Positions 1-64,000 of a stretch of 64,000 nucleotides of DNA are shown here, one piece after another. The notes under the pieces were generated by a model. It had not been told where the DNA came from, made no database searches, and saw only the letters and a program-made list of their open reading frames with translations. How positions within the stretch are numbered: position 1 is the stretch's first letter; each line of letters starts with the position of its first letter. Source of the stretch: Aestuariibaculum sediminum. Lineage in GTDB: Bacteria; Bacteroidota; Bacteroidia; Flavobacteriales; Flavobacteriaceae. A program made the translations under genes and the position numbers. The stretch lies in NCBI RefSeq assembly GCF_014596945.1, contig NZ_JACVXB010000005.1, positions 62,001 through 126,000 of the forward strand, read 5' to 3'.

Positions 1-309
1 CAATATCTGAATTGGGCGTTCCTTCATACGCTTCGACCCTGTTAGTGTCACTTCTCGACCTTCCTGAATAGCAAAAAACGCTGTTAAAAATCGCATAGCG
101 GTACCCGCATGATGAATGTCGACAATAGCGTCGGTAGAAGCCAAAGCTTTCGTCATTAAATTACTGTCATCGGAATTGGAAATATTCTCCAATTCAAATT
201 GTGGATATAGCGCCTTTAAAAGTAATAAACGGTTTGATTCACTTTTTGAACCTGTTATTTGGACTGAACACTGTTTAGCGATTTCAGATTTTTGAAGTGT
301 GATGTGCAT
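1..309 (-). CDS. aroA: 3-phosphoshikimate 1-carboxyvinyltransferase (EPSP synthase), N-terminal part, cut by the window edge
   Basis: This is the sixth step of the shikimate pathway, joining PEP to shikimate-3-phosphate in the cytosol. The reading frame starts with ATG at 307-309 and runs open for 103 codons off the left edge. It shows the family landmarks in order: GSKSESNRLLLL (residues 20-31, with the substrate-binding Ser-Lys), HAGTAMRF (67-74, the NAGTAMR block with His for Asn) and TGSKRMKERPI (90-100). The catalytic C-terminal half is not in the window. It lies 34 bp downstream of mazG on the same strand and is probably the distal gene of the run that begins at rsgA, a plausible partner of the aromatic genes upstream. 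Confidence 0.93.
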   Translation of the reverse strand, partial: MHITLQKSEIAKQCSVQITGSKSESNRLLLLKALYPQFELENISNSDDSNLMTKALASTDAIVDIHHAGTAMRFLTAFFAIQEGREVTLTGSKRMKERPIQIL

Positions 310-343
310 AATAAGTTGGTCTGTAATTAACGAGGGCGCTAAT

Positions 344-670
344 TTACTTTAATTTTTCGTTATTATGATGTCTATCGTGGTCGCGTTTACCCTTCTTATC
401 CATTCTTTTATCGAATGCAGCCTGTAAATCGACTCCTGTTTGGTTAGCTAAGCACAAAACAACAAACAATACATCGGCTAATTCTTCACCTAAATCTTTG
501 TCTTTATCACTTTCTTTTTCACTTTGTTCTCCATAACGTCTGGCAATAATGCGCGCAACTTCACCTACTTCCTCTGTTAGTTGCGCCATATTTGTTAACT
601 CGTTAAAATAACGAACACCATGATTTTTTATCCACTCGTCTACCTCTTTCTGTGCGTTTTGAATATTCAT
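344..670 (-). CDS. MazG-family nucleotide pyrophosphohydrolase
   Basis: The 108-residue protein is a single-domain MazG-like NTP pyrophosphatase, a family that hydrolyses (d)NTPs to monophosphates for nucleotide-pool cleaning. The metal-binding pattern is visible: E34-x2-E37 in LTEEVGEVA and E63-x2-D66 in GEELADVLF, within the predicted four-helix fold. The length fits the short one-domain class rather than the two-domain E. coli MazG. The C-terminus is a charged Lys/His tail. Its start codon directly abuts the stop codon of the DUF3857 gene that follows it, so the two are co-transcribed. The exact nucleotide substrate cannot be read from sequence. Confidence 0.88.
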   Translation of the reverse strand: MNIQNAQKEVDEWIKNHGVRYFNELTNMAQLTEEVGEVARIIARRYGEQSEKESDKDKDLGEELADVLFVVLCLANQTGVDLQAAFDKRMDKKGKRDHDRHHNNEKLK

Positions 671-2686
671 TTATACTTTAGTTAAAACGATTTGCTCTGA
701 TTGTTTTTCAATAAGTTTGCTAAAATACGCTTTTAAATCGGCATAATATAATGGTGATATTATAGATTCATTCATTACATTATCTAAAACTATATGGATA
801 ATTTTTCCATCGCCACTAGTTTGAACAATAAATTTGAAACTTCCTAAATTTTCAGGTAATAACAAGTGAACAGATTCTGGAAGACTTTCTATTTTATACC
901 CTTCAGGAATTTTAATAGCTAACTTATATTGCTTGCTAGTAGGGTAACTAAAATCTACTGGGAATTCTCTTTTTTCGAGTTTGAAAGGATTCTCTTTTTG
1001 TTTTAAAAAGAATAACGGTGAAAAAAATATTTTATCGTTTATAATATCGGCTTGACTTTCCAAAGTAAACTTAAATGTTTCGGATACAGGTTTAGAAATA
1101 TTCTTTGCATTGGTCACTTTAAAATCTGAAATTTCAATATTTTTAAATCTATTAGAGAGGCTTTCTAGGTAGGTCTCCTGATCTGATTCGAAGTAATGAT
1201 TTCTATAATCCATGGCTAAGTAATTACTTCTCATAAACCTTATGTTTCCATTTAATTCACCTGTACTAGATAAATCTGCCAACAACGAAACATTACTTTT
1301 CGATTTTTGCTTCGTATATAAATCTACCGTGGTCGAACTTTTATTTTCTCTTACTAATCGCCCTACCCAGTTTAATGCCCTAATAGGTAAAACATTTGGT
1401 AAGCCATTGGGAGATGTCGCATCTAATAACACCAGTCCGTCTTGAATTTCGATGGCCGCAATAACATAATTATAGCCATTAAGTGTTGGAAACATAGGAA
1501 CACCATTATCTCTGGTACTTAGCAATACAGGGTTAGCCTGTAAACCCGCATAGCGCAACATAGAAACCAACATTAAATTTATATCGGCCACGTTACCCTC
1601 TTGTTTTGCATAAGCCTTCTTAAGTCCTTCTTGGGTGTATTTCCCAATAAACTTATTCCACCTCATTCTAGACTTAACATATTGAAAGATTTTAGCAGAC
1701 TTAGCCTCTGGTTGCGTAACTCCAGCTAATAACGCATCAATATCATCTTTGTAAAAATTATTTTTTTTAAGTTCGTCGCCAAACGAAGGACTATCATAAA
1801 TAGTTTTAACCACATCTTCCCAGGTTGTTGCATAATATTTTATAGGCGCTTGAGGAAATTTAGTGTACGACAATTCATACAAAACTGCAGACCTGTAATT
1901 ATTAATATTATTTACGTGAGACTCATCTCTTAATGCCGGCACATTTTTAAAATTATAATTATTATAAATGCGCATATAATCTATTGTATTAGACTCAAAT
2001 GTAGTTGTTGAATTATAATTACTACTCGTTCTTACCTTATTGTTAAATGTAAATCTATCTGATTTTCTTGATATATCTGGCGCTAACGGCAAATAACCTT
2101 TTGATACCATTTTAAAATTAAAATACTCTGGAGTATCAAATCTGGCTTCTACTTTTTTAACAGGGATGTCATGCTGGAAATAAAAATCGTCTACCCTCCA
2201 ATAGAAAGGTGACATTACAGTATACTTATATTCAATCACACAACCTTCCTTTATGTTAGGCATGGTAAAGGACAACTGTTTTAAATACTTATGCTTTTCG
2301 GTTTCAAAGATGCCGTCTTTTTCTAGTTTTACATCTTCTACTTTTCCGTTATCCAAATTATAAGTATATGCCTTGAGCCCTTGTATTGATTCCTCATCAC
2401 TACCACTAACATTCAGGTCTATAATTTTAGTAGCATAATCGAACCCTTCTTTATTATAAATTTTTATACGTTCATGGATATCGGTTACCACATAAAAGAA
2501 ACCTTGGTTTTCTTCATACTCTACATGAGTATGCCGGTTTTTATACAAGAAGGCTGCGTTTGCCGTAGAATCTATATTACAAATTTGTTCTTTAAGTTCT
2601 TCTTTTGATACTTTTCCAAATTTGTAATCTTGTGAAAATCCAAAAAGGGAAACAGATAAAAAAAGAATAATAGCAGATAATTTCAT
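671..2686 (-). CDS. Exported DUF3857 / transglutaminase-like protein with degenerate active site
   Basis: This 671-residue protein has a signal peptide (MKLSAIILFLSVSLFGFSQ), an N-terminal DUF3857 beta domain and a central transglutaminase-like domain (about 325-430). The nucleophile region reads GNVADIN (364-370), with Val where catalytic Cys is expected, and the usual His position in GYNYVI (404-409) is Tyr. The third position, LLDATSP, is retained. It is therefore probably a non-enzymatic paralogue, perhaps a binding or scaffold protein in the periplasm or outer membrane. It is the downstream neighbour, after 7 bp, of an intact paralogue, suggesting duplication with specialisation. Function is unknown; these proteins are widespread in Bacteroidota. 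Confidence 0.85.
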   Translation of the reverse strand: MKLSAIILFLSVSLFGFSQDYKFGKVSKEELKEQICNIDSTANAAFLYKNRHTHVEYEENQGFFYVVTDIHERIKIYNKEGFDYATKIIDLNVSGSDEESIQGLKAYTYNLDNGKVEDVKLEKDGIFETEKHKYLKQLSFTMPNIKEGCVIEYKYTVMSPFYWRVDDFYFQHDIPVKKVEARFDTPEYFNFKMVSKGYLPLAPDISRKSDRFTFNNKVRTSSNYNSTTTFESNTIDYMRIYNNYNFKNVPALRDESHVNNINNYRSAVLYELSYTKFPQAPIKYYATTWEDVVKTIYDSPSFGDELKKNNFYKDDIDALLAGVTQPEAKSAKIFQYVKSRMRWNKFIGKYTQEGLKKAYAKQEGNVADINLMLVSMLRYAGLQANPVLLSTRDNGVPMFPTLNGYNYVIAAIEIQDGLVLLDATSPNGLPNVLPIRALNWVGRLVRENKSSTTVDLYTKQKSKSNVSLLADLSSTGELNGNIRFMRSNYLAMDYRNHYFESDQETYLESLSNRFKNIEISDFKVTNAKNISKPVSETFKFTLESQADIINDKIFFSPLFFLKQKENPFKLEKREFPVDFSYPTSKQYKLAIKIPEGYKIESLPESVHLLLPENLGSFKFIVQTSGDGKIIHIVLDNVMNESIISPLYYADLKAYFSKLIEKQSEQIVLTKV

Positions 2687-2693
2687 AAGGGGT

Positions 2694-4652
2694 TTATTGG
2701 TTTTTAGTTAGAGCTATTTTAGCATTATCATATTTAGAAACTTCTAAGAAGAATTCTCTAAAACTATCGTAATCTTCTTTAGGGTATTTGCCGTCTTTCA
2801 TCATAAATTTTCTTTTGTAAAGTACAGTATTATCACTTTGTACAACACAAGAAGCATGATAACTCCCAAATTTATTTTCAATGATTAATGGTTCAGGCAA
2901 AGCTTCAACCAAATAATCTTTTGGCAACTTGATTTCTACTTCATCTTCATCTATAAATCCACGTTTAAAAATAACAGGGTATTTTCTTTCTTTGTATTTA
3001 TCTGGCACGTACGAATTTCGATTTAAAGCATTTACAGGTAATAACATGATATTACCCGCTTTTTTTGTGTAATTGGGAACGAATAGATGTATCTTTTCAG
3101 TAAATACAACGTCATTTTTATTGTTATCGAATTCCATCTTATTAATGGTAATAGTATTCAAGTAGTCCCAATTCTCTTTATACTTTACATCAAGATCGCG
3201 CCGTTCTATTTTTTCGTACCAATACTTGTTGTTATACTGAATTCCTCTAGAAGCTATTGAAGCCTCAATATGAATTGAACCATCGTCGTTAATCACATAA
3301 CTTCCCTTAGTCTTCTGGCTGTTTTCTAATGTCTCATATTTTTTTGTGTGCTTTATCTTTCCGCCTTCCGGTGTAATAACTAAAACATCCCTGTCATCGG
3401 TAAAATCTCCTATAAATCCAAAAGGCACATCCTGACTGGTACATTCTAACCAGATATCATCCTGATTTTCCAATGATGGAATTAGTAAAAACGCATGATT
3501 ACCTTGCATAATAGCAAAATCCTTTTCTATATTTCTTCGAGGACTATCAGCATAAACTACGCAGTAATTAGAATTTACACCAACCGCCTGAAGTAATGCC
3601 ATAGTATAATTGGTTAAGCCTTTACAATCGCCATAACTTAATTCGTCTACTTTTGATGCATGAAAGGGTTTCCAGCCTCCAATGCCCACTTGCACACTAA
3701 TGTATCTTACTTTGTCCTGAACATATTGATAAATTTTTCTAGCTTTTTCAATAGCTGTGGTCTCATTCTCAACTAACGCTCTAACTTCTGCTATTGTACT
3801 CTCTGATAAGTCGGCCGTATCTAATAGTAAGTCGTTATACATCCATTTACCAAAGCCTTCCCAATTTTCAACTTCAGCATTAACACCTTCCAAACTAAAC
3901 TGCTTTGCGGCTATTAAAACCCTTGGAACCAATTCTACAAATGTTGGACAAAACTCTTCTGGTTTTACAGCTGGTATGTTTTTCACAATGTAACTTAAAA
4001 CACCCACATCTTCTTTTTTTTCCAGATCGATTCCACTGAGTCGCTTTTCCTTTTTTCTTATCTCAATATTTTCGGGGCTACTCACAGTGTAACTACTCCT
4101 TTCAACACTTAAATGATAATGATTAACTGGTAAAAATGAAGGAATAAATGCCGTATTACTGGTTCTATACTCTACGGTAAATTCTATAGTATATGGATAG
4201 TCTGAAGGACTGTAATTAAGATACTTTACTCTAGAATCTGAATATAAGGTTCCTCCAGGGACAGCACTAACGTCTAAAAAAGTTTTTTCTTTAATTTTTT
4301 TAATGATTACTCCAAATTTATTGTAAACAACAGCCTCCAAATGTTTAATTTTCACATTATCGTCGTAATGCACCATAGCATCCAGAGTTTTGTTTCCACT
4401 TTTATTAAGCACCGTAACAATTCGCTTTTGAGAGACAAGCATCTCGTCGACATCCTCAAGTATTATGCGTGTTTCATCATTTCGTACAACCGCGTTTGCT
4501 CCATCGGTTAATGCGTCGGGAATACTTTTACTGGTATATACTTTTTCCTGCGAAAATCCAGACGATGAACATAATAAAACCAAGTAAAAAAGGAATGTAT
4601 TTGTATAAATAAACTTATTCAATTCTCTATTTTTAATGTTTTGACTAGCCAC
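2694..4652 (-). CDS. Exported DUF3857 / transglutaminase-like protein, intact active site
   Basis: The protein has 652 residues with an N-terminal signal segment (hydrophobic core about 15-32, ending SSSGFSQ), DUF3857 (about 55-220) and a transglutaminase-like domain (about 300-410). The papain-like residues are visible: C343 in LSYGDCKGLT, H386 in QGNHAFLL and an acidic residue near E403/D408 in WLECTSQD. It is thus potentially an active cysteine peptidase or transferase acting outside the cytoplasm. The first Met has an unusually polar n-region (MASQNIKNRELNK), so a slightly later start is possible. It shares only moderate similarity with the degenerate paralogue downstream. Substrate unknown. 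Confidence 0.85.
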   Translation of the reverse strand: MASQNIKNRELNKFIYTNTFLFYLVLLCSSSGFSQEKVYTSKSIPDALTDGANAVVRNDETRIILEDVDEMLVSQKRIVTVLNKSGNKTLDAMVHYDDNVKIKHLEAVVYNKFGVIIKKIKEKTFLDVSAVPGGTLYSDSRVKYLNYSPSDYPYTIEFTVEYRTSNTAFIPSFLPVNHYHLSVERSSYTVSSPENIEIRKKEKRLSGIDLEKKEDVGVLSYIVKNIPAVKPEEFCPTFVELVPRVLIAAKQFSLEGVNAEVENWEGFGKWMYNDLLLDTADLSESTIAEVRALVENETTAIEKARKIYQYVQDKVRYISVQVGIGGWKPFHASKVDELSYGDCKGLTNYTMALLQAVGVNSNYCVVYADSPRRNIEKDFAIMQGNHAFLLIPSLENQDDIWLECTSQDVPFGFIGDFTDDRDVLVITPEGGKIKHTKKYETLENSQKTKGSYVINDDGSIHIEASIASRGIQYNNKYWYEKIERRDLDVKYKENWDYLNTITINKMEFDNNKNDVVFTEKIHLFVPNYTKKAGNIMLLPVNALNRNSYVPDKYKERKYPVIFKRGFIDEDEVEIKLPKDYLVEALPEPLIIENKFGSYHASCVVQSDNTVLYKRKFMMKDGKYPKEDYDSFREFFLEVSKYDNAKIALTKNQ

Positions 4653-4852
4653 ATTATATGCGGAAAGAATTAAGAAATTTTTATTAGAAGAGAATTAGCT
4701 AAGAGTAAGTTTAATTAAGTCTCTTAACATCAAAAATAAAAAAAATCTACAAAATTCCTAATTAAATTCATACAGGATTTGAGAGATTTAAAGAGACTTG
4801 TAGTTATTAACAACCACTATTTCAAAAGAATGTAGGAAGAAAAAAAATTTAA

Positions 4853-5305
4853 TTATAATTTATTTTTTGAATCTATAATGATTGTAACAGGTCCATCATT
4901 TACCAAAGACACTTGCATATCTGCTCCAAATTGTCCAGTTTGCACCTTTTTACCCAAATCAGATTCCAACTGATTAACAAAAGCTTCGTATAACGGTATG
5001 GCTACATCGGGTTTTGCTGCCTGAATATAACTTGGTCTATTTCCTTTTTTGGTAGCTGCGTGTAAAGTAAACTGACTCACGACAATCACCTCGCCGTCAG
5101 TATCTAATAGCGACTTATTCATCACCTGATTTTCATCACCAAAAATGCGAAGGTTTGCAATTTTTTTTGATAACCAGTTAATATCGTCTTGAGTATCTTC
5201 ATTTACAATACCTAATAAAACCAACATACCATAATCTATATGAGCTACTTTTTCGTTGGAAATACTAACACTTGCATTGGTAACCCGCTGTATTACTACT
5301 TTCAT
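4853..5305 (-). CDS. dtd: D-aminoacyl-tRNA deacylase
   Basis: The enzyme hydrolyses D-aminoacyl-tRNA (and Gly mischarged on tRNA-Ala), an aftercare step of translation quality control. The 150-residue length is that of the family. Both signature motifs are present: SQFTL (77-81) and NDGPVT (136-141, with the Gly-cisPro pair that excludes L-amino acids). The start MKVVIQRVTNASV matches the usual N-terminus. It sits 2 bp downstream of rsgA, so the pair is almost certainly co-transcribed. About 200 bp of AT-rich DNA without recognisable signals separates it from the next gene. Confidence 0.96.
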   Translation of the reverse strand: MKVVIQRVTNASVSISNEKVAHIDYGMLVLLGIVNEDTQDDINWLSKKIANLRIFGDENQVMNKSLLDTDGEVIVVSQFTLHAATKKGNRPSYIQAAKPDVAIPLYEAFVNQLESDLGKKVQTGQFGADMQVSLVNDGPVTIIIDSKNKL

Positions 5306-5307
5306 AT

Positions 5308-6258
5308 CTAATCCTGTTCGTAATTATCGGTTCGGTAATGTTCTTCGTCGCCTTCAACAATTTGCAAATAACTGCGGTATCTTGAAAAGGCTATTTCATC
5401 TTGGTCTAAAGCTGCTTTTACAGCACATTTAGGTTCTTTAATATGAAGACAATTATTAAACTTACAATCTTGTTTTAAATTAAAAATTTCAGGAAAATAA
5501 TCGCCTACCTCATATTTATCCATATCAACCACTCCAAAACCCTTAATTCCCGGGGTATCAATTATTTGCCCTCCAAAACTTAAATCAAACATTTCTGCAA
5601 ATGTGGTTGTATGCTGTCCTTGACTATGAAGCGTCGATATTTCCTTCGTTTTGATATTTAATCCTGGCTCTATGGCATTAACCAAAGTGGATTTCCCTAC
5701 ACCAGAATGTCCGGAAAACATACTCACTTTATCCTGCATTAAACCCTTTACTTTTTCTACGTTTTTACCTGTTTTTGCTGAAACTCCAATACATTCGTAA
5801 CCTATTTTTCGATATACGTGTGCCAAATACCTAACTTCATCTAAAGTTTCCTCATCATAGGTATCAATCTTGTTAAATAACAAAATCGTTTTAACTGAAT
5901 AAGCCTCGGCAGTCACTAAAAATCTATCGATAAAACTTGTTAAGGTTGGTGGATTGTTAATGGTAATCATTAAAAACACCTGATCGATATTAGAGGCGAT
6001 AATATGGGTTTGTTTAGACAGATTTACAGACTTTCTAACAATATAATTTTTTCGATCGTGAATGTTGTGAATTACCCCAGAAACCTGATTATTATTCGTT
6101 TCTAATTCAAAATCTACATAATCGCCAACAGCTATAGGATTGGTGCTTTTAATACCCTTAATTCGAAACTTACCTTTTATACGGCAATCGTAGGTTTCAC
6201 CACTATGGGTTTTTACCGTATACCAGCTTCCTGTAGATTTATAAACGAGTCCTGTCAT
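5308..6258 (-). CDS. rsgA: Small ribosomal subunit biogenesis GTPase RsgA
   Basis: This circularly permuted GTPase checks the late 30S subunit. An N-terminal OB fold (about 1-75) precedes the GTPase motifs in permuted order: G4 NKID (129-132), G5 SAKTG (160-164), G1 GHSGVGKST (183-191) and G3 DTPG (234-237). The C-terminal zinc knuckle is intact (C265, C270, H272, C278). At 316 residues it is full length. It is the first gene of a minus-strand run (rsgA, dtd, DUF3857 pair, mazG, aroA); its promoter should lie in the short divergent gap to the exported protein at 6347. Confidence 0.96.
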   Translation of the reverse strand: MTGLVYKSTGSWYTVKTHSGETYDCRIKGKFRIKGIKSTNPIAVGDYVDFELETNNNQVSGVIHNIHDRKNYIVRKSVNLSKQTHIIASNIDQVFLMITINNPPTLTSFIDRFLVTAEAYSVKTILLFNKIDTYDEETLDEVRYLAHVYRKIGYECIGVSAKTGKNVEKVKGLMQDKVSMFSGHSGVGKSTLVNAIEPGLNIKTKEISTLHSQGQHTTTFAEMFDLSFGGQIIDTPGIKGFGVVDMDKYEVGDYFPEIFNLKQDCKFNNCLHIKEPKCAVKAALDQDEIAFSRYRSYLQIVEGDEEHYRTDNYEQD

Positions 6259-6346
6259 ATTGGGTTCAAAAGTAATTGAAAAAAATTATTTTCTCAGTAA
6301 GAATATATTTATATTTAAATCTTTAAACCCTGTAACCATTAGTTTT

Positions 6347-6796
6347 ATGAAACTTATTTTATTTTTCGGGATGTTGGTGTTTCTAATCGCAAGCCAAACT
6401 TACGCCCAAACGGAGTATAAAGTAATTACCTCCGTAGAATCGATCGTGCCAAGCGGCTTAGGTCGCTCTCGCATAATTTCTGCTGTGGAAGATAAAAATT
6501 ATGAAGACTTCACAACGGAACAGACTGAAGATGATATAACAAGAAATAAATCTGACCGAGGCGATATTCGGGTTAAAGATTTTGAAGAAACAAAACTTTT
6601 AAACTTTTATAATATTGGAGGCATCCGTTTCCAAAACATTGCCGCAAACGACGCTGTAGTAAGCTCAAAAATTAATGCGATGATTAAAGAAGGCTGGGAA
6701 CTTGCCTTTGTTACCAGCGCAGTAGAAAGTGATAGCGGTAAAGATGATGGCCAAGGCATCTTCATAACCCGTTATATTTTTAAATTCAACAATTAA
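6347..6796 (+). CDS. Small exported protein of unknown function
   Basis: The open frame extends back to 6260, but the ATG at 6347 is preferred because it begins a clean signal peptide (MKLILFFGMLVFLIASQTYAQ) and frees a promoter region for rsgA. The mature part of about 128 residues is charged. Its C-terminal segment, INAMIKEGWELAFVTSA followed by FITRYIFKF, resembles the GWEL-x-x-V...Y-x-F pattern of DUF4177-like small proteins, but this is only a pattern-level resemblance. It is followed 26 bp later by a lipoprotein gene, and the two form a plus-strand cassette inside an otherwise minus-strand aromatic/translation cluster. No function can be assigned. Confidence 0.7.
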   Translation: MKLILFFGMLVFLIASQTYAQTEYKVITSVESIVPSGLGRSRIISAVEDKNYEDFTTEQTEDDITRNKSDRGDIRVKDFEETKLLNFYNIGGIRFQNIAANDAVVSSKINAMIKEGWELAFVTSAVESDSGKDDGQGIFITRYIFKFNN

Positions 6797-6822
6797 TACA
6801 TTTAACTAATTATAAATTCAAT

Positions 6823-7494
6823 ATGAAAAAGATTTTTTATTTATGCTCTTATTTTTTAGCAACTCTAATTGTGTCCTCCTGTTCGAGTGTAAAGGTTTTA
6901 AACTCATGGAAAGGCGATAATATTAATTCTATAAGAGATGAAAATGTTTTGGTTATTGCCAGAACCAATAATACTGCTGCCAGAATTGCTTTTGAAAACG
7001 CTATAGTTGATGAATTATCGAAGCGTGGTATTAAAGCTGCTACGAGTTTTAATAAAACTCCTGAACTAAATCCTGATAAAAAAATAACCCAGGAAGACGA
7101 GAAAAAGATAAAATCGATTATCGAAGCAAATGGCTACGAAGGTGTTGTACTTACCATTATAAAGGACACGCAAGAATTAACTAAAACCGTAACCGATGGG
7201 GGCTACTACGCCGGAAGCACCTATTACGGGTATTACCCTAGATATTATCATGGCTTTTACGGATACTATTACCACCCCATGGCATATTCTACTCTTGGCA
7301 ATTATGTTCCTGAAACCTCAACCACTTACACTTCTAAAAATTACATCTTAGAAACGGTTATTTATAATTTAAGTGAACCTGAAGACAAACAACTTATAGG
7401 TGTTGTAACCTCGAAACTGGAAGATCCTGCTGATGCAGCATCAGCTTCAAACCAATATGTTAAGGCTATTGCTGAAAGTTTTGACAGCAAATAA
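6823..7494 (+). CDS. Lipoprotein of unknown function with Tyr/Gly-rich insert
   Basis: A lipoprotein signal peptide ends in the lipobox LIVSSC with Cys20. The following domain (about 25-125) begins SVKVLNSW and contains RIAFENAIVDELSKRGI and EGVVLTIIKDT, which looks like a DUF4136-type periplasmic fold; that resemblance is tentative. A Tyr/Gly-rich stretch (about 128-150, YYAGSTYYGYYPRYYHG) separates it from a C-terminal strand pattern, FETVIYNLS-like (YILETVIYNLSEPEDKQLIG). It is probably outer-membrane anchored. Transcription is closed by the strong palindrome at 7504-7546. Function unknown. Confidence 0.75.
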   Translation: MKKIFYLCSYFLATLIVSSCSSVKVLNSWKGDNINSIRDENVLVIARTNNTAARIAFENAIVDELSKRGIKAATSFNKTPELNPDKKITQEDEKKIKSIIEANGYEGVVLTIIKDTQELTKTVTDGGYYAGSTYYGYYPRYYHGFYGYYYHPMAYSTLGNYVPETSTTYTSKNYILETVIYNLSEPEDKQLIGVVTSKLEDPADAASASNQYVKAIAESFDSK

Positions 7495-7503
7495 GAATAT
7501 TTT

Positions 7504-7546
7504 AAAACTAAAAGAGGCTTGCTAATAGCAAGCCTCTTTTAGTTTT
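7504..7546. terminator. Bidirectional intrinsic terminator, 43-bp near-perfect palindrome
   Basis: The two arms of 21 bases are exact reverse complements around one central A (core AAAAGAGGCTTGCTA). Both strands end in a T-rich run (TTTTAGTTTT). It lies between the convergent lipoprotein gene and the DAHP synthase gene and overlaps the TAA stop of the latter, so it should terminate both. Confidence 0.93.
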
Positions 7547-8627
7547 ATCCATTAAGAATCTTTTCCTGATGATTAATAGATTCCTGATGTATCGCTTTAA
7601 ACATTTTTAGAACGAACTCTTCACTTAAACCGTGAGCTTCGCCTTCTAACACCATTTTCCCTAAAATCTCATTCCAACGTTTGGATTGTAATACCGCAAC
7701 GTTCTTTTGTTTCTTAAGCGTTCCTATACCATCGGCAACCTTCATACGTTTTCCTAACGCCTCGATAATTTGATTATCAATCACATCAATTTGTGCTCTT
7801 AAATTATCAAGAGATTTATTATATTCCGCTTCGGTATCGGTCTCTTTTCTAATTTTTAAATCTTTCATAATCTGTACCAACGTAGAAGGTGTTACTTGTT
7901 GAGCAGCATCACTCCAAGCGTTTTCAGGATCGTAATGTGTTTCAATCATTAACCCATCGAAATTTAAATCTAATGCCGCCTGAGACACGTCAAAAATCAT
8001 ATCGCGTTTTCCTGTAATATGCGACGGATCGTTAATTAATGGAATGTCTGGATATTTATTTTGAAAATCGATAGCCAATTGCCACTCCGGATTATTTCTA
8101 TATTTCGTTTTTTCGTAAGTTGAAAATCCTCGATGTATAGCACCAATGTTTTTAACACCTGCATTATAAATTCTTTCTATACCTCCTAACCATAAGGCTA
8201 AATCGGGATTCACTGGGTTTTTAATTAATACCGGTTTATCTGTACCTTCTAAAGCATCTGCTATTTCCTGCATGATAAACGGACTAACCGTAGAACGTGC
8301 TCCAATCCAAAGCAAGTCGATATCATGCTCTAAAGCCAATTTTACATGCGCTGCATTTGCTACCTCAGTACAAACTTTCATACCGGTTTCCTCTTTAACT
8401 TTTTGCAACCATTTTAAACCTAAGGCTCCTACTCCCTCAAACATACCTGGGCGTGTTCTAGGTTTCCAAATACCAGCTCTAAAATAGCTAACATCCGTAT
8501 CTTTTAGCTCGTGAGCTATTTTCAATACTTGCTCTTCTGTTTCTGCACTACATGGTCCTGCGATTACTAATGGATGATTTAAATTTAAATCATCTAACCA
8601 GGTTCTCATTTCTTTTTTGTTTTCCAT
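7545..8627 (-). CDS. Bifunctional 3-deoxy-7-phosphoheptulonate synthase / chorismate mutase
   Basis: The 360-residue protein joins an N-terminal type Ib (KDO8P-synthase-like) DAHP synthase (about 10-260) to a C-terminal AroQ-type chorismate mutase (about 270-355). The synthase shows VIAGPCSAE near the N-terminus, FRAGIWKPRTRPG and LIKNPVNP; the mutase shows LRAQIDVIDNQIIEALGKRM and VLQSKRWNEI. It therefore covers both the entry step and the chorismate branch to prephenate. The ATG at 8627 (MENKKEMRTW) is chosen; an upstream ATG at 8666 would translate through an AAATTCC tandem repeat. In this architecture the mutase domain often mediates prephenate feedback. It lies downstream of tyrA in the pheA operon. 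Confidence 0.95.
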   Translation of the reverse strand: MENKKEMRTWLDDLNLNHPLVIAGPCSAETEEQVLKIAHELKDTDVSYFRAGIWKPRTRPGMFEGVGALGLKWLQKVKEETGMKVCTEVANAAHVKLALEHDIDLLWIGARSTVSPFIMQEIADALEGTDKPVLIKNPVNPDLALWLGGIERIYNAGVKNIGAIHRGFSTYEKTKYRNNPEWQLAIDFQNKYPDIPLINDPSHITGKRDMIFDVSQAALDLNFDGLMIETHYDPENAWSDAAQQVTPSTLVQIMKDLKIRKETDTEAEYNKSLDNLRAQIDVIDNQIIEALGKRMKVADGIGTLKKQKNVAVLQSKRWNEILGKMVLEGEAHGLSEEFVLKMFKAIHQESINHQEKILNG

Positions 8628-8643
8628 AATCTTGTAAAAATTC

Positions 8644-8669
8644 AAATTCCAAATTCCAAATTCCAAATT
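8644..8669. repeat. AAATTCC short tandem repeat
   Basis: Three and a half copies of the 7-base unit AAATTCC lie in the tyrA to DAHP-synthase spacer. A further GGAATTT at 8678-8684 could pair with a unit as a small hairpin. Nothing else is apparent in this 83-bp gap. Confidence 0.8.
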
Positions 8670-8710
8670 AAGTCATTGGAATTTAGATTTTTAACTGTTG
8701 TTTATTGTGT

Positions 8711-9565
8711 TTAACTAATACCGTTTAGTATGTCTTTAATATGATTGGTTTGTTTCATTTCATTAAAAATAGCCTCAAAATCATCGCGCTTCATTAGCTC
8801 TTTAAATTGTGTGAGGTTATTTATGTATTCTTCTAAGGTCTCTATAACATTCTCCTTATTTTGTTTAAATATCGGGGTCCACATTTCAGGAGAACTTTTT
8901 GCTAAACGCACAGTTGATGCAAATCCACTACCTGCCATATCAAAAATATCGCGTTCGTTTTTTTCTTTATCAATTACTGTTTTGCCTAACATAAACGAAC
9001 TAATGTGCGATAAATGCGACACGTAAGCTATATGTTTATCATGAGCTTCAGGATTCATATATCGCATGCGCATACCTATATCTGAAAATAGTTTCAGCGC
9101 CTTTTCCTGAAGTTTAAATGTTGTCTTCTCGACTTCACAAACAATATTGGTTTTACCAACAAAAAGCCCTTCAATAGCTGCACTTGGTCCTGAATACTCG
9201 GTTCCCGCAATAGGGTGCATAGCTAAAAAATTTCTGCGTTTTGGATGATTTTCAACCACTTTACATATATCTTGTTTTGTGGAGCCTGCATCAACCACCA
9301 AACCATTATCAGAAATCTTATCTAAAATAGTCGGCAATATTTTAACGGTAGCATCTACAGGAATGGCAACAATAACTAATTCGGCTTTATCCAAATCATC
9401 TAAAGTCGCTTTTTTATCGATTAGATTTAAGGCTAAGGCTTCATCAAGTGTCGATTCCTTTCTACTAATACCATGAATAACCGCCTTTGGATTTTTCTTT
9501 TTAATATCGATAGCCAGACTCCCGCCAATTAAACCTACTCCTATTATGTATATATTATTCATCAT
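8711..9565 (-). CDS. tyrA: Prephenate dehydrogenase
   Basis: TyrA oxidatively decarboxylates prephenate to 4-hydroxyphenylpyruvate for tyrosine. The NAD(P)-binding Rossmann motif is IYIIGVGLIGGSLA at residues 4-17; downstream are DAGSTK, the HPIAGTE block (FLAMHPIAGTEYSGP) and SHISSFML, all hallmarks of the family. At 284 residues it is the monofunctional form without a mutase or ACT domain. The start codon overlaps the stop codon of the upstream aminotransferase by one base, implying coupled translation. Confidence 0.95.
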   Translation of the reverse strand: MMNNIYIIGVGLIGGSLAIDIKKKNPKAVIHGISRKESTLDEALALNLIDKKATLDDLDKAELVIVAIPVDATVKILPTILDKISDNGLVVDAGSTKQDICKVVENHPKRRNFLAMHPIAGTEYSGPSAAIEGLFVGKTNIVCEVEKTTFKLQEKALKLFSDIGMRMRYMNPEAHDKHIAYVSHLSHISSFMLGKTVIDKEKNERDIFDMAGSGFASTVRLAKSSPEMWTPIFKQNKENVIETLEEYINNLTQFKELMKRDDFEAIFNEMKQTNHIKDILNGIS

Positions 9566-10710
9566 TACTTAAATCTTGCAATAGCTTCTTCTAAATCTTC
9601 GGTCGACCCACATAATGAAAACCTTATATAGCCTTCACCCTTGGTTCCAAATATGGTTCCAGGGGTTATAAACAAGTGATTTTCTTTTAACACTTTATCT
9701 ATAAAGGGCTCTGCTTCTAATCCCTCAGGTAATTTTGCCCAAACAAAAAGACCTGCCGCATTTTCATCATATGTACAGTTTAATGCTTTGGCAAGTTGCC
9801 AAACCAAACGGCGTCGTTTTTTATAAACACTATTTAAAGTACTAAACCACATTTCTGAGCAATTTAAAGCCTCGATAGCTCCTTTTTGTATCCCGTAAAA
9901 CATACCGGAATCCATATTACTTTTAACTTTGAGGACATTACTAATATGCTTACCATCTCCCACTAACATTCCTACACGCCATCCTGCCATATTAAAAGTT
10001 TTACTTAACGAATTTAACTCCAGGCACACCTCCTTAGCTCCTTCTACACTTAATATACTTTTGGGGTCGTTATTTAGTATAAACGTATACGGATTATCAT
10101 TCACAATTAGTATATCATGTTTTTTTCCAAAAGCCACTAACTTCTCATATACTTTAGCATCGGGAACAGCACCAGTAGGCATGTGCGGGTAATTTACCCA
10201 CATGAGTTTCACCTTACTTAAATCCTGTTTTTCTAAAGCTTCAAAATCAGGCTGCCAGTTGTTTGCCGCATCCAATTCGTAAAATACAGGTTCGGCCTCT
10301 ACCAATTTAGTTACCGATTGGTAGGTTGGATACCCTGGATTTGGAATTAAAACAGCATCACCTTTATTTAAATAGACCATAGAAATATGCATAATACCTT
10401 CCTTGCTTCCCATAAGAGGTAACACCTCGGTTAACGGACTTAAACTTACCGAAAAATGGGTTCTGTAAAAATCACAAATGGCTTGTCTTAACTCAGGTAA
10501 TCCCTGATAACTTTGATATTTATGCGCATTAGGATTTGACAACCCATCAACCAAAGCTTCAATTACTTTTTGTGGTGGTTGTAAATCAGGACTCCCTATT
10601 CCTAAATTAATTATAGGTTTCCCACTTGCTATTAACGCACTAACCTCTCTTAATTTTTTAGAGAAGTAGTATTCTTCAACAGTTTGCAGCCTATCAGCAA
10701 CTTCTATCAT
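9565..10710 (-). CDS. PLP-dependent class I/II aminotransferase, probably aromatic amino acid aminotransferase
   Basis: This fold-type I aminotransferase has 381 residues. The PLP-lysine region is SLSKTFNMAGWRVG, the cofactor phosphate site includes MGSKEGI, and the substrate-carboxylate Arg lies in GYIRFSLCG near the C-terminus. The family includes LL-diaminopimelate and aspartate/tyrosine aminotransferases, so sequence alone does not fix the substrate. Its position between pheA and tyrA, overlapping both (4 bp and 1 bp), argues for transamination of phenylpyruvate and hydroxyphenylpyruvate. It would complete phenylalanine and tyrosine synthesis in this operon. Confidence 0.9.
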   Translation of the reverse strand: MIEVADRLQTVEEYYFSKKLREVSALIASGKPIINLGIGSPDLQPPQKVIEALVDGLSNPNAHKYQSYQGLPELRQAICDFYRTHFSVSLSPLTEVLPLMGSKEGIMHISMVYLNKGDAVLIPNPGYPTYQSVTKLVEAEPVFYELDAANNWQPDFEALEKQDLSKVKLMWVNYPHMPTGAVPDAKVYEKLVAFGKKHDILIVNDNPYTFILNNDPKSILSVEGAKEVCLELNSLSKTFNMAGWRVGMLVGDGKHISNVLKVKSNMDSGMFYGIQKGAIEALNCSEMWFSTLNSVYKKRRRLVWQLAKALNCTYDENAAGLFVWAKLPEGLEAEPFIDKVLKENHLFITPGTIFGTKGEGYIRFSLCGSTEDLEEAIARFK

Positions 10711-11534
10711 ACTTTTGCTTTTTTATATTCTCCAAGCACTTTAAATCCATGTGCCATAATACTAATTATCGATTTTGCTTTTTTATAGTCGTCATAGGTT
10801 TCAAATGTAACATCTACGAAAAAAGCGTATTTCCATGGTGTTTCCACAATGGGTAATGATTGTATTTTTGTTAAATTCAATTTACAATCACTCATAACAT
10901 TTAAAATAGCTGCCAAGCTACCACGTTTATGATCGGCTTCAAATTTAATCGAGGCCTTATTAATACAGGTTTCGTCGACCTCCGAATTACTCCGTTTTAC
11001 GATAACGAAACGAGTTTCATTATGGCTAATGGTTTGTATACTTTTTGCTAAAATATCTAACTCAAATATTTCAGCTGCCGTAACACTTGCAATGGCCGCA
11101 ATTCCTTTTAATTCATGCTTACGAATACGTTGCGCAACTTCAGCGGTGTCTTTATCTTCAACCAATTTAATGTGTGGATGAAGCTTAAAAAACTCTTTAC
11201 ATTGCAACAAAGCCATAGGATGTGAATACACCTCTTTTATTTCTTTAATATTCTGCCCTGGCAAAGCCAACAAGTTATGCTGTATGTCCAAATAATGCTC
11301 TCCTACCACGTGTAATGCATATTTATCTATTAATGCATAGTTAGGTATAATGGAACCAGCAATCGAATTTTCTAAAGCCATGATAGCAGCATCACATTCC
11401 CTTGTAATTAAAGAATCTACCACCCTATCAAACGTTAAACATTCAATTACATCAACCGGTTCATCAAAGTATTGCTGTGATACAATATGATGAAAAGACC
11501 CGATTACGCCTTGTATAGCAACTGTATTTATCAT
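10707..11534 (-). CDS. pheA: Prephenate dehydratase
   Basis: PheA converts prephenate to phenylpyruvate. The catalytic domain (about 1-180) starts with VAIQGVIGSFHHIVSQQYF and ends at the conserved Thr-Arg-Phe, SHNETRFVIVKRS. A C-terminal ACT domain (about 195-272) follows. The usual Phe-binding ESRP motif is replaced by KIQSLPIVETPWKY, a form I recall from other Bacteroidota. It has no fused chorismate mutase, which is instead on the DAHP synthase. It is the first gene of the operon, and its expression should be controlled by the attenuator directly upstream (leader ORF and terminator). Confidence 0.95.
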   Translation of the reverse strand: MINTVAIQGVIGSFHHIVSQQYFDEPVDVIECLTFDRVVDSLITRECDAAIMALENSIAGSIIPNYALIDKYALHVVGEHYLDIQHNLLALPGQNIKEIKEVYSHPMALLQCKEFFKLHPHIKLVEDKDTAEVAQRIRKHELKGIAAIASVTAAEIFELDILAKSIQTISHNETRFVIVKRSNSEVDETCINKASIKFEADHKRGSLAAILNVMSDCKLNLTKIQSLPIVETPWKYAFFVDVTFETYDDYKKAKSIISIMAHGFKVLGEYKKAKV

Positions 11535-11536
11535 GT

Positions 11537-11567
11537 ATAAAAAAAGTCCCGATTTTCACCGAGACTT
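11537..11567 (-). terminator. Attenuator terminator in front of pheA
   Basis: On the minus strand AAGTCTCGG pairs with TCGGGACTT (two G-U pairs, loop TGAAAA), followed by seven T residues and then the pheA ATG five bases later. The 5' arm can alternatively pair with CGAGGC, which spans the last codons of the leader ORF (6 contiguous pairs plus two more after a mismatch). This gives mutually exclusive terminator and antiterminator structures. Confidence 0.85.
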
Positions 11568-11598
11568 ATATTTAAATTTATCTTATAAATTATACATA

Positions 11599-11673
11599 CT
11601 ACGCCTCGTTCCTCTTGCTAAAAAAGAAATAAAACCAAAAGCTAAAATATGTATAATATACTGTTCTTGTCAT
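11599..11673 (-). CDS. Phe/Tyr-rich leader peptide of the pheA operon
   Basis: This 24-codon ORF begins MTRTVYYTYFSFW, continues FYFFF and ends SKRNEA before TAG. It contains six Phe, four Tyr and one Trp, which is far from chance. It starts 12 bases after a good TAnnTTTG-type promoter box and ends 32 bases before a terminator hairpin. A ribosome stalling in the aromatic run would leave the NEA-stop codons free to form the antiterminator, while one finishing translation would mask them and allow termination. The architecture matches enterobacterial pheL, but the sequence is unrelated. It senses charging of tRNA-Phe and/or tRNA-Tyr by inference. Confidence 0.85.
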   Translation of the reverse strand: MTRTVYYTYFSFWFYFFFSKRNEA

Positions 11674-11683
11674 AATTACATCG

Positions 11684-11713
11684 CTAAAGTAAATAATATT
11701 TTAAGAAATCAAA
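11684..11713 (-). promoter_or_regulatory. Bacteroidota-type promoter for the pheA leader
   Basis: A -33 TTTG (11710-11713), an 18-bp spacer and a -7 box TACTTTAG (11684-11691, one mismatch to TAnnTTTG) read on the minus strand. Transcription should start a few bases before the leader ATG at 11673. Confidence 0.65.
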
Positions 11714-11793
11714 ATACAATAAAACCTTTTTTTTAGCATTAATAAAAATTTTAAAGATTTTACAGCAAAACACACTTTATGTTAGATTATCAT

Positions 11794-11801
11794 TATTTTT
11801 G
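11794..11801 (+). promoter_or_regulatory. -7 promoter box TATTTTTG upstream of gldA
   Basis: An exact TAnnTTTG match 20 bases before the gldA ATG. No clear -33 TTG is seen at the proper distance. Confidence 0.5.
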
Positions 11802-11820
11802 AACAAACATTTTTTTTAAT

Positions 11821-12714
11821 ATGTCTATAGAGGTTTCGGGTATCACAAAGCTTTACGGCTCGCAAAAAGCATTAAACAACATATCTTTTAAAATAGAAAA
11901 ACCAGAAGTTGTCGGTTTTCTTGGACCAAACGGAGCTGGTAAATCTACTATGATGAAAATACTAACCACCTATATTAGTCCTAATGAAGGGCATGCTATA
12001 GTGAATGGTTTTGATGTAAACACAAACAAACAGCAGGTACAAAAAAGCGTTGGTTATCTGCCAGAGCACAACCCTTTATATTTAGACATGTATATAAAGG
12101 AATACCTAACATTTAATGCGGAAGTTTATCAAATAGAAAAACAACGCATCAATGAAGTTATAGAATTAACAGGATTAACTCCCGAAGCTCATAAAAAAAT
12201 CGGACAGCTTTCAAAAGGATATCGCCAGCGTGTAGGGTTGGCGAATGCCATATTGCACAACCCCGATGTTTTAATTCTGGACGAACCAACTACAGGTTTA
12301 GACCCAAACCAACTTATCGATATTAGAAACCTTATTAAAACCATTGGTAAAACCAAAACCATACTGTTATCTACTCACATTATGCAAGAAGTAGAAGCCA
12401 TGTGCGATCGTGTTATCATTATTAATAAAGGTGAAATTGTTGCCAACAAAAAATTAAAAGAACTTCGCAATGAAAAACAACAAGTGGTCATTGTAGAGTT
12501 CGATTACCGTGTAGAAGATGCTTTTTTATTAAAACTACCTAAGGTAAACCAGGTAAAAAACACACACGATTTTGTATACGAAATTACTTTTGATACGACT
12601 CAAGATATGCGCTCTCATGTTTTTGACTTCGCACACGACAACGCGTTAAAAATATTGCAGTTAAATCAAAAAAACAGCAGCTTAGAAAACTTATTCAGAG
12701 ACCTGACAAACTAA
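11821..12714 (+). CDS. gldA: Gliding-motility ABC transporter ATP-binding subunit GldA
   Basis: The 297-residue ATPase has Walker A GPNGAGKST (35-43), signature region QLSKGYRQRVGLA, Walker B LILDEPTTGLDP and switch His in LLSTHIMQEVEAMCDR. The C-terminal extension (about 215-297) is typical of GldA/drug-exporter-like ATPases. GldA works with membrane subunits GldF and GldG in gliding Bacteroidota; neither partner is adjacent here, which is usual. It is a single gene, divergent from pheA. Assignment to GldA over another ABC-2 ATPase rests on overall resemblance and lineage. Confidence 0.85.
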   Translation: MSIEVSGITKLYGSQKALNNISFKIEKPEVVGFLGPNGAGKSTMMKILTTYISPNEGHAIVNGFDVNTNKQQVQKSVGYLPEHNPLYLDMYIKEYLTFNAEVYQIEKQRINEVIELTGLTPEAHKKIGQLSKGYRQRVGLANAILHNPDVLILDEPTTGLDPNQLIDIRNLIKTIGKTKTILLSTHIMQEVEAMCDRVIIINKGEIVANKKLKELRNEKQQVVIVEFDYRVEDAFLLKLPKVNQVKNTHDFVYEITFDTTQDMRSHVFDFAHDNALKILQLNQKNSSLENLFRDLTN

Positions 12715-12818
12715 TACTTAAGATTTGATTTCTCATTAAAAATACATAAATTACTTACGCTTATTCTGACATAAAATAAAAGCATGATAAATATCATATT
12801 AGTTAAGTTTTTAGATAT

Positions 12819-12826
12819 TAATTTTG
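12819..12826 (+). promoter_or_regulatory. -7 promoter box TAATTTTG upstream of pta
   Basis: An exact TAnnTTTG match 55 bases before the pta start codon. The 167-bp gap between gldA and pta shows no other clear signal. Confidence 0.5.
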
Positions 12827-12881
12827 CATAAGAATTTAATCACAAAAGATTAAACTTTTTGACAAACGAAAAACACACACC

Positions 12882-14972
12882 ATGAGTAAAGGAATTTATG
12901 TCGCAACCATAGAACCTAACAGTGGAAAATCTGTAATCGTTTTAGGCTTAATGCGTATGCTATTAGGAAAAACGGCAAAGGTAGGTTACTTCAGACCAAT
13001 TATCGATAATCCAAAATCCGGAGAACCCGACATTCATATAAATACCGTGCTTTCGTATTTTGAAATCGATATTAATTACAAAAACACTTTCGCTTTTACT
13101 CGAAACGAAGTTTTAGAACTTTATAATCAAGGAAAAGCGGGCGATGTTATCGATCAGATAATTACAAAGTATAAATACCTGGAAGAACGTTTCGATTATA
13201 TTTTAGTTGAAGGCACCGATTTTTCTAGTGAAAACTCAACCTTAGAATTAGACATCAACATGCTCATTTCTAAAAATTTGAGTTTACCAGTAATTATTGT
13301 CACTCAAGGTGAACGTAAACACATAAAAGAAATTATAGATAACGTACAATTAGCTTATAGCACCTTTAAGCAAGAAGCTGATGTACTCTCAATAATTGCG
13401 AATAAGGTTGAAGCTAATGATGCAGAACCTTTGAAGGAGTTATTACAATCTCGAATTACTGAAAATACAGATATTACCATCATTCCAAAAATACCAAGCC
13501 TTGCCAGTCCTACGGTTAAGGAAATTGTTAAATTACTTGATGGCAATGTTATTTTTGGAAAGGAACACCTCAATAATCTAATTGAAAATTATAGTGTGGG
13601 CGCCATGCAATTACGTAATTACCTAACGCATTTAAAAGACAATTCGCTAGTTATTACTCCAGGCGATCGTGCCGATATTATTTTGGGAGCATTACAAGCT
13701 AATATCTCAAAAAATTACCCAAAAATTTCTGGCATTGTTCTCACCGGTGGATTAATTCCCGAAGAGCCAATTTTAAAGTTAATCGAAGGTCTATCCAGTG
13801 TTGTCCCGATAATAAGTGTGAAGGAAGGCACGTACTCTGTAACCAATCGTATAGGAAAAACAAAATCCCGTATTTATGCTGAAAACACCGAAAAAATAAC
13901 CTCGGCGATTTCAACATTTGAACAATACGCAAGCACTGATATACTAGCCGATAAATTAATTACATTCGAATCTGAAATATTCACGCCAAGAATGTTTCAG
14001 TATAACTTATTACAACGCGCTTTAAAAAATAAAAAACACATTGTATTACCAGAAGGTTACGACGAACGCGTATTAAGAGCAACGGCTAAACTTATTAATG
14101 CACAGGTTGTTGATATTACATTAATTGGCGACAAAGACAAAATAAAGGAACGTATTGAAAAGTTAGATATCCCATTAAATGTTAAAGATATCAACATAGT
14201 ATCTCCCATACATTCATCGTATTACGACGACTATGTTAATACCTTCTACGAATTAAGAAAACACAAAAATGTAAACCTCGAAATGGCCAGAGATGCCATG
14301 GCCGACGTCTCATATTTTGGCACCATGATGATATATAAAGGTCATGCCGATGGTATGGTTTCGGGTGCTGTACATACCACCCAACACACGTTACGCCCAG
14401 CTTTACAATTTATTAAAACAAAACCAGGTGTAAACATTGTATCTTCTATTTTCTTTATGTGCCTAGAAGATCGGGTTTCGGTATTTGGTGACTGCGCCAT
14501 TAATCCAAATCCGAATGCTACCCAATTGGCAGAAATTGCCATGTCTTCGGCAGAAAGTGCTAAGAATTTCGGCATAGAACCTAAAGTAGCTATGCTGTCT
14601 TATTCTTCGGGAGCATCAGGTAAAGGAGCCGATGTCGACAAAGTACGTGAAGCCACCGAAATTGTAAAACAACAAAATCCTGAATTAAAAATTGAAGGAC
14701 CAATTCAGTATGATGCTGCGGTAGATATGCGCATTGGAAAAAGTAAACTTCCAGATTCCGAAGTTGCCGGCCAGGCCAGTGTGTTAATTTTCCCTGATTT
14801 AAATACGGGCAACAATACCTACAAAGCGGTTCAACGTGAAACAGGCGCATTAGCTATTGGCCCTATGCTTCAAGGCTTAAACAAGCCAGTTAACGACTTA
14901 AGTAGAGGCTGTACCGTAGAAGATATTTACAGTACAGTAATTATAACAGCAATTCAAGCTCAAGAACAATAA
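12882..14972 (+). CDS. pta: Phosphate acetyltransferase (long form)
   Basis: Pta interconverts acetyl-CoA and acetyl phosphate. The 696-residue long form has an N-terminal BioD/P-loop-like domain (ATIEPNSGKSVIVLGL near residue 10), a central DRTGG domain (about 210-320) and the C-terminal catalytic PTA domain (about 370-690, with HIVLPEGYDERVLRA, GMVSGAVHTT and MLSYSSGASGKG). The regulatory N-terminal half is retained as in enterobacteria. It ends three bases before ackA, forming the standard pta-ackA acetate pair for overflow metabolism and acetate use. Confidence 0.96.
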   Translation: MSKGIYVATIEPNSGKSVIVLGLMRMLLGKTAKVGYFRPIIDNPKSGEPDIHINTVLSYFEIDINYKNTFAFTRNEVLELYNQGKAGDVIDQIITKYKYLEERFDYILVEGTDFSSENSTLELDINMLISKNLSLPVIIVTQGERKHIKEIIDNVQLAYSTFKQEADVLSIIANKVEANDAEPLKELLQSRITENTDITIIPKIPSLASPTVKEIVKLLDGNVIFGKEHLNNLIENYSVGAMQLRNYLTHLKDNSLVITPGDRADIILGALQANISKNYPKISGIVLTGGLIPEEPILKLIEGLSSVVPIISVKEGTYSVTNRIGKTKSRIYAENTEKITSAISTFEQYASTDILADKLITFESEIFTPRMFQYNLLQRALKNKKHIVLPEGYDERVLRATAKLINAQVVDITLIGDKDKIKERIEKLDIPLNVKDINIVSPIHSSYYDDYVNTFYELRKHKNVNLEMARDAMADVSYFGTMMIYKGHADGMVSGAVHTTQHTLRPALQFIKTKPGVNIVSSIFFMCLEDRVSVFGDCAINPNPNATQLAEIAMSSAESAKNFGIEPKVAMLSYSSGASGKGADVDKVREATEIVKQQNPELKIEGPIQYDAAVDMRIGKSKLPDSEVAGQASVLIFPDLNTGNNTYKAVQRETGALAIGPMLQGLNKPVNDLSRGCTVEDIYSTVIITAIQAQEQ

Positions 14973-14975
14973 TAT

Positions 14976-16163
14976 ATGCAAGTATTAGTATTAAACTCGG
15001 GAAGTTCGTCCTTAAAATTTCAATTGTTTTCCATGCCGGAAGAAACCATTATCTGTTCTGGAGTGGTAGAGCGTATCGGTTTTAACGATGCCTTGTTTAA
15101 CTATAACAACAACAAAAAATCTATCGAGATTGAAGCTCAAATTTTAAATCACCGGGCTGCTTTAAAACTGGTTTCTCAACATTTATTAAGCAAGGATGTA
15201 GGTGTTATTAAATCACCGGAAGAAATTACAATTGTCGGGCATCGAGTAGTGCATGGTGGCAGCTCATTTAGCGACACCACTGAAATCACTAAAGTTGTTA
15301 AAGAGAAAATTAAGAAACTTATTCCGTTAGCTCCGCTTCATAATCCAGCGAATTTAGAGGGCATAGATGTTGCTGAAGATATTTTTCCGCAAGCTAAACA
15401 AGTGGCCGTTTTCGACACAGCATTTCACCAAACCATTCCTGAGCACGCATACAAATATGCTATTCCAAACGAGTTTCTAACCGAAAATCGCATTCGACTA
15501 TATGGATTTCACGGCACTAGTCATAAGTATGTTAGCGAAAAAGCTATTGATTATTTAGATAAAAAAGAATCAAAAATCATCACTATTCATTTAGGAAATG
15601 GCTGTAGTATGACCGCAGTTAAAAATGGGGAAAGCATCGATCATTCGTTAGGGTTTTCACCGTTATCCGGTTTAATCATGGGCACGCGTTCGGGCGATAT
15701 TGACCCCTCAATTATTTTCCACTTAAAAGATAAATTAGATTATAATTTAAAAGACATCAATACCCTATTAAATAAGAAAAGTGGCATGTTGGGTCTTACC
15801 GGATACAGCGACTTAAGAGACATAGAAATAATGGCTGCAAAAGGCAATAAAGATTGTCAACTAGCCTTAAATATGAATGCCTATCGTATTAAAAAATATA
15901 TAGGAAGTTATGCTGCCGTTTTAAACGGATTGGATGCTATTGTATTTACTGCCGGTATTGGAGAAAATTCTCAAACCATTAGGCAACTAGTGTGTAAACA
16001 CATGGACTTCTTTGGTATTCATTTAGATGAAACAAAAAATAATATTCGTTCAAAAACCATCAGAGAAATCAATACGAAAGAATCTAAGGTAAAAATTTTG
16101 GTTATTCCTACCAATGAAGAACTAGAAATAGCAAAACAAGCAGTTGATTTATTTAAAAATTAA
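14976..16163 (+). CDS. ackA: Acetate kinase
   Basis: AckA exchanges phosphate between acetyl phosphate and ADP, working with the upstream Pta. At 395 residues it is full length. It shows both ASKHA-fold signatures, VLNSGSSSLKFQLF (4-17) and HGTSHKYV, along with HRVVHGG and the late block FTAGIGENSQTIR. The stop codon lies inside the 3' end of the convergent GIN-domain gene, a 15-bp tail-to-tail overlap with no terminator between them. Confidence 0.97.
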   Translation: MQVLVLNSGSSSLKFQLFSMPEETIICSGVVERIGFNDALFNYNNNKKSIEIEAQILNHRAALKLVSQHLLSKDVGVIKSPEEITIVGHRVVHGGSSFSDTTEITKVVKEKIKKLIPLAPLHNPANLEGIDVAEDIFPQAKQVAVFDTAFHQTIPEHAYKYAIPNEFLTENRIRLYGFHGTSHKYVSEKAIDYLDKKESKIITIHLGNGCSMTAVKNGESIDHSLGFSPLSGLIMGTRSGDIDPSIIFHLKDKLDYNLKDINTLLNKKSGMLGLTGYSDLRDIEIMAAKGNKDCQLALNMNAYRIKKYIGSYAAVLNGLDAIVFTAGIGENSQTIRQLVCKHMDFFGIHLDETKNNIRSKTIREINTKESKVKILVIPTNEELEIAKQAVDLFKN

Positions 16164-16895
16164 TCGCCCTTTATACTGCTCAACAACATCAATAATATCT
16201 GGCTTGGTTACCGCAATAACATTTCCAACGCCAGATATCCTTCCTTTTATTGATTGTTTCGGATTTAAAATCATATCGTTAGAGCTTCTATTCCAAAGTG
16301 TTACATTTTGAGCAACCAAATTTTCGCCTTCAAAACGCGAGGTTCCTGAAGCAAAAGTGACATTTAAATTATTCGTTTGCCCAGAAACATAACAATTCGA
16401 TGCATTATTAAACACCGCTCGAAAACTTGTATTATTCAGTTCCAAATAAAAATTTGCCGAGGTAAAGGTTTCGGGAGCGCCAAAACTTTCAGACAATATA
16501 GCTAAACTAGGGTATGTTAAAACACCATCGGAGCTAATGTCATACTGCGTAGAACTTCTAATTTCCGTTAGGTTTGGCGATGTTACAAACACTTTAGTCA
16601 CACCATAGTCTCTTATATAATTACAAGTATTATTATCGGTTAAAATTAATTTACCATCTTCAACTATAACTTGAACATCGTTTAGTAAATTCTTTCCGGT
16701 TTGTACAACAACCTTTTGTTCTGAGCCTTCCTTTATAACTAATTCGATATCGCGATTTACTAATATTTTTGTAAAAGTTTCAACTGTAAAATCTTGTTGA
16801 ATAATTTCACCTGTTTTTTGAAAACAATCACCCGCATTTTCGCTATCACAAGCAAAAATTAACGCCAAACAAAGTATATAAAAAAATTGCTTCAT
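16149..16895 (-). CDS. Lipoprotein with GIN (DUF2807) auto-transporter-adhesin-like domain
   Basis: A lipoprotein signal (MKQFFYILCLALIFAC, Cys16) precedes a beta-helical repeat domain of the DUF2807 head-GIN type. The domain is recognisable from FTKILVNRDIELVIKEGSEQKV near its start and from alternating short strands to the end. It is probably surface or periplasm-facing; the function of these common Bacteroidota proteins is unknown. It lies 2 bp downstream of the PagL-like gene, so both are probably on one transcript. Confidence 0.85.
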   Translation of the reverse strand: MKQFFYILCLALIFACDSENAGDCFQKTGEIIQQDFTVETFTKILVNRDIELVIKEGSEQKVVVQTGKNLLNDVQVIVEDGKLILTDNNTCNYIRDYGVTKVFVTSPNLTEIRSSTQYDISSDGVLTYPSLAILSESFGAPETFTSANFYLELNNTSFRAVFNNASNCYVSGQTNNLNVTFASGTSRFEGENLVAQNVTLWNRSSNDMILNPKQSIKGRISGVGNVIAVTKPDIIDVVEQYKGRLIFK

Positions 16896-16897
16896 AT

Positions 16898-17995
16898 TTA
16901 TAGTCTAATACCAATACCAAATTCAACAGCTTCGGCTTTCGCTCCATGAGATTTTAATGTCATGGCTCCAAAAATCTTCTTTCCAAAATAGCGTTTTAAA
17001 CCTATACGCACATATGTTCTACCTTCAAAATCGAACGGATAATACACATAATACCCAAACTGAGTTAGCACTGAAAATTTATTAATAAATAATTCGTGCC
17101 CTGCAAAAACACCAACGCGTTTATAGTCCTCATCGCCACTCACATCTTCTTCAGGATAGGAAACACTTTGATAGTAAATTAATTCTTCCAAAAACTTAGA
17201 GAAAAACACATCTGCCCCTAACTGTAAAGCACTTTTTACATTTATACGTTTATCGGCATAGGCCGAGGCTATATAAAACGGAAACTGACCACTTCCCACA
17301 ACATCACTTTCGTTTATACCTGTTCTAAAAACCAAATTATATTTAATTGGTTCGGTAAATTTTTCTTTTACGTCCTTTAAATTGGATTTATATACAGGAT
17401 CGACATCATCAATATTATAAGTAACCCCTATATTTAATGCTATCGAGTTCGTGCTTAAATTTGGTGCTTTTACGTTTGCATTGGAATAGTGAATTAACGA
17501 CAACCCTGCCTGTAAACCAAAACGATTAAAAATGCGTTCCTTTTTGTAATTAAGCATGGCAAACGTACTACTTAACAATTTCGAACCATATGCAATATTT
17601 CGGTAGTTTTCAGTCTTATCATACGGATTATCGGTATAAGCAATCCCTTGTGCGACTCGAAGCATCATATGCCGTTTCAGAAAATAAAAATTAAAATGCG
17701 CATATGCTGATGATACAGTTCCTAGTACATCACTTTTTAAATTCTGATAAACATAAGTCACTCCATAATCAGGATAATTATAACGCTGTTCCCAATTGTT
17801 ATAACCAAAAGTTTTCCTATTCCAACTTAAAATATAACCCTCCGGATGCCCCTCTATTAGATGTAATATATCATTGTTATGTAAAGCTATATTTCCTTTA
17901 AAGTAATTTAAATCAATGTAAGAGGTATGTGTTTTATCCTGAGAAAAACCAACCAAAAAAAACAATAAAAAGATGTAGGTTAAATAGGACCTCAT
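16898..17995 (-). CDS. Acyloxyacyl hydrolase (PagL-like lipid A 3-O-deacylase family) outer-membrane protein
   Basis: The protein has 365 residues with signal peptide MRSYLTYIFLLFFLVGFSQ. The body is a run of amphipathic beta strands consistent with an outer-membrane barrel. The stretch LSLIHYSNANVKAPNLSTNS carries the His-x-Ser-Asn-(Ala/Gly) pattern of the PagL catalytic region. It ends in an aromatic/hydrophobic C-terminal strand (VEFGIGIRL). It would trim acyl chains from lipid A in the outer leaflet, modifying envelope properties. The family match is fair; the activity is inferred. Confidence 0.75.
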   Translation of the reverse strand: MRSYLTYIFLLFFLVGFSQDKTHTSYIDLNYFKGNIALHNNDILHLIEGHPEGYILSWNRKTFGYNNWEQRYNYPDYGVTYVYQNLKSDVLGTVSSAYAHFNFYFLKRHMMLRVAQGIAYTDNPYDKTENYRNIAYGSKLLSSTFAMLNYKKERIFNRFGLQAGLSLIHYSNANVKAPNLSTNSIALNIGVTYNIDDVDPVYKSNLKDVKEKFTEPIKYNLVFRTGINESDVVGSGQFPFYIASAYADKRINVKSALQLGADVFFSKFLEELIYYQSVSYPEEDVSGDEDYKRVGVFAGHELFINKFSVLTQFGYYVYYPFDFEGRTYVRIGLKRYFGKKIFGAMTLKSHGAKAEAVEFGIGIRL

Positions 17996-18115
17996 TTAAA
18001 ATTTGTTGCTTAAACAGCAAAAGTAATAGAATATTTAAACAATCAAGTCAATTAAATGAATCACTTTAAAGCATCCCAACATTATATCCATCTTAATAAC
18101 TTTCATACAAATAAT

Positions 18116-18577
18116 TTATTCAGTAAAAATTGTGTTTTTGTATAGGGTTAACAGTGCGGCAACAATAATTATATTTTTAAAAATATATTGCCCGAGTAGT
18201 GTAAATACTATTGGCGAACCAGAAAAAGATTGATTAGGAAATATAAAAAACGGTAGAAAGGTACAACACATATGTAACAAAGCAGATAAAACTACAGGCT
18301 TCCTGAAAATATTTAATACTAAAAGTATTCCAATAGTCGTCTCCCAAATTGCCAGTAAAATAATTGATAAATTAGAAGGCACTAAACCCATTGTAATCAC
18401 ATCCATGGTGTTTTTAGCTAAATCTTCAGCAGGACTTAAATGATCAAAGAATTTTAATCCGCCAAACCATAAATAGACTAAACCAATTGCTAAAGCCAAA
18501 AACTGATTTTTTAATACTTGACGTTTAATTTTAATAGGATTTACAAATTCGTATAAGAATAGAACTTTTTCTTTCAT
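18116..18577 (-). CDS. DoxX-like small integral membrane protein
   Basis: The 153-residue protein has four predicted transmembrane segments (about 28-45, 72-95, 97-115, 128-147). LALAIGLVYLWFGGLKFF and the layout resemble the DoxX/YkgB group. The role is unknown; relatives act in redox or osmotic contexts. It is transcribed alone, with a 9-bp inverted repeat about 50 bp upstream. No terminator is seen in the 120 bp before the PagL-like gene, so read-through is possible. Confidence 0.65.
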   Translation of the reverse strand: MKEKVLFLYEFVNPIKIKRQVLKNQFLALAIGLVYLWFGGLKFFDHLSPAEDLAKNTMDVITMGLVPSNLSIILLAIWETTIGILLVLNIFRKPVVLSALLHMCCTFLPFFIFPNQSFSGSPIVFTLLGQYIFKNIIIVAALLTLYKNTIFTE

Positions 18578-18625
18578 ACTTAAATTTGGTTGGTTATTTG
18601 AGATGTAATTTATAATTTTTCAGTA

Positions 18626-18652
18626 AAACGAATGTGCAAAAATCATTCGTTT
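18626..18652. promoter_or_regulatory. Operator-like inverted repeat upstream of the DoxX-like gene
   Basis: Perfect 9-bp arms AAACGAATG and CATTCGTTT are separated by 9 bp. On the minus strand the spacer side contains GATTTTTG, close to the TAnnTTTG -7 box, so a dimeric repressor could cover the promoter. No regulator gene is adjacent. Confidence 0.4.
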
Positions 18653-18700
18653 AGAGGGTATTTTTCCATATAAACCTAAAAAATCATTATAATTAAGTAT

Positions 18701-18727
18701 AAAAAAAGCACGCATAAAAAGCGTGCT
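18701..18727 (-). terminator. Intrinsic terminator downstream of metF
   Basis: On the minus strand AGCACGC pairs with GCGTGCT around a 7-base loop and is followed by seven T residues. It closes the metH-metF transcript. Confidence 0.88.
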
Positions 18728-18753
18728 CATGATATAATCTATAATTATTTATT

Positions 18754-19710
18754 TTAAAATAACTCTGAAGCAATGGCTTTAATATTATCACTTTTACCCA
18801 TTGAGTAATAATGTAAAAATGGCACACCAGCATCTTTCAACTCTTTCGATTGTTGAATAGCAAACTCAATACCAACTTGCCTAACAGCCTTATTATCTTT
18901 GCAACCTTCTACGGCATCGATAAGATCTTCTGGTAAGTCTATTTTAAATACCTGCGGTAAAATCTGTAAATGGCGTTTTACTGCAATTGGTTTTATACCG
19001 GGAATGATAGGCACAGTTATTCCAATCGCTCTGGCTTTTTCAACAAAATCGAAGTACTTTTTGTTGTCGAAAAACATTTGAGTTACCACATAATCGGCTC
19101 CTGCATCAACCTTTTCCTTTAAACGCTTTAAATCAGTATTTAAGGACGGGGCCTCCATATGTTTTTCAGGGTAACCTGCTACACCTACACAAAAATCATA
19201 ATTGTGTTCTACCTCAATGTCATCGTGCAAATACTTTCCTTTATTAAGACTCGAAATTTGCTGTACCAATTCACTAGCAAAAGCATGTCCCCCTTGAGTT
19301 GGCACGAAATAAGACTCATCCTTTCTCGAATCGCCACGTAATGCTACAACATTATCAATACCCAAATAATGACAATCGACCAAAACATATTCGGTCTCTT
19401 CTTTTGTAAAACCACCACATAATAAATGCGGAATAGCATCCACATTATATTTATGCATAATTGAAGCGCAAATTCCTACTGTACCGGGGCGCATACGAGT
19501 AATACGCTTATCTAAAAGTCCATTGCCTTTATCGACATACACATACTCTTCCCTAGAGGTTGTGACATCAATAAACGGTGGATTAAATTCCATTAATGGA
19601 TCAATATTATTATATAAATCCTGAATATTTTTACCTTTTTGCGGCGGAATTACTTCAAAAGAAAACAAAGTTTTTCCGTTAGCTTTTTTAATATGGTCTG
19701 TTACTTTCAT
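18754..19710 (-). CDS. metF: 5,10-methylenetetrahydrofolate reductase
   Basis: MetF makes 5-methyl-THF, the methyl donor used by MetH. The 318-residue protein has the FAD-binding TIM-barrel motifs: FSFEVIPPQKGKN (with the catalytic Glu), VDVTTSR-like FIDVTTSREE, NVVALRGDSRK (folate/FAD region), and the flavin loop DYVVTQMFFDN followed by PIIPGIKPI. It is the last gene of the SAM-riboswitch-controlled metH operon, about 300 bp after metH with a small ORF and a repeat-like element between. Confidence 0.96.
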   Translation of the reverse strand: MKVTDHIKKANGKTLFSFEVIPPQKGKNIQDLYNNIDPLMEFNPPFIDVTTSREEYVYVDKGNGLLDKRITRMRPGTVGICASIMHKYNVDAIPHLLCGGFTKEETEYVLVDCHYLGIDNVVALRGDSRKDESYFVPTQGGHAFASELVQQISSLNKGKYLHDDIEVEHNYDFCVGVAGYPEKHMEAPSLNTDLKRLKEKVDAGADYVVTQMFFDNKKYFDFVEKARAIGITVPIIPGIKPIAVKRHLQILPQVFKIDLPEDLIDAVEGCKDNKAVRQVGIEFAIQQSKELKDAGVPFLHYYSMGKSDNIKAIASELF

Positions 19711-19739
19711 TTTTTCTGAATTTCAATCAGTAATTTATT

Positions 19740-19829
19740 CTAAGTAAAATAAGCCACTGTTAATGCAGCCAAACCCAAAATAAAAAGCTGAAAGAAAAAA
19801 ACAAAAGCCTCGTTCTGAATCTTTTTCAT
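19740..19829 (-). CDS. Possible 29-residue membrane peptide between metH and metF
   Basis: An ATG at 19827-19829 opens a 29-codon frame, MKKIQNEAFVFFFQLFILG followed by LAALTVAYFT and TAG. It has a positively charged start and one long hydrophobic helix, as for a small single-pass membrane protein. It lies 29 bp before metF in the same operon. No homologue is recalled; it may be spurious in AT-rich DNA. Confidence 0.35.
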   Translation of the reverse strand: MKKIQNEAFVFFFQLFILGLAALTVAYFT

Positions 19830-19917
19830 ATTATAATTTTGCTGCAAATGTCTTATTTAAGTTCATTTCATTTGTTAGGAAAAACGAAACAAATTGTTAA
19901 GTCTTATCTTTATTTTT

Positions 19918-20014
19918 TGGGCGTTACCCTTCGTTTATACTTCGGGTCGCGCTTTCCTCTTTATCTTTTTTATCGTTCCTCAAAAAAAGGATGCCGTTGC
20001 AATCGCTAGCGCAA
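19918..20014. repeat. GC-richer, partly palindromic intergenic element (REP-like) after metH
   Basis: Directly after the metH stop lies about 97 bp starting GGGCGTTACCCTTCG, with GGGTCGCGCTTTCC, a hairpin from TATCTTTTTT pairing with AAAAAAGGAT, and ending CAATCGCTAGCGC. The wording is like the dispersed GGGCGT...GGATACCG...CTAACGC elements I recall from Flavobacteria. No second copy is in this window. Confidence 0.5.
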
Positions 20015-20015
20015 A

Positions 20016-22691
20016 TTAATCTGCAATATTAGGATGCAGCCACTTGCTTGCTTTGGCTTTATCGATTCCTTTTCGGTTTGCATAATCCGTTACCTGATCA
20101 TCGGTAATCTTACCCAATCCAAAATACTTTGCTTCCGGATTTGCAAAATAATAACCCGAAACAGCTGCTGCCGGCCACATGGCTAAACTTTCGGTCAGTC
20201 TTACGCCTATTATTTTTTCAACTTCTAAAAGTTCCCAAATGGTCTCCTTCTCTAAATGATCTGGACAAGCTGGATACCCCGGCGCCGGACGAATACCTTT
20301 ATAACTTTCTTTAATTAAATCGTCGTTTGTTAAATCTTCATCAGCAGCGTAACCCCAATGCTTCGTTCTTATTTGTTTATGTAAATACTCGGCAAACGCT
20401 TCAGCAAACCGATCGGCAATGGCTTGTGCCATAATGCCATTATAATCATCGCCTTTAGACCTGTAATCATCAGCTAATTCCTGAGCTCCAAAAATACCTA
20501 CACAAAACGCACCAATATAATCCGTTTTTCCACTCGCCTTAGGTGCAATAAAATCGGCCAACGCATGATTAGGAATTCCTTCGCGCTTGCTTAACTGCTG
20601 GCGTAAGGTTCTAAATACCGCTATTTCTTTACCTTTTTTCTGTACCGAAATATCATCGTCGTTAATGCTATTTGCTTCAAACAACCCGAAAACAGCTTTT
20701 GGTTTTAACGATTGTTTCGCAATAATCTCTTCAATCATGTCCTGTGCTTCCTGATACATAATTGTCGCTTGCTCTCCCACCACTTCATCGGTTAAAATAT
20801 CGGGAAATTTACCATGTAAATCCCAGCTTCTAAAAAACGGACTCCAATCTATATAGGGAACCAATTCTTTTAAACTCAATTGCTTCAGCATTTGAACACC
20901 TAATTCTTTAGGTTTTACAATATCGGCATTTTCCCAATCAATTTTATACTTACGCTTACGAGCTTCTTCTATAGAAATATACGATTTCTCCTTACCGCGT
21001 TTTAAGAACTTGGTTCTGAATTCGTCGTAATCCTTTTTTAGTTTGGCTACGTATTCGTTATTTGTTTTCTTGTTTAATAAATCACCAACCACAGTTACTG
21101 CACGCGAAGCATCATTTACATGAACTACTGCATTTTCATATTGCGGGTCGATTTTAACTGCCGTATGCGCTTTGGAGGTAGTTGCCCCACCAATTAACAA
21201 GGGTACATTAAAGTTTTCACGCTGCATTTCTTTAGCTAAGTACACCATTTCATCTAAAGATGGCGTAATTAAACCTGAAAGACCAATAGCATCAACACGT
21301 TCTTTGATAGCCGTTTCTATAATTTTTTCTGGCGGTACCATGACCCCCAAATCAACAATCTCGTAATTGTTACAGGCTAAAACCACGCTTACAATATTTT
21401 TTCCAATATCGTGCACATCACCTTTTACGGTTGCCATAAGCACTTTACCAACTGGCTCCGATTCTTCTGTTTTTTCGGCTTCAATAAACGGATTTAAATA
21501 CGCCACGGCTTTTTTCATGACACGTGCGGATTTTACCACTTGAGGCAAGAACATTTTTCCTGCTCCAAATAAATCGCCAACCACGTTCATACCAATCATA
21601 AGGTGCCCTTCAATGACATCAATTGGTTTTTCTGACTCTAATCTCGCGGCTTCTACATCTTCAATAATAAAAGCATCGATTCCTTTTACTAACGCATGAG
21701 TAATACGATCTTGCACTGGATTCTCACGCCATGATAAATCGACTGTTTTTTCGGCTTTTGTTCCCTTTACCGTTTCTGCGAATTCCAATAAGCGCTCGGT
21801 AGCATCATCACGCCGATCTAAAACTACATCTTCAACATGTTCTAGTAAATCCTTCGGAATATCGTCGTAAACCTCTAACATGGTCGGGTTTACAATGCCC
21901 ATATTCATCCCAGCCTGAATGGCATGATATAAAAATACCGAGTGCATGGCTTCACGAACGGTGTCATTTCCTCTAAACGAAAACGACACGTTACTCACAC
22001 CGCCACTCACACTTACGTTCTCCAGATTTTGTCGAACCCAACGGGTGGCTTCAATAAAATCGATGGCATTTCTTCGGTGTTCTTCCATTCCTGTTGCCAC
22101 AGGAAATATGTTTAAATCGAAAATAATATCTTCAGAAGGAAAACCTACTTTATCTACTAAAATTCGGTAAGACCGCTCTGCTATTTCAATACGTCGTTCG
22201 TAATTATCGGCTTGACCAACTTCGTCGAACGCCATGACTATAACCGCCGCACCGTAACGTTTAATTTGTTTGGCTTCCCAGATAAATTTCTCTTCGCCTT
22301 CTTTTAAAGAAATAGAGTTAACCACACATTTTCCTTGTACCACCTGCAAGCCTGCTTCGATAATCTCCCATTTGGAGCTATCAATCATTATAGGCACCCT
22401 GGAAATATCGGGTTCGGCCGCAATCAAATTTAAAAAACGTACCATAGACTCTTTTCCATCTATCAGTCCGTCGTCCATATTAATATCGATAATTTGTGCA
22501 CCTCCATCTACCTGATGGCGTGCAATATCGAGAGCTTCATCAAATTTTTCCTCTTTAATTAAGCGCAAAAATTTTCTTGATCCGGCAACATTGGTTCGTT
22601 CTCCTACATTTATAAAGTTACTGTTCTCATTTAAAACCAATGGTTCTAAACCAGAAAGCTTCATGTATTTTGTTTGCTTTACTTTCATCAA
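20016..22691 (-). CDS. metH: Methionine synthase, pterin-, cobalamin- and activation-domain subunit
   Basis: This 891-residue protein equals MetH without its homocysteine module. In order it has the methyl-THF-binding domain (about 20-300, starting [13 protein letters not shown]), cobalamin cap and binding domain (about 320-545, with D425-x-H427-x-x-G430 in GDVHDIG carrying the lower axial His) and the SAM-dependent reactivation domain (about 590-890, [10 protein letters not shown] at 801-810). The homocysteine part is encoded 12 bp upstream as a separate protein, so the enzyme must assemble from two chains. It needs B12 supply and reductive reactivation. It is under the upstream SAM-I riboswitch. 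Confidence 0.95.
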
Positions 22692-22703
22692 AAACTTTTA
22701 ATG

Positions 22704-23711
22704 TTATGCTGAAACAACTTCAGCATGACGGCGTGGTTTATATTTAGCGGCAATATCTGCAATCACTTTAATATGCTCTGGTGTAGTTCCACAGCAGCCA
22801 CCTATAATATTTATTAAATTTTTCTTTAAATATTCCTCAATTTGTTCCCCCATTTCTTCTGGTGACTCGTCGTATTCACCAAAAGCATTAGGCAGTCCGG
22901 CATTGGGATGCGCCGAAATGGCGAAATCGGTTTTATTAGCAATAGCCTCTAAATGCGGTTGCAATAAATTTGCGCCTAAAGCACAATTAAACCCAATCGA
23001 TAGTAGTGGGATATGAGATACTGAAATTAAAAAAGCCTCAGCCGTTTGCCCTGACAAAGTCCTTCCTGAAGCATCAGTAATTGTACCACTTAACATGATT
23101 GGTACATCTATTTGACGTTCATCTTTCACCTCTTCTATTGCAAACAAAGCTGCTTTTGCATTTAAAGTATCAAACACGGTTTCAACCAATAATAAGTCAG
23201 CACCACCATCTAACAATGCTTCTATTTGCTGTTTGTAAGCAATGCGTAATTCATCAAAAGTCACAGCACGATATCCGGGGTCGTTTACATCGGGCGACAT
23301 ACTCGCCGTACGGTTTGTGGGTCCGATTGAACCAGCTACAAATCTAGGTTTATGAGGTTCTTTTGCCGTAAATTGATCTGCTACTTCTTTAGCTATTTTT
23401 GCAGATTGATAATTCAACTCATATACCAAGTCTTCCATCTCATAATCGGCCATAGCAATAGTTGTACCCGAAAAGGTATTGGTTTCTACAATATCGGCTC
23501 CTGCTTCAAAATATTTCGCATGCACTTCTTTAATAGCTTTTGGCTGCGTAATAGATAATAAATCGTTATTACCCTGTAATGGTATTTGGTAATCTTTAAA
23601 ACGTTCGCCTCTAAAATCATCTTCAGTAAATTTATAGCGCTGTAGCATAGTACCCATGGCACCATCGAGCACTAAAATACGTTCCTTTAAGGCTTTTTGT
23701 ATGTTTGACAT
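22704..23711 (-). CDS. metH: Methionine synthase, homocysteine-binding subunit
   Basis: The 335-residue protein is the N-terminal module of MetH: a TIM barrel that binds homocysteine through zinc. The zinc cysteines are visible in SIGFNCALGANL and in IIGGCCGTTPEH near the C-terminus; LDGAMGTMLQRY (16-27) and ETNTFSGT are further family blocks. It stands as a separate gene before the cobalamin-containing part, the split form common in Flavobacteriia. The first gene after the SAM-I riboswitch, it has a leader of about 190 bp. Confidence 0.93.
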   Translation of the reverse strand: MSNIQKALKERILVLDGAMGTMLQRYKFTEDDFRGERFKDYQIPLQGNNDLLSITQPKAIKEVHAKYFEAGADIVETNTFSGTTIAMADYEMEDLVYELNYQSAKIAKEVADQFTAKEPHKPRFVAGSIGPTNRTASMSPDVNDPGYRAVTFDELRIAYKQQIEALLDGGADLLLVETVFDTLNAKAALFAIEEVKDERQIDVPIMLSGTITDASGRTLSGQTAEAFLISVSHIPLLSIGFNCALGANLLQPHLEAIANKTDFAISAHPNAGLPNAFGEYDESPEEMGEQIEEYLKKNLINIIGGCCGTTPEHIKVIADIAAKYKPRRHAEVVSA

Positions 23712-23901
23712 TTTGATATGATAACCGTCTACTGAATACGCTTCTGAATCTCATTATGATGTTAAAAAAAAAACACCTATGAAAAGCTTAAACAAATTCA
23801 GTTTGACGAATTTTAATTTAATATTCGTTTATCTGTATGTCATCAAGAAAAGTAAAAAAAGACTTTCCGTTATCTTTCTAATATAAAAATTACATTAGTA
23901 G

Positions 23902-23979
23902 AATGTAGCACCTTCTTTAAAAGTAAAGGGTTGCCAAGGCTTCATCGGGTCTATTCCCTCTACCTTTCTGGATAACATT
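23902..23979 (-). ncRNA. SAM-I (S-box) riboswitch upstream of metH
   Basis: Read on the minus strand, the S-box core is clear: AATGTTATC, AGAAAGGTAGAGGGA, GACCCGATGAAGCC, TTGGCAACC and AAGGTGCTACATT, with P1 formed by AATGT and ACATT at the ends. SAM binding should repress metH and metF. The expression platform in the following 190 bp is not obvious; an ACGAAT/ATTCGT hairpin is present, but no clear U-tract terminator follows it. Confidence 0.95.
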
Positions 23980-24006
23980 ACAAATTAAGTTTATGAACTA
24001 GGGAAG

Positions 24007-24014
24007 CAAAAATA
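24007..24014 (-). promoter_or_regulatory. -7 promoter box TATTTTTG of the metH transcript
   Basis: An exact TAnnTTTG on the minus strand, 28 bp before the riboswitch aptamer, placing the start of transcription just ahead of P1. No convincing -33 TTG is seen. The rest of the gap to cysM (24015-24169) shows nothing recognisable. Confidence 0.55.
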
Positions 24015-24169
24015 CTATATATATTTTTTTTATCCTCATGAATTAAAGAAAATTGTTACTGTAAACGTCTTGTTGCTTATTAAAACATAAAACCTTCTTA
24101 ATCCATAGATTCTAGCGACACGAATCCTATCGTCTGGACTTGGATTGATTAAATTCCAAAATCACCTAA

Positions 24170-25060
24170 TTATTCGAATAACGTTGATGACAAATACCGG
24201 TCGCCACGATCACATACTATAGAAACAATAACGCCTTCCTGAATTGTTTTAGCAATTTCTAAAGCACAAAATGCGGCGCCCCCGCTACTCATGCCTGCAA
24301 AAACACCGGCTTCCTTTGCCAAACGTTGTGTGGTTGCTTTGGCGTTTGATTCACTCACATCAATAACCACATCGACTTTTGATCGATCAAAAAACTTAGG
24401 AACATAAGCTTCCGGCCATTTTCTAATGCCTGGAATTCTAGCTCCATCTTCAGGTTGTGCTCCTACAATAGTTATGTTTTCATTTTGTTCTTTTAAAAAT
24501 GTCGACACCCCCATTATGGTTCCTGTGGTTCCCATAGCTGATACAAAATGTGTTATTTCTCCATCGGTATCTCTCCAAATTTCTGGTCCGGTGGTTTTTA
24601 CATGTGCCTTCCAGTTATCGTTATTTTCAAACTGATTTAGAAGCACATATCCCTTTTCATCACGAAGCTTAAATGCTAAATCACGCGAACCTTCGATACC
24701 CTCGGCTGCCGAAGTTAAAATAACCTCAGCGCCATATGCTCGCATTGTTTTTACGCGTTCTTCGGTAGAGTTTTCAGGCATGATTAAGACCATTTTAAGC
24801 CCGAATAAATTTGCTATTAAGGCTAATGCAATACCGGTGTTTCCACTAGTGGCTTCCACCAAAGTACCTCCTGGCTTAACATCGCCACGTTTTAGTGCTT
24901 CATTAATCATATTAAACGCTGCACGGTCCTTTACACTGCCCCCGGGATTATCTCCTTCCAGCTTTAAATACAACTTTACTTTTTCTTTGCCCACCAAATG
25001 ACTTGCATCAATAAGTGGTGTGTTTCCTATGTGATCTAAAATTCCTTTAACGGATGCCAT
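24170..25060 (-). CDS. cysM: Cysteine synthase (CysM/CysK family, PLP-dependent)
   Basis: It replaces the acetyl group of O-acetylserine with sulfide. The 296-residue protein has the PLP lysine in GGSVKDRAAFNMI, the phosphate-binding/substrate loop EATSGNTGIALA, and the glycine-rich PLP-phosphate site SAMGTTGTIMG. Size and sequence fit the CysM-like shorter branch, which can also use thiosulfate, but CysK activity is equally possible. The start codon lies inside the 3' end of cysE (14-bp overlap), suggesting translational coupling and matched enzyme amounts. Confidence 0.92.
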   Translation of the reverse strand: MASVKGILDHIGNTPLIDASHLVGKEKVKLYLKLEGDNPGGSVKDRAAFNMINEALKRGDVKPGGTLVEATSGNTGIALALIANLFGLKMVLIMPENSTEERVKTMRAYGAEVILTSAAEGIEGSRDLAFKLRDEKGYVLLNQFENNDNWKAHVKTTGPEIWRDTDGEITHFVSAMGTTGTIMGVSTFLKEQNENITIVGAQPEDGARIPGIRKWPEAYVPKFFDRSKVDVVIDVSESNAKATTQRLAKEAGVFAGMSSGGAAFCALEIAKTIQEGVIVSIVCDRGDRYLSSTLFE

Positions 25061-25817
25061 TCTTTTTGGGTCTGATTTTTATTTCGGTTTGATACGTTAC
25101 TAATGAATTTTCGGGAACAGATTGTGTAATCCAAACGTTCGCTCCAATGGTACTATTCGCTCCAATAACTATATCGCCTCCAAGTATGGTTGCATTAGCA
25201 TAAATTGTAACATTATCTTCAATAGTTGGATGCCGCTTTGTAGATTCCATACTCTTTTTTACTTGTATACCACCTAATGTTACCCCTTGAAAAATCTTTA
25301 CATTATTTTTTATAATAGAAGTTTCACCTATAACAATACCTGTACCGTGATCTAAGAAAAAAGATTCTCCAATAGTTGCTCCAGGATGTATATCGATGCC
25401 TGTAATTCCATGTACATACTCACTCATCATTCTAGGAATAATCGGTACTTGTTGCACATATAATTCATGACTTAAACGATAAACACAAATAGCGTAAAAC
25501 CCAGGACAGGCCAAGTAAACTTCTTCCAAACTTTTTGTTGCCGGATCAAAATTTACCACCGCTACAGCATCCAGTTCCAATTTCTCTTTAATAAGTGGAA
25601 ATTTAGCTTGAAACTCATCCCAAACCCTATCTCCTTTATCAATTTGAAAATTGTCAGCGATTTCTAGAAAAGTTGTTTTCAAGCATTCCAGCTCATCATC
25701 GTGAGCGTCGAACAAATAATAAAATAAGTTTTTAGTAAAGCTCTCTACAACATCCTTTAGGCGTACATTGTATTTTTTACCAATCAATTTATCGTTTAAT
25801 TCTTTACACGGTTTCAT
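25047..25817 (-). CDS. cysE: Serine O-acetyltransferase
   Basis: CysE makes O-acetylserine from serine and acetyl-CoA. The 256-residue protein has a helical N-terminal part (about 1-130) and a left-handed beta-helix of hexapeptide repeats (about 145-245, for example IHPGATIGESFFLDHGTG with the catalytic His-Asp pair, and GVTLGGIQV). The C-terminus, TEIKIRPKKNGIR, lacks the usual terminal Ile of CysK-binding tails followed by stop, so complex formation with CysM is uncertain. It lies 159 bp after the sulfate assimilation operon and may have its own promoter; AATTCC half-sites resembling the upstream Rrf2-type palindrome occur there. Confidence 0.93.
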   Translation of the reverse strand: MKPCKELNDKLIGKKYNVRLKDVVESFTKNLFYYLFDAHDDELECLKTTFLEIADNFQIDKGDRVWDEFQAKFPLIKEKLELDAVAVVNFDPATKSLEEVYLACPGFYAICVYRLSHELYVQQVPIIPRMMSEYVHGITGIDIHPGATIGESFFLDHGTGIVIGETSIIKNNVKIFQGVTLGGIQVKKSMESTKRHPTIEDNVTIYANATILGGDIVIGANSTIGANVWITQSVPENSLVTYQTEIKIRPKKNGIR

Positions 25818-25976
25818 TAAACTTTGTTTTTAATGATAAAATGCAATTCGCATAATTAATCGATTCTTTCAATATGAATGTCTTAACTATCGGAATTGCA
25901 CTTTAAAAGATTATGTTTTTCAGTTTTGTCGCTATTTCATCTTAAAGTTTACAGCTTCAAGATACGCATTTCTGAA

Positions 25977-27029
25977 TTACTGAATGGCTTGAACCACTGC
26001 TTTTGGCGCTTCTTTACGAGAACCATCAAAACCATCAATACCACTAACCGTTGTATATTTTAATACATACTTCTTACCAGGATTGATAATTCGATACGCC
26101 GCCTGACACATCAATGTGGCTTCGTGGAATCCACAAAGAATTAATTTTAATTTCTCTGGGTAGGTATTAACATCTCCAATAGCAAATATACCTTCGATAT
26201 TAGTTTGATAATTTCTTGAGTTATCTACCTTAATCGCATTCTTTTCAATTTCTAATCCCCAGTCTCCAATAGGACCTAATTTTGGCGACAACCCAAATAA
26301 CGGAATAAAATGATCGGTTTCTATACGAGATTCTTCACCATCTTTAGTTACTGTTACGGCCTCTATTTTTCCATCGCCATGTAACCCTGTTACTTCGGCT
26401 GGTGTAATTAAGTTGATTTTACCTAAAAGTTTAAGTTCTCCTACTTTTTCAACAGAATCTAATGCGCCTCTAAATTCGTTTCTTCTGTGAATTAATGTTA
26501 CTTCTGAAGCCACATCCGCTAAAAATATACTCCAGTCTAATGCTGAATCACCTCCTCCAGAAATAACCACACGCTTATTACGATAAACCTCAGGGTCTTT
26601 AATCATGTATTCAACACCCTTATCTTCGTAATCGGCTAAACCTTCAATGGCTGGTTTTCTAGGCTCGAACGACCCTAATCCTCCAGCAATTGCCACCACA
26701 GGAGCATGATGTTTTGTTCCTTTATTTGTTGTCACAATAAATGAACCATCGTCTTGCTTTTCAATAGTTTCAGCGCGTTCACCTAAGGTGAAACCAGGCT
26801 CAAATTGCTTACCTTGTTCTAAAAGATTTTTTGTTAAATCGCCTGCCAATACTTCTGGAAAACCAGGAATATCGTAAATGGGTTTTTTAGGATAAATCTC
26901 TGAACACTGACCTCCAGGTTGTGGCAACGCATCAATTAGATGACATTTAAGTTTTAACAATCCTGCCTCAAAAACTGTAAATAATCCAGTTGGTCCTGCA
27001 CCTATTATTAGTATATCTGTCTTAATCAT
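25977..27029 (-). CDS. Ferredoxin-NADP+ reductase, thioredoxin-reductase-like type
   Basis: The 350-residue flavoprotein has an FAD-binding motif IIGAGPTGLFTVFEAG (7-22), PGGQCSEIYP, NADPH-binding VVISGGGDSALDWS and the second FAD block GIFAIGDVNTYP. It lacks the redox CxxC of thioredoxin reductase and keeps the C-terminal extension of YumC/FNR-type enzymes. It is the final gene of the sulfate assimilation/siroheme operon, so it probably reduces the ferredoxin that feeds the siroheme sulfite reductase. Other electron acceptors are possible. Confidence 0.88.
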   Translation of the reverse strand: MIKTDILIIGAGPTGLFTVFEAGLLKLKCHLIDALPQPGGQCSEIYPKKPIYDIPGFPEVLAGDLTKNLLEQGKQFEPGFTLGERAETIEKQDDGSFIVTTNKGTKHHAPVVAIAGGLGSFEPRKPAIEGLADYEDKGVEYMIKDPEVYRNKRVVISGGGDSALDWSIFLADVASEVTLIHRRNEFRGALDSVEKVGELKLLGKINLITPAEVTGLHGDGKIEAVTVTKDGEESRIETDHFIPLFGLSPKLGPIGDWGLEIEKNAIKVDNSRNYQTNIEGIFAIGDVNTYPEKLKLILCGFHEATLMCQAAYRIINPGKKYVLKYTTVSGIDGFDGSRKEAPKAVVQAIQ

Positions 27030-27031
27030 TT

Positions 27032-27616
27032 TTACGACTCTTTTTTTTCAATTAATCCTTTGGTAAATTCGTTTAGCGTTTCCACTTTATGTTCGAAATC
27101 CCCTTTTATTGTTTTTCTATATTCATTTAAATTTTTTACCAAATCGTCTACATTTTCCGGAATAACATCTTCGAAAAACTGACGTAGTCTTTTGGCTGTT
27201 GTTGGCGATTTTCCGTTTGTTGAAATCGCTACTTTTACGTTACCTTTTGTAACAATACCTCCCATATAAAAATCGCAATACGGCGGATTATCGGCAACGT
27301 TTATTAAAATACTGCGCTTACGACAATGCTTATGCACTTTCACGTTAACTTCAGGTACGTCGGTCGTTGCGATAACCATATGTTGGCCTTTTAAAAAACG
27401 CTTTTTATATTTCGATTCTATTAATGATACATCGCCTTTTTCAGCTAATGCCATTGTACCTTCTCTAAACATTGGGGACACCATTGTTACATGAGCATCT
27501 GGACTTGATTTTAATAAAAAATTTAACTTTTCTTCAGCGACGTTTCCTCCACCTACAATTAACACCTTTAACTGACTAGTTTTTAAAAAAATAGGATATA
27601 AATTATTTCTTTCCAT
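27032..27616 (-). CDS. Precorrin-2 dehydrogenase / sirohydrochlorin ferrochelatase (Met8/CysG N-terminal type)
   Basis: The 194-residue protein corresponds to the first half of CysG. It starts with PIFLKTSQLKVLIVGGGNVAEEKLNFLL (an NAD-binding Rossmann fold broken up here as LKVLIVGGGNVAEEK) and contains the conserved NPPYCDFYMGGIV-like block and STNGKSPTTAKRLR, where phosphoserine/active-site residues of the family lie. It oxidises precorrin-2 and inserts iron to give siroheme. Separate from cobA, 10 bp away, it provides the prosthetic group for the sulfite reductase of the same operon. Confidence 0.92.
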   Translation of the reverse strand: MERNNLYPIFLKTSQLKVLIVGGGNVAEEKLNFLLKSSPDAHVTMVSPMFREGTMALAEKGDVSLIESKYKKRFLKGQHMVIATTDVPEVNVKVHKHCRKRSILINVADNPPYCDFYMGGIVTKGNVKVAISTNGKSPTTAKRLRQFFEDVIPENVDDLVKNLNEYRKTIKGDFEHKVETLNEFTKGLIEKKES

Positions 27617-27626
27617 ATAGTACAGC

Positions 27627-28391
27627 CTATGCTAGTTTATTAACTTCGTGTCTAATTGTTGACAACGCAACACGGTTTTGAACAACATCGCCAATTACGA
27701 TAATCGCAGGCGAACTTAGTTGCTTTTCTTCAACAATAGATTGAATTGTGCTAACGGTTCCGACACCAACTTTTTCATCGATTCTGGTTCCATTTTGAAT
27801 GATTGCCATTTGTGTATCCTGTTTGCCTTCGCCTTTAAAAATGTCAACTATTTTTTCCAATTTATGCATCCCCATTAAAATAACTACCGTCGCAGTAGAC
27901 TTTGCTGCCAAGTGCACATCGGTAGATAAGCTATGGTTTTTAGTTGTCGCCGTAATCACCCAAAAACTTTCAGATGACCCACGTTTTGTTAATGGAATAC
28001 CTTGATAAGCAGGCACTGCAATAGCCGATGAAATTCCTGGTACCACAAAAGTTTCCAAACCAAATTCACGTGCATAATCAATTTCTTCTGCACCGCGACC
28101 AAAAATAAATGGGTCTCCGCCCTTTAAGCGTACTACATGCCCCTTTTCCTTGGCTTTAGCAACAATGAGCTCGTTAATTTGTTCCTGTTGAAACGCATAA
28201 CAACCTTTACGTTTACCCACAAAAATTAATTCAACATCTACTGAAGCATACTTTAAAAGTTCTTCATTAATTAAGGCATCGTACAAAATCACATGAGCCG
28301 ATTTTATAGCTTTAATAGCTTTTAAAGTGATTAGCTCAACATCGCCAGGACCAGCGCCTACAACCGTTAATTTTGGGGTTAATATACTCAT
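27627..28391 (-). CDS. cobA: Uroporphyrinogen-III C-methyltransferase
   Basis: SUMT methylates uroporphyrinogen III twice with SAM to give precorrin-2, the start of siroheme (and B12) synthesis. The 254-residue enzyme has both family signatures: LTVVGAGPGDVELITLKA (8-25) and YAREFGLETFVVPGISSAIAV split as FVVPGISSAIAVPAYQGIPLT, plus RLKGGDPFIFGRGAEE. Size fits the monofunctional form. It precedes the Met8-like gene, and together they replace a CysG fusion. Confidence 0.95.
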   Translation of the reverse strand: MSILTPKLTVVGAGPGDVELITLKAIKAIKSAHVILYDALINEELLKYASVDVELIFVGKRKGCYAFQQEQINELIVAKAKEKGHVVRLKGGDPFIFGRGAEEIDYAREFGLETFVVPGISSAIAVPAYQGIPLTKRGSSESFWVITATTKNHSLSTDVHLAAKSTATVVILMGMHKLEKIVDIFKGEGKQDTQMAIIQNGTRIDEKVGVGTVSTIQSIVEEKQLSSPAIIVIGDVVQNRVALSTIRHEVNKLA

Positions 28392-28414
28392 AGCTCTATT
28401 TTATTTTTAAAGCT

Positions 28415-30508
28415 TTAGGCTACAATACTTTTTTCTTCTTCCCTAAAAGCTCTTACTTTATCTAAAAACTGATTGGCTTCCTCAATATATCTTACAGCAA
28501 ATTCCTCAGTAGGAGCAAATTTATTAATTTGATATATGATATCAGAGAATGAACTACCTAAATTCAATTTTCCACTTTCAACAAATAGTTTATCAAAATC
28601 ACTTATTATACCTGCATGCGTATTGGTTTTTTTATTCTCGGATAACAAAATCGCTTTCGCCGAATTAACCAATGAACTGTATGCATGGTAAATTGCACCA
28701 GAATACACTTTATTATTTAATGACTCCTGTGCATTTTCTATTTTTTCTTCACTTTCTAAAAACAAGGTAGCAACCAAATCGATAACAACACCTGCACACT
28801 CCCCTATGCCAATTTCTTTTTCGTATTTTTCTTCATTTCCCCAATCGATAAAATCTTGAGGTGTTAAATTAGTGACATCCTGAAGATCATTTAACAAATC
28901 ATAAAAATAACGATCTCCTGTGGCTTTATAATATTCAATAAACGATTTTCCGTTTGAATTTGCTTCGAAATCATTTAAAATTCGACGTAATGCTTCTGGA
29001 CCTCTACGACTTGGTACTTTTACCACTTTATCGGCAAACAATCCATTACCATCACCTAAATTACCACCGCCAAGTAAAACCTGTAAGGCAGGCGCTACTA
29101 ATTTATCTGGCGTACGTACAGACATGCCTTGAAAACCTATGTTTGCCATATTGTGTTGACCGCAGGCATTCATGCAACCACTAATTTTGATAACCACATC
29201 CTGGTTGTTTACATATTGTGGATATTCGGCCTTAATAACACGCTCCAACTCATCGGCAATACCGGTACTACTTGCAATTCCTAAATTACATGTATCGGTC
29301 CCTGGACAAGCCGTAATATCTACTGCCTTATTATACCCAGCTTCTACAAAACCCAACTTCTCTAATTCAGTATAGAAAAACGGAACTAAATCTTCCTTAA
29401 CGAAAGGTATTACTATGTTTTGACGCAGTGTTAAACGGATTTCTCCAGCGGCATATTTATCAACCAAATCAGCTAACAAACGTGCTTTATCAGTATAAAA
29501 ATCACCTAACAACACTTTAATACCTATCGCCACATACCCTTCCTGCTTTTGTGGAATAAGGTTTGTTGCCACCCATGTTTGGTATGCTTGTTCGTCTTTA
29601 ATTTCAACCTTTGGGGCTTCAACAGATACAGGTATCGAAGCTTGGTAAGCATCGGCATCAATAGCTACAGTTTTTAACTCTATTGCATTTTGTTCGGCAG
29701 CCACTAACTCTTTGAAAGCCTCTAAACCAATATCCTTAATTAAAAATTTCATTCTGGCTTTTGCACGACTTTTACGTTCGCCATAACGATCGAAAATACG
29801 CAACACCCCTTCCATGACTGGAATAATTTTATCTGTTGGAAGAAAATCGTAAAGCACATCGGCATGACGTGGTTGCGACCCTAGTCCGCCTCCAATCATC
29901 ACCTTAAATCCGCGTACCCCATTTTCAATTTTAGCAATAAAACCTAAATCATGCATATAGGCCAACCCTGTATCTTCATCGGTTGAAGAAAACGAAACTT
30001 TAAACTTACGTCCCATTTCCTGACAAATCGGGTTTCTTAAAAAGAATTTATATAGCGCATCAGCATATGGAGACACATCGAAAGGTTCATTTACATCGAT
30101 ACCAGCTGTTTCGCTAGCTGTTACATTACGTACCGTATTACCACAAGCTTCACGTAAGGTTACATCGTCTTTTTCAAGCTCAGCCCAAAGTTCTGGGGTA
30201 CGATTTAAATCGACGTAATGAATTTGTATATCTTGACGTGTTGTAATATGTAAACGTCCACGAGAATACTCATCGCTAACATCAGAAATTCTTCGTAGCT
30301 GATTACTTTTAACTTTTCCATAGGGTAACTTTATACGAATCATTTGAACGCCTTCTTGACGCTGACCGTATACACCACGAGCTAAACGAAGACTTCTGAA
30401 TTTCTCTTCATCTATTTTGCCATTATTGAATAGCTCAATTTTTTTTGCCAATTCAATAATATCCTTTTCTACAACTGGATTCTCTATTTCTGTTCTAAAA
30501 CTTTGCAT
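28415..30508 (-). CDS. Siroheme [4Fe-4S] sulfite reductase (ferredoxin type) with C-terminal HEPN-like domain
   Basis: Residues 1-555 form a nitrite/sulfite reductase with two ferrodoxin-like and two siroheme domains. The cluster/siroheme cysteines are C401 and C407 (ACPGTDTC) and C445 and C449 (SGCMNAC). The operon context (cysH, cysD, cysN, siroheme genes, FNR) indicates sulfite as substrate. Residues about 565-690 are extra: an all-helical HEPN-like domain with AIYHAYSSLVNSAKAILL and a later THAGIISDFDKLFV. The Rx4-6H nuclease motif of toxic HEPN proteins is absent, so a binding or regulatory role is more likely. The combination seems to be a Bacteroidota feature, as far as I recall. Confidence 0.92.
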   Translation of the reverse strand: MQSFRTEIENPVVEKDIIELAKKIELFNNGKIDEEKFRSLRLARGVYGQRQEGVQMIRIKLPYGKVKSNQLRRISDVSDEYSRGRLHITTRQDIQIHYVDLNRTPELWAELEKDDVTLREACGNTVRNVTASETAGIDVNEPFDVSPYADALYKFFLRNPICQEMGRKFKVSFSSTDEDTGLAYMHDLGFIAKIENGVRGFKVMIGGGLGSQPRHADVLYDFLPTDKIIPVMEGVLRIFDRYGERKSRAKARMKFLIKDIGLEAFKELVAAEQNAIELKTVAIDADAYQASIPVSVEAPKVEIKDEQAYQTWVATNLIPQKQEGYVAIGIKVLLGDFYTDKARLLADLVDKYAAGEIRLTLRQNIVIPFVKEDLVPFFYTELEKLGFVEAGYNKAVDITACPGTDTCNLGIASSTGIADELERVIKAEYPQYVNNQDVVIKISGCMNACGQHNMANIGFQGMSVRTPDKLVAPALQVLLGGGNLGDGNGLFADKVVKVPSRRGPEALRRILNDFEANSNGKSFIEYYKATGDRYFYDLLNDLQDVTNLTPQDFIDWGNEEKYEKEIGIGECAGVVIDLVATLFLESEEKIENAQESLNNKVYSGAIYHAYSSLVNSAKAILLSENKKTNTHAGIISDFDKLFVESGKLNLGSSFSDIIYQINKFAPTEEFAVRYIEEANQFLDKVRAFREEEKSIVA

Positions 30509-30595
30509 CTCTTTTTTTAAGTTTGATTGTTTAAAATCGAAAACTGAATAAAACGTTAATTTCCAAATTTCGACCTTGTAACTTTTAACTTGCTT

Positions 30596-31843
30596 TTATT
30601 GAATAAACCCGGCTCCAACGGTATTGTTTGATTGCGAATCAATTAAAATAAATGATCCGTTGGTTCGGTGATTTTTAAATTGATCGTAAAAAATCGGCTT
30701 ATTTAGTTTGAAGGTTACCGAAGCAATGTCGTTCACTTTTAGTTCGGTAACATTATTTTCAACTCCTGAATAATCTGGGTGTATTTTATAATTGATTCGA
30801 TCAACCTTTGCTAACACCTTGTTAACTCCATGCTGAACTACATATTTAGTTCCTGGCTTAAGGTGTTCTGCATCCATCCAGCACACGTTAGCTGTAAATT
30901 GCTTGTCGATGGTTGGCAAATCGTTTTCTTTTACGATCATATCGCCACGACTAACATTAATATCGTCTTCTAAAGTGATGGTTACCGAAGAACGTCTAGA
31001 TGCGGTTTCGTATTTTTCGTTATAAAAATAAATATCTTTAATTTTCGATCTTGTTTTAGATGGCAACACAATAACGTCGTCGCCTACGCTTAAATTACCA
31101 CCGTATACTTTCCCTGCGTACCCTCTAAAATCATGAAAATCTTCCGTTTTTGGACGGATAACATACTGAACTGGAAAACGAGGGGTACCCACATTGTATA
31201 TATCGGCTTTATCCAATTGTTCTAAATGCTCCAGTAATGCTTCTCCTTTATACCAAGGGGTGTTTTCAGATTTATGAACCACATTGTCTCCTTTCAGTGC
31301 ACTTACCGGGATAAAAGTTATCTTTTGATCCTGATAATCGCGCTTACTCATCAATTCTTCAAAATCGGCTTTAATCTTATTATAAACCTCTTCCGAATAA
31401 TCAACCAAATCCATTTTGTTAATAGCAACAACAACATCTTTAATTCTTAACAAATTATTGATAAAGAAATGACGATTAGTTTGTTCGATAACCCCTTTTC
31501 TTGCATCAATCAAAATAATAGAAGCCTGAGACGTTGATGCTCCCGTAACCATGTTTCGTGTATACTCCACATGACCAGGTGTATCGGCAATAATGTAGCT
31601 TTTTTTATTTGTTGAAAAATAGATATGAGCTACATCTATAGTAATCCCCTGTTCTCTTTCTGCCACTAAACCATCGGTCGCTAACGAGAAATCCAAGTAA
31701 TCGTATCCACGTTGTTTACTTGTTTTTTCTATAGCTTCTAATTTATCGGTAGTTAACGATTTTGTATCATATAATATACGACCAATTAACGTACTCTTAC
31801 CGTCATCGACACTTCCTGCTGTTGCTATTTTTAATACTTCCAT
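30596..31843 (-). CDS. cysN: Sulfate adenylyltransferase GTPase subunit
   Basis: CysN couples GTP hydrolysis to sulfate activation by CysD. The 415-residue protein has EF-Tu-like GTPase motifs: AGSVDDGKSTLIGRI (9-23), DTPGHVEYTRNM and NKMDLVDY, followed by two beta-barrel domains. It ends at GAGFIQ and carries no fused APS kinase (CysC) domain. It follows cysD after 90 bp that hold two small hairpins (AACTTA/TAAGTT and TTTCCGT/ACGGAAA, 31883-31917), perhaps tuning the CysD:CysN ratio. Confidence 0.96.
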   Translation of the reverse strand: MEVLKIATAGSVDDGKSTLIGRILYDTKSLTTDKLEAIEKTSKQRGYDYLDFSLATDGLVAEREQGITIDVAHIYFSTNKKSYIIADTPGHVEYTRNMVTGASTSQASIILIDARKGVIEQTNRHFFINNLLRIKDVVVAINKMDLVDYSEEVYNKIKADFEELMSKRDYQDQKITFIPVSALKGDNVVHKSENTPWYKGEALLEHLEQLDKADIYNVGTPRFPVQYVIRPKTEDFHDFRGYAGKVYGGNLSVGDDVIVLPSKTRSKIKDIYFYNEKYETASRRSSVTITLEDDINVSRGDMIVKENDLPTIDKQFTANVCWMDAEHLKPGTKYVVQHGVNKVLAKVDRINYKIHPDYSGVENNVTELKVNDIASVTFKLNKPIFYDQFKNHRTNGSFILIDSQSNNTVGAGFIQ

Positions 31844-31933
31844 TTTGTTTTTAATGCTTTATGTTGTAGGCTTAACACCTTGAACTTATTTTTTTAAGTT
31901 TTCCGTTTTTACGGAAATAACTGTAATTTGTTT

Positions 31934-32839
31934 TTAGAAATACCCCTGCTGCTTACGTTTTTCCATAGCCGCCTCCGAGCGTTTATCGTCTATTCGTGCT
32001 CCGCGCTCCGAAATAGTACTTTCTCGAATTTCTTCAACTACTTTCGAAATTGTAGTGGCTTCAGATAAAACTGCCGCTGTACAGCTCATATCGCCTACGG
32101 TTCTAAAACGCACCAGTTCTTCAACAACTTCTTCATGATCGTCGCGATAAACCACTTCATCATCGGCAGACCATATCATACCATCTCGTAAAAACACTTT
32201 TCGCTTATGTGCAAAGTAGATAGAAGGGATTTCTATTTTTTCTTTCTCTATATAAGACCACACATCTAATTCTGTCCAGTTTGAAATTGGAAACACGCGT
32301 ACATTTTGTCCTAAATCAATTTGCCCGTTTAACATATCGAACAATTCAGGGCGCTGGTTTTTCTCATCCCACTGACCAAAATCGTCACGAACTGAAAAAA
32401 TACGCTCTTTAGCTCTCGCTTTTTCTTCATCACGACGTGCACCACCAATACAAGCATCAAACTTAAATTCTTCAATAGCATCTAAAAGTGTTGTTGTTTG
32501 CAACTGATTTCTACTGGCGTAACGACCTGTTTCTTCTTTCACTTTACCTTCATCAATAGAATCCTGAACATTTCTAACAATAAGTTCTAGACCTAATTCT
32601 TCAACCAAACGATCTCTAAATTCAATTGTTTCAGGAAAGTTATGCCCCGTATCAATATGCATTAAAGGAAAAGGTACTTTTGCCGGATAAAACGCTTTAA
32701 CAGCCAATCTCACTAAGGTTATAGAATCTTTTCCTCCAGAGAACAGCAGAACAGGTCTTTCAAACTGTGCTGCTACTTCTCTCATAATGTATATCGCTTC
32801 GTTTTCTAATGAATTGATATTTGATGTGTCTTTTTTCAT
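31934..32839 (-). CDS. cysD: Sulfate adenylyltransferase catalytic subunit
   Basis: CysD adenylates sulfate to APS. The 301-residue protein has the PP-loop VLLFSGGKDSITLVRLA (30-46), HIDTGHNFPETI, RRDEEKARAKER and the C-terminal block RFRTVGDMSCTAAV characteristic of CysD. It works as a heterodimer with CysN downstream. It sits 63 bp after cysH in the sulfate operon. Confidence 0.96.
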   Translation of the reverse strand: MKKDTSNINSLENEAIYIMREVAAQFERPVLLFSGGKDSITLVRLAVKAFYPAKVPFPLMHIDTGHNFPETIEFRDRLVEELGLELIVRNVQDSIDEGKVKEETGRYASRNQLQTTTLLDAIEEFKFDACIGGARRDEEKARAKERIFSVRDDFGQWDEKNQRPELFDMLNGQIDLGQNVRVFPISNWTELDVWSYIEKEKIEIPSIYFAHKRKVFLRDGMIWSADDEVVYRDDHEEVVEELVRFRTVGDMSCTAAVLSEATTISKVVEEIRESTISERGARIDDKRSEAAMEKRKQQGYF

Positions 32840-32902
32840 TTTATATTTTATTTAGCCACAAATACGCATTTGTAAGTGCTCTATTTTAATCTTATTTCTT
32901 GT

Positions 32903-33523
32903 TTATGCATGTAATCCACACTCGCGATTAGCTAATGCTTTGGTCGGGTCGAAATATTTAAACTCATTGGGTAAATTATGATTTTCCAAATAAGTATCTA
33001 AATCGCTGTCTGACCAATAATAAAACGGACTTACTTTTAAAATTCCATCTTTACTAACACTGAAAATCCCTATACTATCTCTAAACGCCGTTTGTCCTTG
33101 ACGCAAATTTGTAAACCAAACTTTTGGCTTATGTTCTGCCATAGCTCGCTTGAAAGGCTCCAGTTTTACCTGTTCGGTAAACGCGGCATGCTCGGGAGCA
33201 TCAACACTTGGTATACCCATAACTACGTCACGATGTGCAGCGGTTTGTTTAGGAACATATAAGTAAACGTTTAAGCTTAAATCTTTTATCACTTGTTCGG
33301 CATGCTTATATGTTTGTGGTGTATTGTATCCCGTATCACACCAAATCACAGAAATATCCTGAGCTTCCTGAGTTACTGCATGTAAAATAGCTGCTTCGTA
33401 TGGTCTGAAGTTTGTGGTAACCACTGCTTCACTGTTTAACTCTAAAGCTTTTTTAATTATATCAGACGGACTTGCGTCTTTATAAGTTTTATTTAGTTCT
33501 TTTAATGTATCTTCTGAAATCAT
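32903..33523 (-). CDS. cysH: Phosphoadenylyl/adenylyl-sulfate reductase (CysH family)
   Basis: The 206-residue protein reduces activated sulfate to sulfite with thioredoxin or a similar donor. The PP-loop region is modified (AVVTTNFRPYEAAILH), as often in this family, and the C-terminal catalytic motif ECGLHA is intact. Only two Cys residues occur, so the two Cys pairs that ligate the [4Fe-4S] cluster of bacterial APS reductases are missing; this points to the PAPS-type enzyme. However, no cysC is in the operon (see findings). It follows the DUF2061 gene after 9 bp. Confidence 0.92.
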   Translation of the reverse strand: MISEDTLKELNKTYKDASPSDIIKKALELNSEAVVTTNFRPYEAAILHAVTQEAQDISVIWCDTGYNTPQTYKHAEQVIKDLSLNVYLYVPKQTAAHRDVVMGIPSVDAPEHAAFTEQVKLEPFKRAMAEHKPKVWFTNLRQGQTAFRDSIGIFSVSKDGILKVSPFYYWSDSDLDTYLENHNLPNEFKYFDPTKALANRECGLHA

Positions 33524-33532
33524 AGCACCAAA

Positions 33533-33796
33533 TTATTTTCCCCATTTTATAGAATTCCAAATACGCTCATGAAAAAAGTAAAGCACCATTTTGGTAACCA
33601 GTTCTATAGAACCAATTGAAAAGGCCAAGGTTAATTCTCCTGTTACTATCCATGAAATTAAAATAGTATCTAAAGTTCCAACTGTTCTCCAACTTAAAGA
33701 TTTTACAACGCTTCTTATCGGTTTCTCTGAAGCGGTATCTGTTTTAAAAGTAGTTTTCTCTTTTTGATTTGAATTTGTTAACACTTGCTCAATCAT
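33533..33796 (-). CDS. DUF2061 small membrane protein
   Basis: This 87-residue protein has the DUF2061 core RSVVKSLSWRTVGTLDTILISW followed by a second hydrophobic stretch and LVTKMVLYFFHERIW, giving two transmembrane helices. The family is of unknown function. As the first gene of the sulfate assimilation operon, 9 bp before cysH, it could take part in sulfate or sulfite handling at the inner membrane; this is inference from position only. It lies 17 bp downstream of the operator-like palindrome. Confidence 0.88.
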   Translation of the reverse strand: MIEQVLTNSNQKEKTTFKTDTASEKPIRSVVKSLSWRTVGTLDTILISWIVTGELTLAFSIGSIELVTKMVLYFFHERIWNSIKWGK

Positions 33797-33813
33797 TTTT
33801 TACTTTTTATATT

Positions 33814-33836
33814 ATTCCTATCGATTTAATAGGAAT
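33814..33836. promoter_or_regulatory. Inverted repeat, probable Rrf2-family operator of the sulfate assimilation operon
   Basis: Perfect 8-bp arms ATTCCTAT and ATAGGAAT with a 7-bp spacer. The repeat begins 3 bp downstream of the -7 box and so overlaps the predicted transcription start. The symmetry and the GGAATT core resemble sites of the cysteine-responsive Rrf2 regulator CymR. The neighbouring Rrf2 gene is the obvious candidate to bind it. Confidence 0.65.
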
Positions 33837-33838
33837 TA

Positions 33839-33846
33839 CAAAAGTA
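33839..33846 (-). promoter_or_regulatory. -7 promoter box TACTTTTG of the sulfate assimilation operon
   Basis: An exact TAnnTTTG on the minus strand, 43 bp before the DUF2061 start codon and adjoining the palindrome at 33814-33836. Confidence 0.6.
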
Positions 33847-33960
33847 AAATATTTTATAACATAAAAAAGTGCTTAATGCAACTTTTTCGAATAATGGAAT
33901 ATTTTCAAGGATAAACTGAAAATATCTTTAAAAAAAACCAGAGATATTATTAAAAATGTG

Positions 33961-34377
33961 CTATTCTGAAAAAGAAAGATCGGCTAAAGTTGTATTTTTA
34001 AAGACATTAAGATTGCTGTCACGTACCTGAATCATGAGTTTATGCACACTACATTCCTGCTCATCAACACAATCATCACATTTTTCATAAAAATTCAAAC
34101 TCACGCAAGGCACCATAGCAATAGGTCCTTCAAGAACACGCATCACATCAGCCATATTAATTTCAGCTGGTGTATGCCTTAGATAATAACCGCCATATTT
34201 ACCTTTTTTAGAGCCTAAAACGCCTGCTTTTCTCAAGGTAAGAAGAATACTTTCTAAAAATTTTTGCGGTATTTGTTCTCCTTTTGCGATTTCACCTACC
34301 TGCACAGGAACATCATCTTCCTGTCTTGCGATAAAGGTAAGTGCTTTAAGTCCGTATTTTGTTTTTTTAGAAAGCAT
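33961..34377 (-). CDS. Rrf2-family transcriptional regulator, probably of sulfur assimilation
   Basis: The 138-residue protein has the Rrf2 winged helix (MLSKKTKYGLKALTFIAR, IPQKFLESILLTLRKAGVL, GKYGGYYL) and a C-terminal Cys set C91, C100, C103, C109. IscR uses three Cys in this region for a [2Fe-2S] cluster; CymR has none. The four-Cys pattern (x8, x2, x5 spacing) therefore suggests metal, Fe-S or thiol sensing. It is encoded 164 bp upstream of the sulfate operon in the same direction, with a palindrome at that operon's promoter. The target is inferred. Confidence 0.88.
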   Translation of the reverse strand: MLSKKTKYGLKALTFIARQEDDVPVQVGEIAKGEQIPQKFLESILLTLRKAGVLGSKKGKYGGYYLRHTPAEINMADVMRVLEGPIAMVPCVSLNFYEKCDDCVDEQECSVHKLMIQVRDSNLNVFKNTTLADLSFSE

Positions 34378-34522
34378 GGGGTAAATATAATTAATTAACT
34401 TGAATATTGTTAAAGCTTAATCAGTAGTTCAAAAAATTATATAAAGAAAATTTAATTAGGATAAATTGAATCAATAGTATTATTTTTAACCCTTTTCCAA
34501 AAACAGCAAACTTTTTAAACCT

Positions 34523-35716
34523 ATGAAAATATTATTGAAAACATGTCAACTTTTAATAGTTGCTCTTGTTTTAACAGGATGCAAGAACAAAACCGAAAAA
34601 CCTGTTGAAGATACTCGAACCATTATTGAAAAATGTACCGACCAGTATACTTTTCTTTCTGATAGTATCAAATCAGCTTTAGATACCAAACGCATGATGC
34701 CAAGAAATATTGGTAAAAACGGCCAAACAGGTTTAACAGGTATTTACGATTGGACGAGTGGTTTTTACCCTGGGTCTTTATGGTACTTAAATTTATTAAC
34801 CAACGATTCTAAATGGGAAAATCTTGCTTTAGAATACACTAAAAAATTAGACACCATTCAGTACTGGACCGGAAATCATGATGTTGGTTTCATGATAGAA
34901 TGCAGCTATGGTAATGCCTTAAAAAAGGAAGCTTCGGCAGCATTTGATTCTGTAATTGTGCAAACTGCAAAATCCTTGGCGACGCGTTTTCATCCAGGTG
35001 CTGGCATTATTCAATCTTGGGATTCCAGCAAAAAATGGAATTGTCCGGTTATCATTGATAACATGATGAACTTAGAGTTATTATTCCATGCTACCGAAAT
35101 TTCCGGTGATTCTACATATTACAATATAGCCGTTTCTCACGCCAATAAAACCATGGAAAATCATTTTAGAGCCGACAACTCGTCTTTCCACGTGTTAAAT
35201 TATGATACAGAAACTGGTGAAGTATTAGAAAAAAGAACCCATCAGGGATATGCCGACGATTCGGCTTGGGCACGTGGTCAAGCTTGGGGGCTCTACGGGT
35301 TTACCCTTTGCTATCGCGTAACTAAAGATGAAAACTATTTAAACCAAGCATTGAAAATAGCCGATTTCATTAAAAATCACCCTAATCTTCCAGAAGACAA
35401 CATTCCATATTGGGATTATAATGCACCTGTAGACGAAAATACACCTCGAGATGCTTCGGCTGCAGCAATTACAGCTTCAGCATTATTGGAGCTTTCTGGT
35501 TATTTAAGTACCGAAAAAAGCAACATCTATAACACTTTTGCTAATGATATTATCAAATCTCTTAGCAGCCCCGCCTATTTTGCTGAAACAGGAACGAATA
35601 ATGGTTTCTTGCTTAAACACTCTGTTGGAAGTCTTCCGCATGGCGTAGAAATTGACACACCTTTAAACTATGCCGACTACTATTTTTTAGAAGCCTTATA
35701 CAGACAACAAAATTAA
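34523..35716 (+). CDS. Lipoprotein glycoside hydrolase family 88 (unsaturated glucuronyl hydrolase)
   Basis: GH88 enzymes hydrate and cleave the delta-4,5-unsaturated uronate that polysaccharide lyases leave at the non-reducing end. The 397-residue protein has a lipoprotein signal (MKILLKTCQLLIVALVLTGC, Cys20), so it is likely periplasmic or surface anchored. The (alpha/alpha)6 barrel shows GHDVGFMIECSYGNAL and HQGYADDSAWARGQAWGLYG, regions holding the catalytic Asp residues. It is followed 16 bp later by a DUF2264 gene. The glycan (ulvan, glycosaminoglycan or pectin type) cannot be determined, and no lyase is in the window. Confidence 0.9.
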   Translation: MKILLKTCQLLIVALVLTGCKNKTEKPVEDTRTIIEKCTDQYTFLSDSIKSALDTKRMMPRNIGKNGQTGLTGIYDWTSGFYPGSLWYLNLLTNDSKWENLALEYTKKLDTIQYWTGNHDVGFMIECSYGNALKKEASAAFDSVIVQTAKSLATRFHPGAGIIQSWDSSKKWNCPVIIDNMMNLELLFHATEISGDSTYYNIAVSHANKTMENHFRADNSSFHVLNYDTETGEVLEKRTHQGYADDSAWARGQAWGLYGFTLCYRVTKDENYLNQALKIADFIKNHPNLPEDNIPYWDYNAPVDENTPRDASAAAITASALLELSGYLSTEKSNIYNTFANDIIKSLSSPAYFAETGTNNGFLLKHSVGSLPHGVEIDTPLNYADYYFLEALYRQQN

Positions 35717-35732
35717 ATAAGTAAACATACAG

Positions 35733-36941
35733 ATGAAAAAAACAATAAGCGCTCTTATTCTATTTTTACTAACTATTAATATTATTACAGCTCAGTCAGA
35801 CAGAGAACTTTGGGTTAACGAGCTTACAAAATTATCCGACCCTGTTTTAACAGCTTTAGCCAAAGACAAATTAAAAAAAACAATGCCTACTGAACAAAGT
35901 AGCTTTGATTATGGCGACCGAAGTAATTTCGCCGGCCTTGAAGCCTTTGGTAGACTTTTAGCTGGTATTGCTCCGTGGTTAGAATTAGGTCCGGGCGACA
36001 CTAAAGAAGGCAAACTTCGTCAAAAATATATCGAATTAACCCATGAAGCTATATATAATGCGGTTAATCCTGAATCTGACGATTATTTGAATTTTAATAA
36101 AGGGGCACAACCTCTGGTTGATGCTGCCTTTTTGGCTCAGGGATTTTTAAGAGCTCCAACGCAATTATGGGAACCCCTTCCCGATGAAACTAAACAAATG
36201 GTTGTTAATGCCTTTAAAAAATCGAGAACTATTAAAAATGTTCCCTATAACAACTGGTTATTGTTTGCAGCTACTGTTGAAGCCTTTCTAGCAAAATTTA
36301 CCGATGATGCCGATTATTTAAGAATTGAATATGCCTTAAATAAACACATGGAATGGTATGTGGGTGACGGCTTATATTCGGATGGAAAATACTACCATTG
36401 GGATTATTATAATTCATTTGTTATTCACCCTATGCTTATTGATGTATTTAGAGTTTTAAAGGAAACGAATCACCCGTACAAAAAGCTAAATGACGATGTT
36501 ATAAAACGTGCGCAGCGTTATGCTGAAATTTTAGAACGCCAAATTTCACCAGAAGGCACTTTTCCTATTATTGGAAGGTCGTCGGTTTACCGCTTTGGGA
36601 GTTTCCAGTTATTGTCTCAAATAGCACTTCTGGAACAATTACCATCTGACATTTCTGAAGGACAAGTGCGTGCTGCCTTAACTTCTGTTTTAAAACGGAT
36701 ACTGCAAGCCGATGGTACTTACGATAAAAAAGGATGGCTAAAATTGGGTGTTGTGGGGCATCAGCCTAAAATGGCAGAACCATATATTAACACAGGAAGC
36801 CTTTATTTAACGTCTTTAGGCTTTTTAGCTTTAGGCTTGCCTGAAGATCATACTTTCTGGACTTCTAAGCCTGAGCCATGGACGAGCGTAAAAATATGGG
36901 GTAGTAACCCTGATGTGGTAAGAGACCATTATAAAAATTAG
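35733..36941 (+). CDS. Exported DUF2264 protein, probable polysaccharide-processing enzyme
   Basis: A signal peptide (MKKTISALILFLLTINIITAQ) leads a 380-residue helical-barrel-like domain of the DUF2264 family, recognised by NNWLLFAATVEAFL and DGKYYHWDYYNSFVIHPML. It contains many Trp/Tyr residues, as expected for carbohydrate binding. Members often sit in polysaccharide utilisation loci. With the preceding GH88 gene it forms a two-gene cassette, probably for uronic-acid-containing oligosaccharides. No catalytic mechanism can be assigned from sequence. Confidence 0.85.
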   Translation: MKKTISALILFLLTINIITAQSDRELWVNELTKLSDPVLTALAKDKLKKTMPTEQSSFDYGDRSNFAGLEAFGRLLAGIAPWLELGPGDTKEGKLRQKYIELTHEAIYNAVNPESDDYLNFNKGAQPLVDAAFLAQGFLRAPTQLWEPLPDETKQMVVNAFKKSRTIKNVPYNNWLLFAATVEAFLAKFTDDADYLRIEYALNKHMEWYVGDGLYSDGKYYHWDYYNSFVIHPMLIDVFRVLKETNHPYKKLNDDVIKRAQRYAEILERQISPEGTFPIIGRSSVYRFGSFQLLSQIALLEQLPSDISEGQVRAALTSVLKRILQADGTYDKKGWLKLGVVGHQPKMAEPYINTGSLYLTSLGFLALGLPEDHTFWTSKPEPWTSVKIWGSNPDVVRDHYKN

Positions 36942-36961
36942 ATATAAAAATTCTATCATAA

Positions 36962-36996
36962 AAAAGGCGTTACTCGATTAAAAAGTAACGCCTTTT
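36962..36996. terminator. Bidirectional intrinsic terminator between DUF2264 gene and metZ
   Basis: Exact 13-bp arms AAAAGGCGTTACT and AGTAACGCCTTTT with a 9-base loop, flanked by A-rich and T-rich ends. It lies between convergent genes and should stop both transcripts. Confidence 0.92.
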
Positions 36997-37018
36997 CTAA
37001 TTTATTAAATTACAATTT

Positions 37019-38182
37019 TTATCCCAAAGCCTGTTTTAAATCGGCTATAATATCGTCAATATGTTCTAACCCCGCAGAAATACGGACTGATCCATCGGTA
37101 ATACCAACAGCTGCTTTTACTTCAGGCTCTACTTTAGCATGAGTGGTACTTGCTGGGTGTGTTACAATGGTTCTGGTATCTCCTAAATTAGCAGATAATG
37201 AACACATTTTTATATTATCAAAAAAGGCACGTCCACCTGCAACCCCTCCTTCTACTTCAAAAGCAACAATAGTACCGCCCAAACGCATTTGTTTTTTAGC
37301 TACATCATATTTGGGATGCGACTTTAAAAATGGGTATTTTACCCATTTCACTTTTGGATGGTTTTCTAAATACTCTGCTATTTTCAGTGCATTTTCACAA
37401 TGCTTTTCTGTTCTTACCGCTAATGTTTCCAGTGATTTAGACAGTACCCAAGCATTAAAAGGACTCATGGAAGGCCCTGTAAGTCTTGAAAATAAATATA
37501 TTTCTCGTATCAATTCTTTTTTTCCTACAGTAACACCACCAAGAACACGACCTTGACCATCTATTAATTTAGTAGCAGAATGTATCACCAAATCGGCGCC
37601 ATGCTTAATAGGGTTTTGCAAATATGGAGTCGCAAAACAGTTATCAATAACCAAAAGTATGTTATGCTTCTTACAAATGGCACTCAAAAAATCTAAGTCT
37701 AATACATCAACGCCTGGATTGGTAGGCGTTTCGGCGTATATAAATTTTGTATTTGGCTTAATTAAATTTTCAATAGTTTCAACTTCGTCAATATTGAAAT
37801 ACGAACATTCTATATTCCATTTTGGAAAATATTTAGTAAACAAACCGTGAGTTGCCCCAAAAACAGAACTACAAGACACCACATGATCGCCAGCATCTAA
37901 CAACGTGGCAAAAGTTGAAAACACTGCTGCCATACCACTTGCAAAAGCATAACCACTTTCAGCGCCTTCCATAGCACAAATTTTATCGACAAATTCGTTA
38001 ACGTTAGGATTACTGTAGCGGCTATATAAATCTCGTTGTTTTTCTTCAGCAAAAGACGCTCGCATTTCTTCGGCATCATCGAATACAAACCCCGAGGTTA
38101 AATACAACGGAACAGAGTGTTCAGAAAACTGCGTCGTTTCCGTTTGTGTTCGAATAGCTAAAGTTTCAAATTTTTTACTCAT
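37019..38182 (-). CDS. metZ: O-succinylhomoserine sulfhydrylase-like trans-sulfuration enzyme
   Basis: This Cys/Met-metabolism PLP enzyme adds sulfide to acylated homoserine to give homocysteine. The PLP lysine lies in VIHSATKLIDGQGRVLGG, a MetZ-like context; other blocks are YSRYSNPNVNEF and LGDTRTIVTHPASTTH. The open frame extends to a GTG at 38218, but the ATG at 38182 (MSKKFETLAIRTQTE) is preferred because the GTG lies right behind a promoter-like TGTATTTG and gives a longer, atypical N-terminus. Cystathionine gamma-synthase activity cannot be excluded. It is the last gene after metY and the MetX-ThrA fusion. Confidence 0.88.
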   Translation of the reverse strand: MSKKFETLAIRTQTETTQFSEHSVPLYLTSGFVFDDAEEMRASFAEEKQRDLYSRYSNPNVNEFVDKICAMEGAESGYAFASGMAAVFSTFATLLDAGDHVVSCSSVFGATHGLFTKYFPKWNIECSYFNIDEVETIENLIKPNTKFIYAETPTNPGVDVLDLDFLSAICKKHNILLVIDNCFATPYLQNPIKHGADLVIHSATKLIDGQGRVLGGVTVGKKELIREIYLFSRLTGPSMSPFNAWVLSKSLETLAVRTEKHCENALKIAEYLENHPKVKWVKYPFLKSHPKYDVAKKQMRLGGTIVAFEVEGGVAGGRAFFDNIKMCSLSANLGDTRTIVTHPASTTHAKVEPEVKAAVGITDGSVRISAGLEHIDDIIADLKQALG

Positions 38183-38363
38183 TTCTATAATTTTTTCTAC
38201 ATCTGCATTCGTTTTCACAAATACATACGTTTATTTTGATTTGTAAGTTAGATTTCTCAAAGTTACAAAGACTAATAATTTTACTTTGCCCTGTTTTGAA
38301 TTTTAAATATAATTCATCTCTTTTCGCAAACGAGATTCTATTGGCAACAAAAATTTACTCGAA

Positions 38364-41300
38364 CTAATTTACATGTTTCGACAATCGCAAAATATCACCA
38401 AAAACACCACGTGCGGTTACCTCCGCGCCTGCGCCTGCACCTTGTATTACGATAGGTTGCTCGCCATAGGATTCAGTAAATATCTCAAAAATCGCATCGC
38501 TGCCTTTTACATGTCCTAGGGTACTATCTTCGGGAATGGATACTAATTTAACTTCAAGAGTCCCCTTATCCTGAGATAAATCGCCCGATAAATCACCCAC
38601 ATAACGCAACACATGTCCTTCCTCCTGATTATCCTTCACCTTTTGGAATTCGTCATCTAGCACCTCGAGTTGGCCAAGAAATTCCTGAACAGAAATATCT
38701 CTGTAGGCTTCCGGAATTAAATTTTGAACAGCCACGTCTTCAAACTCATTTTTCAAATCCAGTTCTCTAGCTAAAATCAATAATTTTCTAGCCACATCAT
38801 TTCCTGAAAAATCCTCACGCGGATCTGGCTCGGTAAACCCTTTATCAATGGTCTCCTGAACTATTGCGCTGAAAGGTTTATCCTGTACTGAAAAATTGTT
38901 AAATAAATAACTTAATGTTCCTGAAAATACCCCACGTATTCTAGTAATATTTTCTCCAGATTCATGCAATAATTTTATGGTATCGATAAGCGGTAAACCT
39001 GCACCAACGGTCGTTTCATATAAATATTCTTTGTTATGGGCTTTAAGCTGTGCTCTTAATTCGGAATAAAATTGATGAGAAATGGTATTCGCTATTTTGT
39101 TAGACGACACCAAATCGAAACCTGCTTCAACAAAAGGAACATAATTATCGTGAAAACTTGGGCTCGCTGTATTATCAACGGCAATTAAATTTTCCATGTG
39201 ATTGTTCTTTGCAAACGTAATTACATCCTCAATAGAACTCTCTAAAGGTGACTTTTTAATAGCTTCTTTCCAATCTTGACCAACGCCTTTTTTATTTAAC
39301 AGTAACTTTTTAGAGTTTGCGATAGCGAATACATTTAATAATACGCCTTTACGTTTTTCGATATCTTCTTTCGACTTTAAAATCTGATTAATTAAAGCGC
39401 CACCAACACCACCATGGCCAAAAATGGCAATGTTAATCTTTTTAGAAATTCCAAAGATTTCACCGTGAATCACGTTCATGGCTTTATGCAATTGGTCTTT
39501 CTTAACAACCAAACTCACATTTTTTCCAGTTACCGTATTATTGAAGAGTAAAGGTGTAATCTGGTTTCTAATTAATGCATTAAAAGGTTTATGGAATGAA
39601 CTTAACTCAATTCCAATAATCGAAATTACCGAAACATCATCGACAACACCAATTTTATTAACATCTTGCGAATAAAAATCGTTTTCAAACTCACGCTCTA
39701 ATGCCAATACCGCGTTAGTAGCCTGACTTGCATTAATAATTAACCCTATACCACGCTCTGAAGATCCTTGAGAAATGATACTTACGCTAATATCTTTATT
39801 AGCCAATGCCCCAAAAATACGCGCATCAACACCACTTTTTCCTAACAATCCGCGACCTTCCAAATTAATTAACGCCACGTCATCTAAAACAGATAGTGAA
39901 GTTACTTCTTTTGAATTTGGTTTTGCGGTTATTAATGTACCTTCATCGTCAGCATTAAAGGTATTTAAAATACGTAAGTTGATATTTTTTTCAACTAAAG
40001 GGATAATGGTTTTTGCATGCAAAACGGTAGCTCCGAAATTCGCCAATTCGTTAGCCTCGCTAAAGGACATTTCTCTAATTTTTTTAGCATCTTCAACCAA
40101 ATCTGGATTTGCGGTGTAAATGCCATTTACATGCGTATAATTTTCCAGTTCTTCGGCATCTAAGAAATTCGCAAGTAAAGCCGCAGAATAATTACTTCCG
40201 TTTCTTCCTAAAGTGGTCGTTTCGTTACTTTTATTAGAAGCTATAAATCCAGTTACAATATTAACGGTATCTTTTGGTGTGGCTTTGTAAAAGTTTTTTA
40301 CATTATCTTTTGAAACCTGCGAAATAGGCTGAGCGTTACCAAAAACACCATCGGTTTTAATTAAAGTCCTGGAGTCGACAGCTGCCGCTTTTACCCCCTT
40401 TTCATTTAATAAACTAGAAATTAACTTCACAGAAAGTAACTCGCCTTGCGCTAAGATTTCATCCTTAGTTTTTTTACTGTAATCACCAAGCAAACTAACC
40501 CCTTCAAACAACTTATCTAGAATGGCAAATTCCTTAGAAAAATCGATGGATTTTAAAGGCTCCGTTTGATAGGCTTTAAATGCCTCCAAATCGGTATGGT
40601 ATGACTTTCCTTTCACGGCTTGCTCAAGAATAGACTCCAAATCGTCGGTTGCCGAACCTCTGGCCGATACAACTACTGTAATGTTTTCGCCATTATTAAT
40701 TTTATTTTTAATAATTGAAATAACGGTATTTAACCCGTTACCATTTGCTAAAGATTTCCCTCCAAATTTTAATACTTTCATTCTTCTTTTTTTAGAATTC
40801 GGCACAAAAATGCCTTCTACTATTTTTTCTAATTGCTCATATTCCATTAAAAAGGCATCATGCCCGTGTACCGAATGGATTTCATTATAGGTCACATTCG
40901 GGTTTGTAACAGCAAGTTGCTTGTGTGTTTGCCTGTTTTCTTCTGCCGTAAAAAACAAATCCGAATCCACTCCTACGATATGAATATTGCCATGAATATT
41001 TTCCAACACATTAAAATCGGTTGGCCTGTTTTTAGTTACATCAATAGTTTTTAACAACTGATTCATTAATTTATATGCAGAAAGCTGAAAACGTTCCTGC
41101 AATTTTTTCCCGTGATGCAGCAACCAACTTTCAACATTAAAAATTTCAAGTTCTTCATTCTTTGACCGCTGAAAACGTTCTTTAAAAGATTCGGGGGTTC
41201 GGTAACACAACATGGCATGCATTCGCGCATCGTGTACCGGATTTTTTGAATTAATTAAAAATTGTTCCTGGATCTGGCAATTGGCAATTAGCCAGTCGGT

Positions 41301-41765
41301 CGATTTCCAATCGGTAGCTACCGGAATTAAATTTTCGGCAATATCAGGACTTAATACCGCCATTTCCCAAGCTATTCCACCACCCAAAGAACCTCCTACT
41401 ATAGCAAAAAGCTTTGTGATTTTTAATTCTTTTAACCCGAGTAAAAAGAGATTGGCAATATCTCGTGCTACGAAATCTTTATAGTTTTCAATTATAAATC
41501 CGTCGTAGCCATTACCAGGGATATTAAACGACAAAACAGTATATAATTTAGTATCGATAACTTTATCGTCTCCTACTAATTCTTTCCACCATCCATCTTC
41601 ACCAGACACATTACTGTTACCTGTTAGCGCATGATTAATCAAAACTACTGGAGCCGTCCCCAAAGGCAAACCAAATAATTGATAACTTAGTTTTATCTCG
41701 GGAACCTCTACACCACTGTACGTAGAATAATTATTTACTATTATATGTTGAAGGCTGTTTTTCAA
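38364..41765 (-). CDS. thrA: Trifunctional fusion: homoserine O-acetyltransferase-like domain, aspartokinase, homoserine dehydrogenase
   Basis: The 1133-residue protein has three parts. Residues 1-322 are a MetX-like alpha/beta hydrolase with nucleophile S126 (GGSLGGG), Asp near 269 (GVDSDLFF) and H302 (GHDAFL). Residues 329-770 are aspartokinase (MKVLKFGGKSLANG at 329, ACT domains about 620-770). Residues 776-1133 are homoserine dehydrogenase (IAIFGHGGVGGALI, SSNKIANT). Only aspartate-semialdehyde dehydrogenase is missing to run aspartate to acyl-homoserine. Met329 (codon 40779-40781) marks where a stand-alone ThrA would start. Lying between metY and metZ behind a SAM riboswitch, it serves methionine more than threonine synthesis. 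Confidence 0.92.
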   Translation of the reverse strand: MKNSLQHIIVNNYSTYSGVEVPEIKLSYQLFGLPLGTAPVVLINHALTGNSNVSGEDGWWKELVGDDKVIDTKLYTVLSFNIPGNGYDGFIIENYKDFVARDIANLFLLGLKELKITKLFAIVGGSLGGGIAWEMAVLSPDIAENLIPVATDWKSTDWLIANCQIQEQFLINSKNPVHDARMHAMLCYRTPESFKERFQRSKNEELEIFNVESWLLHHGKKLQERFQLSAYKLMNQLLKTIDVTKNRPTDFNVLENIHGNIHIVGVDSDLFFTAEENRQTHKQLAVTNPNVTYNEIHSVHGHDAFLMEYEQLEKIVEGIFVPNSKKRRMKVLKFGGKSLANGNGLNTVISIIKNKINNGENITVVVSARGSATDDLESILEQAVKGKSYHTDLEAFKAYQTEPLKSIDFSKEFAILDKLFEGVSLLGDYSKKTKDEILAQGELLSVKLISSLLNEKGVKAAAVDSRTLIKTDGVFGNAQPISQVSKDNVKNFYKATPKDTVNIVTGFIASNKSNETTTLGRNGSNYSAALLANFLDAEELENYTHVNGIYTANPDLVEDAKKIREMSFSEANELANFGATVLHAKTIIPLVEKNINLRILNTFNADDEGTLITAKPNSKEVTSLSVLDDVALINLEGRGLLGKSGVDARIFGALANKDISVSIISQGSSERGIGLIINASQATNAVLALEREFENDFYSQDVNKIGVVDDVSVISIIGIELSSFHKPFNALIRNQITPLLFNNTVTGKNVSLVVKKDQLHKAMNVIHGEIFGISKKINIAIFGHGGVGGALINQILKSKEDIEKRKGVLLNVFAIANSKKLLLNKKGVGQDWKEAIKKSPLESSIEDVITFAKNNHMENLIAVDNTASPSFHDNYVPFVEAGFDLVSSNKIANTISHQFYSELRAQLKAHNKEYLYETTVGAGLPLIDTIKLLHESGENITRIRGVFSGTLSYLFNNFSVQDKPFSAIVQETIDKGFTEPDPREDFSGNDVARKLLILARELDLKNEFEDVAVQNLIPEAYRDISVQEFLGQLEVLDDEFQKVKDNQEEGHVLRYVGDLSGDLSQDKGTLEVKLVSIPEDSTLGHVKGSDAIFEIFTESYGEQPIVIQGAGAGAEVTARGVFGDILRLSKHVN

Positions 41766-41778
41766 AGTTTGATAGTTT

Positions 41779-43053
41779 TTAAATTTTGCTGAAAGCTTCC
41801 TTTAAATCGGCTTTTAAATCTTCAATATTTTCAATTCCAACAGACAATCGTATTAAATCTGCGGTTACTCCAGCCGACTCTTGCTCTGTCTCTGTTAACT
41901 GCTGGTGGGTGGTACTTGCTGGATGAATAATTAAAGATTTGGTATCTCCGATATTTGCTAACAATGAAAATAACTTTGAGTTATCAGCAATGGCTTTAGC
42001 TGCATCAAACCCACCTTTAGCTCCAAAGGTAACGATTCCACTTTGTCCTTTTGGTAAATATACTTCCGATAAAGCTTTATATTTACTCGATTCCAATCCC
42101 GGATAATTTACCCATGCCACTTCGTCTTGTTGTTCCAGCCATTTTGCCAATGCTAAGGCATTTTCACTATGCTGCTTAATGCGAACAGGAAGCGTTTCTA
42201 ACCCTTGTAATATTTGAAAGGCATTAAACGGACTTAAAGCTCCGCCAAAATCTCTTAATCCTTCCAAAATTAATTTAAAGGTATAAGATGCTGCTCCTAG
42301 GGTTTCGTAATATTTTAATCCGTGATATCCTTCTGAAGGCTCTGTAAATTCAGGAAATTTTCCGCTAGACCAATCGAACGTACCAGCATCGATAATAGCA
42401 CCACCTAAAGACGTGCCTTGTCCGCCAATATATTTAGTTAACGAATGAATAACGATATTAGCGCCATGTTCTATCGGGTTTAAAAGAGCAGGTGTAGCAA
42501 CGGTATTATCTACAATAAATGGTACGCCCGCAGCTTTGGCATGTTTTGAAATCGATTTTAAATCTAATACGTCTAATTTCGGGTTTCCTAACGATTCTAC
42601 AAAAAAGGCTCTGGTATTATCTTGTACTGCTTCAGCAAAATTTTCAGGATTATCGGCATCTACAAAAGTTGTTGTAATACCTAATCTAGGCAAAGTTACT
42701 TTAAGTAAATTATAAGTTCCACCATATAAGCTACTACTAGCTACAATATGGTCTCCCGCCTTTAAAAGGGTTAATAAACCTGTTGATATTGCTGATGTAC
42801 CCGAAGCAAATACTACGGCTCCAACACCACCTTCTAATGCTGCTAGGCGCTCCTGTAATATTTGATTTGTTGGATTATTAAGTCGGGTATAGATAAACCC
42901 TAATTCTTTTAACGAAAACAAGTTAGCCGCATGATCGGAATTATTAAAAACATAGGAAGAAGTTTGATAAATAGGTATAGCTCTTGTTCCTCCATTTGCT
43001 TTAAAATCGTGCCCTGCATGCAAAGCATTAGTTTCTAATTTTTGTGTACTCAT
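41779..43053 (-). CDS. metY: O-acetylhomoserine aminocarboxypropyltransferase (sulfhydrylase)
   Basis: MetY makes homocysteine from O-acetylhomoserine and sulfide. At 424 residues it has the longer size of this branch. Typical blocks are TNALHAGHD, RLNNPTNQILQERLAALEGG, the PLP lysine in NIVIHSLTKYIGGQGTSLGG, and ANIGDTKSLIIHPASTTHQQL. It is the first gene of the met operon, 13 bp before the MetX-ThrA fusion, and is controlled by a SAM-I riboswitch about 165 bp upstream. MetZ in the same operon is a second, probably partly redundant sulfhydrylase. Confidence 0.95.
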   Translation of the reverse strand: MSTQKLETNALHAGHDFKANGGTRAIPIYQTSSYVFNNSDHAANLFSLKELGFIYTRLNNPTNQILQERLAALEGGVGAVVFASGTSAISTGLLTLLKAGDHIVASSSLYGGTYNLLKVTLPRLGITTTFVDADNPENFAEAVQDNTRAFFVESLGNPKLDVLDLKSISKHAKAAGVPFIVDNTVATPALLNPIEHGANIVIHSLTKYIGGQGTSLGGAIIDAGTFDWSSGKFPEFTEPSEGYHGLKYYETLGAASYTFKLILEGLRDFGGALSPFNAFQILQGLETLPVRIKQHSENALALAKWLEQQDEVAWVNYPGLESSKYKALSEVYLPKGQSGIVTFGAKGGFDAAKAIADNSKLFSLLANIGDTKSLIIHPASTTHQQLTETEQESAGVTADLIRLSVGIENIEDLKADLKEAFSKI

Positions 43054-43220
43054 TTTTCTAATTTTTTTAGTTAATAAATAATTAAACCAAAAGCCAAATG
43101 CATCAAATTTTATTGATGTACTTATTTAGAAAAATGTTATAAGAAATATAAATTACGGATGTAATTTTTTACGTTATCTATCCAAATATTCCAAAAATAG
43201 TAAATTTTAGAATTGGGTAG

Positions 43221-43298
43221 AATGTAGCACCTTCTTTACAGGTAAAGGGTTGCTAAGGCTTCAATGGGTCTAATCCCTCCACCTTTCTTGATAACATT
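43221..43298 (-). ncRNA. SAM-I (S-box) riboswitch upstream of metY
   Basis: The minus strand shows AATGTTATCAAGAAAGG, TGGAGGGA, GACCCATTGAAGCC, TTAGCAACC and AAGGTGCTACATT. The AATGT/ACATT ends form P1. It differs from the metH copy at scattered loop positions but keeps every core block, so it is an independent functional copy. No certain terminator is visible in the 165 bp before metY. The stretch 43299-43413 before the next gene holds only AT-rich DNA with a promoter-like TTTTG...TATAAAG. Confidence 0.95.
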
Positions 43299-43413
43299 TC
43301 AATAAGTTTTTGAACTTTATATATGCAAATATTCAATTATCAAAACGGAAAAACCTAATTTTTTTAAAAGAATTTTTATTTTTTTTTATTTTTTTACCAA
43401 AGGCCAACCAACA

Positions 43414-44964
43414 TTAACGATTCATTCGCATGTCCTCGAATTTTTTCTGAATCACCAAACCTATTGGCTTGTTTTGAATTTTAGACTCTAACCATGAAAT
43501 GATATCCAAATATAAAAACGCACGACTTTGATGCGGGTCATTTTCATATTGCTTTAATTTTTTATGAAGTTTAATAAATTCATTTTTAACCTCATGAGGG
43601 TAAATATCACCCAAGCCGCGTAAAAATTTAATAAACTCTTTTTGAACTTCATATAAGTCTTCCATTTTTATTAAAAACTTATAAGTACTTCGTATTAAAG
43701 CATCTAAATTATAATCCATCCCGGCTTCGTAATGGGCTACTAAATTTAAAATTCTTGAAAAACACAATAAATCCTCTCGCATCTGTAATGACCTATTACT
43801 TATAATTTTATCGAGGAAGTAGATGCATTTTTTAATTTCACCAGCACCAAAATACATACTGGCTATTTTATAATAAAACACCATTACGTGGTGTTCATCT
43901 ATTCGATCCTTATAATTTTTTAATTTATCAAGCACCTCATCTATTAGGGGCAAACCTTCTTTAAAACTACCTTCAATAAAATGTAAATTAAATTTATTGT
44001 TGTACACATAAAGAAATGTTAGGCCATCTACATTATCGTCTATCGGAAACCATTTTTCTTTAGTAATCGACTCTAAACGCTCCAAAGTTTCTTTAAATTT
44101 ATCATAATGTCTTAAATAAAATAAAGCCTCGAGCAAATAATGATTCCCTCTCAAGAAAAACACAGGATTTAAAACCATCATATCGCGGTTATCATAAAAC
44201 AAGTCAACCCATTTGGTGGCATATTTATAACTAGATAGAAAATCGAGCATTAAAAAACTGTACCATAAATTTGCTTTGTACAGCCATAATTTTTCTCTGA
44301 AACCCAATTTTTCAATATCAAATTTTGGCATTCGGGCATTGTAGTACTTAATAATTCGGGTACTTTCTTTAGCATTTTTTACATAACCTGTTTTTAAAAA
44401 CTGACCATAGAGCTGCAGTGATAAATTTGACAATTTACTAGCAATTACATTCTGCTGACTCAACTCCTTAGCTTGTATAGCAAGCTCATCGGCTCGATTA
44501 CTTAAACTTCGTGTTATGTATTGCGACTCTATTATTTTTTCAAATTCTACAATTTCATAAGCCACATTTTTTTCTTCGTTAACAATGGCCAGATTTTTCG
44601 CCTTATCAAGAATTTTTAAACTTTGCTTATACAACCCTTTATGGTATAAAATGGTTGCAAAATCTAACTGCTCCCGAATTTGAATACGAATGGTTTGATG
44701 TGAAGGGTTTAATCTTAAACTAATTAAAATTTGCTTGTATAAATGCGCCTTTAAGTTAGAAAGCTGTTCCTTTTTTACTACTCCTTTTTTAAGAATCGCA
44801 GCTTCATCGTAAGCGGGCAATTTATCGAGAATATTGAAAAGGGTTAAAAATTTAGAGTCTTCATTAACTCCCAATCGACCAACATATAGCTTGAACTGGC
44901 GTTTTTCTGACTTAGAAAGCGATTTTACCAATACAAACAAATTATCTTTTTGTTCTTTTGTCAT
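43414..44964 (-). CDS. Helical-repeat (TPR-like) cytoplasmic protein of unknown function
   Basis: The 516-residue protein has no signal peptide or membrane span. It starts MTKEQKDNLFVLVKSLSKSE and is almost entirely alpha-helical pairs with TPR-like spacing, for example LYKQSLKILDKAKNLAIVNEEK and later IASMYFGAGEIKKCIYFLDKI. It is rich in Lys, Leu and Tyr. This looks like a conserved Bacteroidota protein I recognise only as a type, possibly a scaffold. It is transcribed toward the metY riboswitch and divergent from leuA. No function is proposed. Confidence 0.8.
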   Translation of the reverse strand: MTKEQKDNLFVLVKSLSKSEKRQFKLYVGRLGVNEDSKFLTLFNILDKLPAYDEAAILKKGVVKKEQLSNLKAHLYKQILISLRLNPSHQTIRIQIREQLDFATILYHKGLYKQSLKILDKAKNLAIVNEEKNVAYEIVEFEKIIESQYITRSLSNRADELAIQAKELSQQNVIASKLSNLSLQLYGQFLKTGYVKNAKESTRIIKYYNARMPKFDIEKLGFREKLWLYKANLWYSFLMLDFLSSYKYATKWVDLFYDNRDMMVLNPVFFLRGNHYLLEALFYLRHYDKFKETLERLESITKEKWFPIDDNVDGLTFLYVYNNKFNLHFIEGSFKEGLPLIDEVLDKLKNYKDRIDEHHVMVFYYKIASMYFGAGEIKKCIYFLDKIISNRSLQMREDLLCFSRILNLVAHYEAGMDYNLDALIRSTYKFLIKMEDLYEVQKEFIKFLRGLGDIYPHEVKNEFIKLHKKLKQYENDPHQSRAFLYLDIISWLESKIQNKPIGLVIQKKFEDMRMNR

Positions 44965-45112
44965 AGTTATAAAAACAGTTTTAAAATACTGATTTTCAGT
45001 TAAATAAATAAACTAGTATTCAGTTAAACATCGTAAAATAATATTGGCCTATTATCCTTTTAAAAAACCAAAGTATACATTCGTAATACAAAATGAAAAT
45101 TTATTTTACTAA

Positions 45113-46288
45113 ATGACTAATACAAACGTTCAAATTTTTGACACAACACTTCGCGATGGCGAGCAAGTACCAGGCTGTAAATTAAACACCGAACAAAAAT
45201 TAATCATAGCAGAACAGCTTGATCAATTGGGTGTTGATATTATTGAAGCTGGTTTCCCTGTTTCTAGTCCAGGCGATTTTAAATCGGTAGAAGCCATTTC
45301 TAAAATTGTAAAAAATGCTACAGTTTGTGGTTTAACACGTTCTGTTGAAAACGATATTAAAGTTGCTGCCGAAGCACTAAAATACGCTAAAAAACCAAGA
45401 ATTCATACAGGTATCGGAACTTCTGATTCCCACATAAAATATAAGTTTAAATCGAATCAAGAAGATATTATAGAGCGTGCTGTTAAAGCAGTAAGCTATG
45501 CCAAATCTTTTGTAGAGGATGTAGAGTTTTATGCTGAAGATGCTGGAAGAACCGATAATGCTTATTTAGCGCGAGTTTGTGAGGAAGTGATAAAAGCAGG
45601 AGCAACAGTACTTAATATTCCAGATACAACAGGTTATTGTTTACCTAGTGAATATGGTGCAAAAATTAAATATTTAAAAGAAAATGTAAAAGACATCGAC
45701 AAGGCCATAATTTCTTGCCATTGCCATAACGATTTAGGGCTAGCAACTGCCAACTCTATTGAAGGAGTTATAAATGGAGCTCGACAAATTGAGTGTACTA
45801 TAAATGGTATTGGAGAGCGTGCAGGAAATACAGCTTTAGAAGAGGTTGTTATGATTTTAAAGCAGCACCCTTATTTAGGTTTAGATACCAATATAAATAC
45901 CGAAATGCTATATGGATTAAGCCAACTAGTTTCGGATAACATGGGTATTTATACTCAGCCTAATAAAGCAATTGTAGGTGCTAACGCATTCGCGCACAGT
46001 TCAGGTATTCATCAGGATGGGGTAATTAAAAATCGTGAAACATACGAAATTATAGACCCGAAAGCTGTCGGTGTTACGGAATCTGCCATCGTACTAACTG
46101 CCAGAAGCGGTAGAGCAGCATTAGCTTATAGAGCAAAAAACATCGGATATGAATTAACTAAACTTCAGTTGGATGAAATCTATCAGAACTTTTTAGATTT
46201 TGCCGATAAGAAAAAGGAAGTTGAAGATAACGACATCCATTATATTATAGAAAATAGCAGAATTTATAAAGAAATAATTTCTGCTTAA
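45113..46288 (+). CDS. leuA: 2-isopropylmalate synthase, short form without regulatory domain
   Basis: LeuA condenses acetyl-CoA with 2-oxoisovalerate, the first leucine-specific step. The HMG-CoA-lyase-like TIM barrel has [14 protein letters not shown] (9-22, metal Asp), [16 protein letters not shown] (the HxH metal pair) and [11 protein letters not shown]. At 391 residues the protein stops before the LeuA_dimer regulatory domain (full-length enzymes have about 500), so it lacks the usual leucine allosteric site. Homocitrate or citramalate synthase are alternatives, but the leuB partner favours LeuA. A seven-codon ORF (MKIYFTK) overlaps its ATG. No leuCD is nearby. Confidence 0.9.
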
Positions 46289-46354
46289 TAAAATGGAATG
46301 ACCTACGAGAGGTTGTAATCTAACAACTTAAAAAAATAGGTCATTCCATTTTAT
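46288..46354 (+). other. Long inverted repeat between leuA and leuB
   Basis: Arms of 18 bp (46288-46305 and 46337-46354, core ATGGAATGACCTA) are exact complements. The left arm starts on the last base of the leuA stop codon. The 31-base loop contains a second hairpin (GTTGT/ACAAC plus two outer pairs). Four T residues fall at the end of the right arm, a weak U-tract. It could be a partial terminator/attenuator or an mRNA-stabilising structure. Confidence 0.85.
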
Positions 46355-46376
46355 AAACACAACACATTTAAACAAC

Positions 46377-47495
46377 ATGAAATTAAATATTGCTGTTTTA
46401 CCTGGCGATGGTGCAGGACCCGAAGTTATAGCGCAGGCCGTAAAGGTCTTAAAAGCTATAGCTATGGAATTTAATCATGTATTTAATTTCACTAACGGCA
46501 TTGTTGGAGCCTCTGCTATAGATAAAACTGGGTCGCCACTTCCTGAAGAAACGATTACCCTTTGTGAAAATTCTGACGCTGTTTTATTCGGTGCTATTGG
46601 AAATACATCATATGATTTAGACCCAAACACAAAAATCAGACCCGAACAAGGTTTATTGGGATTAAGAAAATCTTTAGGCTTGTACGCAAACATAAGACCC
46701 GTAATTGCTTATGAAGATTTATTGAATAAATCATCTCTTAAAAAAAGACAAATTAAGGATACCGATATTCTTATTTATCGTGAATTAACAGGTGGTATTT
46801 ATTTTGGTGACAAGATATTATCGCAAGATGGTAACAAAGCCAGTGACATTTGCGAATATAATCGATACGAAATTGAACGCATCGCTCATTTAGCCTTTAA
46901 AGCAGCTCAAACCAGAAAAGGGAAATTAGCTCTAGTAGACAAGGCCAATGTACTTGAAAGTTCTCGTCTATGGCGCCGAGTTGTGCAAGAATTAGCTCCA
47001 CAATATCCAGATGTAAATGTAGACTACCTATTTATCGATAACGCAGCCGTAGAACTTATAATTAATCCGAGACAGTTTGATGTGATATTAACCGAAAATA
47101 TGTTTGGCGATATTTTATCTGAAGAGGCCAGTGTTATTGTTGGTTCTATTGGCTTACTTGCTTCCGCATCGATAGGTGAAAAACATGCCATGTTTGAACC
47201 AATTCACGGAGCATATACTAAAGGCGCAAATAAAGGAATTGCTAACCCCATCGCATCTATATTATCTGCAGCAATGCTTTTAGAACATTTTGGATTAGAT
47301 GATGAAGCAGCATTAGTAAGAGAAGGTGTAGATAAATCAATTAAGCTTCAAATTACAACCCCTGATTTAAACACAAAATACGACCATATAACTACGACCA
47401 AAGTTGGCGATTTCATTGAAGATTTTATTAATAATCCAGATGAAACCAACTTAAACTTTACCAATATACATTTAGGGCAATCGACAATTATTTAA
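46377..47495 (+). CDS. leuB: 3-isopropylmalate dehydrogenase
   Basis: LeuB oxidatively decarboxylates 3-isopropylmalate with NAD+. The 372-residue protein has VLPGDGAGPEVIAQA (7-21), LLGLRKSLGLYANIRP, the YRELTGGIYFG block and the catalytic/metal segment NMFGDILSEEASVIVGSIGLL, followed by EPIHGAY. It is about 20 residues longer than many homologues at the C-terminus. It follows leuA after a strong hairpin and ends before a strong terminator. Confidence 0.95.
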   Translation: MKLNIAVLPGDGAGPEVIAQAVKVLKAIAMEFNHVFNFTNGIVGASAIDKTGSPLPEETITLCENSDAVLFGAIGNTSYDLDPNTKIRPEQGLLGLRKSLGLYANIRPVIAYEDLLNKSSLKKRQIKDTDILIYRELTGGIYFGDKILSQDGNKASDICEYNRYEIERIAHLAFKAAQTRKGKLALVDKANVLESSRLWRRVVQELAPQYPDVNVDYLFIDNAAVELIINPRQFDVILTENMFGDILSEEASVIVGSIGLLASASIGEKHAMFEPIHGAYTKGANKGIANPIASILSAAMLLEHFGLDDEAALVREGVDKSIKLQITTPDLNTKYDHITTTKVGDFIEDFINNPDETNLNFTNIHLGQSTII

Positions 47496-47538
47496 TTATT
47501 TTGAGTTAGTCACCAAAAATTAAACTTTTTGTAGTCCT

Positions 47539-47575
47539 GTAAAGCGCATAGAATCTATGCGCTTTACTTTTTTTT
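47539..47575 (+). terminator. Intrinsic terminator after leuB
   Basis: Exact 14-base arms GTAAAGCGCATAGA and TCTATGCGCTTTAC around one A, followed by eight T residues. Confidence 0.95.
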
Positions 47576-47589
47576 AGCGGGAATATTAG

Positions 47590-47622
47590 TTGTCATCCGC
47601 TTTTTATTTCAATTTAACTTTG
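47590..47622 (+). promoter_or_regulatory. Promoter of the polyphosphate glucokinase gene
   Basis: -33 TTG (47590-47592), 22-bp spacer and an exact -7 TAACTTTG (47615-47622) precede the ATG at 47655, in line with the Flavobacterium consensus. Confidence 0.6.
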
Positions 47623-47654
47623 TATCTTTTTCACTCCAACTAAAAAATTAAAAA

Positions 47655-48401
47655 ATGGAAATATTAGGCATTGACATAGGCGGCTCTGGAATGAAAGGTG
47701 CAATTATAGATTCTAATACAGGTGAATTGCTTACTGAACGCCATCGTATACCTACGCCAAAATCTCGTAAACCAGAAGCTATGGCAAAAACATTTAAGGC
47801 CATTGTTGAGCATTTTAATTATAAAGGCCCAGTAGGCTGCGGATTTCCAACTATTGTTAAAAAAGGTATTTGTCATGCCCATGGAAATCTTCATAAAAGT
47901 TGGCTAGGTATAAATGCTGAAACGCTATTTTCTGAAACAATAAGCATGCCCGTTACCGTAATAAATGATGCCGATGCGGCGGGATATGCCGTTATGAATT
48001 ACGGTATTGGTAAAGACATGACTGGCCTAGTAATAATGATTACCATAGGTACAGGATTGGGAAGTGGCGTATTTTTTAATGGCGAATTAATTCCAAATTT
48101 CGAATTAGGACAAATTCCTTATAAAAAATATGAAAAGATAGAACTTTATGCGGCTGCTTCCATAAAGGAACGCAAAAACTTAAGTTTTAAAAAATGGGGA
48201 AAACGTTTTAATATTTTCTTAGAACTTGTTGAAACTATTTTTTGTCCAGACCATATTATCTTAGGCGGTGGGACATCGAAGGATTTTGACGAATTTAAAA
48301 AGTGGATAAAAATTGACACACCTGTTACGCCTGCGGAATTAGGTAATCATGCCGGTTTAATTGGAGCTGCAGTAGCCACTATGCATCCGTTGGGGCATTA
48401 A
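47655..48401 (+). CDS. ppgK: Polyphosphate glucokinase-like ROK-family kinase
   Basis: The 248-residue protein phosphorylates glucose, with polyphosphate and/or ATP as donor. The phosphate loop LGIDIGGSGMKGAIID (4-19) and TPKSRKPEAM resemble PpgK; VINDADAAGYA holds the catalytic Asp, and ITIGTGLGSGVFF is the second phosphate motif. The ROK zinc motif (CxCGxxGC) is absent, as expected for PpgK. It is a single-gene unit with its own promoter; its stop overlaps the convergent HTH gene by 4 bp. Confidence 0.85.
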   Translation: MEILGIDIGGSGMKGAIIDSNTGELLTERHRIPTPKSRKPEAMAKTFKAIVEHFNYKGPVGCGFPTIVKKGICHAHGNLHKSWLGINAETLFSETISMPVTVINDADAAGYAVMNYGIGKDMTGLVIMITIGTGLGSGVFFNGELIPNFELGQIPYKKYEKIELYAAASIKERKNLSFKKWGKRFNIFLELVETIFCPDHIILGGGTSKDFDEFKKWIKIDTPVTPAELGNHAGLIGAAVATMHPLGH

Positions 48402-49117
48402 TTAAACTCTACACGTTTCCAAATTTCATCATATATATTATTAACACCCTTTAGAAATAATAAATCGTCCTTAATTTCATATTCAAAAGAGTTTGTAATT
48501 CCTTTATAATTTCGCAACGCAGGATTGGTATATAATATTTTCTCAATATAAATGTTCTTTTCAATTTTGTAAGAACCCACAAAATCTGCAAAAAGAGTAC
48601 TGTCTTTAACTTTCATTTCTGTTACTGTAAAAGTTCCTTTAGAAATCACTTTAATTCGACTCTTGCCAAACCCTTCAACATTTGTAGAAATAAGACTATC
48701 CTTTCCACAAAGCTGCCAAGTACCTTCGATTTCTGCGAGTAATTCCTTTTGTTGGCAGCTAGCATTTAAACCAAAAAGACATAAAAAAATGAATAAAGGT
48801 GCTGTTAAAATCAATAATTTTCTCATGGTATTTGTTTTTAAGTTAAATAAATCTTTGATGTACCATAAAATAGAATGTTTATTAACCTCTAAACTTTCAT
48901 TGTCTTCATCGCAATTTTGTTCTGAGATTTCGAAAAAATCAAATTCTAGAATATTAGATATTTTTCTAATTGTATAAGCTCTTGGTTTTACAATACCCGA
49001 TTCAATACGCTGAATTGTTCGAACTGAGACATTACATTTTTCAGCGACTTCTTCTTGAGTCAATCCCTTTGAAGTCCTTACCTCAATTAACTTTTTTCCA
49101 AAATTTAGTTTTGCCAT
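48398..49117 (-). CDS. Membrane-tethered HTH (XRE) regulator with C-terminal lipocalin-like domain
   Basis: The ATG at 49117 (MAKLNFGKKLIEVRTSKGLT) is chosen over one at 49192, which adds a hydrophobic, unrelated stretch. The 239-residue product has an XRE-type HTH (about 5-60, LTQEEVAEKCNVSVRTIQRIE), a linker, one transmembrane helix (about 98-118) and a domain from 125 with the lipocalin-like start EIEGTWQL and end YDEIWKRVEF. The transmembrane part, from M98, reads like a lipoprotein signal (LLILTAPLFIFLCLFGLNAS then Cys121). Either a one-piece sensor-regulator or overlapping products by internal initiation is possible. Ligand and targets unknown. Confidence 0.7.
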   Translation of the reverse strand: MAKLNFGKKLIEVRTSKGLTQEEVAEKCNVSVRTIQRIESGIVKPRAYTIRKISNILEFDFFEISEQNCDEDNESLEVNKHSILWYIKDLFNLKTNTMRKLLILTAPLFIFLCLFGLNASCQQKELLAEIEGTWQLCGKDSLISTNVEGFGKSRIKVISKGTFTVTEMKVKDSTLFADFVGSYKIEKNIYIEKILYTNPALRNYKGITNSFEYEIKDDLLFLKGVNNIYDEIWKRVEFN

Positions 49118-49370
49118 TCTAATTTTATTTATGACCAATTTATATTGAACTTGAAACTTTTCAAAAAATATGTACGGTATTATTAACGACATTAACCCGA
49201 CATTTCTAAATATTATTACTACTACCTTATTGAAAGTATTTTTTTAAATTCATGTAAGACAAGGCTTAAATATAATTATAGAATGGATATTGAAATAAAA
49301 TATTGATGACTAATTTTTTAAATGCGATAAAAGAATAAAATTTATAGGCTTTCCTGGAAAACTTCACTAA

Positions 49371-49517
49371 TTCTCTATTCAATTAAAAAGTAATGTTGAA
49401 GTTGTTAATGTTTTAGACAACGAACATAAACTTACATTGTACCATTTCTTATTAGAAATTACTGCAAAACAAAATGATGATTTTTTTTCTTTATATGAAT
49501 TAGAAAATAAAGCATAG
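49371..49517 (+). pseudogene. Possible decayed gene remnant
   Basis: A 48-codon stretch open between two stops, without a start codon, reads like protein (VEVVNVLDNEHKLTLYHFLL and ITAKQNDDFFSLYELENK). The preceding DNA in other frames also gives short coding-like pieces. The rest of the gap 49118-49693 holds a promoter-like TATTTTTTG near 49155 (minus) and no other recognisable feature. The remnant's identity is unknown. Confidence 0.3.
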
Positions 49518-49624
49518 CCATAGTTGCGTTTTCTTTTTATAATGAAAATAGAAAGGAAAAAAAGTATTTAAATACAGTAAATTCTAGTGAAAAGTAGTTT
49601 AAGAATGAACCTTTTATTTCAAAC

Positions 49625-49666
49625 AAAAAAAATCACATCAAACCCGTTTTGCTTAATGTGATTTTT
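49625..49666 (-). terminator. Intrinsic terminator after argH
   Basis: Exact 11-bp arms AAAAATCACAT and ATGTGATTTTT, loop of 17 bases, and eight T residues on the minus strand. It closes the arginine/proline operon. Confidence 0.9.
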
Positions 49667-49693
49667 CGTTACTCTTAATATGACTTTTAAAAA

Positions 49694-50968
49694 TTACTTC
49701 GGAAACTTCGCCTGAATTTTATCCAAACTTAAATTATGTATACTACCAACGTGGGTATGCTTTTTTGAGGTATCTGGCACATAAGTCCCATCTTGAACCT
49801 GTCCGCCTATTTTTTGGTATGCTTCTCTAAAAGTTTGACCTTCAACAACGAGGGTATTGATGTTATCTACTGTGAACAAATATTTGTATTTCTCGTCGTT
49901 AATATCAACATCTTTTACAATGATTTGCTGAATGGAATAATTGTAAATATCCAGAATATCTTTAATTTCTTCAAAAGCAGCAATCATATTTTCTTTTAAT
50001 AACTGAAAATCTCTGTGATAACCACTTGGTAAATTATTAGTAATTAAAACCATCTCGGTTTGTAACGCCTGAATTTTATTGCATTTGCCTCTAATAAGTT
50101 CAAAAACATCCGGATTCTTTTTATGTGGCATAATACTACTTCCTGTTGTTAATTCATCTGGAAAAGAAATAAACCCGAAATTCTGACTCATATACAAACA
50201 AGTATCCATAGCAAAACGAGCCAAAGTATTAGCCAAACTGCCCAATGCTACCGAAATGGTACGCTCGTTTTTGCCTCTACCCATTTGTGCTGCTACCACA
50301 TTATATTTTAGCGTCGCAAAATCCATTTCTTTAGTAGTAAACTCTCGATCTATAGGAAATGAACTTCCGTAACCTGCCGCCGAACCTAACGGATTTTGAT
50401 CTACCGTTTTAATGGCGGCATCAATTAAAAACACATCGTCTATCATTTGCTCTGCATACGCCGAAAACCACAAACCAAAGGACGATGGCATGGCCACCTG
50501 TAAATGCGTATAACCCGGTAAAACTTTATCTTTATAAACCTCGGCTTGACTCAGTAAGGTATCGAAAAGTGTTTTAACCTTTTCTCTAACTAAGCTTAAA
50601 TTCTCTTTATAATATAAATGACATGCCACTAAAACTTGGTCGTTTCTGGAACGCGCGGTATGGATTTTTTTACCAACATCGCCCAAAGTAGCAGTTAATT
50701 CGTATTCAATTTTAGAATGTACATCTTCAAACTGGTCATCTATAACAAACTCTCCGGCTTCAATTTCATTGGCCAATACTTCCAAACCACCTAGGAGTTG
50801 CTCCAATTCTATCGTGGTTAGTATACCTATTTTATGAAGCATTTTAGCATGTGCTTTCGATGCTATAACGTCGTATTTTGCAATATGAATATCGATTTCT
50901 CTGTCGTTTCCAACGGTAAATTGTTCTACTTTTTTATCGATTGATATGCCTTTATCCCAAAGTTTCAT
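49694..50968 (-). CDS. argH: Argininosuccinate lyase
   Basis: ArgH cleaves argininosuccinate to arginine and fumarate, the last step. The 424-residue protein starts MKLWDKGISIDKKVEQFTVG, has EDVHSKIEYEL, TARSRNDQV and the superfamily signature GSSIMPHKKNPD holding the catalytic Ser loop. It is slightly shorter than the 455-residue typical form, by a reduced C-terminal part. It is the distal gene of the operon, 105 bp after argE. Confidence 0.96.
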   Translation of the reverse strand: MKLWDKGISIDKKVEQFTVGNDREIDIHIAKYDVIASKAHAKMLHKIGILTTIELEQLLGGLEVLANEIEAGEFVIDDQFEDVHSKIEYELTATLGDVGKKIHTARSRNDQVLVACHLYYKENLSLVREKVKTLFDTLLSQAEVYKDKVLPGYTHLQVAMPSSFGLWFSAYAEQMIDDVFLIDAAIKTVDQNPLGSAAGYGSSFPIDREFTTKEMDFATLKYNVVAAQMGRGKNERTISVALGSLANTLARFAMDTCLYMSQNFGFISFPDELTTGSSIMPHKKNPDVFELIRGKCNKIQALQTEMVLITNNLPSGYHRDFQLLKENMIAAFEEIKDILDIYNYSIQQIIVKDVDINDEKYKYLFTVDNINTLVVEGQTFREAYQKIGGQVQDGTYVPDTSKKHTHVGSIHNLSLDKIQAKFPK

Positions 50969-51001
50969 TTCTGTAAATTTTTAATTCTTAAACATTTGAA
51001 G

Positions 51002-51063
51002 CAAGAATCAAGACCGCTTCGCTTATAGATTAAAGACTAATTTGTCTTGACATTTTCTTCTTG
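51002..51063. repeat. Imperfect inverted repeat between argE and argH
   Basis: TCAAGAC (51008-51014) pairs with GTCTTGA (51044-51050) and CAAGAA (51002-51007) with TTCTTG (51058-51063). The wording (CAAGAATCAAGAC) is like common intergenic repeats of Flavobacteria. It may form a hairpin in the operon mRNA. Confidence 0.5.
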
Positions 51064-51073
51064 GTTCATTACT

Positions 51074-52144
51074 CTATTCAACAATTACCCTATTCAACAA
51101 TTCTATGTAAATATCTATACCTTCTTCAATTTCGTTTAGATAAATAAATTCATCAGCAGAATGCGAACGGGTACTATCGCCAGGTCCTAATTTTAACGAC
51201 GGACAACTTAATACTGCCTGGTCCGATAAGGTCGGCGACCCATAAGTGGTTCTTCCCATCGCAACACCTTCTTTTACTAATGGATGATCTACTGGAATAC
51301 TTGATGAATTTAATCGTAAGCTTCTTGGCTTAATACTGGCACAAGGCGATTGATCCTGTAAAATTTTTGCTATCTCGGCGTTGCTGTAAGCATCATTCAC
51401 CCGAACATCAACCACCAAATCGACATGACCTGGCACAACATTATGTTGCGAGCCAGCATTAATCTGTGTTACGGTTAATTTTACATCGCCTAAAGCTTCA
51501 GAACTTTTTTCGAACTTAAAATCTTTAAACCATTTTAAAACTTCTATAGTGTTGTAAATGGCATTATTATCGTTAGGATGCGCTGCGTGGCTGGGCGTTC
51601 CCTCAACCACGGCATCAAAAACTACAAGCCCTTTTTCTGCTATTGCCAAATTCATCAAGGTGGGTTCACCAACTATAGCCACTTCTACTTTAGGAATAAT
51701 AGGCAACATACTGTTCAGTCCGTTTGGCCCACTGCTTTCTTCTTCGGCAGAGGCAACAATAACTAAGTTATATTTTAAGTTTTCAGTATTGTAAAAATAG
51801 GTAAAGGTTGCTATTAACGACACTAAGCAACCGCCTGCATCATTACTACCCAACCCGTACAATTTGCCATCTTCTACAATGGCCTTAAACGGGTCTTTTG
51901 TATACTTACTGTTAGGTTTTACTGTATCGTGGTGGGAATTTAACAGTAAAGTTGGTTTGCTGGCATCGAAATATTTATTAACAGCCCAAACATTGTTTTG
52001 GGTGCGTTTATAATCAATATTATAATTTTTAAACCACGCTTCGATATGTAATGCTGTTTGATCTTCTTCCGACGAAAAAGATTGAGTTTCTATTAACTGT
52101 TTTAACAGATTGATTGCATCTATTTTTAATTCCTGGGGAGTCAT
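51074..52144 (-). CDS. argE: M20-family N-acetylornithine/N-acetylcitrulline deacetylase
   Basis: The 356-residue metallopeptidase-fold enzyme has metal ligands in LNSHHDTVKPN, the bridging Asp in GSNDAGGCL and the catalytic Glu pair in ASAEEESSGPNG. It removes the N-acyl group late in arginine synthesis; because the operon carbamoylates the N-acylated ornithine (ArgF'), its natural substrate is probably N-acyl-citrulline. It follows argB after one base. Confidence 0.9.
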   Translation of the reverse strand: MTPQELKIDAINLLKQLIETQSFSSEEDQTALHIEAWFKNYNIDYKRTQNNVWAVNKYFDASKPTLLLNSHHDTVKPNSKYTKDPFKAIVEDGKLYGLGSNDAGGCLVSLIATFTYFYNTENLKYNLVIVASAEEESSGPNGLNSMLPIIPKVEVAIVGEPTLMNLAIAEKGLVVFDAVVEGTPSHAAHPNDNNAIYNTIEVLKWFKDFKFEKSSEALGDVKLTVTQINAGSQHNVVPGHVDLVVDVRVNDAYSNAEIAKILQDQSPCASIKPRSLRLNSSSIPVDHPLVKEGVAMGRTTYGSPTLSDQAVLSCPSLKLGPGDSTRSHSADEFIYLNEIEEGIDIYIELLNRVIVE

Positions 52145-52145
52145 A

Positions 52146-52928
52146 TTACAAAGTTATGGTTGTAAAATTATCATTTTCCTGCGTTAACATAGATGTATTT
52201 CCCATATTTATATTGGAAACACCATGATTTAACGCGTCGAAACAATTTTCCATTTTTGGCAACATACCATCGGCAATGATACCTTGCTCTAAAAGCGCTT
52301 TGTATAATTTAGTGTCAATGTGTTTAATAACTGAATTTTTATCGTTTATGTCTTCTAAAACACCATTAAGTTCAAAACAATAATAAATAGAAGTTTCGTA
52401 TAATTCGCTCATACCAATCGCTATTTGCGATGTTATGGTATCAGCATTTGTGTTTAATAACTGACCGTTACCATCGTGGGTAATGGCGCAAAATACAGGT
52501 GTAAAATTGGCTTCAATTAACTTATTCACCGAATGCGAGTCAACCGATTTTACGTCGCCAACAAAGCCGAAATCGATGTCTTTTACAGGACGCCTATCAG
52601 AGGTAATGCTATTGGCATCTGCACCTGTTAATCCAATTGCATTAATGTTTAACGCCTGTAATCGGGCTACGACATTTTTATTTACAAGACCACCATAAAC
52701 CATGGTAATGACTTCTAAGGTTTCGGCATCAGTAATGCGGCGTCCATTTACCATTTTCGATTCAATGCCCAATTTTGATGCGATATGCGTCGCACGTTTT
52801 CCGCCACCGTGAACTAATATTTTTTTTCCTTTTAGGTTTGCAAACAGTTTTAAAAATGCTTGCAAGGCCGAAGCATCTTCAATAATATTCCCCCCTATTT
52901 TTACTATGGATAATTTTTCTTTAGGCAT
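52146..52928 (-). CDS. argB: Acetylglutamate (N-acylglutamate) kinase
   Basis: ArgB phosphorylates N-acylglutamate. The 260-residue amino-acid-kinase fold shows LSIVKIGGNIIED (6-18), ILVHGGGKRATHIA and the C-terminal ADGMLPKMENCFDAL. It lacks the N-terminal helix found in arginine-inhibited hexameric NAGKs, so arginine feedback is less likely. Its start overlaps the end of argF' by 8 bp. Confidence 0.95.
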   Translation of the reverse strand: MPKEKLSIVKIGGNIIEDASALQAFLKLFANLKGKKILVHGGGKRATHIASKLGIESKMVNGRRITDAETLEVITMVYGGLVNKNVVARLQALNINAIGLTGADANSITSDRRPVKDIDFGFVGDVKSVDSHSVNKLIEANFTPVFCAITHDGNGQLLNTNADTITSQIAIGMSELYETSIYYCFELNGVLEDINDKNSVIKHIDTKLYKALLEQGIIADGMLPKMENCFDALNHGVSNINMGNTSMLTQENDNFTTITL

Positions 52929-53859
52929 TTTCTAATATTTTTTTAAGCACTAATTGTGCGGCATAAGTTCTGTTATTAGCTTGCTGAATAACAATAGAAC
53001 TATCGCTATCAAGAACCGCATCTTCAACAATTACATTGCGTCTTACCGGCAAACAGTGCATAAACTTGGCATCTCCTATTTTTTCTTTGGTAATCATCCA
53101 ATTCGGGTCGGTATTATTTACTTTACCGTAATCGTCGTAGCTACTCCAGTTTTTAACATAGATAAAATCGGCGTCTTTAAAAGCTTCCTCTTGATTATTA
53201 ATTATAGGGGTACTACCAACTATTTCTGGCGATAAATTATAGCCTTCGGGGTTTGTAATCACAAAATCGACATCCATTTTTTGCATAGCCTGAGCAAAGC
53301 TGTTCGCCACGGCATGGGGCAGAGCCTTGACATGCGGTGCCCAACTAAGCACAACTTTAGGTCTTTCTTTTTGCTTATGTTCTGAAATGGTAATCGCATC
53401 GGTTAACCCCTGCAATGGATGTCCAGTTGCGCTTTCCATATTTACAAGTGGCACAGAGGCATATTTTTTAAATGCATTTAACACCTCTTCACTTTCATCC
53501 TTCACTTTATCGGTTAAAGTTGGAAATGCCCTAACGGCAATTATATCGCAATATTGCGACACTACTGCGGCAGCTTCTTTAATGTGCTCGGCAGTATTGC
53601 CATTCATTACTGTACCATCTCCAAATTCTATGCCCCAAGCATCACCTGAAACATTCATAACTATAGGATTCATGCCTAAATTTAAAGCTGCTTTTTGAGT
53701 ACTTAACCTCGTGCGTAAGCTGGAATTAAAAAATAACAACCCAAGGGTTTTATTACGTCCTAATTCTAAATGTTTTAACGGTGTTAATTTCAACGCTTTC
53801 GCTTCCTCAATCCAAGAATTGATGTTATCGATATCGTGTATGGAGGTGTAATGTTTCAT
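52921..53859 (-). CDS. argF': N-acetylornithine / N-succinylornithine carbamoyltransferase
   Basis: This 312-residue transcarbamylase belongs to the branch that acts on N-acyl-ornithine. The carbamoyl phosphate motif is FFNSSLRTRLSTQ (43-55), with ELGRNKTL before and FMHCLPVRRNVIV late. In the specificity loop GNTAEHIKEA, residue 90 is Ala; as I recall, the Bacteroides fragilis succinyl-specific enzyme has Pro there and the Xanthomonas acetyl-specific enzyme Glu. The acyl group used here is therefore open. It is encoded between proB and argB. Confidence 0.92.
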   Translation of the reverse strand: MKHYTSIHDIDNINSWIEEAKALKLTPLKHLELGRNKTLGLLFFNSSLRTRLSTQKAALNLGMNPIVMNVSGDAWGIEFGDGTVMNGNTAEHIKEAAAVVSQYCDIIAVRAFPTLTDKVKDESEEVLNAFKKYASVPLVNMESATGHPLQGLTDAITISEHKQKERPKVVLSWAPHVKALPHAVANSFAQAMQKMDVDFVITNPEGYNLSPEIVGSTPIINNQEEAFKDADFIYVKNWSSYDDYGKVNNTDPNWMITKEKIGDAKFMHCLPVRRNVIVEDAVLDSDSSIVIQQANNRTYAAQLVLKKILENA

Positions 53860-53924
53860 TGTTTTAATTTTGATTTCCTATTGTTATAAACCATTAAGAT
53901 TTTGATACCTATCAAGGCTTCTAT

Positions 53925-54689
53925 TTATTTTATTTTAGTAAACGGCACTTTATTTTCCATAGCATTTAATATAAAATTATCTTCCAATCCATTAACAATC
54001 CAGGTTTCTATATTTGCTTTTTTGGCCAAATCTGCCGCTTCAATTTTAGACTGCATGCCGCCGCTACCGTGCGATGATTTCGAATTGACCACTTCACTCT
54101 GTAACGCTTCAAAATCCTCAACAACTTTAATAGTTTCCGGCGTTCCGTTTTCCATAGATACTTTCGTATAAATACCATTTGTATTTGTAGCGATAATGAA
54201 TAAATCAGCTTTTAAAAGCGATGCCGTTAAGGCTCCCAACTTATCATTATCACCAAACTTAATTTCATCGGTAGCAACGGTATCATTTTCGTTTATGATT
54301 GGAATATAATTATTGTTAACCAGAACATTAATGGTATTGACAATATTAGTACGGCTTTCTTTTTTTTCGAAATCGGAATAACTTAACAAACACTGCGATG
54401 TTAACAAGCCATATTCCCTAAAAATCTCTTGATAAATTCTAATAAGATGTGGCTGACCAATAGATGCCAAAGCCTGTTTTACAAACACATCTTTTTGTTT
54501 GCTTTCCAACTTTACAAATTGCTTAGCCACAGCAATAGCACCAGAACTTACAATAACAAATTCACAGGTGTCTTTTAATTGTGAAATTTGATGTGCTAAA
54601 TCTTCTATTTTACCTCTCGAAATATTATCGGTTTCCTTAGTTAAGGTGTTCGATCCTACTTTGAGTAATATGCGTTTTTTTTTCATCAT
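53925..54689 (-). CDS. proB: Glutamate 5-kinase, short form
   Basis: ProB phosphorylates glutamate, opening proline synthesis. The 254-residue protein has the kinase domain (KKRILLKVGSNTLTKE, VSSGAIAVAK, NENDTVATDEIKFGDND, GSGGMQSKIEAA) but no C-terminal PUA domain, which full-length homologues of about 370 residues carry. Feedback control by proline may still act through the kinase domain. It overlaps proA by 4 bp. Confidence 0.94.
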   Translation of the reverse strand: MMKKKRILLKVGSNTLTKETDNISRGKIEDLAHQISQLKDTCEFVIVSSGAIAVAKQFVKLESKQKDVFVKQALASIGQPHLIRIYQEIFREYGLLTSQCLLSYSDFEKKESRTNIVNTINVLVNNNYIPIINENDTVATDEIKFGDNDKLGALTASLLKADLFIIATNTNGIYTKVSMENGTPETIKVVEDFEALQSEVVNSKSSHGSGGMQSKIEAADLAKKANIETWIVNGLEDNFILNAMENKVPFTKIK

Positions 54690-55882
54690 CGAATTTGTCC
54701 GTTACCAAATACATACCACTTATTGGTTACCAAATGCTGTAAGCCTATTGGCCCGCGTTGGTGTAATTTATCGGTGCTAATGGCTAATTCGCCACCAAGA
54801 CCAAGTTGCCCCCCATCGGTAAATCGGGTTGAGGCATTATGGTAAACCGCAGCTGTATCAACATTTTCCATAAACATTTTAGCATCGGTATCGTTTGTTG
54901 TTATTATTGAAGACGAATGCCCACCAGAGTATTTATTAATCATAGCAATAGCGTCTTGTGTTGAATCGATTTCAGCCATGGCAATTTTAAAATCCAGAAA
55001 CTCTTCATACCAAATAGCATCATTACTTATGGCTTCTACACCTTCAAATGCAACTATATTTTCATCGCCCAATATCTTAACATCGAACGCTTTTAATTTT
55101 GAAATTAAAGCTTTAATAAAAGCTTTTTTATTAGGAAGATTTTTGTCAATTAATACTTTATCCAAGGCATTACAGGCTGAAATTTTAGCCGTTTTAGCAT
55201 TGATAATTACACTTAAAGCGATATCTAAATCGGCTTCTTTATGTACATAAACAAAGTTATTACCACGACCACTAATAATAACAGGGCAGGTAGCATGCTG
55301 TTTTACAAAAGCAATTAAACGCTCGCCACCACGAGGCACAATTAAATCGACTTTTTGTGTGGGCTGCTCTAAAAATGCCTGCGTTTCAGAACGATTAAAT
55401 TGTAAATATTCTACCCACTCGGTTGAGGCGCCGTTCTCTTTTAAAGCTTCGTGCCATAAGTCCACAATTTTTAAATTGGAATTGGTGGATTCTTTTCCGC
55501 CTTTAAGTAAAATTTTATTACCCGACTTAAAAGCAATTCCAGCAGCTTCAACAGTTACGTCCGGTCGGGATTCGTAAATAATAAGAACCGTCCCAAATGA
55601 GGCTGTCTTGTTATACACCTGCATACCATTATCGTGTTTAAAACTAAAACGCTCAACACCAACAGGATCGTTCTGCGACGCCAAATGCCTTACCGAAGCA
55701 ATCATTTCATCTACTTTTGCATCGTTTACTTTTAAACGATCGTACATAGAAATATCGTCGCCATTATAAGCCTCTAAATCGCCTTTATTAATTTCGATTA
55801 AAGTGTTTCTTTCACGCTCTAACAAAGCTGCCATTTTAAGTAAAACGGCATTTCTTGTTTCTATGGATAATAAGGTGTTCAT
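54686..55882 (-). CDS. proA: Gamma-glutamyl phosphate reductase
   Basis: ProA reduces glutamyl-5-phosphate to glutamate semialdehyde. The 398-residue ALDH-fold protein shows YESRPDVTVEAAGIAFKSGN, PRGGERLIAFV and the catalytic Cys in NAKTAKISACNALDKVLI. It is coupled to proB by a 4-bp overlap, and lies between argD and proB in the operon. Confidence 0.95.
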   Translation of the reverse strand: MNTLLSIETRNAVLLKMAALLERERNTLIEINKGDLEAYNGDDISMYDRLKVNDAKVDEMIASVRHLASQNDPVGVERFSFKHDNGMQVYNKTASFGTVLIIYESRPDVTVEAAGIAFKSGNKILLKGGKESTNSNLKIVDLWHEALKENGASTEWVEYLQFNRSETQAFLEQPTQKVDLIVPRGGERLIAFVKQHATCPVIISGRGNNFVYVHKEADLDIALSVIINAKTAKISACNALDKVLIDKNLPNKKAFIKALISKLKAFDVKILGDENIVAFEGVEAISNDAIWYEEFLDFKIAMAEIDSTQDAIAMINKYSGGHSSSIITTNDTDAKMFMENVDTAAVYHNASTRFTDGGQLGLGGELAISTDKLHQRGPIGLQHLVTNKWYVFGNGQIR

Positions 55883-55941
55883 TTTTATTTTTCTTATGTC
55901 ATTACCAATTCTATTGAAACGACATGTTATTTTATTAGTCT

Positions 55942-57081
55942 TTAAACCTCAACAGCCTCCAATTCTTTTTTTAGAGCTTTAAAAAACTGATCGACATGCT
56001 CTTTAGCGATAGTTAAAGGTGGTAAAATTCGCAAGAGTTTTTTATTGGAAGCACCACCTGTAAAAATATGATGGTCGTAAATTAATTTTTTTCTTAAATC
56101 GCCTACTTCAAAATCGAATTCCAGTCCTAGCATTAAACCTCGGCCTTTTATATTTTTTATTTGCGGAATGGTTTTAGCTATTGAATTAAAATATTCTGAA
56201 ACGTTATTCACATTATCGATTAGATTTTCATCTTCAATGGTATTTAAAACTGCCAAACCTGCGGCACAAGCTAAATGATTTCCTCCAAAGGTTGTTCCGA
56301 GCATACCATATTTTGCTTCTATACTTGGGTGAATTAAAATTCCGCCAATAGGAAAACCGTTCCCCATACCCTTTGCAATTGAAATGACATCTGGAGTTAC
56401 ATTATAATGCTGAAATGCAAAAAACTTACCTGAGCGCCCATAACCGGATTGGACCTCATCGGCTATAAAAAACGTGTTGTTCGCTTTACAGAGTGCGTCA
56501 ACTTGCTCATAAAATTCGGCTGTAGCCTGATCTAAACCACCTACACCCTGAATAAATTCCACAATTACGGCACAAACATCGCCTTTTTCTAATTCAGTTT
56601 TAACACCTTCAATATCATTAAACTCTAAAATGGTAACTTTTTGCTGAGCATTTATCGGCGCAATAATATTAGGGTTATCGGTAGCAGCAACCGCTGCCGA
56701 TGTCCGTCCGTGAAATCCATTTTTAAAAGCAACAACTCGTGATTTATCTGTTTTAAATGAAGCTACTTTTAAAGCATTTTCGTTGGCTTCTGCCCCCGAA
56801 TTACATAAAAACAAGTTGTAACCATCGCATCCTGACAGGGCTTCCAATTTATCAGCCAACTCAACCTGTAACGGATTTTGAATGGCATTAGAATAAAATC
56901 CCAAAGCAGACACTTGATTGGTTATGGCCTCAACATATTTGGGATGCGCGTGCCCTATAGAAATTACCGCATGACCTCCGTAAAGGTCTAAATATTCTGT
57001 ATTATTTTCATCGTAAACATGAATTCCGTTTGCGGAAACAGGTGTTACATTGTATAATGGATAAACGTCAAATAATGGCAT
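55942..57081 (-). CDS. argD: Acetylornithine (N-acyl-ornithine) aminotransferase
   Basis: ArgD transaminates N-acylglutamate semialdehyde. The ATG at 57081 (MPLFDVYPLYNVTPVSA) is chosen; the upstream extension to 57126 overlaps proC and is not protein-like. The 379-residue protein has CNSGAEANENALKVA, FKNGFHGRTSAAVA, VEFIQGVGGLDQA and the PLP lysine in VISIAKGMGNGFPIGG. Being adjacent to proC and proA, it may also meet glutamate semialdehyde or ornithine metabolites. Confidence 0.95.
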   Translation of the reverse strand: MPLFDVYPLYNVTPVSANGIHVYDENNTEYLDLYGGHAVISIGHAHPKYVEAITNQVSALGFYSNAIQNPLQVELADKLEALSGCDGYNLFLCNSGAEANENALKVASFKTDKSRVVAFKNGFHGRTSAAVAATDNPNIIAPINAQQKVTILEFNDIEGVKTELEKGDVCAVIVEFIQGVGGLDQATAEFYEQVDALCKANNTFFIADEVQSGYGRSGKFFAFQHYNVTPDVISIAKGMGNGFPIGGILIHPSIEAKYGMLGTTFGGNHLACAAGLAVLNTIEDENLIDNVNNVSEYFNSIAKTIPQIKNIKGRGLMLGLEFDFEVGDLRKKLIYDHHIFTGGASNKKLLRILPPLTIAKEHVDQFFKALKKELEAVEV

Positions 57082-57082
57082 T

Positions 57083-57874
57083 TTAATTTTTTTTAATCTG
57101 ATTAATTTTTTCAAATGAAGCAACAATGCCTTGAATTAAAGCCGAACTCAATCCGTTGTGCTCCATCGCATTTAAACCTTCAATAGTACATCCGCTAGGT
57201 GTGGTAACACGATCGATTTCCTGTTCGGGATGTTTCCCACTTTCAATTAATAAACTAGCAGCCCCATAGCAGGTTTGTGTCGCTAATTCATGCGCTTCAT
57301 GAGCTTCAAACCCTAACTGAATAGCACCTTGCGTTGTCGCTCGAACTAAACGCATCCAGAAAGCTATTCCACTGGCACAAATAACCGTTGCCGCCTGGAT
57401 TAATTCCTCTGGAATAACTAAGGTCGTTCCCAACTGATTAAAAATATCCTGTGCCAGACTAACTTTGTCTTGGGCTTTATCATTTGCTGAAATGCAGGTC
57501 ATCGATTTTCCAATAGAAATCGCCGTATTTGGCATGGCACGTATTATATTTTTATCACTACCAATAATCCCTTCAATTCTAGGAATTTCAACACCTGCAG
57601 CTACCGAAATTATTAGATGCTTATCGGAAATCTTACTTGAAACATCTTGTAGAACTTTATCAATATGTTTGGGCTGTAGTGCAAAAATAACAATATCCGA
57701 TTGTTCAACTGCCCAGGCATTATCGCTTGTTACAGTCACATTATCTATATTTTTAAATGCCTCAAGACTACTTGCTTTTCGGCTACTTAAAAACAACGAA
57801 AATGTATTATTTTTTATCAGGCCGTTTGCAATCGAACTACCTAAATTACCTATTCCTATTACTGCTATTTTCAT
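57083..57874 (-). CDS. proC: Pyrroline-5-carboxylate reductase
   Basis: ProC reduces P5C to proline. The 263-residue protein has the Rossmann start MKIAVIGIGNLGSSIANGLI and the late signature TTPSGCTIEGLNAME (the family block T-x-P-x-G-x-T). PNTAISIGKSMT is another family element. It is one base before the argD start, clearly co-transcribed. Confidence 0.95.
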   Translation of the reverse strand: MKIAVIGIGNLGSSIANGLIKNNTFSLFLSSRKASSLEAFKNIDNVTVTSDNAWAVEQSDIVIFALQPKHIDKVLQDVSSKISDKHLIISVAAGVEIPRIEGIIGSDKNIIRAMPNTAISIGKSMTCISANDKAQDKVSLAQDIFNQLGTTLVIPEELIQAATVICASGIAFWMRLVRATTQGAIQLGFEAHEAHELATQTCYGAASLLIESGKHPEQEIDRVTTPSGCTIEGLNAMEHNGLSSALIQGIVASFEKINQIKKN

Positions 57875-57926
57875 AGTAATCAGTTGTTATTTTTATTTTA
57901 TGGCATTGCTTAAAGGTCGTATTTTA

Positions 57927-58904
57927 CTAAAAATAAGTCGCCTTTAAATTTAAGCCTGTGGTTTCTTTTAATCCAAACATTAAATTCATATTCTGAACTG
58001 CCTGCCCCGAAGCGCCTTTCAATAAATTATCGATAATACTCGTAATTAATAACTTTCCGTTATGTTTATGCAAGTGTATTAAACATTTATTGGTATTTAC
58101 CACTTGCTTTAGGTGCAATGCATCATCGGAAACGAAAGTGAATTCCGCATCCTGATAAAATGCCTTGTATAATGCTTTTGCTTCTTCAATTGTACCTTCA
58201 AAATCGGTATATAGGGTTGCAAAAATTCCTCTTGAAAAATTTCCGCGATTAGGCATAAACAAAATTTCCGAATCAAAATCATTCTGTAATTGTTTTACCG
58301 ATTGGTTAATCTCTCCTAAATGCTGATGCGTAAACGGCTTGTAATAAGAAAAATTATTATCGCGCCAGGTATAATGCGTCGTTGCCGATAATGAAGTTCC
58401 TGCACCCGTGGCACCAGTAACAGCATTAATATGCACATCGTTCTTAATCAATCCAGCATTTGCCAATGGTAACAACCCTAATTGAATAGCCGTAGCAAAA
58501 CACCCTGGGTTTGCAATATAATTAGCTTTTTGAATAGTTTCTGTTTGCAATTCTGGTAATCCATAAACAAAGGTTTTACCCTCAAAAACTTTATCGTCTT
58601 CTAATCTGAAATCGTTTCCTAAATCGATAATTTTTGTGCTTTCAGAAAAACTATTATTTGATAAAAACTTAACCGAATTACCATGCCCAAGACACAAAAA
58701 TAAAACATCAACTTCTGGGTTAATTGTATCGGTAAACTCTAAATCTAAAGTTCCTACAAGATCTTGATGCACTTTACTTATTTTATTTCCAGCGTTAGAG
58801 GTACTGTATACAAAGTTAAGTTCTGCTTGGGGATGATTGATTATTAATCGAATCAACTCGCCTGCAGTATAACCTGCACCACCAATAATTCCAACTTGAA
58901 TCAT
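57927..58904 (-). CDS. argC: N-acetyl-gamma-glutamyl-phosphate reductase
   Basis: ArgC reduces N-acylglutamyl phosphate to the semialdehyde. The 325-residue protein has the NADP motif VGIIGGAGYTAGELIRLI (4-21) and the catalytic cysteine in IANPGCFATAIQLG; GTGATGAGTSLS-like VTGATGAGTSLS and FMPNRGNFSRGI follow. It lies 3 bp downstream of argG. Confidence 0.96.
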   Translation of the reverse strand: MIQVGIIGGAGYTAGELIRLIINHPQAELNFVYSTSNAGNKISKVHQDLVGTLDLEFTDTINPEVDVLFLCLGHGNSVKFLSNNSFSESTKIIDLGNDFRLEDDKVFEGKTFVYGLPELQTETIQKANYIANPGCFATAIQLGLLPLANAGLIKNDVHINAVTGATGAGTSLSATTHYTWRDNNFSYYKPFTHQHLGEINQSVKQLQNDFDSEILFMPNRGNFSRGIFATLYTDFEGTIEEAKALYKAFYQDAEFTFVSDDALHLKQVVNTNKCLIHLHKHNGKLLITSIIDNLLKGASGQAVQNMNLMFGLKETTGLNLKATYF

Positions 58905-58907
58905 AAT

Positions 58908-60083
58908 CTAAGAGTTTACCTGTTGATAAATTTTATTTTGGTTACCAAAGATTTTAATAAATCCTTTAGCCTCATCGGCGGTCCAGCCTTTATTTTCTTC
59001 TCCGTAACTTCCAAATTTCGCACGCATTAAATCGTGTTCTGAAGAAATACCATCTAACGTAAAATGATAAGGTTTTAAACTTACTGTTACATCGCCACTA
59101 ACTTTGTCCTGACTACTTTGTAAAAAAGCTTCCATATCGCGCATTACTGGGTCTAAATATTGCCCTTCATGTAAATGCATGCCGTAAAAACTAGCTATAT
59201 ATTCTTTATGCTGAAGCTGCCATTTTGTTAACGTATGCTTCTCTAAAAGATGGTGTGCTTTTAAGGTAATTAAAGCACCCCCTGCCTCAAAACCTACGCG
59301 TCCCTTAATACCCACTATAGTATCGCCCACATGTATATCGCGACCAATAGCATACGCCGAAGCCAGATTATTCAGGGTTTCAATGTTAATTTCAGGGTCA
59401 TTTTCTACACCATTCACAGCAACAAGTTCCCCTTTTTCAAAAGATAGTTTTACCTTTTCTTCTTCGGTGTGCTTTAACTGTGATGGATATGCTTCACTTG
59501 GTAATGGCTTTTCAGATGTTAAGGTTTCTGATCCACCAACACTCGTTCCCCAAAGTCCTTTATTAATAGAATATTTGGCCTTTTCCCAAGGCATATCGAT
59601 ACCATTCGCTTTTAAATAGTCGATTTCTTCCTGTCTTGTTAATTTTTGATCCCTGATTGGTGTTATGATTTCAATTTCTGGAGCTAATGTCTGGAAAATC
59701 ATATCGAAACGCACCTGATCGTTTCCTGCCCCTGTACTCCCGTGAGCAATATATTCAGCACCAATACTTTTGGCGTATTCAATAATTTCTATCGCCTGCA
59801 CAATACGTTCTGCACTTACAGATAACGGATAGGTATTGTTTTTCAACACATTTCCAAAAATTAAATACTTTACCACTTTTTGATAAAATGTGGCTACGGC
59901 ATCAATATTTTTATATGTTGACACCCCCATTTTATAAGCATTGGCTTCTATTTTATCGATTTCAGTTTTCGTAAAACCACCTGTATTTACGCTTACCGCA
60001 TGTACATCATAGTCTTTTGACAAACTTACTGCACAATACGATGTATCTAAACCGCCACTATAGGCTATAACTAATTTTTTCAT
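58908..60083 (-). CDS. argG: Argininosuccinate synthase
   Basis: ArgG joins citrulline and aspartate with ATP. The 391-residue protein has the PP-loop LVIAYSGGLDTSYCA (4-18), GSTGAGNDQVRFD and ELVAVNGVE-type later blocks. It follows the GNAT gene after 8 bp and is the second gene of the operon. Confidence 0.96.
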   Translation of the reverse strand: MKKLVIAYSGGLDTSYCAVSLSKDYDVHAVSVNTGGFTKTEIDKIEANAYKMGVSTYKNIDAVATFYQKVVKYLIFGNVLKNNTYPLSVSAERIVQAIEIIEYAKSIGAEYIAHGSTGAGNDQVRFDMIFQTLAPEIEIITPIRDQKLTRQEEIDYLKANGIDMPWEKAKYSINKGLWGTSVGGSETLTSEKPLPSEAYPSQLKHTEEEKVKLSFEKGELVAVNGVENDPEINIETLNNLASAYAIGRDIHVGDTIVGIKGRVGFEAGGALITLKAHHLLEKHTLTKWQLQHKEYIASFYGMHLHEGQYLDPVMRDMEAFLQSSQDKVSGDVTVSLKPYHFTLDGISSEHDLMRAKFGSYGEENKGWTADEAKGFIKIFGNQNKIYQQVNS

Positions 60084-60091
60084 CTGTTAAA

Positions 60092-60718
60092 TTACTTTTG
60101 ATCTTTTTTTTTTAAGAACATGGTTTCCTTAATATGTTTTAGTCTATTGAAAACCTTCTCTTTAATTTTTTTGTTTTTCTCTTCTTTTGCTTTGGGGTCG
60201 TACAACATACCTGTGCACAAACACATTTTTCTGTTGGTACGTGTTAAAACGTCATAATTTCTACAGGTTTGACAACCATCCCAAAAGGTAGAATCATCGG
60301 TTAATTCTGAAAATGGAACAGGCTTGTATCCCAAATCACTATTCATTTTCATTACCGCCAACCCCGTGGTGATACTAAATACCTTGGCATCAGGAAATTT
60401 TGTTCTAGAATGCTTAAAAATTTTATGTTTTATTTTCTTGGCCAAACCTATGTTCCTGTAGTCTGGATGTACAATTAATCCTGAGTTTGCTACAAATTTA
60501 CCATGTCCCCAAAGTTCGATATAGCAAAACCCAGCAAATTTATCACCATCTAAAGCGATAACAGCATTACCATTCTCTAGTTTTTTAGTAATATATTCGG
60601 GCGTACGTCGTGCAATACCAGTACCTCTAACAGCTGCTGATTCTGCAATGGTTTCGCAGATATCCTCTGCGTATATAGCATGTGATTTATTGGCAATTAC
60701 TACCTCGATGTTTTTCAT
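60092..60718 (-). CDS. GNAT-family N-acetyltransferase with C-terminal Cys cluster, first gene of the arginine operon
   Basis: The 208-residue protein has a GNAT core with acetyl-CoA motif IVHPDYRNIGLAKKIKHKIF (82-101) and preceding VANSGL. After the core, four Cys (C149-x2-C152-x13-C166-x-C168) suggest a bound metal or structural knuckle, and a Lys-rich helix ends the protein. The operon has no argA or argJ, so this enzyme may make the N-acylglutamate that starts the pathway. That assignment rests on position; no direct similarity to ArgA's kinase-like form is present. Confidence 0.85.
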   Translation of the reverse strand: MKNIEVVIANKSHAIYAEDICETIAESAAVRGTGIARRTPEYITKKLENGNAVIALDGDKFAGFCYIELWGHGKFVANSGLIVHPDYRNIGLAKKIKHKIFKHSRTKFPDAKVFSITTGLAVMKMNSDLGYKPVPFSELTDDSTFWDGCQTCRNYDVLTRTNRKMCLCTGMLYDPKAKEEKNKKIKEKVFNRLKHIKETMFLKKKDQK

Positions 60719-60903
60719 AAACCAATCTAGGTTATAAATAAAATATTATGATTTAAAATTTTGCTTGTTTTTGAATCCGAATAAAATTAATAGATTTTAG
60801 CCTAAACACCTTAAACTGTTAAAGTGAATTTACAATCTGATAATGTATAATATGGATTCTTTTCGCTCGGGGAAGCAGGACTCACCCACTTCAAAATAAA
60901 AAA

Positions 60904-61011
60904 TTAGACCCTCAAGGGGCGGCGAAAACGACGTGCAGGAATAAACGCGTTAGAAAATATGCTCAATAATTGAACATTAAACTGTGTAAAAATATAATTT
61001 GCCGTTTTCAT
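60904..61011 (-). CDS. Candidate arginine leader peptide upstream of the arg/pro operon
   Basis: A 35-codon ORF starts MKTANYIFTQFNVQ and ends FIPARRFRRPLRV then TAA, with five Arg among the last ten residues. Its Arg codons (CGT CGT, CGC CGC, AGG) lie in the 3' arm of a GC-rich helix with DNA before its ATG. It lies about 190 bp before the first operon gene and 52 bp after a promoter-like box. A ribosome stalling at Arg codons would hold this helix open. No terminator with a convincing stem is seen, so the mechanism is not settled. Confidence 0.45.
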   Translation of the reverse strand: MKTANYIFTQFNVQLLSIFSNAFIPARRFRRPLRV

Positions 61012-61045
61012 AATAGTAACTCTAAATCGTCGGCCTAAGCCCCTT
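60914..61045 (-). promoter_or_regulatory. Long-range GC-rich helix in the arg/pro operon leader
   Basis: On the minus strand AAGGGGC (61039-61045) pairs with GCCCCTT (60914-60920), GGC (61033-61035) with GCC (60921-60923) and CGACG (61028-61032) with CGTCG (60929-60933). These 15 nested pairs stand out in AT-rich DNA and enclose most of the leader ORF. Downstream (60858-60886) another GC-rich patch can form a small hairpin, GAAG/CTTC with GGG/TCC. Confidence 0.5.
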
Positions 61046-61062
61046 TCGTTAACTAGATACTG

Positions 61063-61070
61063 CAATATTA
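61063..61070 (-). promoter_or_regulatory. Promoter-like -7 box TAATATTG of the arginine leader
   Basis: One mismatch to TAnnTTTG, just upstream of the 5' arm of the leader helix. No -33 TTG at the usual spacing was found, so this is tentative. Confidence 0.3.
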
Positions 61071-61264
61071 CACATTTTTTTTAAACTAAAACACGACAAA
61101 CAGTAAAAAGCAAAATGTTTTGATAAAAATTATTAAAATACCTCCGAATTGTATTTTTTGTTTAAAACAAACCCCTTGGATTACACTTTAACTGAATATT
61201 ACACAAAATAACCTTAATAAAATCTTTTGATTAATACTTTAAATATCTACTCAAAATCTAACAA

Positions 61265-61287
61265 TTTTGATATCCTAAATATCAAAA
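61265..61287. promoter_or_regulatory. Inverted repeat TTTTGATAT / ATATCAAAA
   Basis: Perfect 9-bp arms with a 5-bp spacer (CCTAA), about 35 bp before the putative structured RNA. It may be an operator; no U-tract follows, so it is not a standard terminator. A 15-bp palindrome, TTTGTTTAAAACAAA, lies at 61157-61171. Confidence 0.4.
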
Positions 61288-61319
61288 TATCAGAATTAAT
61301 AATTTTCTAATGTTACTTT

Positions 61320-61475
61320 CTAATTCTTCTAACGCTGCCAAGAGGCTCCTTTATAAAATTATAAAGCAATAATCGAATTGCTCGCTCATTTTATTTAAGC
61401 CTGGATACTACAAAAAGTGCAATCATTATATGTACAGCATAAAAAATTAGGGCTTTCGCCCTAATTTTTTATTTT
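61320..61475 (+). ncRNA. Putative structured noncoding RNA with its own terminator
   Basis: Nested pairings support a folded transcript: CTAATT/AATTAG at the ends, GCTG (61334)/CAGC (61435), CCA/TGG and GGCT/AGCC separated by an AGA bulge, and inner hairpins CTTTATAA/TTATAAAG, AGCAAT/ATTGCT and GTGCA/TGTAC. It ends in a strong plus-strand terminator although no plus-strand gene lies upstream. The size suits a 6S-like or other small RNA, but no known family was recognised. Confidence 0.5.
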
Positions 61476-61478
61476 TTT
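61441..61478 (+). terminator. Intrinsic terminator without an upstream coding gene
   Basis: A 13-bp stem AAAAAATTAGGGC / GCCCTAATTTTTT with loop TTTC, then A and seven T residues. On the plus strand nothing but the putative small RNA lies upstream. Confidence 0.9.
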
Positions 61479-61868
61479 AATATATTTACCAATAGAAAAT
61501 TTTTACAAAAACCGATTAAGAAGCAATTTTTATACCGCTAAAGTAATGTAGTTTAACAACTAAGAATTACCCCGAATCACCTATTATTATTGACTTAAAA
61601 GAAAAATAATAAAAGAATTAAACTGTATAAAATGTAAATATTTTTATGGAAATCGTAAATAAAGGAATATGTAAAACACATTAACCTTTTAAAGAATTCA
61701 CAATCATTTTACCGAAAGATATAACTTACAAAGTTTAAATATTAACAAAAACAATAAGCCTATGAACAAAGAAATTTTATAATCCCTAAACCAATTGATT
61801 AAAAATTTATGAAAAATGAAAACAAACTTTCGTTTAACTAATAATTACTAACCACTAAAAACAAAAAT
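61479..61868 (+). other. AT-rich region upstream of susC
   Basis: About 390 bp of very AT-rich DNA with no ORF of note and no clear repeat. It presumably holds the susC promoter and a long 5' leader, but no convincing TAnnTTTG box was found close to the start codon. Confidence 0.5.
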
Positions 61869-64000
61869 ATGAAACAACCTCTAACCAAGAGACGCTTTCA
61901 TGGCGCTTTTAAGCACCATTTAAAAATCAAGCTAACCACGCTTTTCGTTTTTACGCTCATATTTAACACACGAGCAAATACAACCTCAGACCCGACTAAA
62001 CCAAATATTTTAACTGAGAATTTAACTAATAACAACATTCCTTTTGCTTCCAAAGCGCAAAACCAGACAAAAGTTTCTACTCAAAAACTAAACATATCAG
62101 GTATAATTACCGATATTAATAACCAACCTTTACCAGGTGCTACTGTACTTGAAAAAGGAACAACAAATGGAGCTCAAAGTGATTTTGATGGTAGATTTAG
62201 CCTACAAATATCTAATCCCAATGCGGTTTTAGTAGTATCTTATATTGGTTTTAAAACCCAGGAAATTTCTATTGGAAACCAAACACAATTCAACATTAAA
62301 TTAGAAGAAGATTCTGCAGTACTTGACGAAGTAGTTGTTGTAGGTTACGGTACGCAGCAAAAAGCAAATGTAACTGGAGCCGTTTCTCAAATTTCAGGAG
62401 AAAAGTTACAATCAAGACCTGTAACAAATGTTTCTGCTGCATTACAAGGACAAATTCCAGGTGTAACCGTACAAGCACAAGGAGGTGCTCCTGGTGCAAA
62501 TTCGGCTATTACCATTCGAGGCTTATCATCTTTAAACGGAGGAGGCGCCTTAGTAATTGTAGATGGTATTCCGGGAAACCTGAATAATGTTAACCCAGAT
62601 GATATTGAGTCGATCTCTGTTCTAAAGGATGGTGCTTCGGCTGCTATTTACGGTTCGCGCGCTTCTGGCGGTGTTATTTTAATAACCACAAAAAAAGGAA
62701 AAACAGGGAAAACAACAGTTACATACAATGGTAATTCTGCAATTCAAACCCCCACCATTGTACCTAAACAGCTAGATCCAATTGATTCTGCTATTTACGG
62801 AAACCTGGCATTTGCTAATGCTGGCCGTGGTACGTTGTATCCTCAGTATGTTCTTGATGCGTTAAACGACCCGAATGTATCTGCTGTTGCAAATACGAGT
62901 AACACCAGAGATTTCTTCTTTACAGGCGATTTCGATTGGACTGAGCATTTTTACAATTCAAGATTCCAACAAAACCATTCCTTAAGTATTGCTGGTGGTA
63001 GTGAACAAAACACCTATAATATTTCTGCTTCTTGGTTAGACCAAGATGGTTACTTTTCTAAATGGGGACCAGATAACTTCGACCGCTATACCTTTAGAGT
63101 TAATTTAAGCAATAAACTAATTCCAGAAAAATTAACATTAAACACCAATATTAGCTTAACATCGAACGACCGCCTACAATCTTCACTTCAAGCCGGTGTA
63201 ATACAGAGTGTTTTTCAAGCAGGTAGAAATCAAGAAATTTATGACCCTAATGGCAACTATTCTCGATACAGATTTCAGCAAAATACCCTGCAATTATTAC
63301 AGGAAGCTGGATTTGACGAAGACAAAACCCACAGAATGGAAGGTCGCTTAGGCCTGAACTGGAACGTTACAAAGGAGTTTTCGGTTGAAACCTTATTAGG
63401 TTACAATATTCAATGGCAAAAAGGAACCTTGTTCGGCCGTGGTTATTACAAACACAACACCGAAGGAGATATCGTCGATCCAAATGGTGTGCCCAGATGG
63501 GTAAACCAGCCAACCCGTGTTATTTTAAATAACGGCTACAACAGGTTTTACACCACCCAGGCCATTGCCAGATATAAAAAGTCATTCAACAAACACAATA
63601 TCGAGGTATTGGTGGGTGCTTCTGCTGAAGAATCGTATAACGAAACTAATTCTACACAACGCTTTAATATTAACGGAAACGAACTTGCCGCCCTAAATTT
63701 AGGTGATCCTGACACGGCACAAAACAGTTTTGGTATTGGAGAATGGGGAATTTTATCTCAATTTGGTAGAGCTGTTTATAGTTTCGACAATAAATACATT
63801 GTTGAAGGAACGTTTAGAAGAGATGGTTCTTCTAGATTTTCAGATGAAAATAAATGGGGATTCTTCCCTTCGGTATTGGCTGCATGGCGTGTAAGCAACG
63901 AGTCTTTCATGCAAAATATAAAGGCTATTTCTAATTTGAAATTAAAAGCATCTTATGGTGAAACTGGTAACCAAAGTGGTATTGGTCTTTACGATCATAT
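61869..64000 (+). CDS. SusC/RagA-family TonB-linked outer-membrane protein, truncated by the window edge
   Basis: The frame opens at ATG 61869 and runs 710 codons off the right edge. A long N-terminal region with a signal-like hydrophobic stretch (LTTLFVFTLIF, about 22-32) precedes a carboxypeptidase-regulatory-like domain (about 74-145, ISGIITDINNQPLPGATV, SDFDGRFSL). The family hallmark DEVVVVGYGTQ follows at 153-163, then the plug (VDGIPGNLNNVNPDDIES, AAIYGSRASGGVILITTKKG) and barrel strands. It imports glycans or other large nutrients with TonB and a SusD partner, presumably encoded just outside. Substrate unknown. Confidence 0.95.
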   Translation, partial: MKQPLTKRRFHGAFKHHLKIKLTTLFVFTLIFNTRANTTSDPTKPNILTENLTNNNIPFASKAQNQTKVSTQKLNISGIITDINNQPLPGATVLEKGTTNGAQSDFDGRFSLQISNPNAVLVVSYIGFKTQEISIGNQTQFNIKLEEDSAVLDEVVVVGYGTQQKANVTGAVSQISGEKLQSRPVTNVSAALQGQIPGVTVQAQGGAPGANSAITIRGLSSLNGGGALVIVDGIPGNLNNVNPDDIESISVLKDGASAAIYGSRASGGVILITTKKGKTGKTTVTYNGNSAIQTPTIVPKQLDPIDSAIYGNLAFANAGRGTLYPQYVLDALNDPNVSAVANTSNTRDFFFTGDFDWTEHFYNSRFQQNHSLSIAGGSEQNTYNISASWLDQDGYFSKWGPDNFDRYTFRVNLSNKLIPEKLTLNTNISLTSNDRLQSSLQAGVIQSVFQAGRNQEIYDPNGNYSRYRFQQNTLQLLQEAGFDEDKTHRMEGRLGLNWNVTKEFSVETLLGYNIQWQKGTLFGRGYYKHNTEGDIVDPNGVPRWVNQPTRVILNNGYNRFYTTQAIARYKKSFNKHNIEVLVGASAEESYNETNSTQRFNINGNELAALNLGDPDTAQNSFGIGEWGILSQFGRAVYSFDNKYIVEGTFRRDGSSRFSDENKWGFFPSVLAAWRVSNESFMQNIKAISNLKLKASYGETGNQSGIGLYDH

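Follow-up and report, generated by a model that had tools for sequence, protein, structure and literature searches.

The window, that is, the whole 64,000-nt stretch of Aestuariibaculum sediminum DNA analysed here, harbors on its minus strand an operon arranged in the order pheA, PLP-dependent aminotransferase, tyrA and DAHP synthase/chorismate mutase. The gene upstream of the pheA leader (11821-12714) lies on the opposite strand and is divergently oriented, and a terminator located ahead of pheA therefore serves no upstream gene. Among the matches listed, the nearest named pheA relatives are those of Aestuariibaculum suncheonense and A. marinum (91% and 89% PheA identity, respectively). Elsewhere on the minus strand of the window, two SAM riboswitches (23867-23978 and 43171-43297; RF00162, 82.1 and 76.1 bits) and a Flavo-1 RNA (19941-20015; RF01705, 45.7 bits) were recognized.

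The 5' leader of pheA extends from position 11713 to 11535 of the minus strand and displays, in order, a putative promoter, a leader open reading frame (ORF), segment 2, an A+T-rich linker, segment 3 within a terminator stem, a run of seven T residues and the pheA ATG at 11534. The features of the leader and of the operon, with the basis of each assignment, are as follows.

11684 to 11713, minus strand: putative promoter of the leader, comprising TTTG (11713-11710), an 18-nt spacer and TACTTTAG (11691-11684); sequence and conservation
11599 to 11673, minus strand: leader ORF MTRTVYYTYFSFWFYFFFSKRNEA, ending in a stop codon, 24 codons including 6 Phe, 4 Tyr and 1 Trp; sequence, kept in relatives
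11648 to 11657, minus strand: segment 1, 5' strand of the protector helix, over leader codons 6 to 9 (Tyr-Tyr-Thr-Tyr); folds and 78-sequence alignment
11603 to 11608, minus strand: segment 2, CGAGGC, 5' arm of the antiterminator, over leader codons 22 to 24; pairs with 11565-11560
11589 to 11598, minus strand: 3' partner of segment 1, directly past the leader stop; folds and 78-sequence alignment
11575 to 11591, minus strand: inner hairpin of the antiterminator, A+T-rich and lying between segments 2 and 3; minimum free energy (MFE) fold from segment 2 to segment 3
11560 to 11565, minus strand: segment 3, GTCTCG, common to the antiterminator and the 5' arm of the terminator; duplex and swap tests
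11544 to 11567, minus strand: intrinsic terminator stem-loop, AAGTCTCGGT-GAAA-ATCGGGACTT; z score, and 99.4% of cells paired in 78 sequences
11539 to 11545, minus strand: U-run of the terminator, T7; sequence
10707 to 11534, minus strand: pheA, prephenate dehydratase, first structural gene; NCBIfam NF008865, E 3.7e-55, 187 bits, below the curated cut-off of 219
9565 to 10710, minus strand: PLP-dependent aminotransferase of the pheA operon; best match NF006756, below its cut-off
8711 to 9565, minus strand: tyrA, prephenate dehydrogenase; NF006307, 384.9 bits, above the cut-off of 295
7545 to 8666, minus strand: DAHP synthase with chorismate mutase domain, for which 8633 is a possible true start; matches to NF009239, to TIGR01361 and to models of chorismate mutase, all below their cut-offs

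All of the elements named by an earlier, sequence-only reading of this region were located, i.e., the TTTG-18-TACTTTAG promoter, the 24-codon leader, the CGAGGC/GTCTCG complementarity and the terminator, the U-run of which ends 5 nt (and the hairpin of which ends 10 nt) ahead of the pheA ATG. To these we add the protector helix, the inner hairpin of the antiterminator and the observation that the leader terminates three codons earlier than in most relatives. The promoter boxes, which we take to resemble the Bacteroidota promoter consensus, are assigned as flavobacterial-type because they are conserved, TTTTG and TACTTTAGC ranking among the best-conserved columns of a 140-sequence alignment; a sigma-70 scan lent no promoter support (6 sites against 4.0 expected).

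The distribution of the element was assessed in pheA upstream regions drawn from the same genus, the family, named contigs, the order and the phylum, which yielded 217 distinct regions once 15 duplicates and one short sequence (L106) had been dropped. The family sample, comprising 110 of at least 268 genomes with a PheA match (30 plus 80 loci) and the named contigs, of which those with PheA identity of at least 73% were counted as family, leans to close PheA relatives. Leaders were selected by their combined Phe, Tyr and Trp content, and aromatic richness is thus given by construction, while the joint presence of Phe and Tyr is not. An aromatic leader ORF followed by a terminator was identified in 203 of the 217 regions, counts that are not independent since the sequences are related, whereas dinucleotide shuffling, done twice per sequence, gave such a pair in 1 of 434 cases. 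Within the Flavobacteriaceae the pair was found in 182/184 regions, the two misses (L024 and L173) showing both elements by eye, while it was present in 9/13 regions from other families of the order (missing from L204, L205, L212 and L213), in 10/12 from other orders of the class (missing from L214 and L215) and in 2/8 from outside the class (L218 and L222). The PheA proteins of these last two loci (genomes G369 and G416) are closer to those of the class than are the PheA proteins of other genomes of their own families, which suggests that the operon may have been transferred together with its switch. As so many relatives share it, the switch is considered real and widespread, albeit of a long-known kind.

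The leader ORF begins with the ATG at 11673-11671 and ends with the TAG at 11601-11599. In the genus Aestuariibaculum (the window and L001 to L005), this TAG replaces the TTG (Leu) that is usual among relatives, leaving the leader three codons shorter, and in some other lineages the stop occurs earlier still, after FFFS. For closer inspection of the family, 140 sequences were reduced to 87 by dereplication and to 78 by leaving out nine divergent-looking ones. In the resulting alignment, all 57 gap runs in leader columns 19 to 78 were multiples of three (3 or 6 bases), unlike those of the linker, which were of all sizes; these tallies refer to sequences rather than to independent events, and the in-frame gaps favour translation of the leader. 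Codons 16 to 18 specify Phe in 78/78 sequences and codon 15 specifies Tyr in 77/78, while Phe or Tyr predominates at codon 10 and Trp or Phe at codon 13 (n = 78). Codon statistics provide no proof of translation, since third codon positions of the aromatic part vary less than second positions (10.8% versus 13.6%).

When folded as a ribosome-free RNA, the leader adopts the protector helix together with the terminator (-31.1 kcal/mol; z = -2.9 over a 150-nt stretch). The terminator alone reaches z = -4.3 and is the sole one detected between 11300 and 12000 (0.3 expected). Across the 78 sequences, 90.5% of cells are paired in the protector helix, with changes on both sides at 5 of its 10 pairs, and the protector and terminator combined show 94.9% of cells paired, exceeding 500/500 shuffles on four of five measures (3/500 on the fifth). 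Slid controls attained 28 to 55% of cells paired; the control slid by +3 also displayed six pairs changed on both sides (13 cells versus 15), yet only 30.5% rather than 94.9% of its cells were paired. The alignment thereby argues for a protector (1:2) helix within the family. The RNAalifold consensus draws, instead of this helix, another leader hairpin between the Phe codons and a purine-rich stretch, which may represent a second, inner protector. This hairpin joins A1 columns 51-60 with columns 65-76 (about 11629-11604 of the window), pairing the U-run of the Phe codons with the purine stretch that bears segment 2.

The alternative pairing of segment 2 with the terminator arm was equalled by 0 of 60 shuffles in the window and by at most 3 of 60 leader-end shuffles in 190 of the 203 units, with 13 units failing this duplex cut; averaged over all 203 units, the duplex energy was -11.2 kcal/mol, as opposed to -5.2 kcal/mol when shuffled. 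Folding of the window's own stretch from segment 2 to segment 3 gives the antiterminator, inclusive of its inner hairpin, as the MFE structure (-11.9 kcal/mol in all), and the antiterminator is likewise the MFE structure in 190/190 homologues, a set pre-selected by the duplex cut. Within the same pre-selected set, at least four further pairs form inside the linker in 188/190 cases, and the real linker outperforms at least 27 of 30 shuffled linkers in only 99/190. RNA beginning at 11608, which mimics a ribosome positioned on the last Phe codon, forms the antiterminator (-11.6 kcal/mol) before segment 4 exists, while RNA from beyond a stop-bound ribosome folds into the terminator alone. In every case tried, adding segment 4 makes the terminator the MFE structure, even where segment 2 is left free, which implies that the switch must be decided during transcription. 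The choice in trpL is likewise made during transcription.

The sequence-only reading had tied its case to conservation of the short ORF and to compensatory changes in both hairpins. The former was observed, as were the both-side changes in the protector helix, but no double compensatory change was found in the antiterminator within the family, where segments 2 and 3 are nearly invariant (98.7% of cells paired in 78 sequences); because the helix hardly varies there, co-variation within the family alone is uninformative. Between lineages the pairs differ widely, examples being CGAGGC/GTCTCG, CGGGAC/GTCCCG, GAGGC/GCCTC and GCGGTC/GACCGC. In a swap test of 39 distinct terminator arms, pairing with the own segment 2 averaged -11.8 kcal/mol and with a swapped one -8.1 kcal/mol, with none of 20,000 permutations as good, and the 12 arms from outside the family gave -13.1 and -8.4 kcal/mol, again with 0/20,000. 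Because many arms closely resemble one another, a region's own arm is not always its best partner, and for 6 of the 39 arms the best-pairing segment-2 region is their own. The antiterminator and terminator arms thus co-vary between lineages, and the comparative test posed by the sequence-only reading turned out in its favour.

The position of the aromatic codons relative to segment 2 and the amino acids that they specify were evaluated in the 190 units that remain after the duplex cut. Two other families supplied a second set of 41 loci, of which two loci repeat earlier places (L246 = L223 and L270 = L227); this set contributed 51 units in 38 loci, 41 of the 51 units passing the cut. Three loci were without a paired unit: L258 runs into a contig end, L275 lacks leader and terminator alike, and in L263 both are visible, the terminator exceeding the length filter. 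From the first base of the last Phe or Tyr codon to segment 2, the median distance is 14 nt, which is also the distance in the window and the median among the 41 second-set units; it falls within 12 to 17 nt in 169/190 units, compared with 16% when the order of residues is shuffled. A ribosome covers approximately 12 to 13 nt past the first base of its A-site codon, and one stalled with such a footprint would leave segment 2 just free. With the occurrence of leader and terminator and the antiterminator duplex described above, this spacing supports the proposal of the sequence-only reading that classical pheL/trpL attenuator logic applies. At least two Phe and at least two Tyr codons are present in all 190 leaders, with a Trp codon in 114 of them, and all 51 leaders of the second set contain at least one Phe and at least two Tyr codons. 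As the operon makes both amino acids, joint sensing of Phe and Tyr is plausible, and the codon content supports the earlier suggestion that both end products may be sensed.

We propose that the element is very probably a ribosome-mediated transcription attenuator of the trpL/pheL kind, which would read the supply of both Phe and Tyr. RNA polymerase is presumed to start just 5' of the leader, which would be translated by a ribosome travelling behind the polymerase. Where charged Phe- and Tyr-tRNA are plentiful, this ribosome would reach the TAG at 11601 and cover segment 2 (11608-11603), and segment 3 would then be available to pair with segment 4, forming the terminator ahead of pheA. Where either tRNA is scarce, the ribosome is expected to stall in the Tyr/Phe block; if its A site holds the last Phe codon (11622), its leading edge would lie just short of segment 2. 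Such a stall would open the protector helix (11657-11648 with 11598-11589) and permit segment 2 to pair with segment 3, and the resulting antiterminator would allow transcription to continue into pheA, the aminotransferase gene, tyrA and the DAHP synthase/chorismate mutase gene. In the absence of translation, the protector helix would form and the terminator would prevail.

The same attenuator might respond to Phe only, the Tyr codons being bystanders maintained by RNA pairing or by interchange of TTT and TAT. This view, which we consider unlikely, draws on the early Tyr codons, which sit in the protector helix, on the last three regulatory codons (16 to 18), which are Phe throughout the family alignment, and on the precedent of Escherichia coli pheL, a leader specific to Phe. 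It does not readily explain why at least two Tyr codons recur in every leader of both sets, including those of lineages in which the RNA sequence is unrelated, nor why Tyr15, outside the protector helix as drawn, is almost invariant, and the operon also makes Tyr. Sensing of free Phe or Tyr by the nascent peptide in the exit tunnel, in the manner of the ligand-dependent arrest of TnaC, would account for the strong retention of the FYFFF block and its flanking residues within the family. Across the class, however, it is the richness in Phe and Tyr and the spacing that are kept rather than the peptide sequence, and the WWW and HHHH leaders encoded by the same genome (described below) fit tRNA sensing, rendering peptide arrest very improbable.

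Almost no credence is given to a plain terminator, or a hairpin acting at the level of translation, preceded by an untranslated ORF that arose by chance in T-rich DNA. Phe is indeed easily encoded by such DNA, the hairpin in the window ends close to the pheA ATG, and the variation by codon position does not reveal coding; against this stand the near absence of the leader-terminator pair from shuffled sequences, the leader gaps in multiples of three only and the constrained distance between codons and segment 2. In relatives, moreover, the terminator ends anywhere from 5 to more than 100 nt upstream of the PheA match, and the upstream gene is divergent. With regard to the attenuator reading both amino acids, it is moderately probable that it represents an ancestral, class-wide device of the Bacteroidia in which Phe and Tyr are read jointly, Tyr is truly regulatory and the unit has been doubled in series in two families. 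If so, the leading ribosome would keep near RNA polymerase in these bacteria; because such an attenuator needs a ribosome close behind the polymerase, the element can be employed to test transcription-translation coupling in Bacteroidota. It would also constitute a defined and testable aromatic amino-acid switch in a phylum where regulation by RNA has been little explored. The leader ORF and spacing rule could, in addition, guide the annotation of such switches in further genomes.

In trpL and hisL, segments 1 and 2 form the protector, 2 and 3 the antiterminator and 3 and 4 the terminator, and the stop codon lets the terminating ribosome mask segment 2. The proposed pheA attenuator shares this layout, although trpL and hisL read one amino acid each and its leader would read two; multivalent leaders are known for the ilv and thr operons. 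E. coli pheL comprises a leader with many Phe codons and operates by terminator/antiterminator logic, and it likewise precedes a prephenate dehydratase gene, whereas in the present leaders Tyr codons are always present and the operon content is different. Its Rfam model, RF01859 (Phe_leader), aligns over its full length and is the best of 4227 families; with 21.3 bits (E 0.35) against a gathering score of 55, the element is not assigned to that family. No T-box or riboswitch model matched at 11400-11850, whether at the Rfam gathering scores or at E values up to 10.

The view of the sequence-only reading that such attenuators are little described in this phylum overstated the novelty, which is modest, as the finding is partly in print. 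In the sections considered here, a 2021 study of Flavobacterium psychrophilum (PMC9723704) describes 64 5' regions with structure, together with strong clues that leader peptides govern attenuation ahead of amino-acid operons, the elements upstream of pheA and hisG being kept in other genera of the Flavobacteriaceae and lacking Rfam hits. The pheA element of that study, likened here by its description, concerns the same gene in the same bacterial family and has no Rfam hit; neither a leader sequence nor an amino-acid code or structure is given for it in the sections in question, which claim its spread within the family only. Small ORFs of Bacteroides thetaiotaomicron that resemble leader peptides feature in the pertinent part of a further report (PMC7366714). 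Leader-peptide systems were, according to the portion of Naville and Gautheret (2010) consulted, then known only in Proteobacteria and Actinobacteria, and its main text makes no mention of Bacteroidetes or Flavobacteria (no word beginning "bacteroid" or "flavobacter"). The relevant sections of Korolev et al. (2016) deal with leader ORFs and reinitiation rather than a pheA attenuator, while Lopatovskaya et al. (2010, Mol Biol 44:128), cited by other authors as comparing attenuation across bacteria, may already list Bacteroidetes leaders of this kind. The combined Phe and Tyr code, the spread beyond the Flavobacteriaceae, the spacing rule and the tandem pheA units in two families were not found in the literature surveyed, and a narrow search returned no paper joining tyrosine codons with leader-peptide attenuation.

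The same genome encodes two further leaders of this type, namely MKIILNNIWWWHFTNSGS, with WWW, ahead of a trpE-like gene (L234; TIGR00565, 253.6 bits, below the cut-off), and MKFIQNHHHHFQICSQAN, with HHHH, ahead of hisG (L236; match above the cut-off), each followed by a strong terminator. In both cases the leader codons match the product of the operon; a second, weaker trpE-like match (L235) showed no Trp leader upstream. His-rich leaders were also present in five of five further genomes (G425, G455, G326, G318 and G205), of which G425, G455 and G326 are without a leader at their own pheA and G318 belongs to the same genus as G326; no terminator was found past the His leader in two of the five (L278 and L279). 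Alongside the Phe/Tyr leader, the WWW and HHHH leaders suggest that leader-peptide attenuation may be a general means of controlling amino-acid operons in this phylum.

In 13 of the 41 second-set loci, belonging to two families of the class, two leader-terminator units are arranged in series before pheA, a count that includes the two places where tandem units were first sighted (L223/L246 and L227/L270), and in 7 of the 13 (L240, L244, L257, L259, L262, L264 and L265) both units pass the duplex cut. Salmonella mgtCBR likewise has tandem attenuators, with two leader ORFs preceding a single operon, as described in the part of PMC3641672 considered here; that operon and its signal are different, and in the present loci Phe and Tyr abound in both tandem leaders. 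A single attenuator unit is carried by the window itself.
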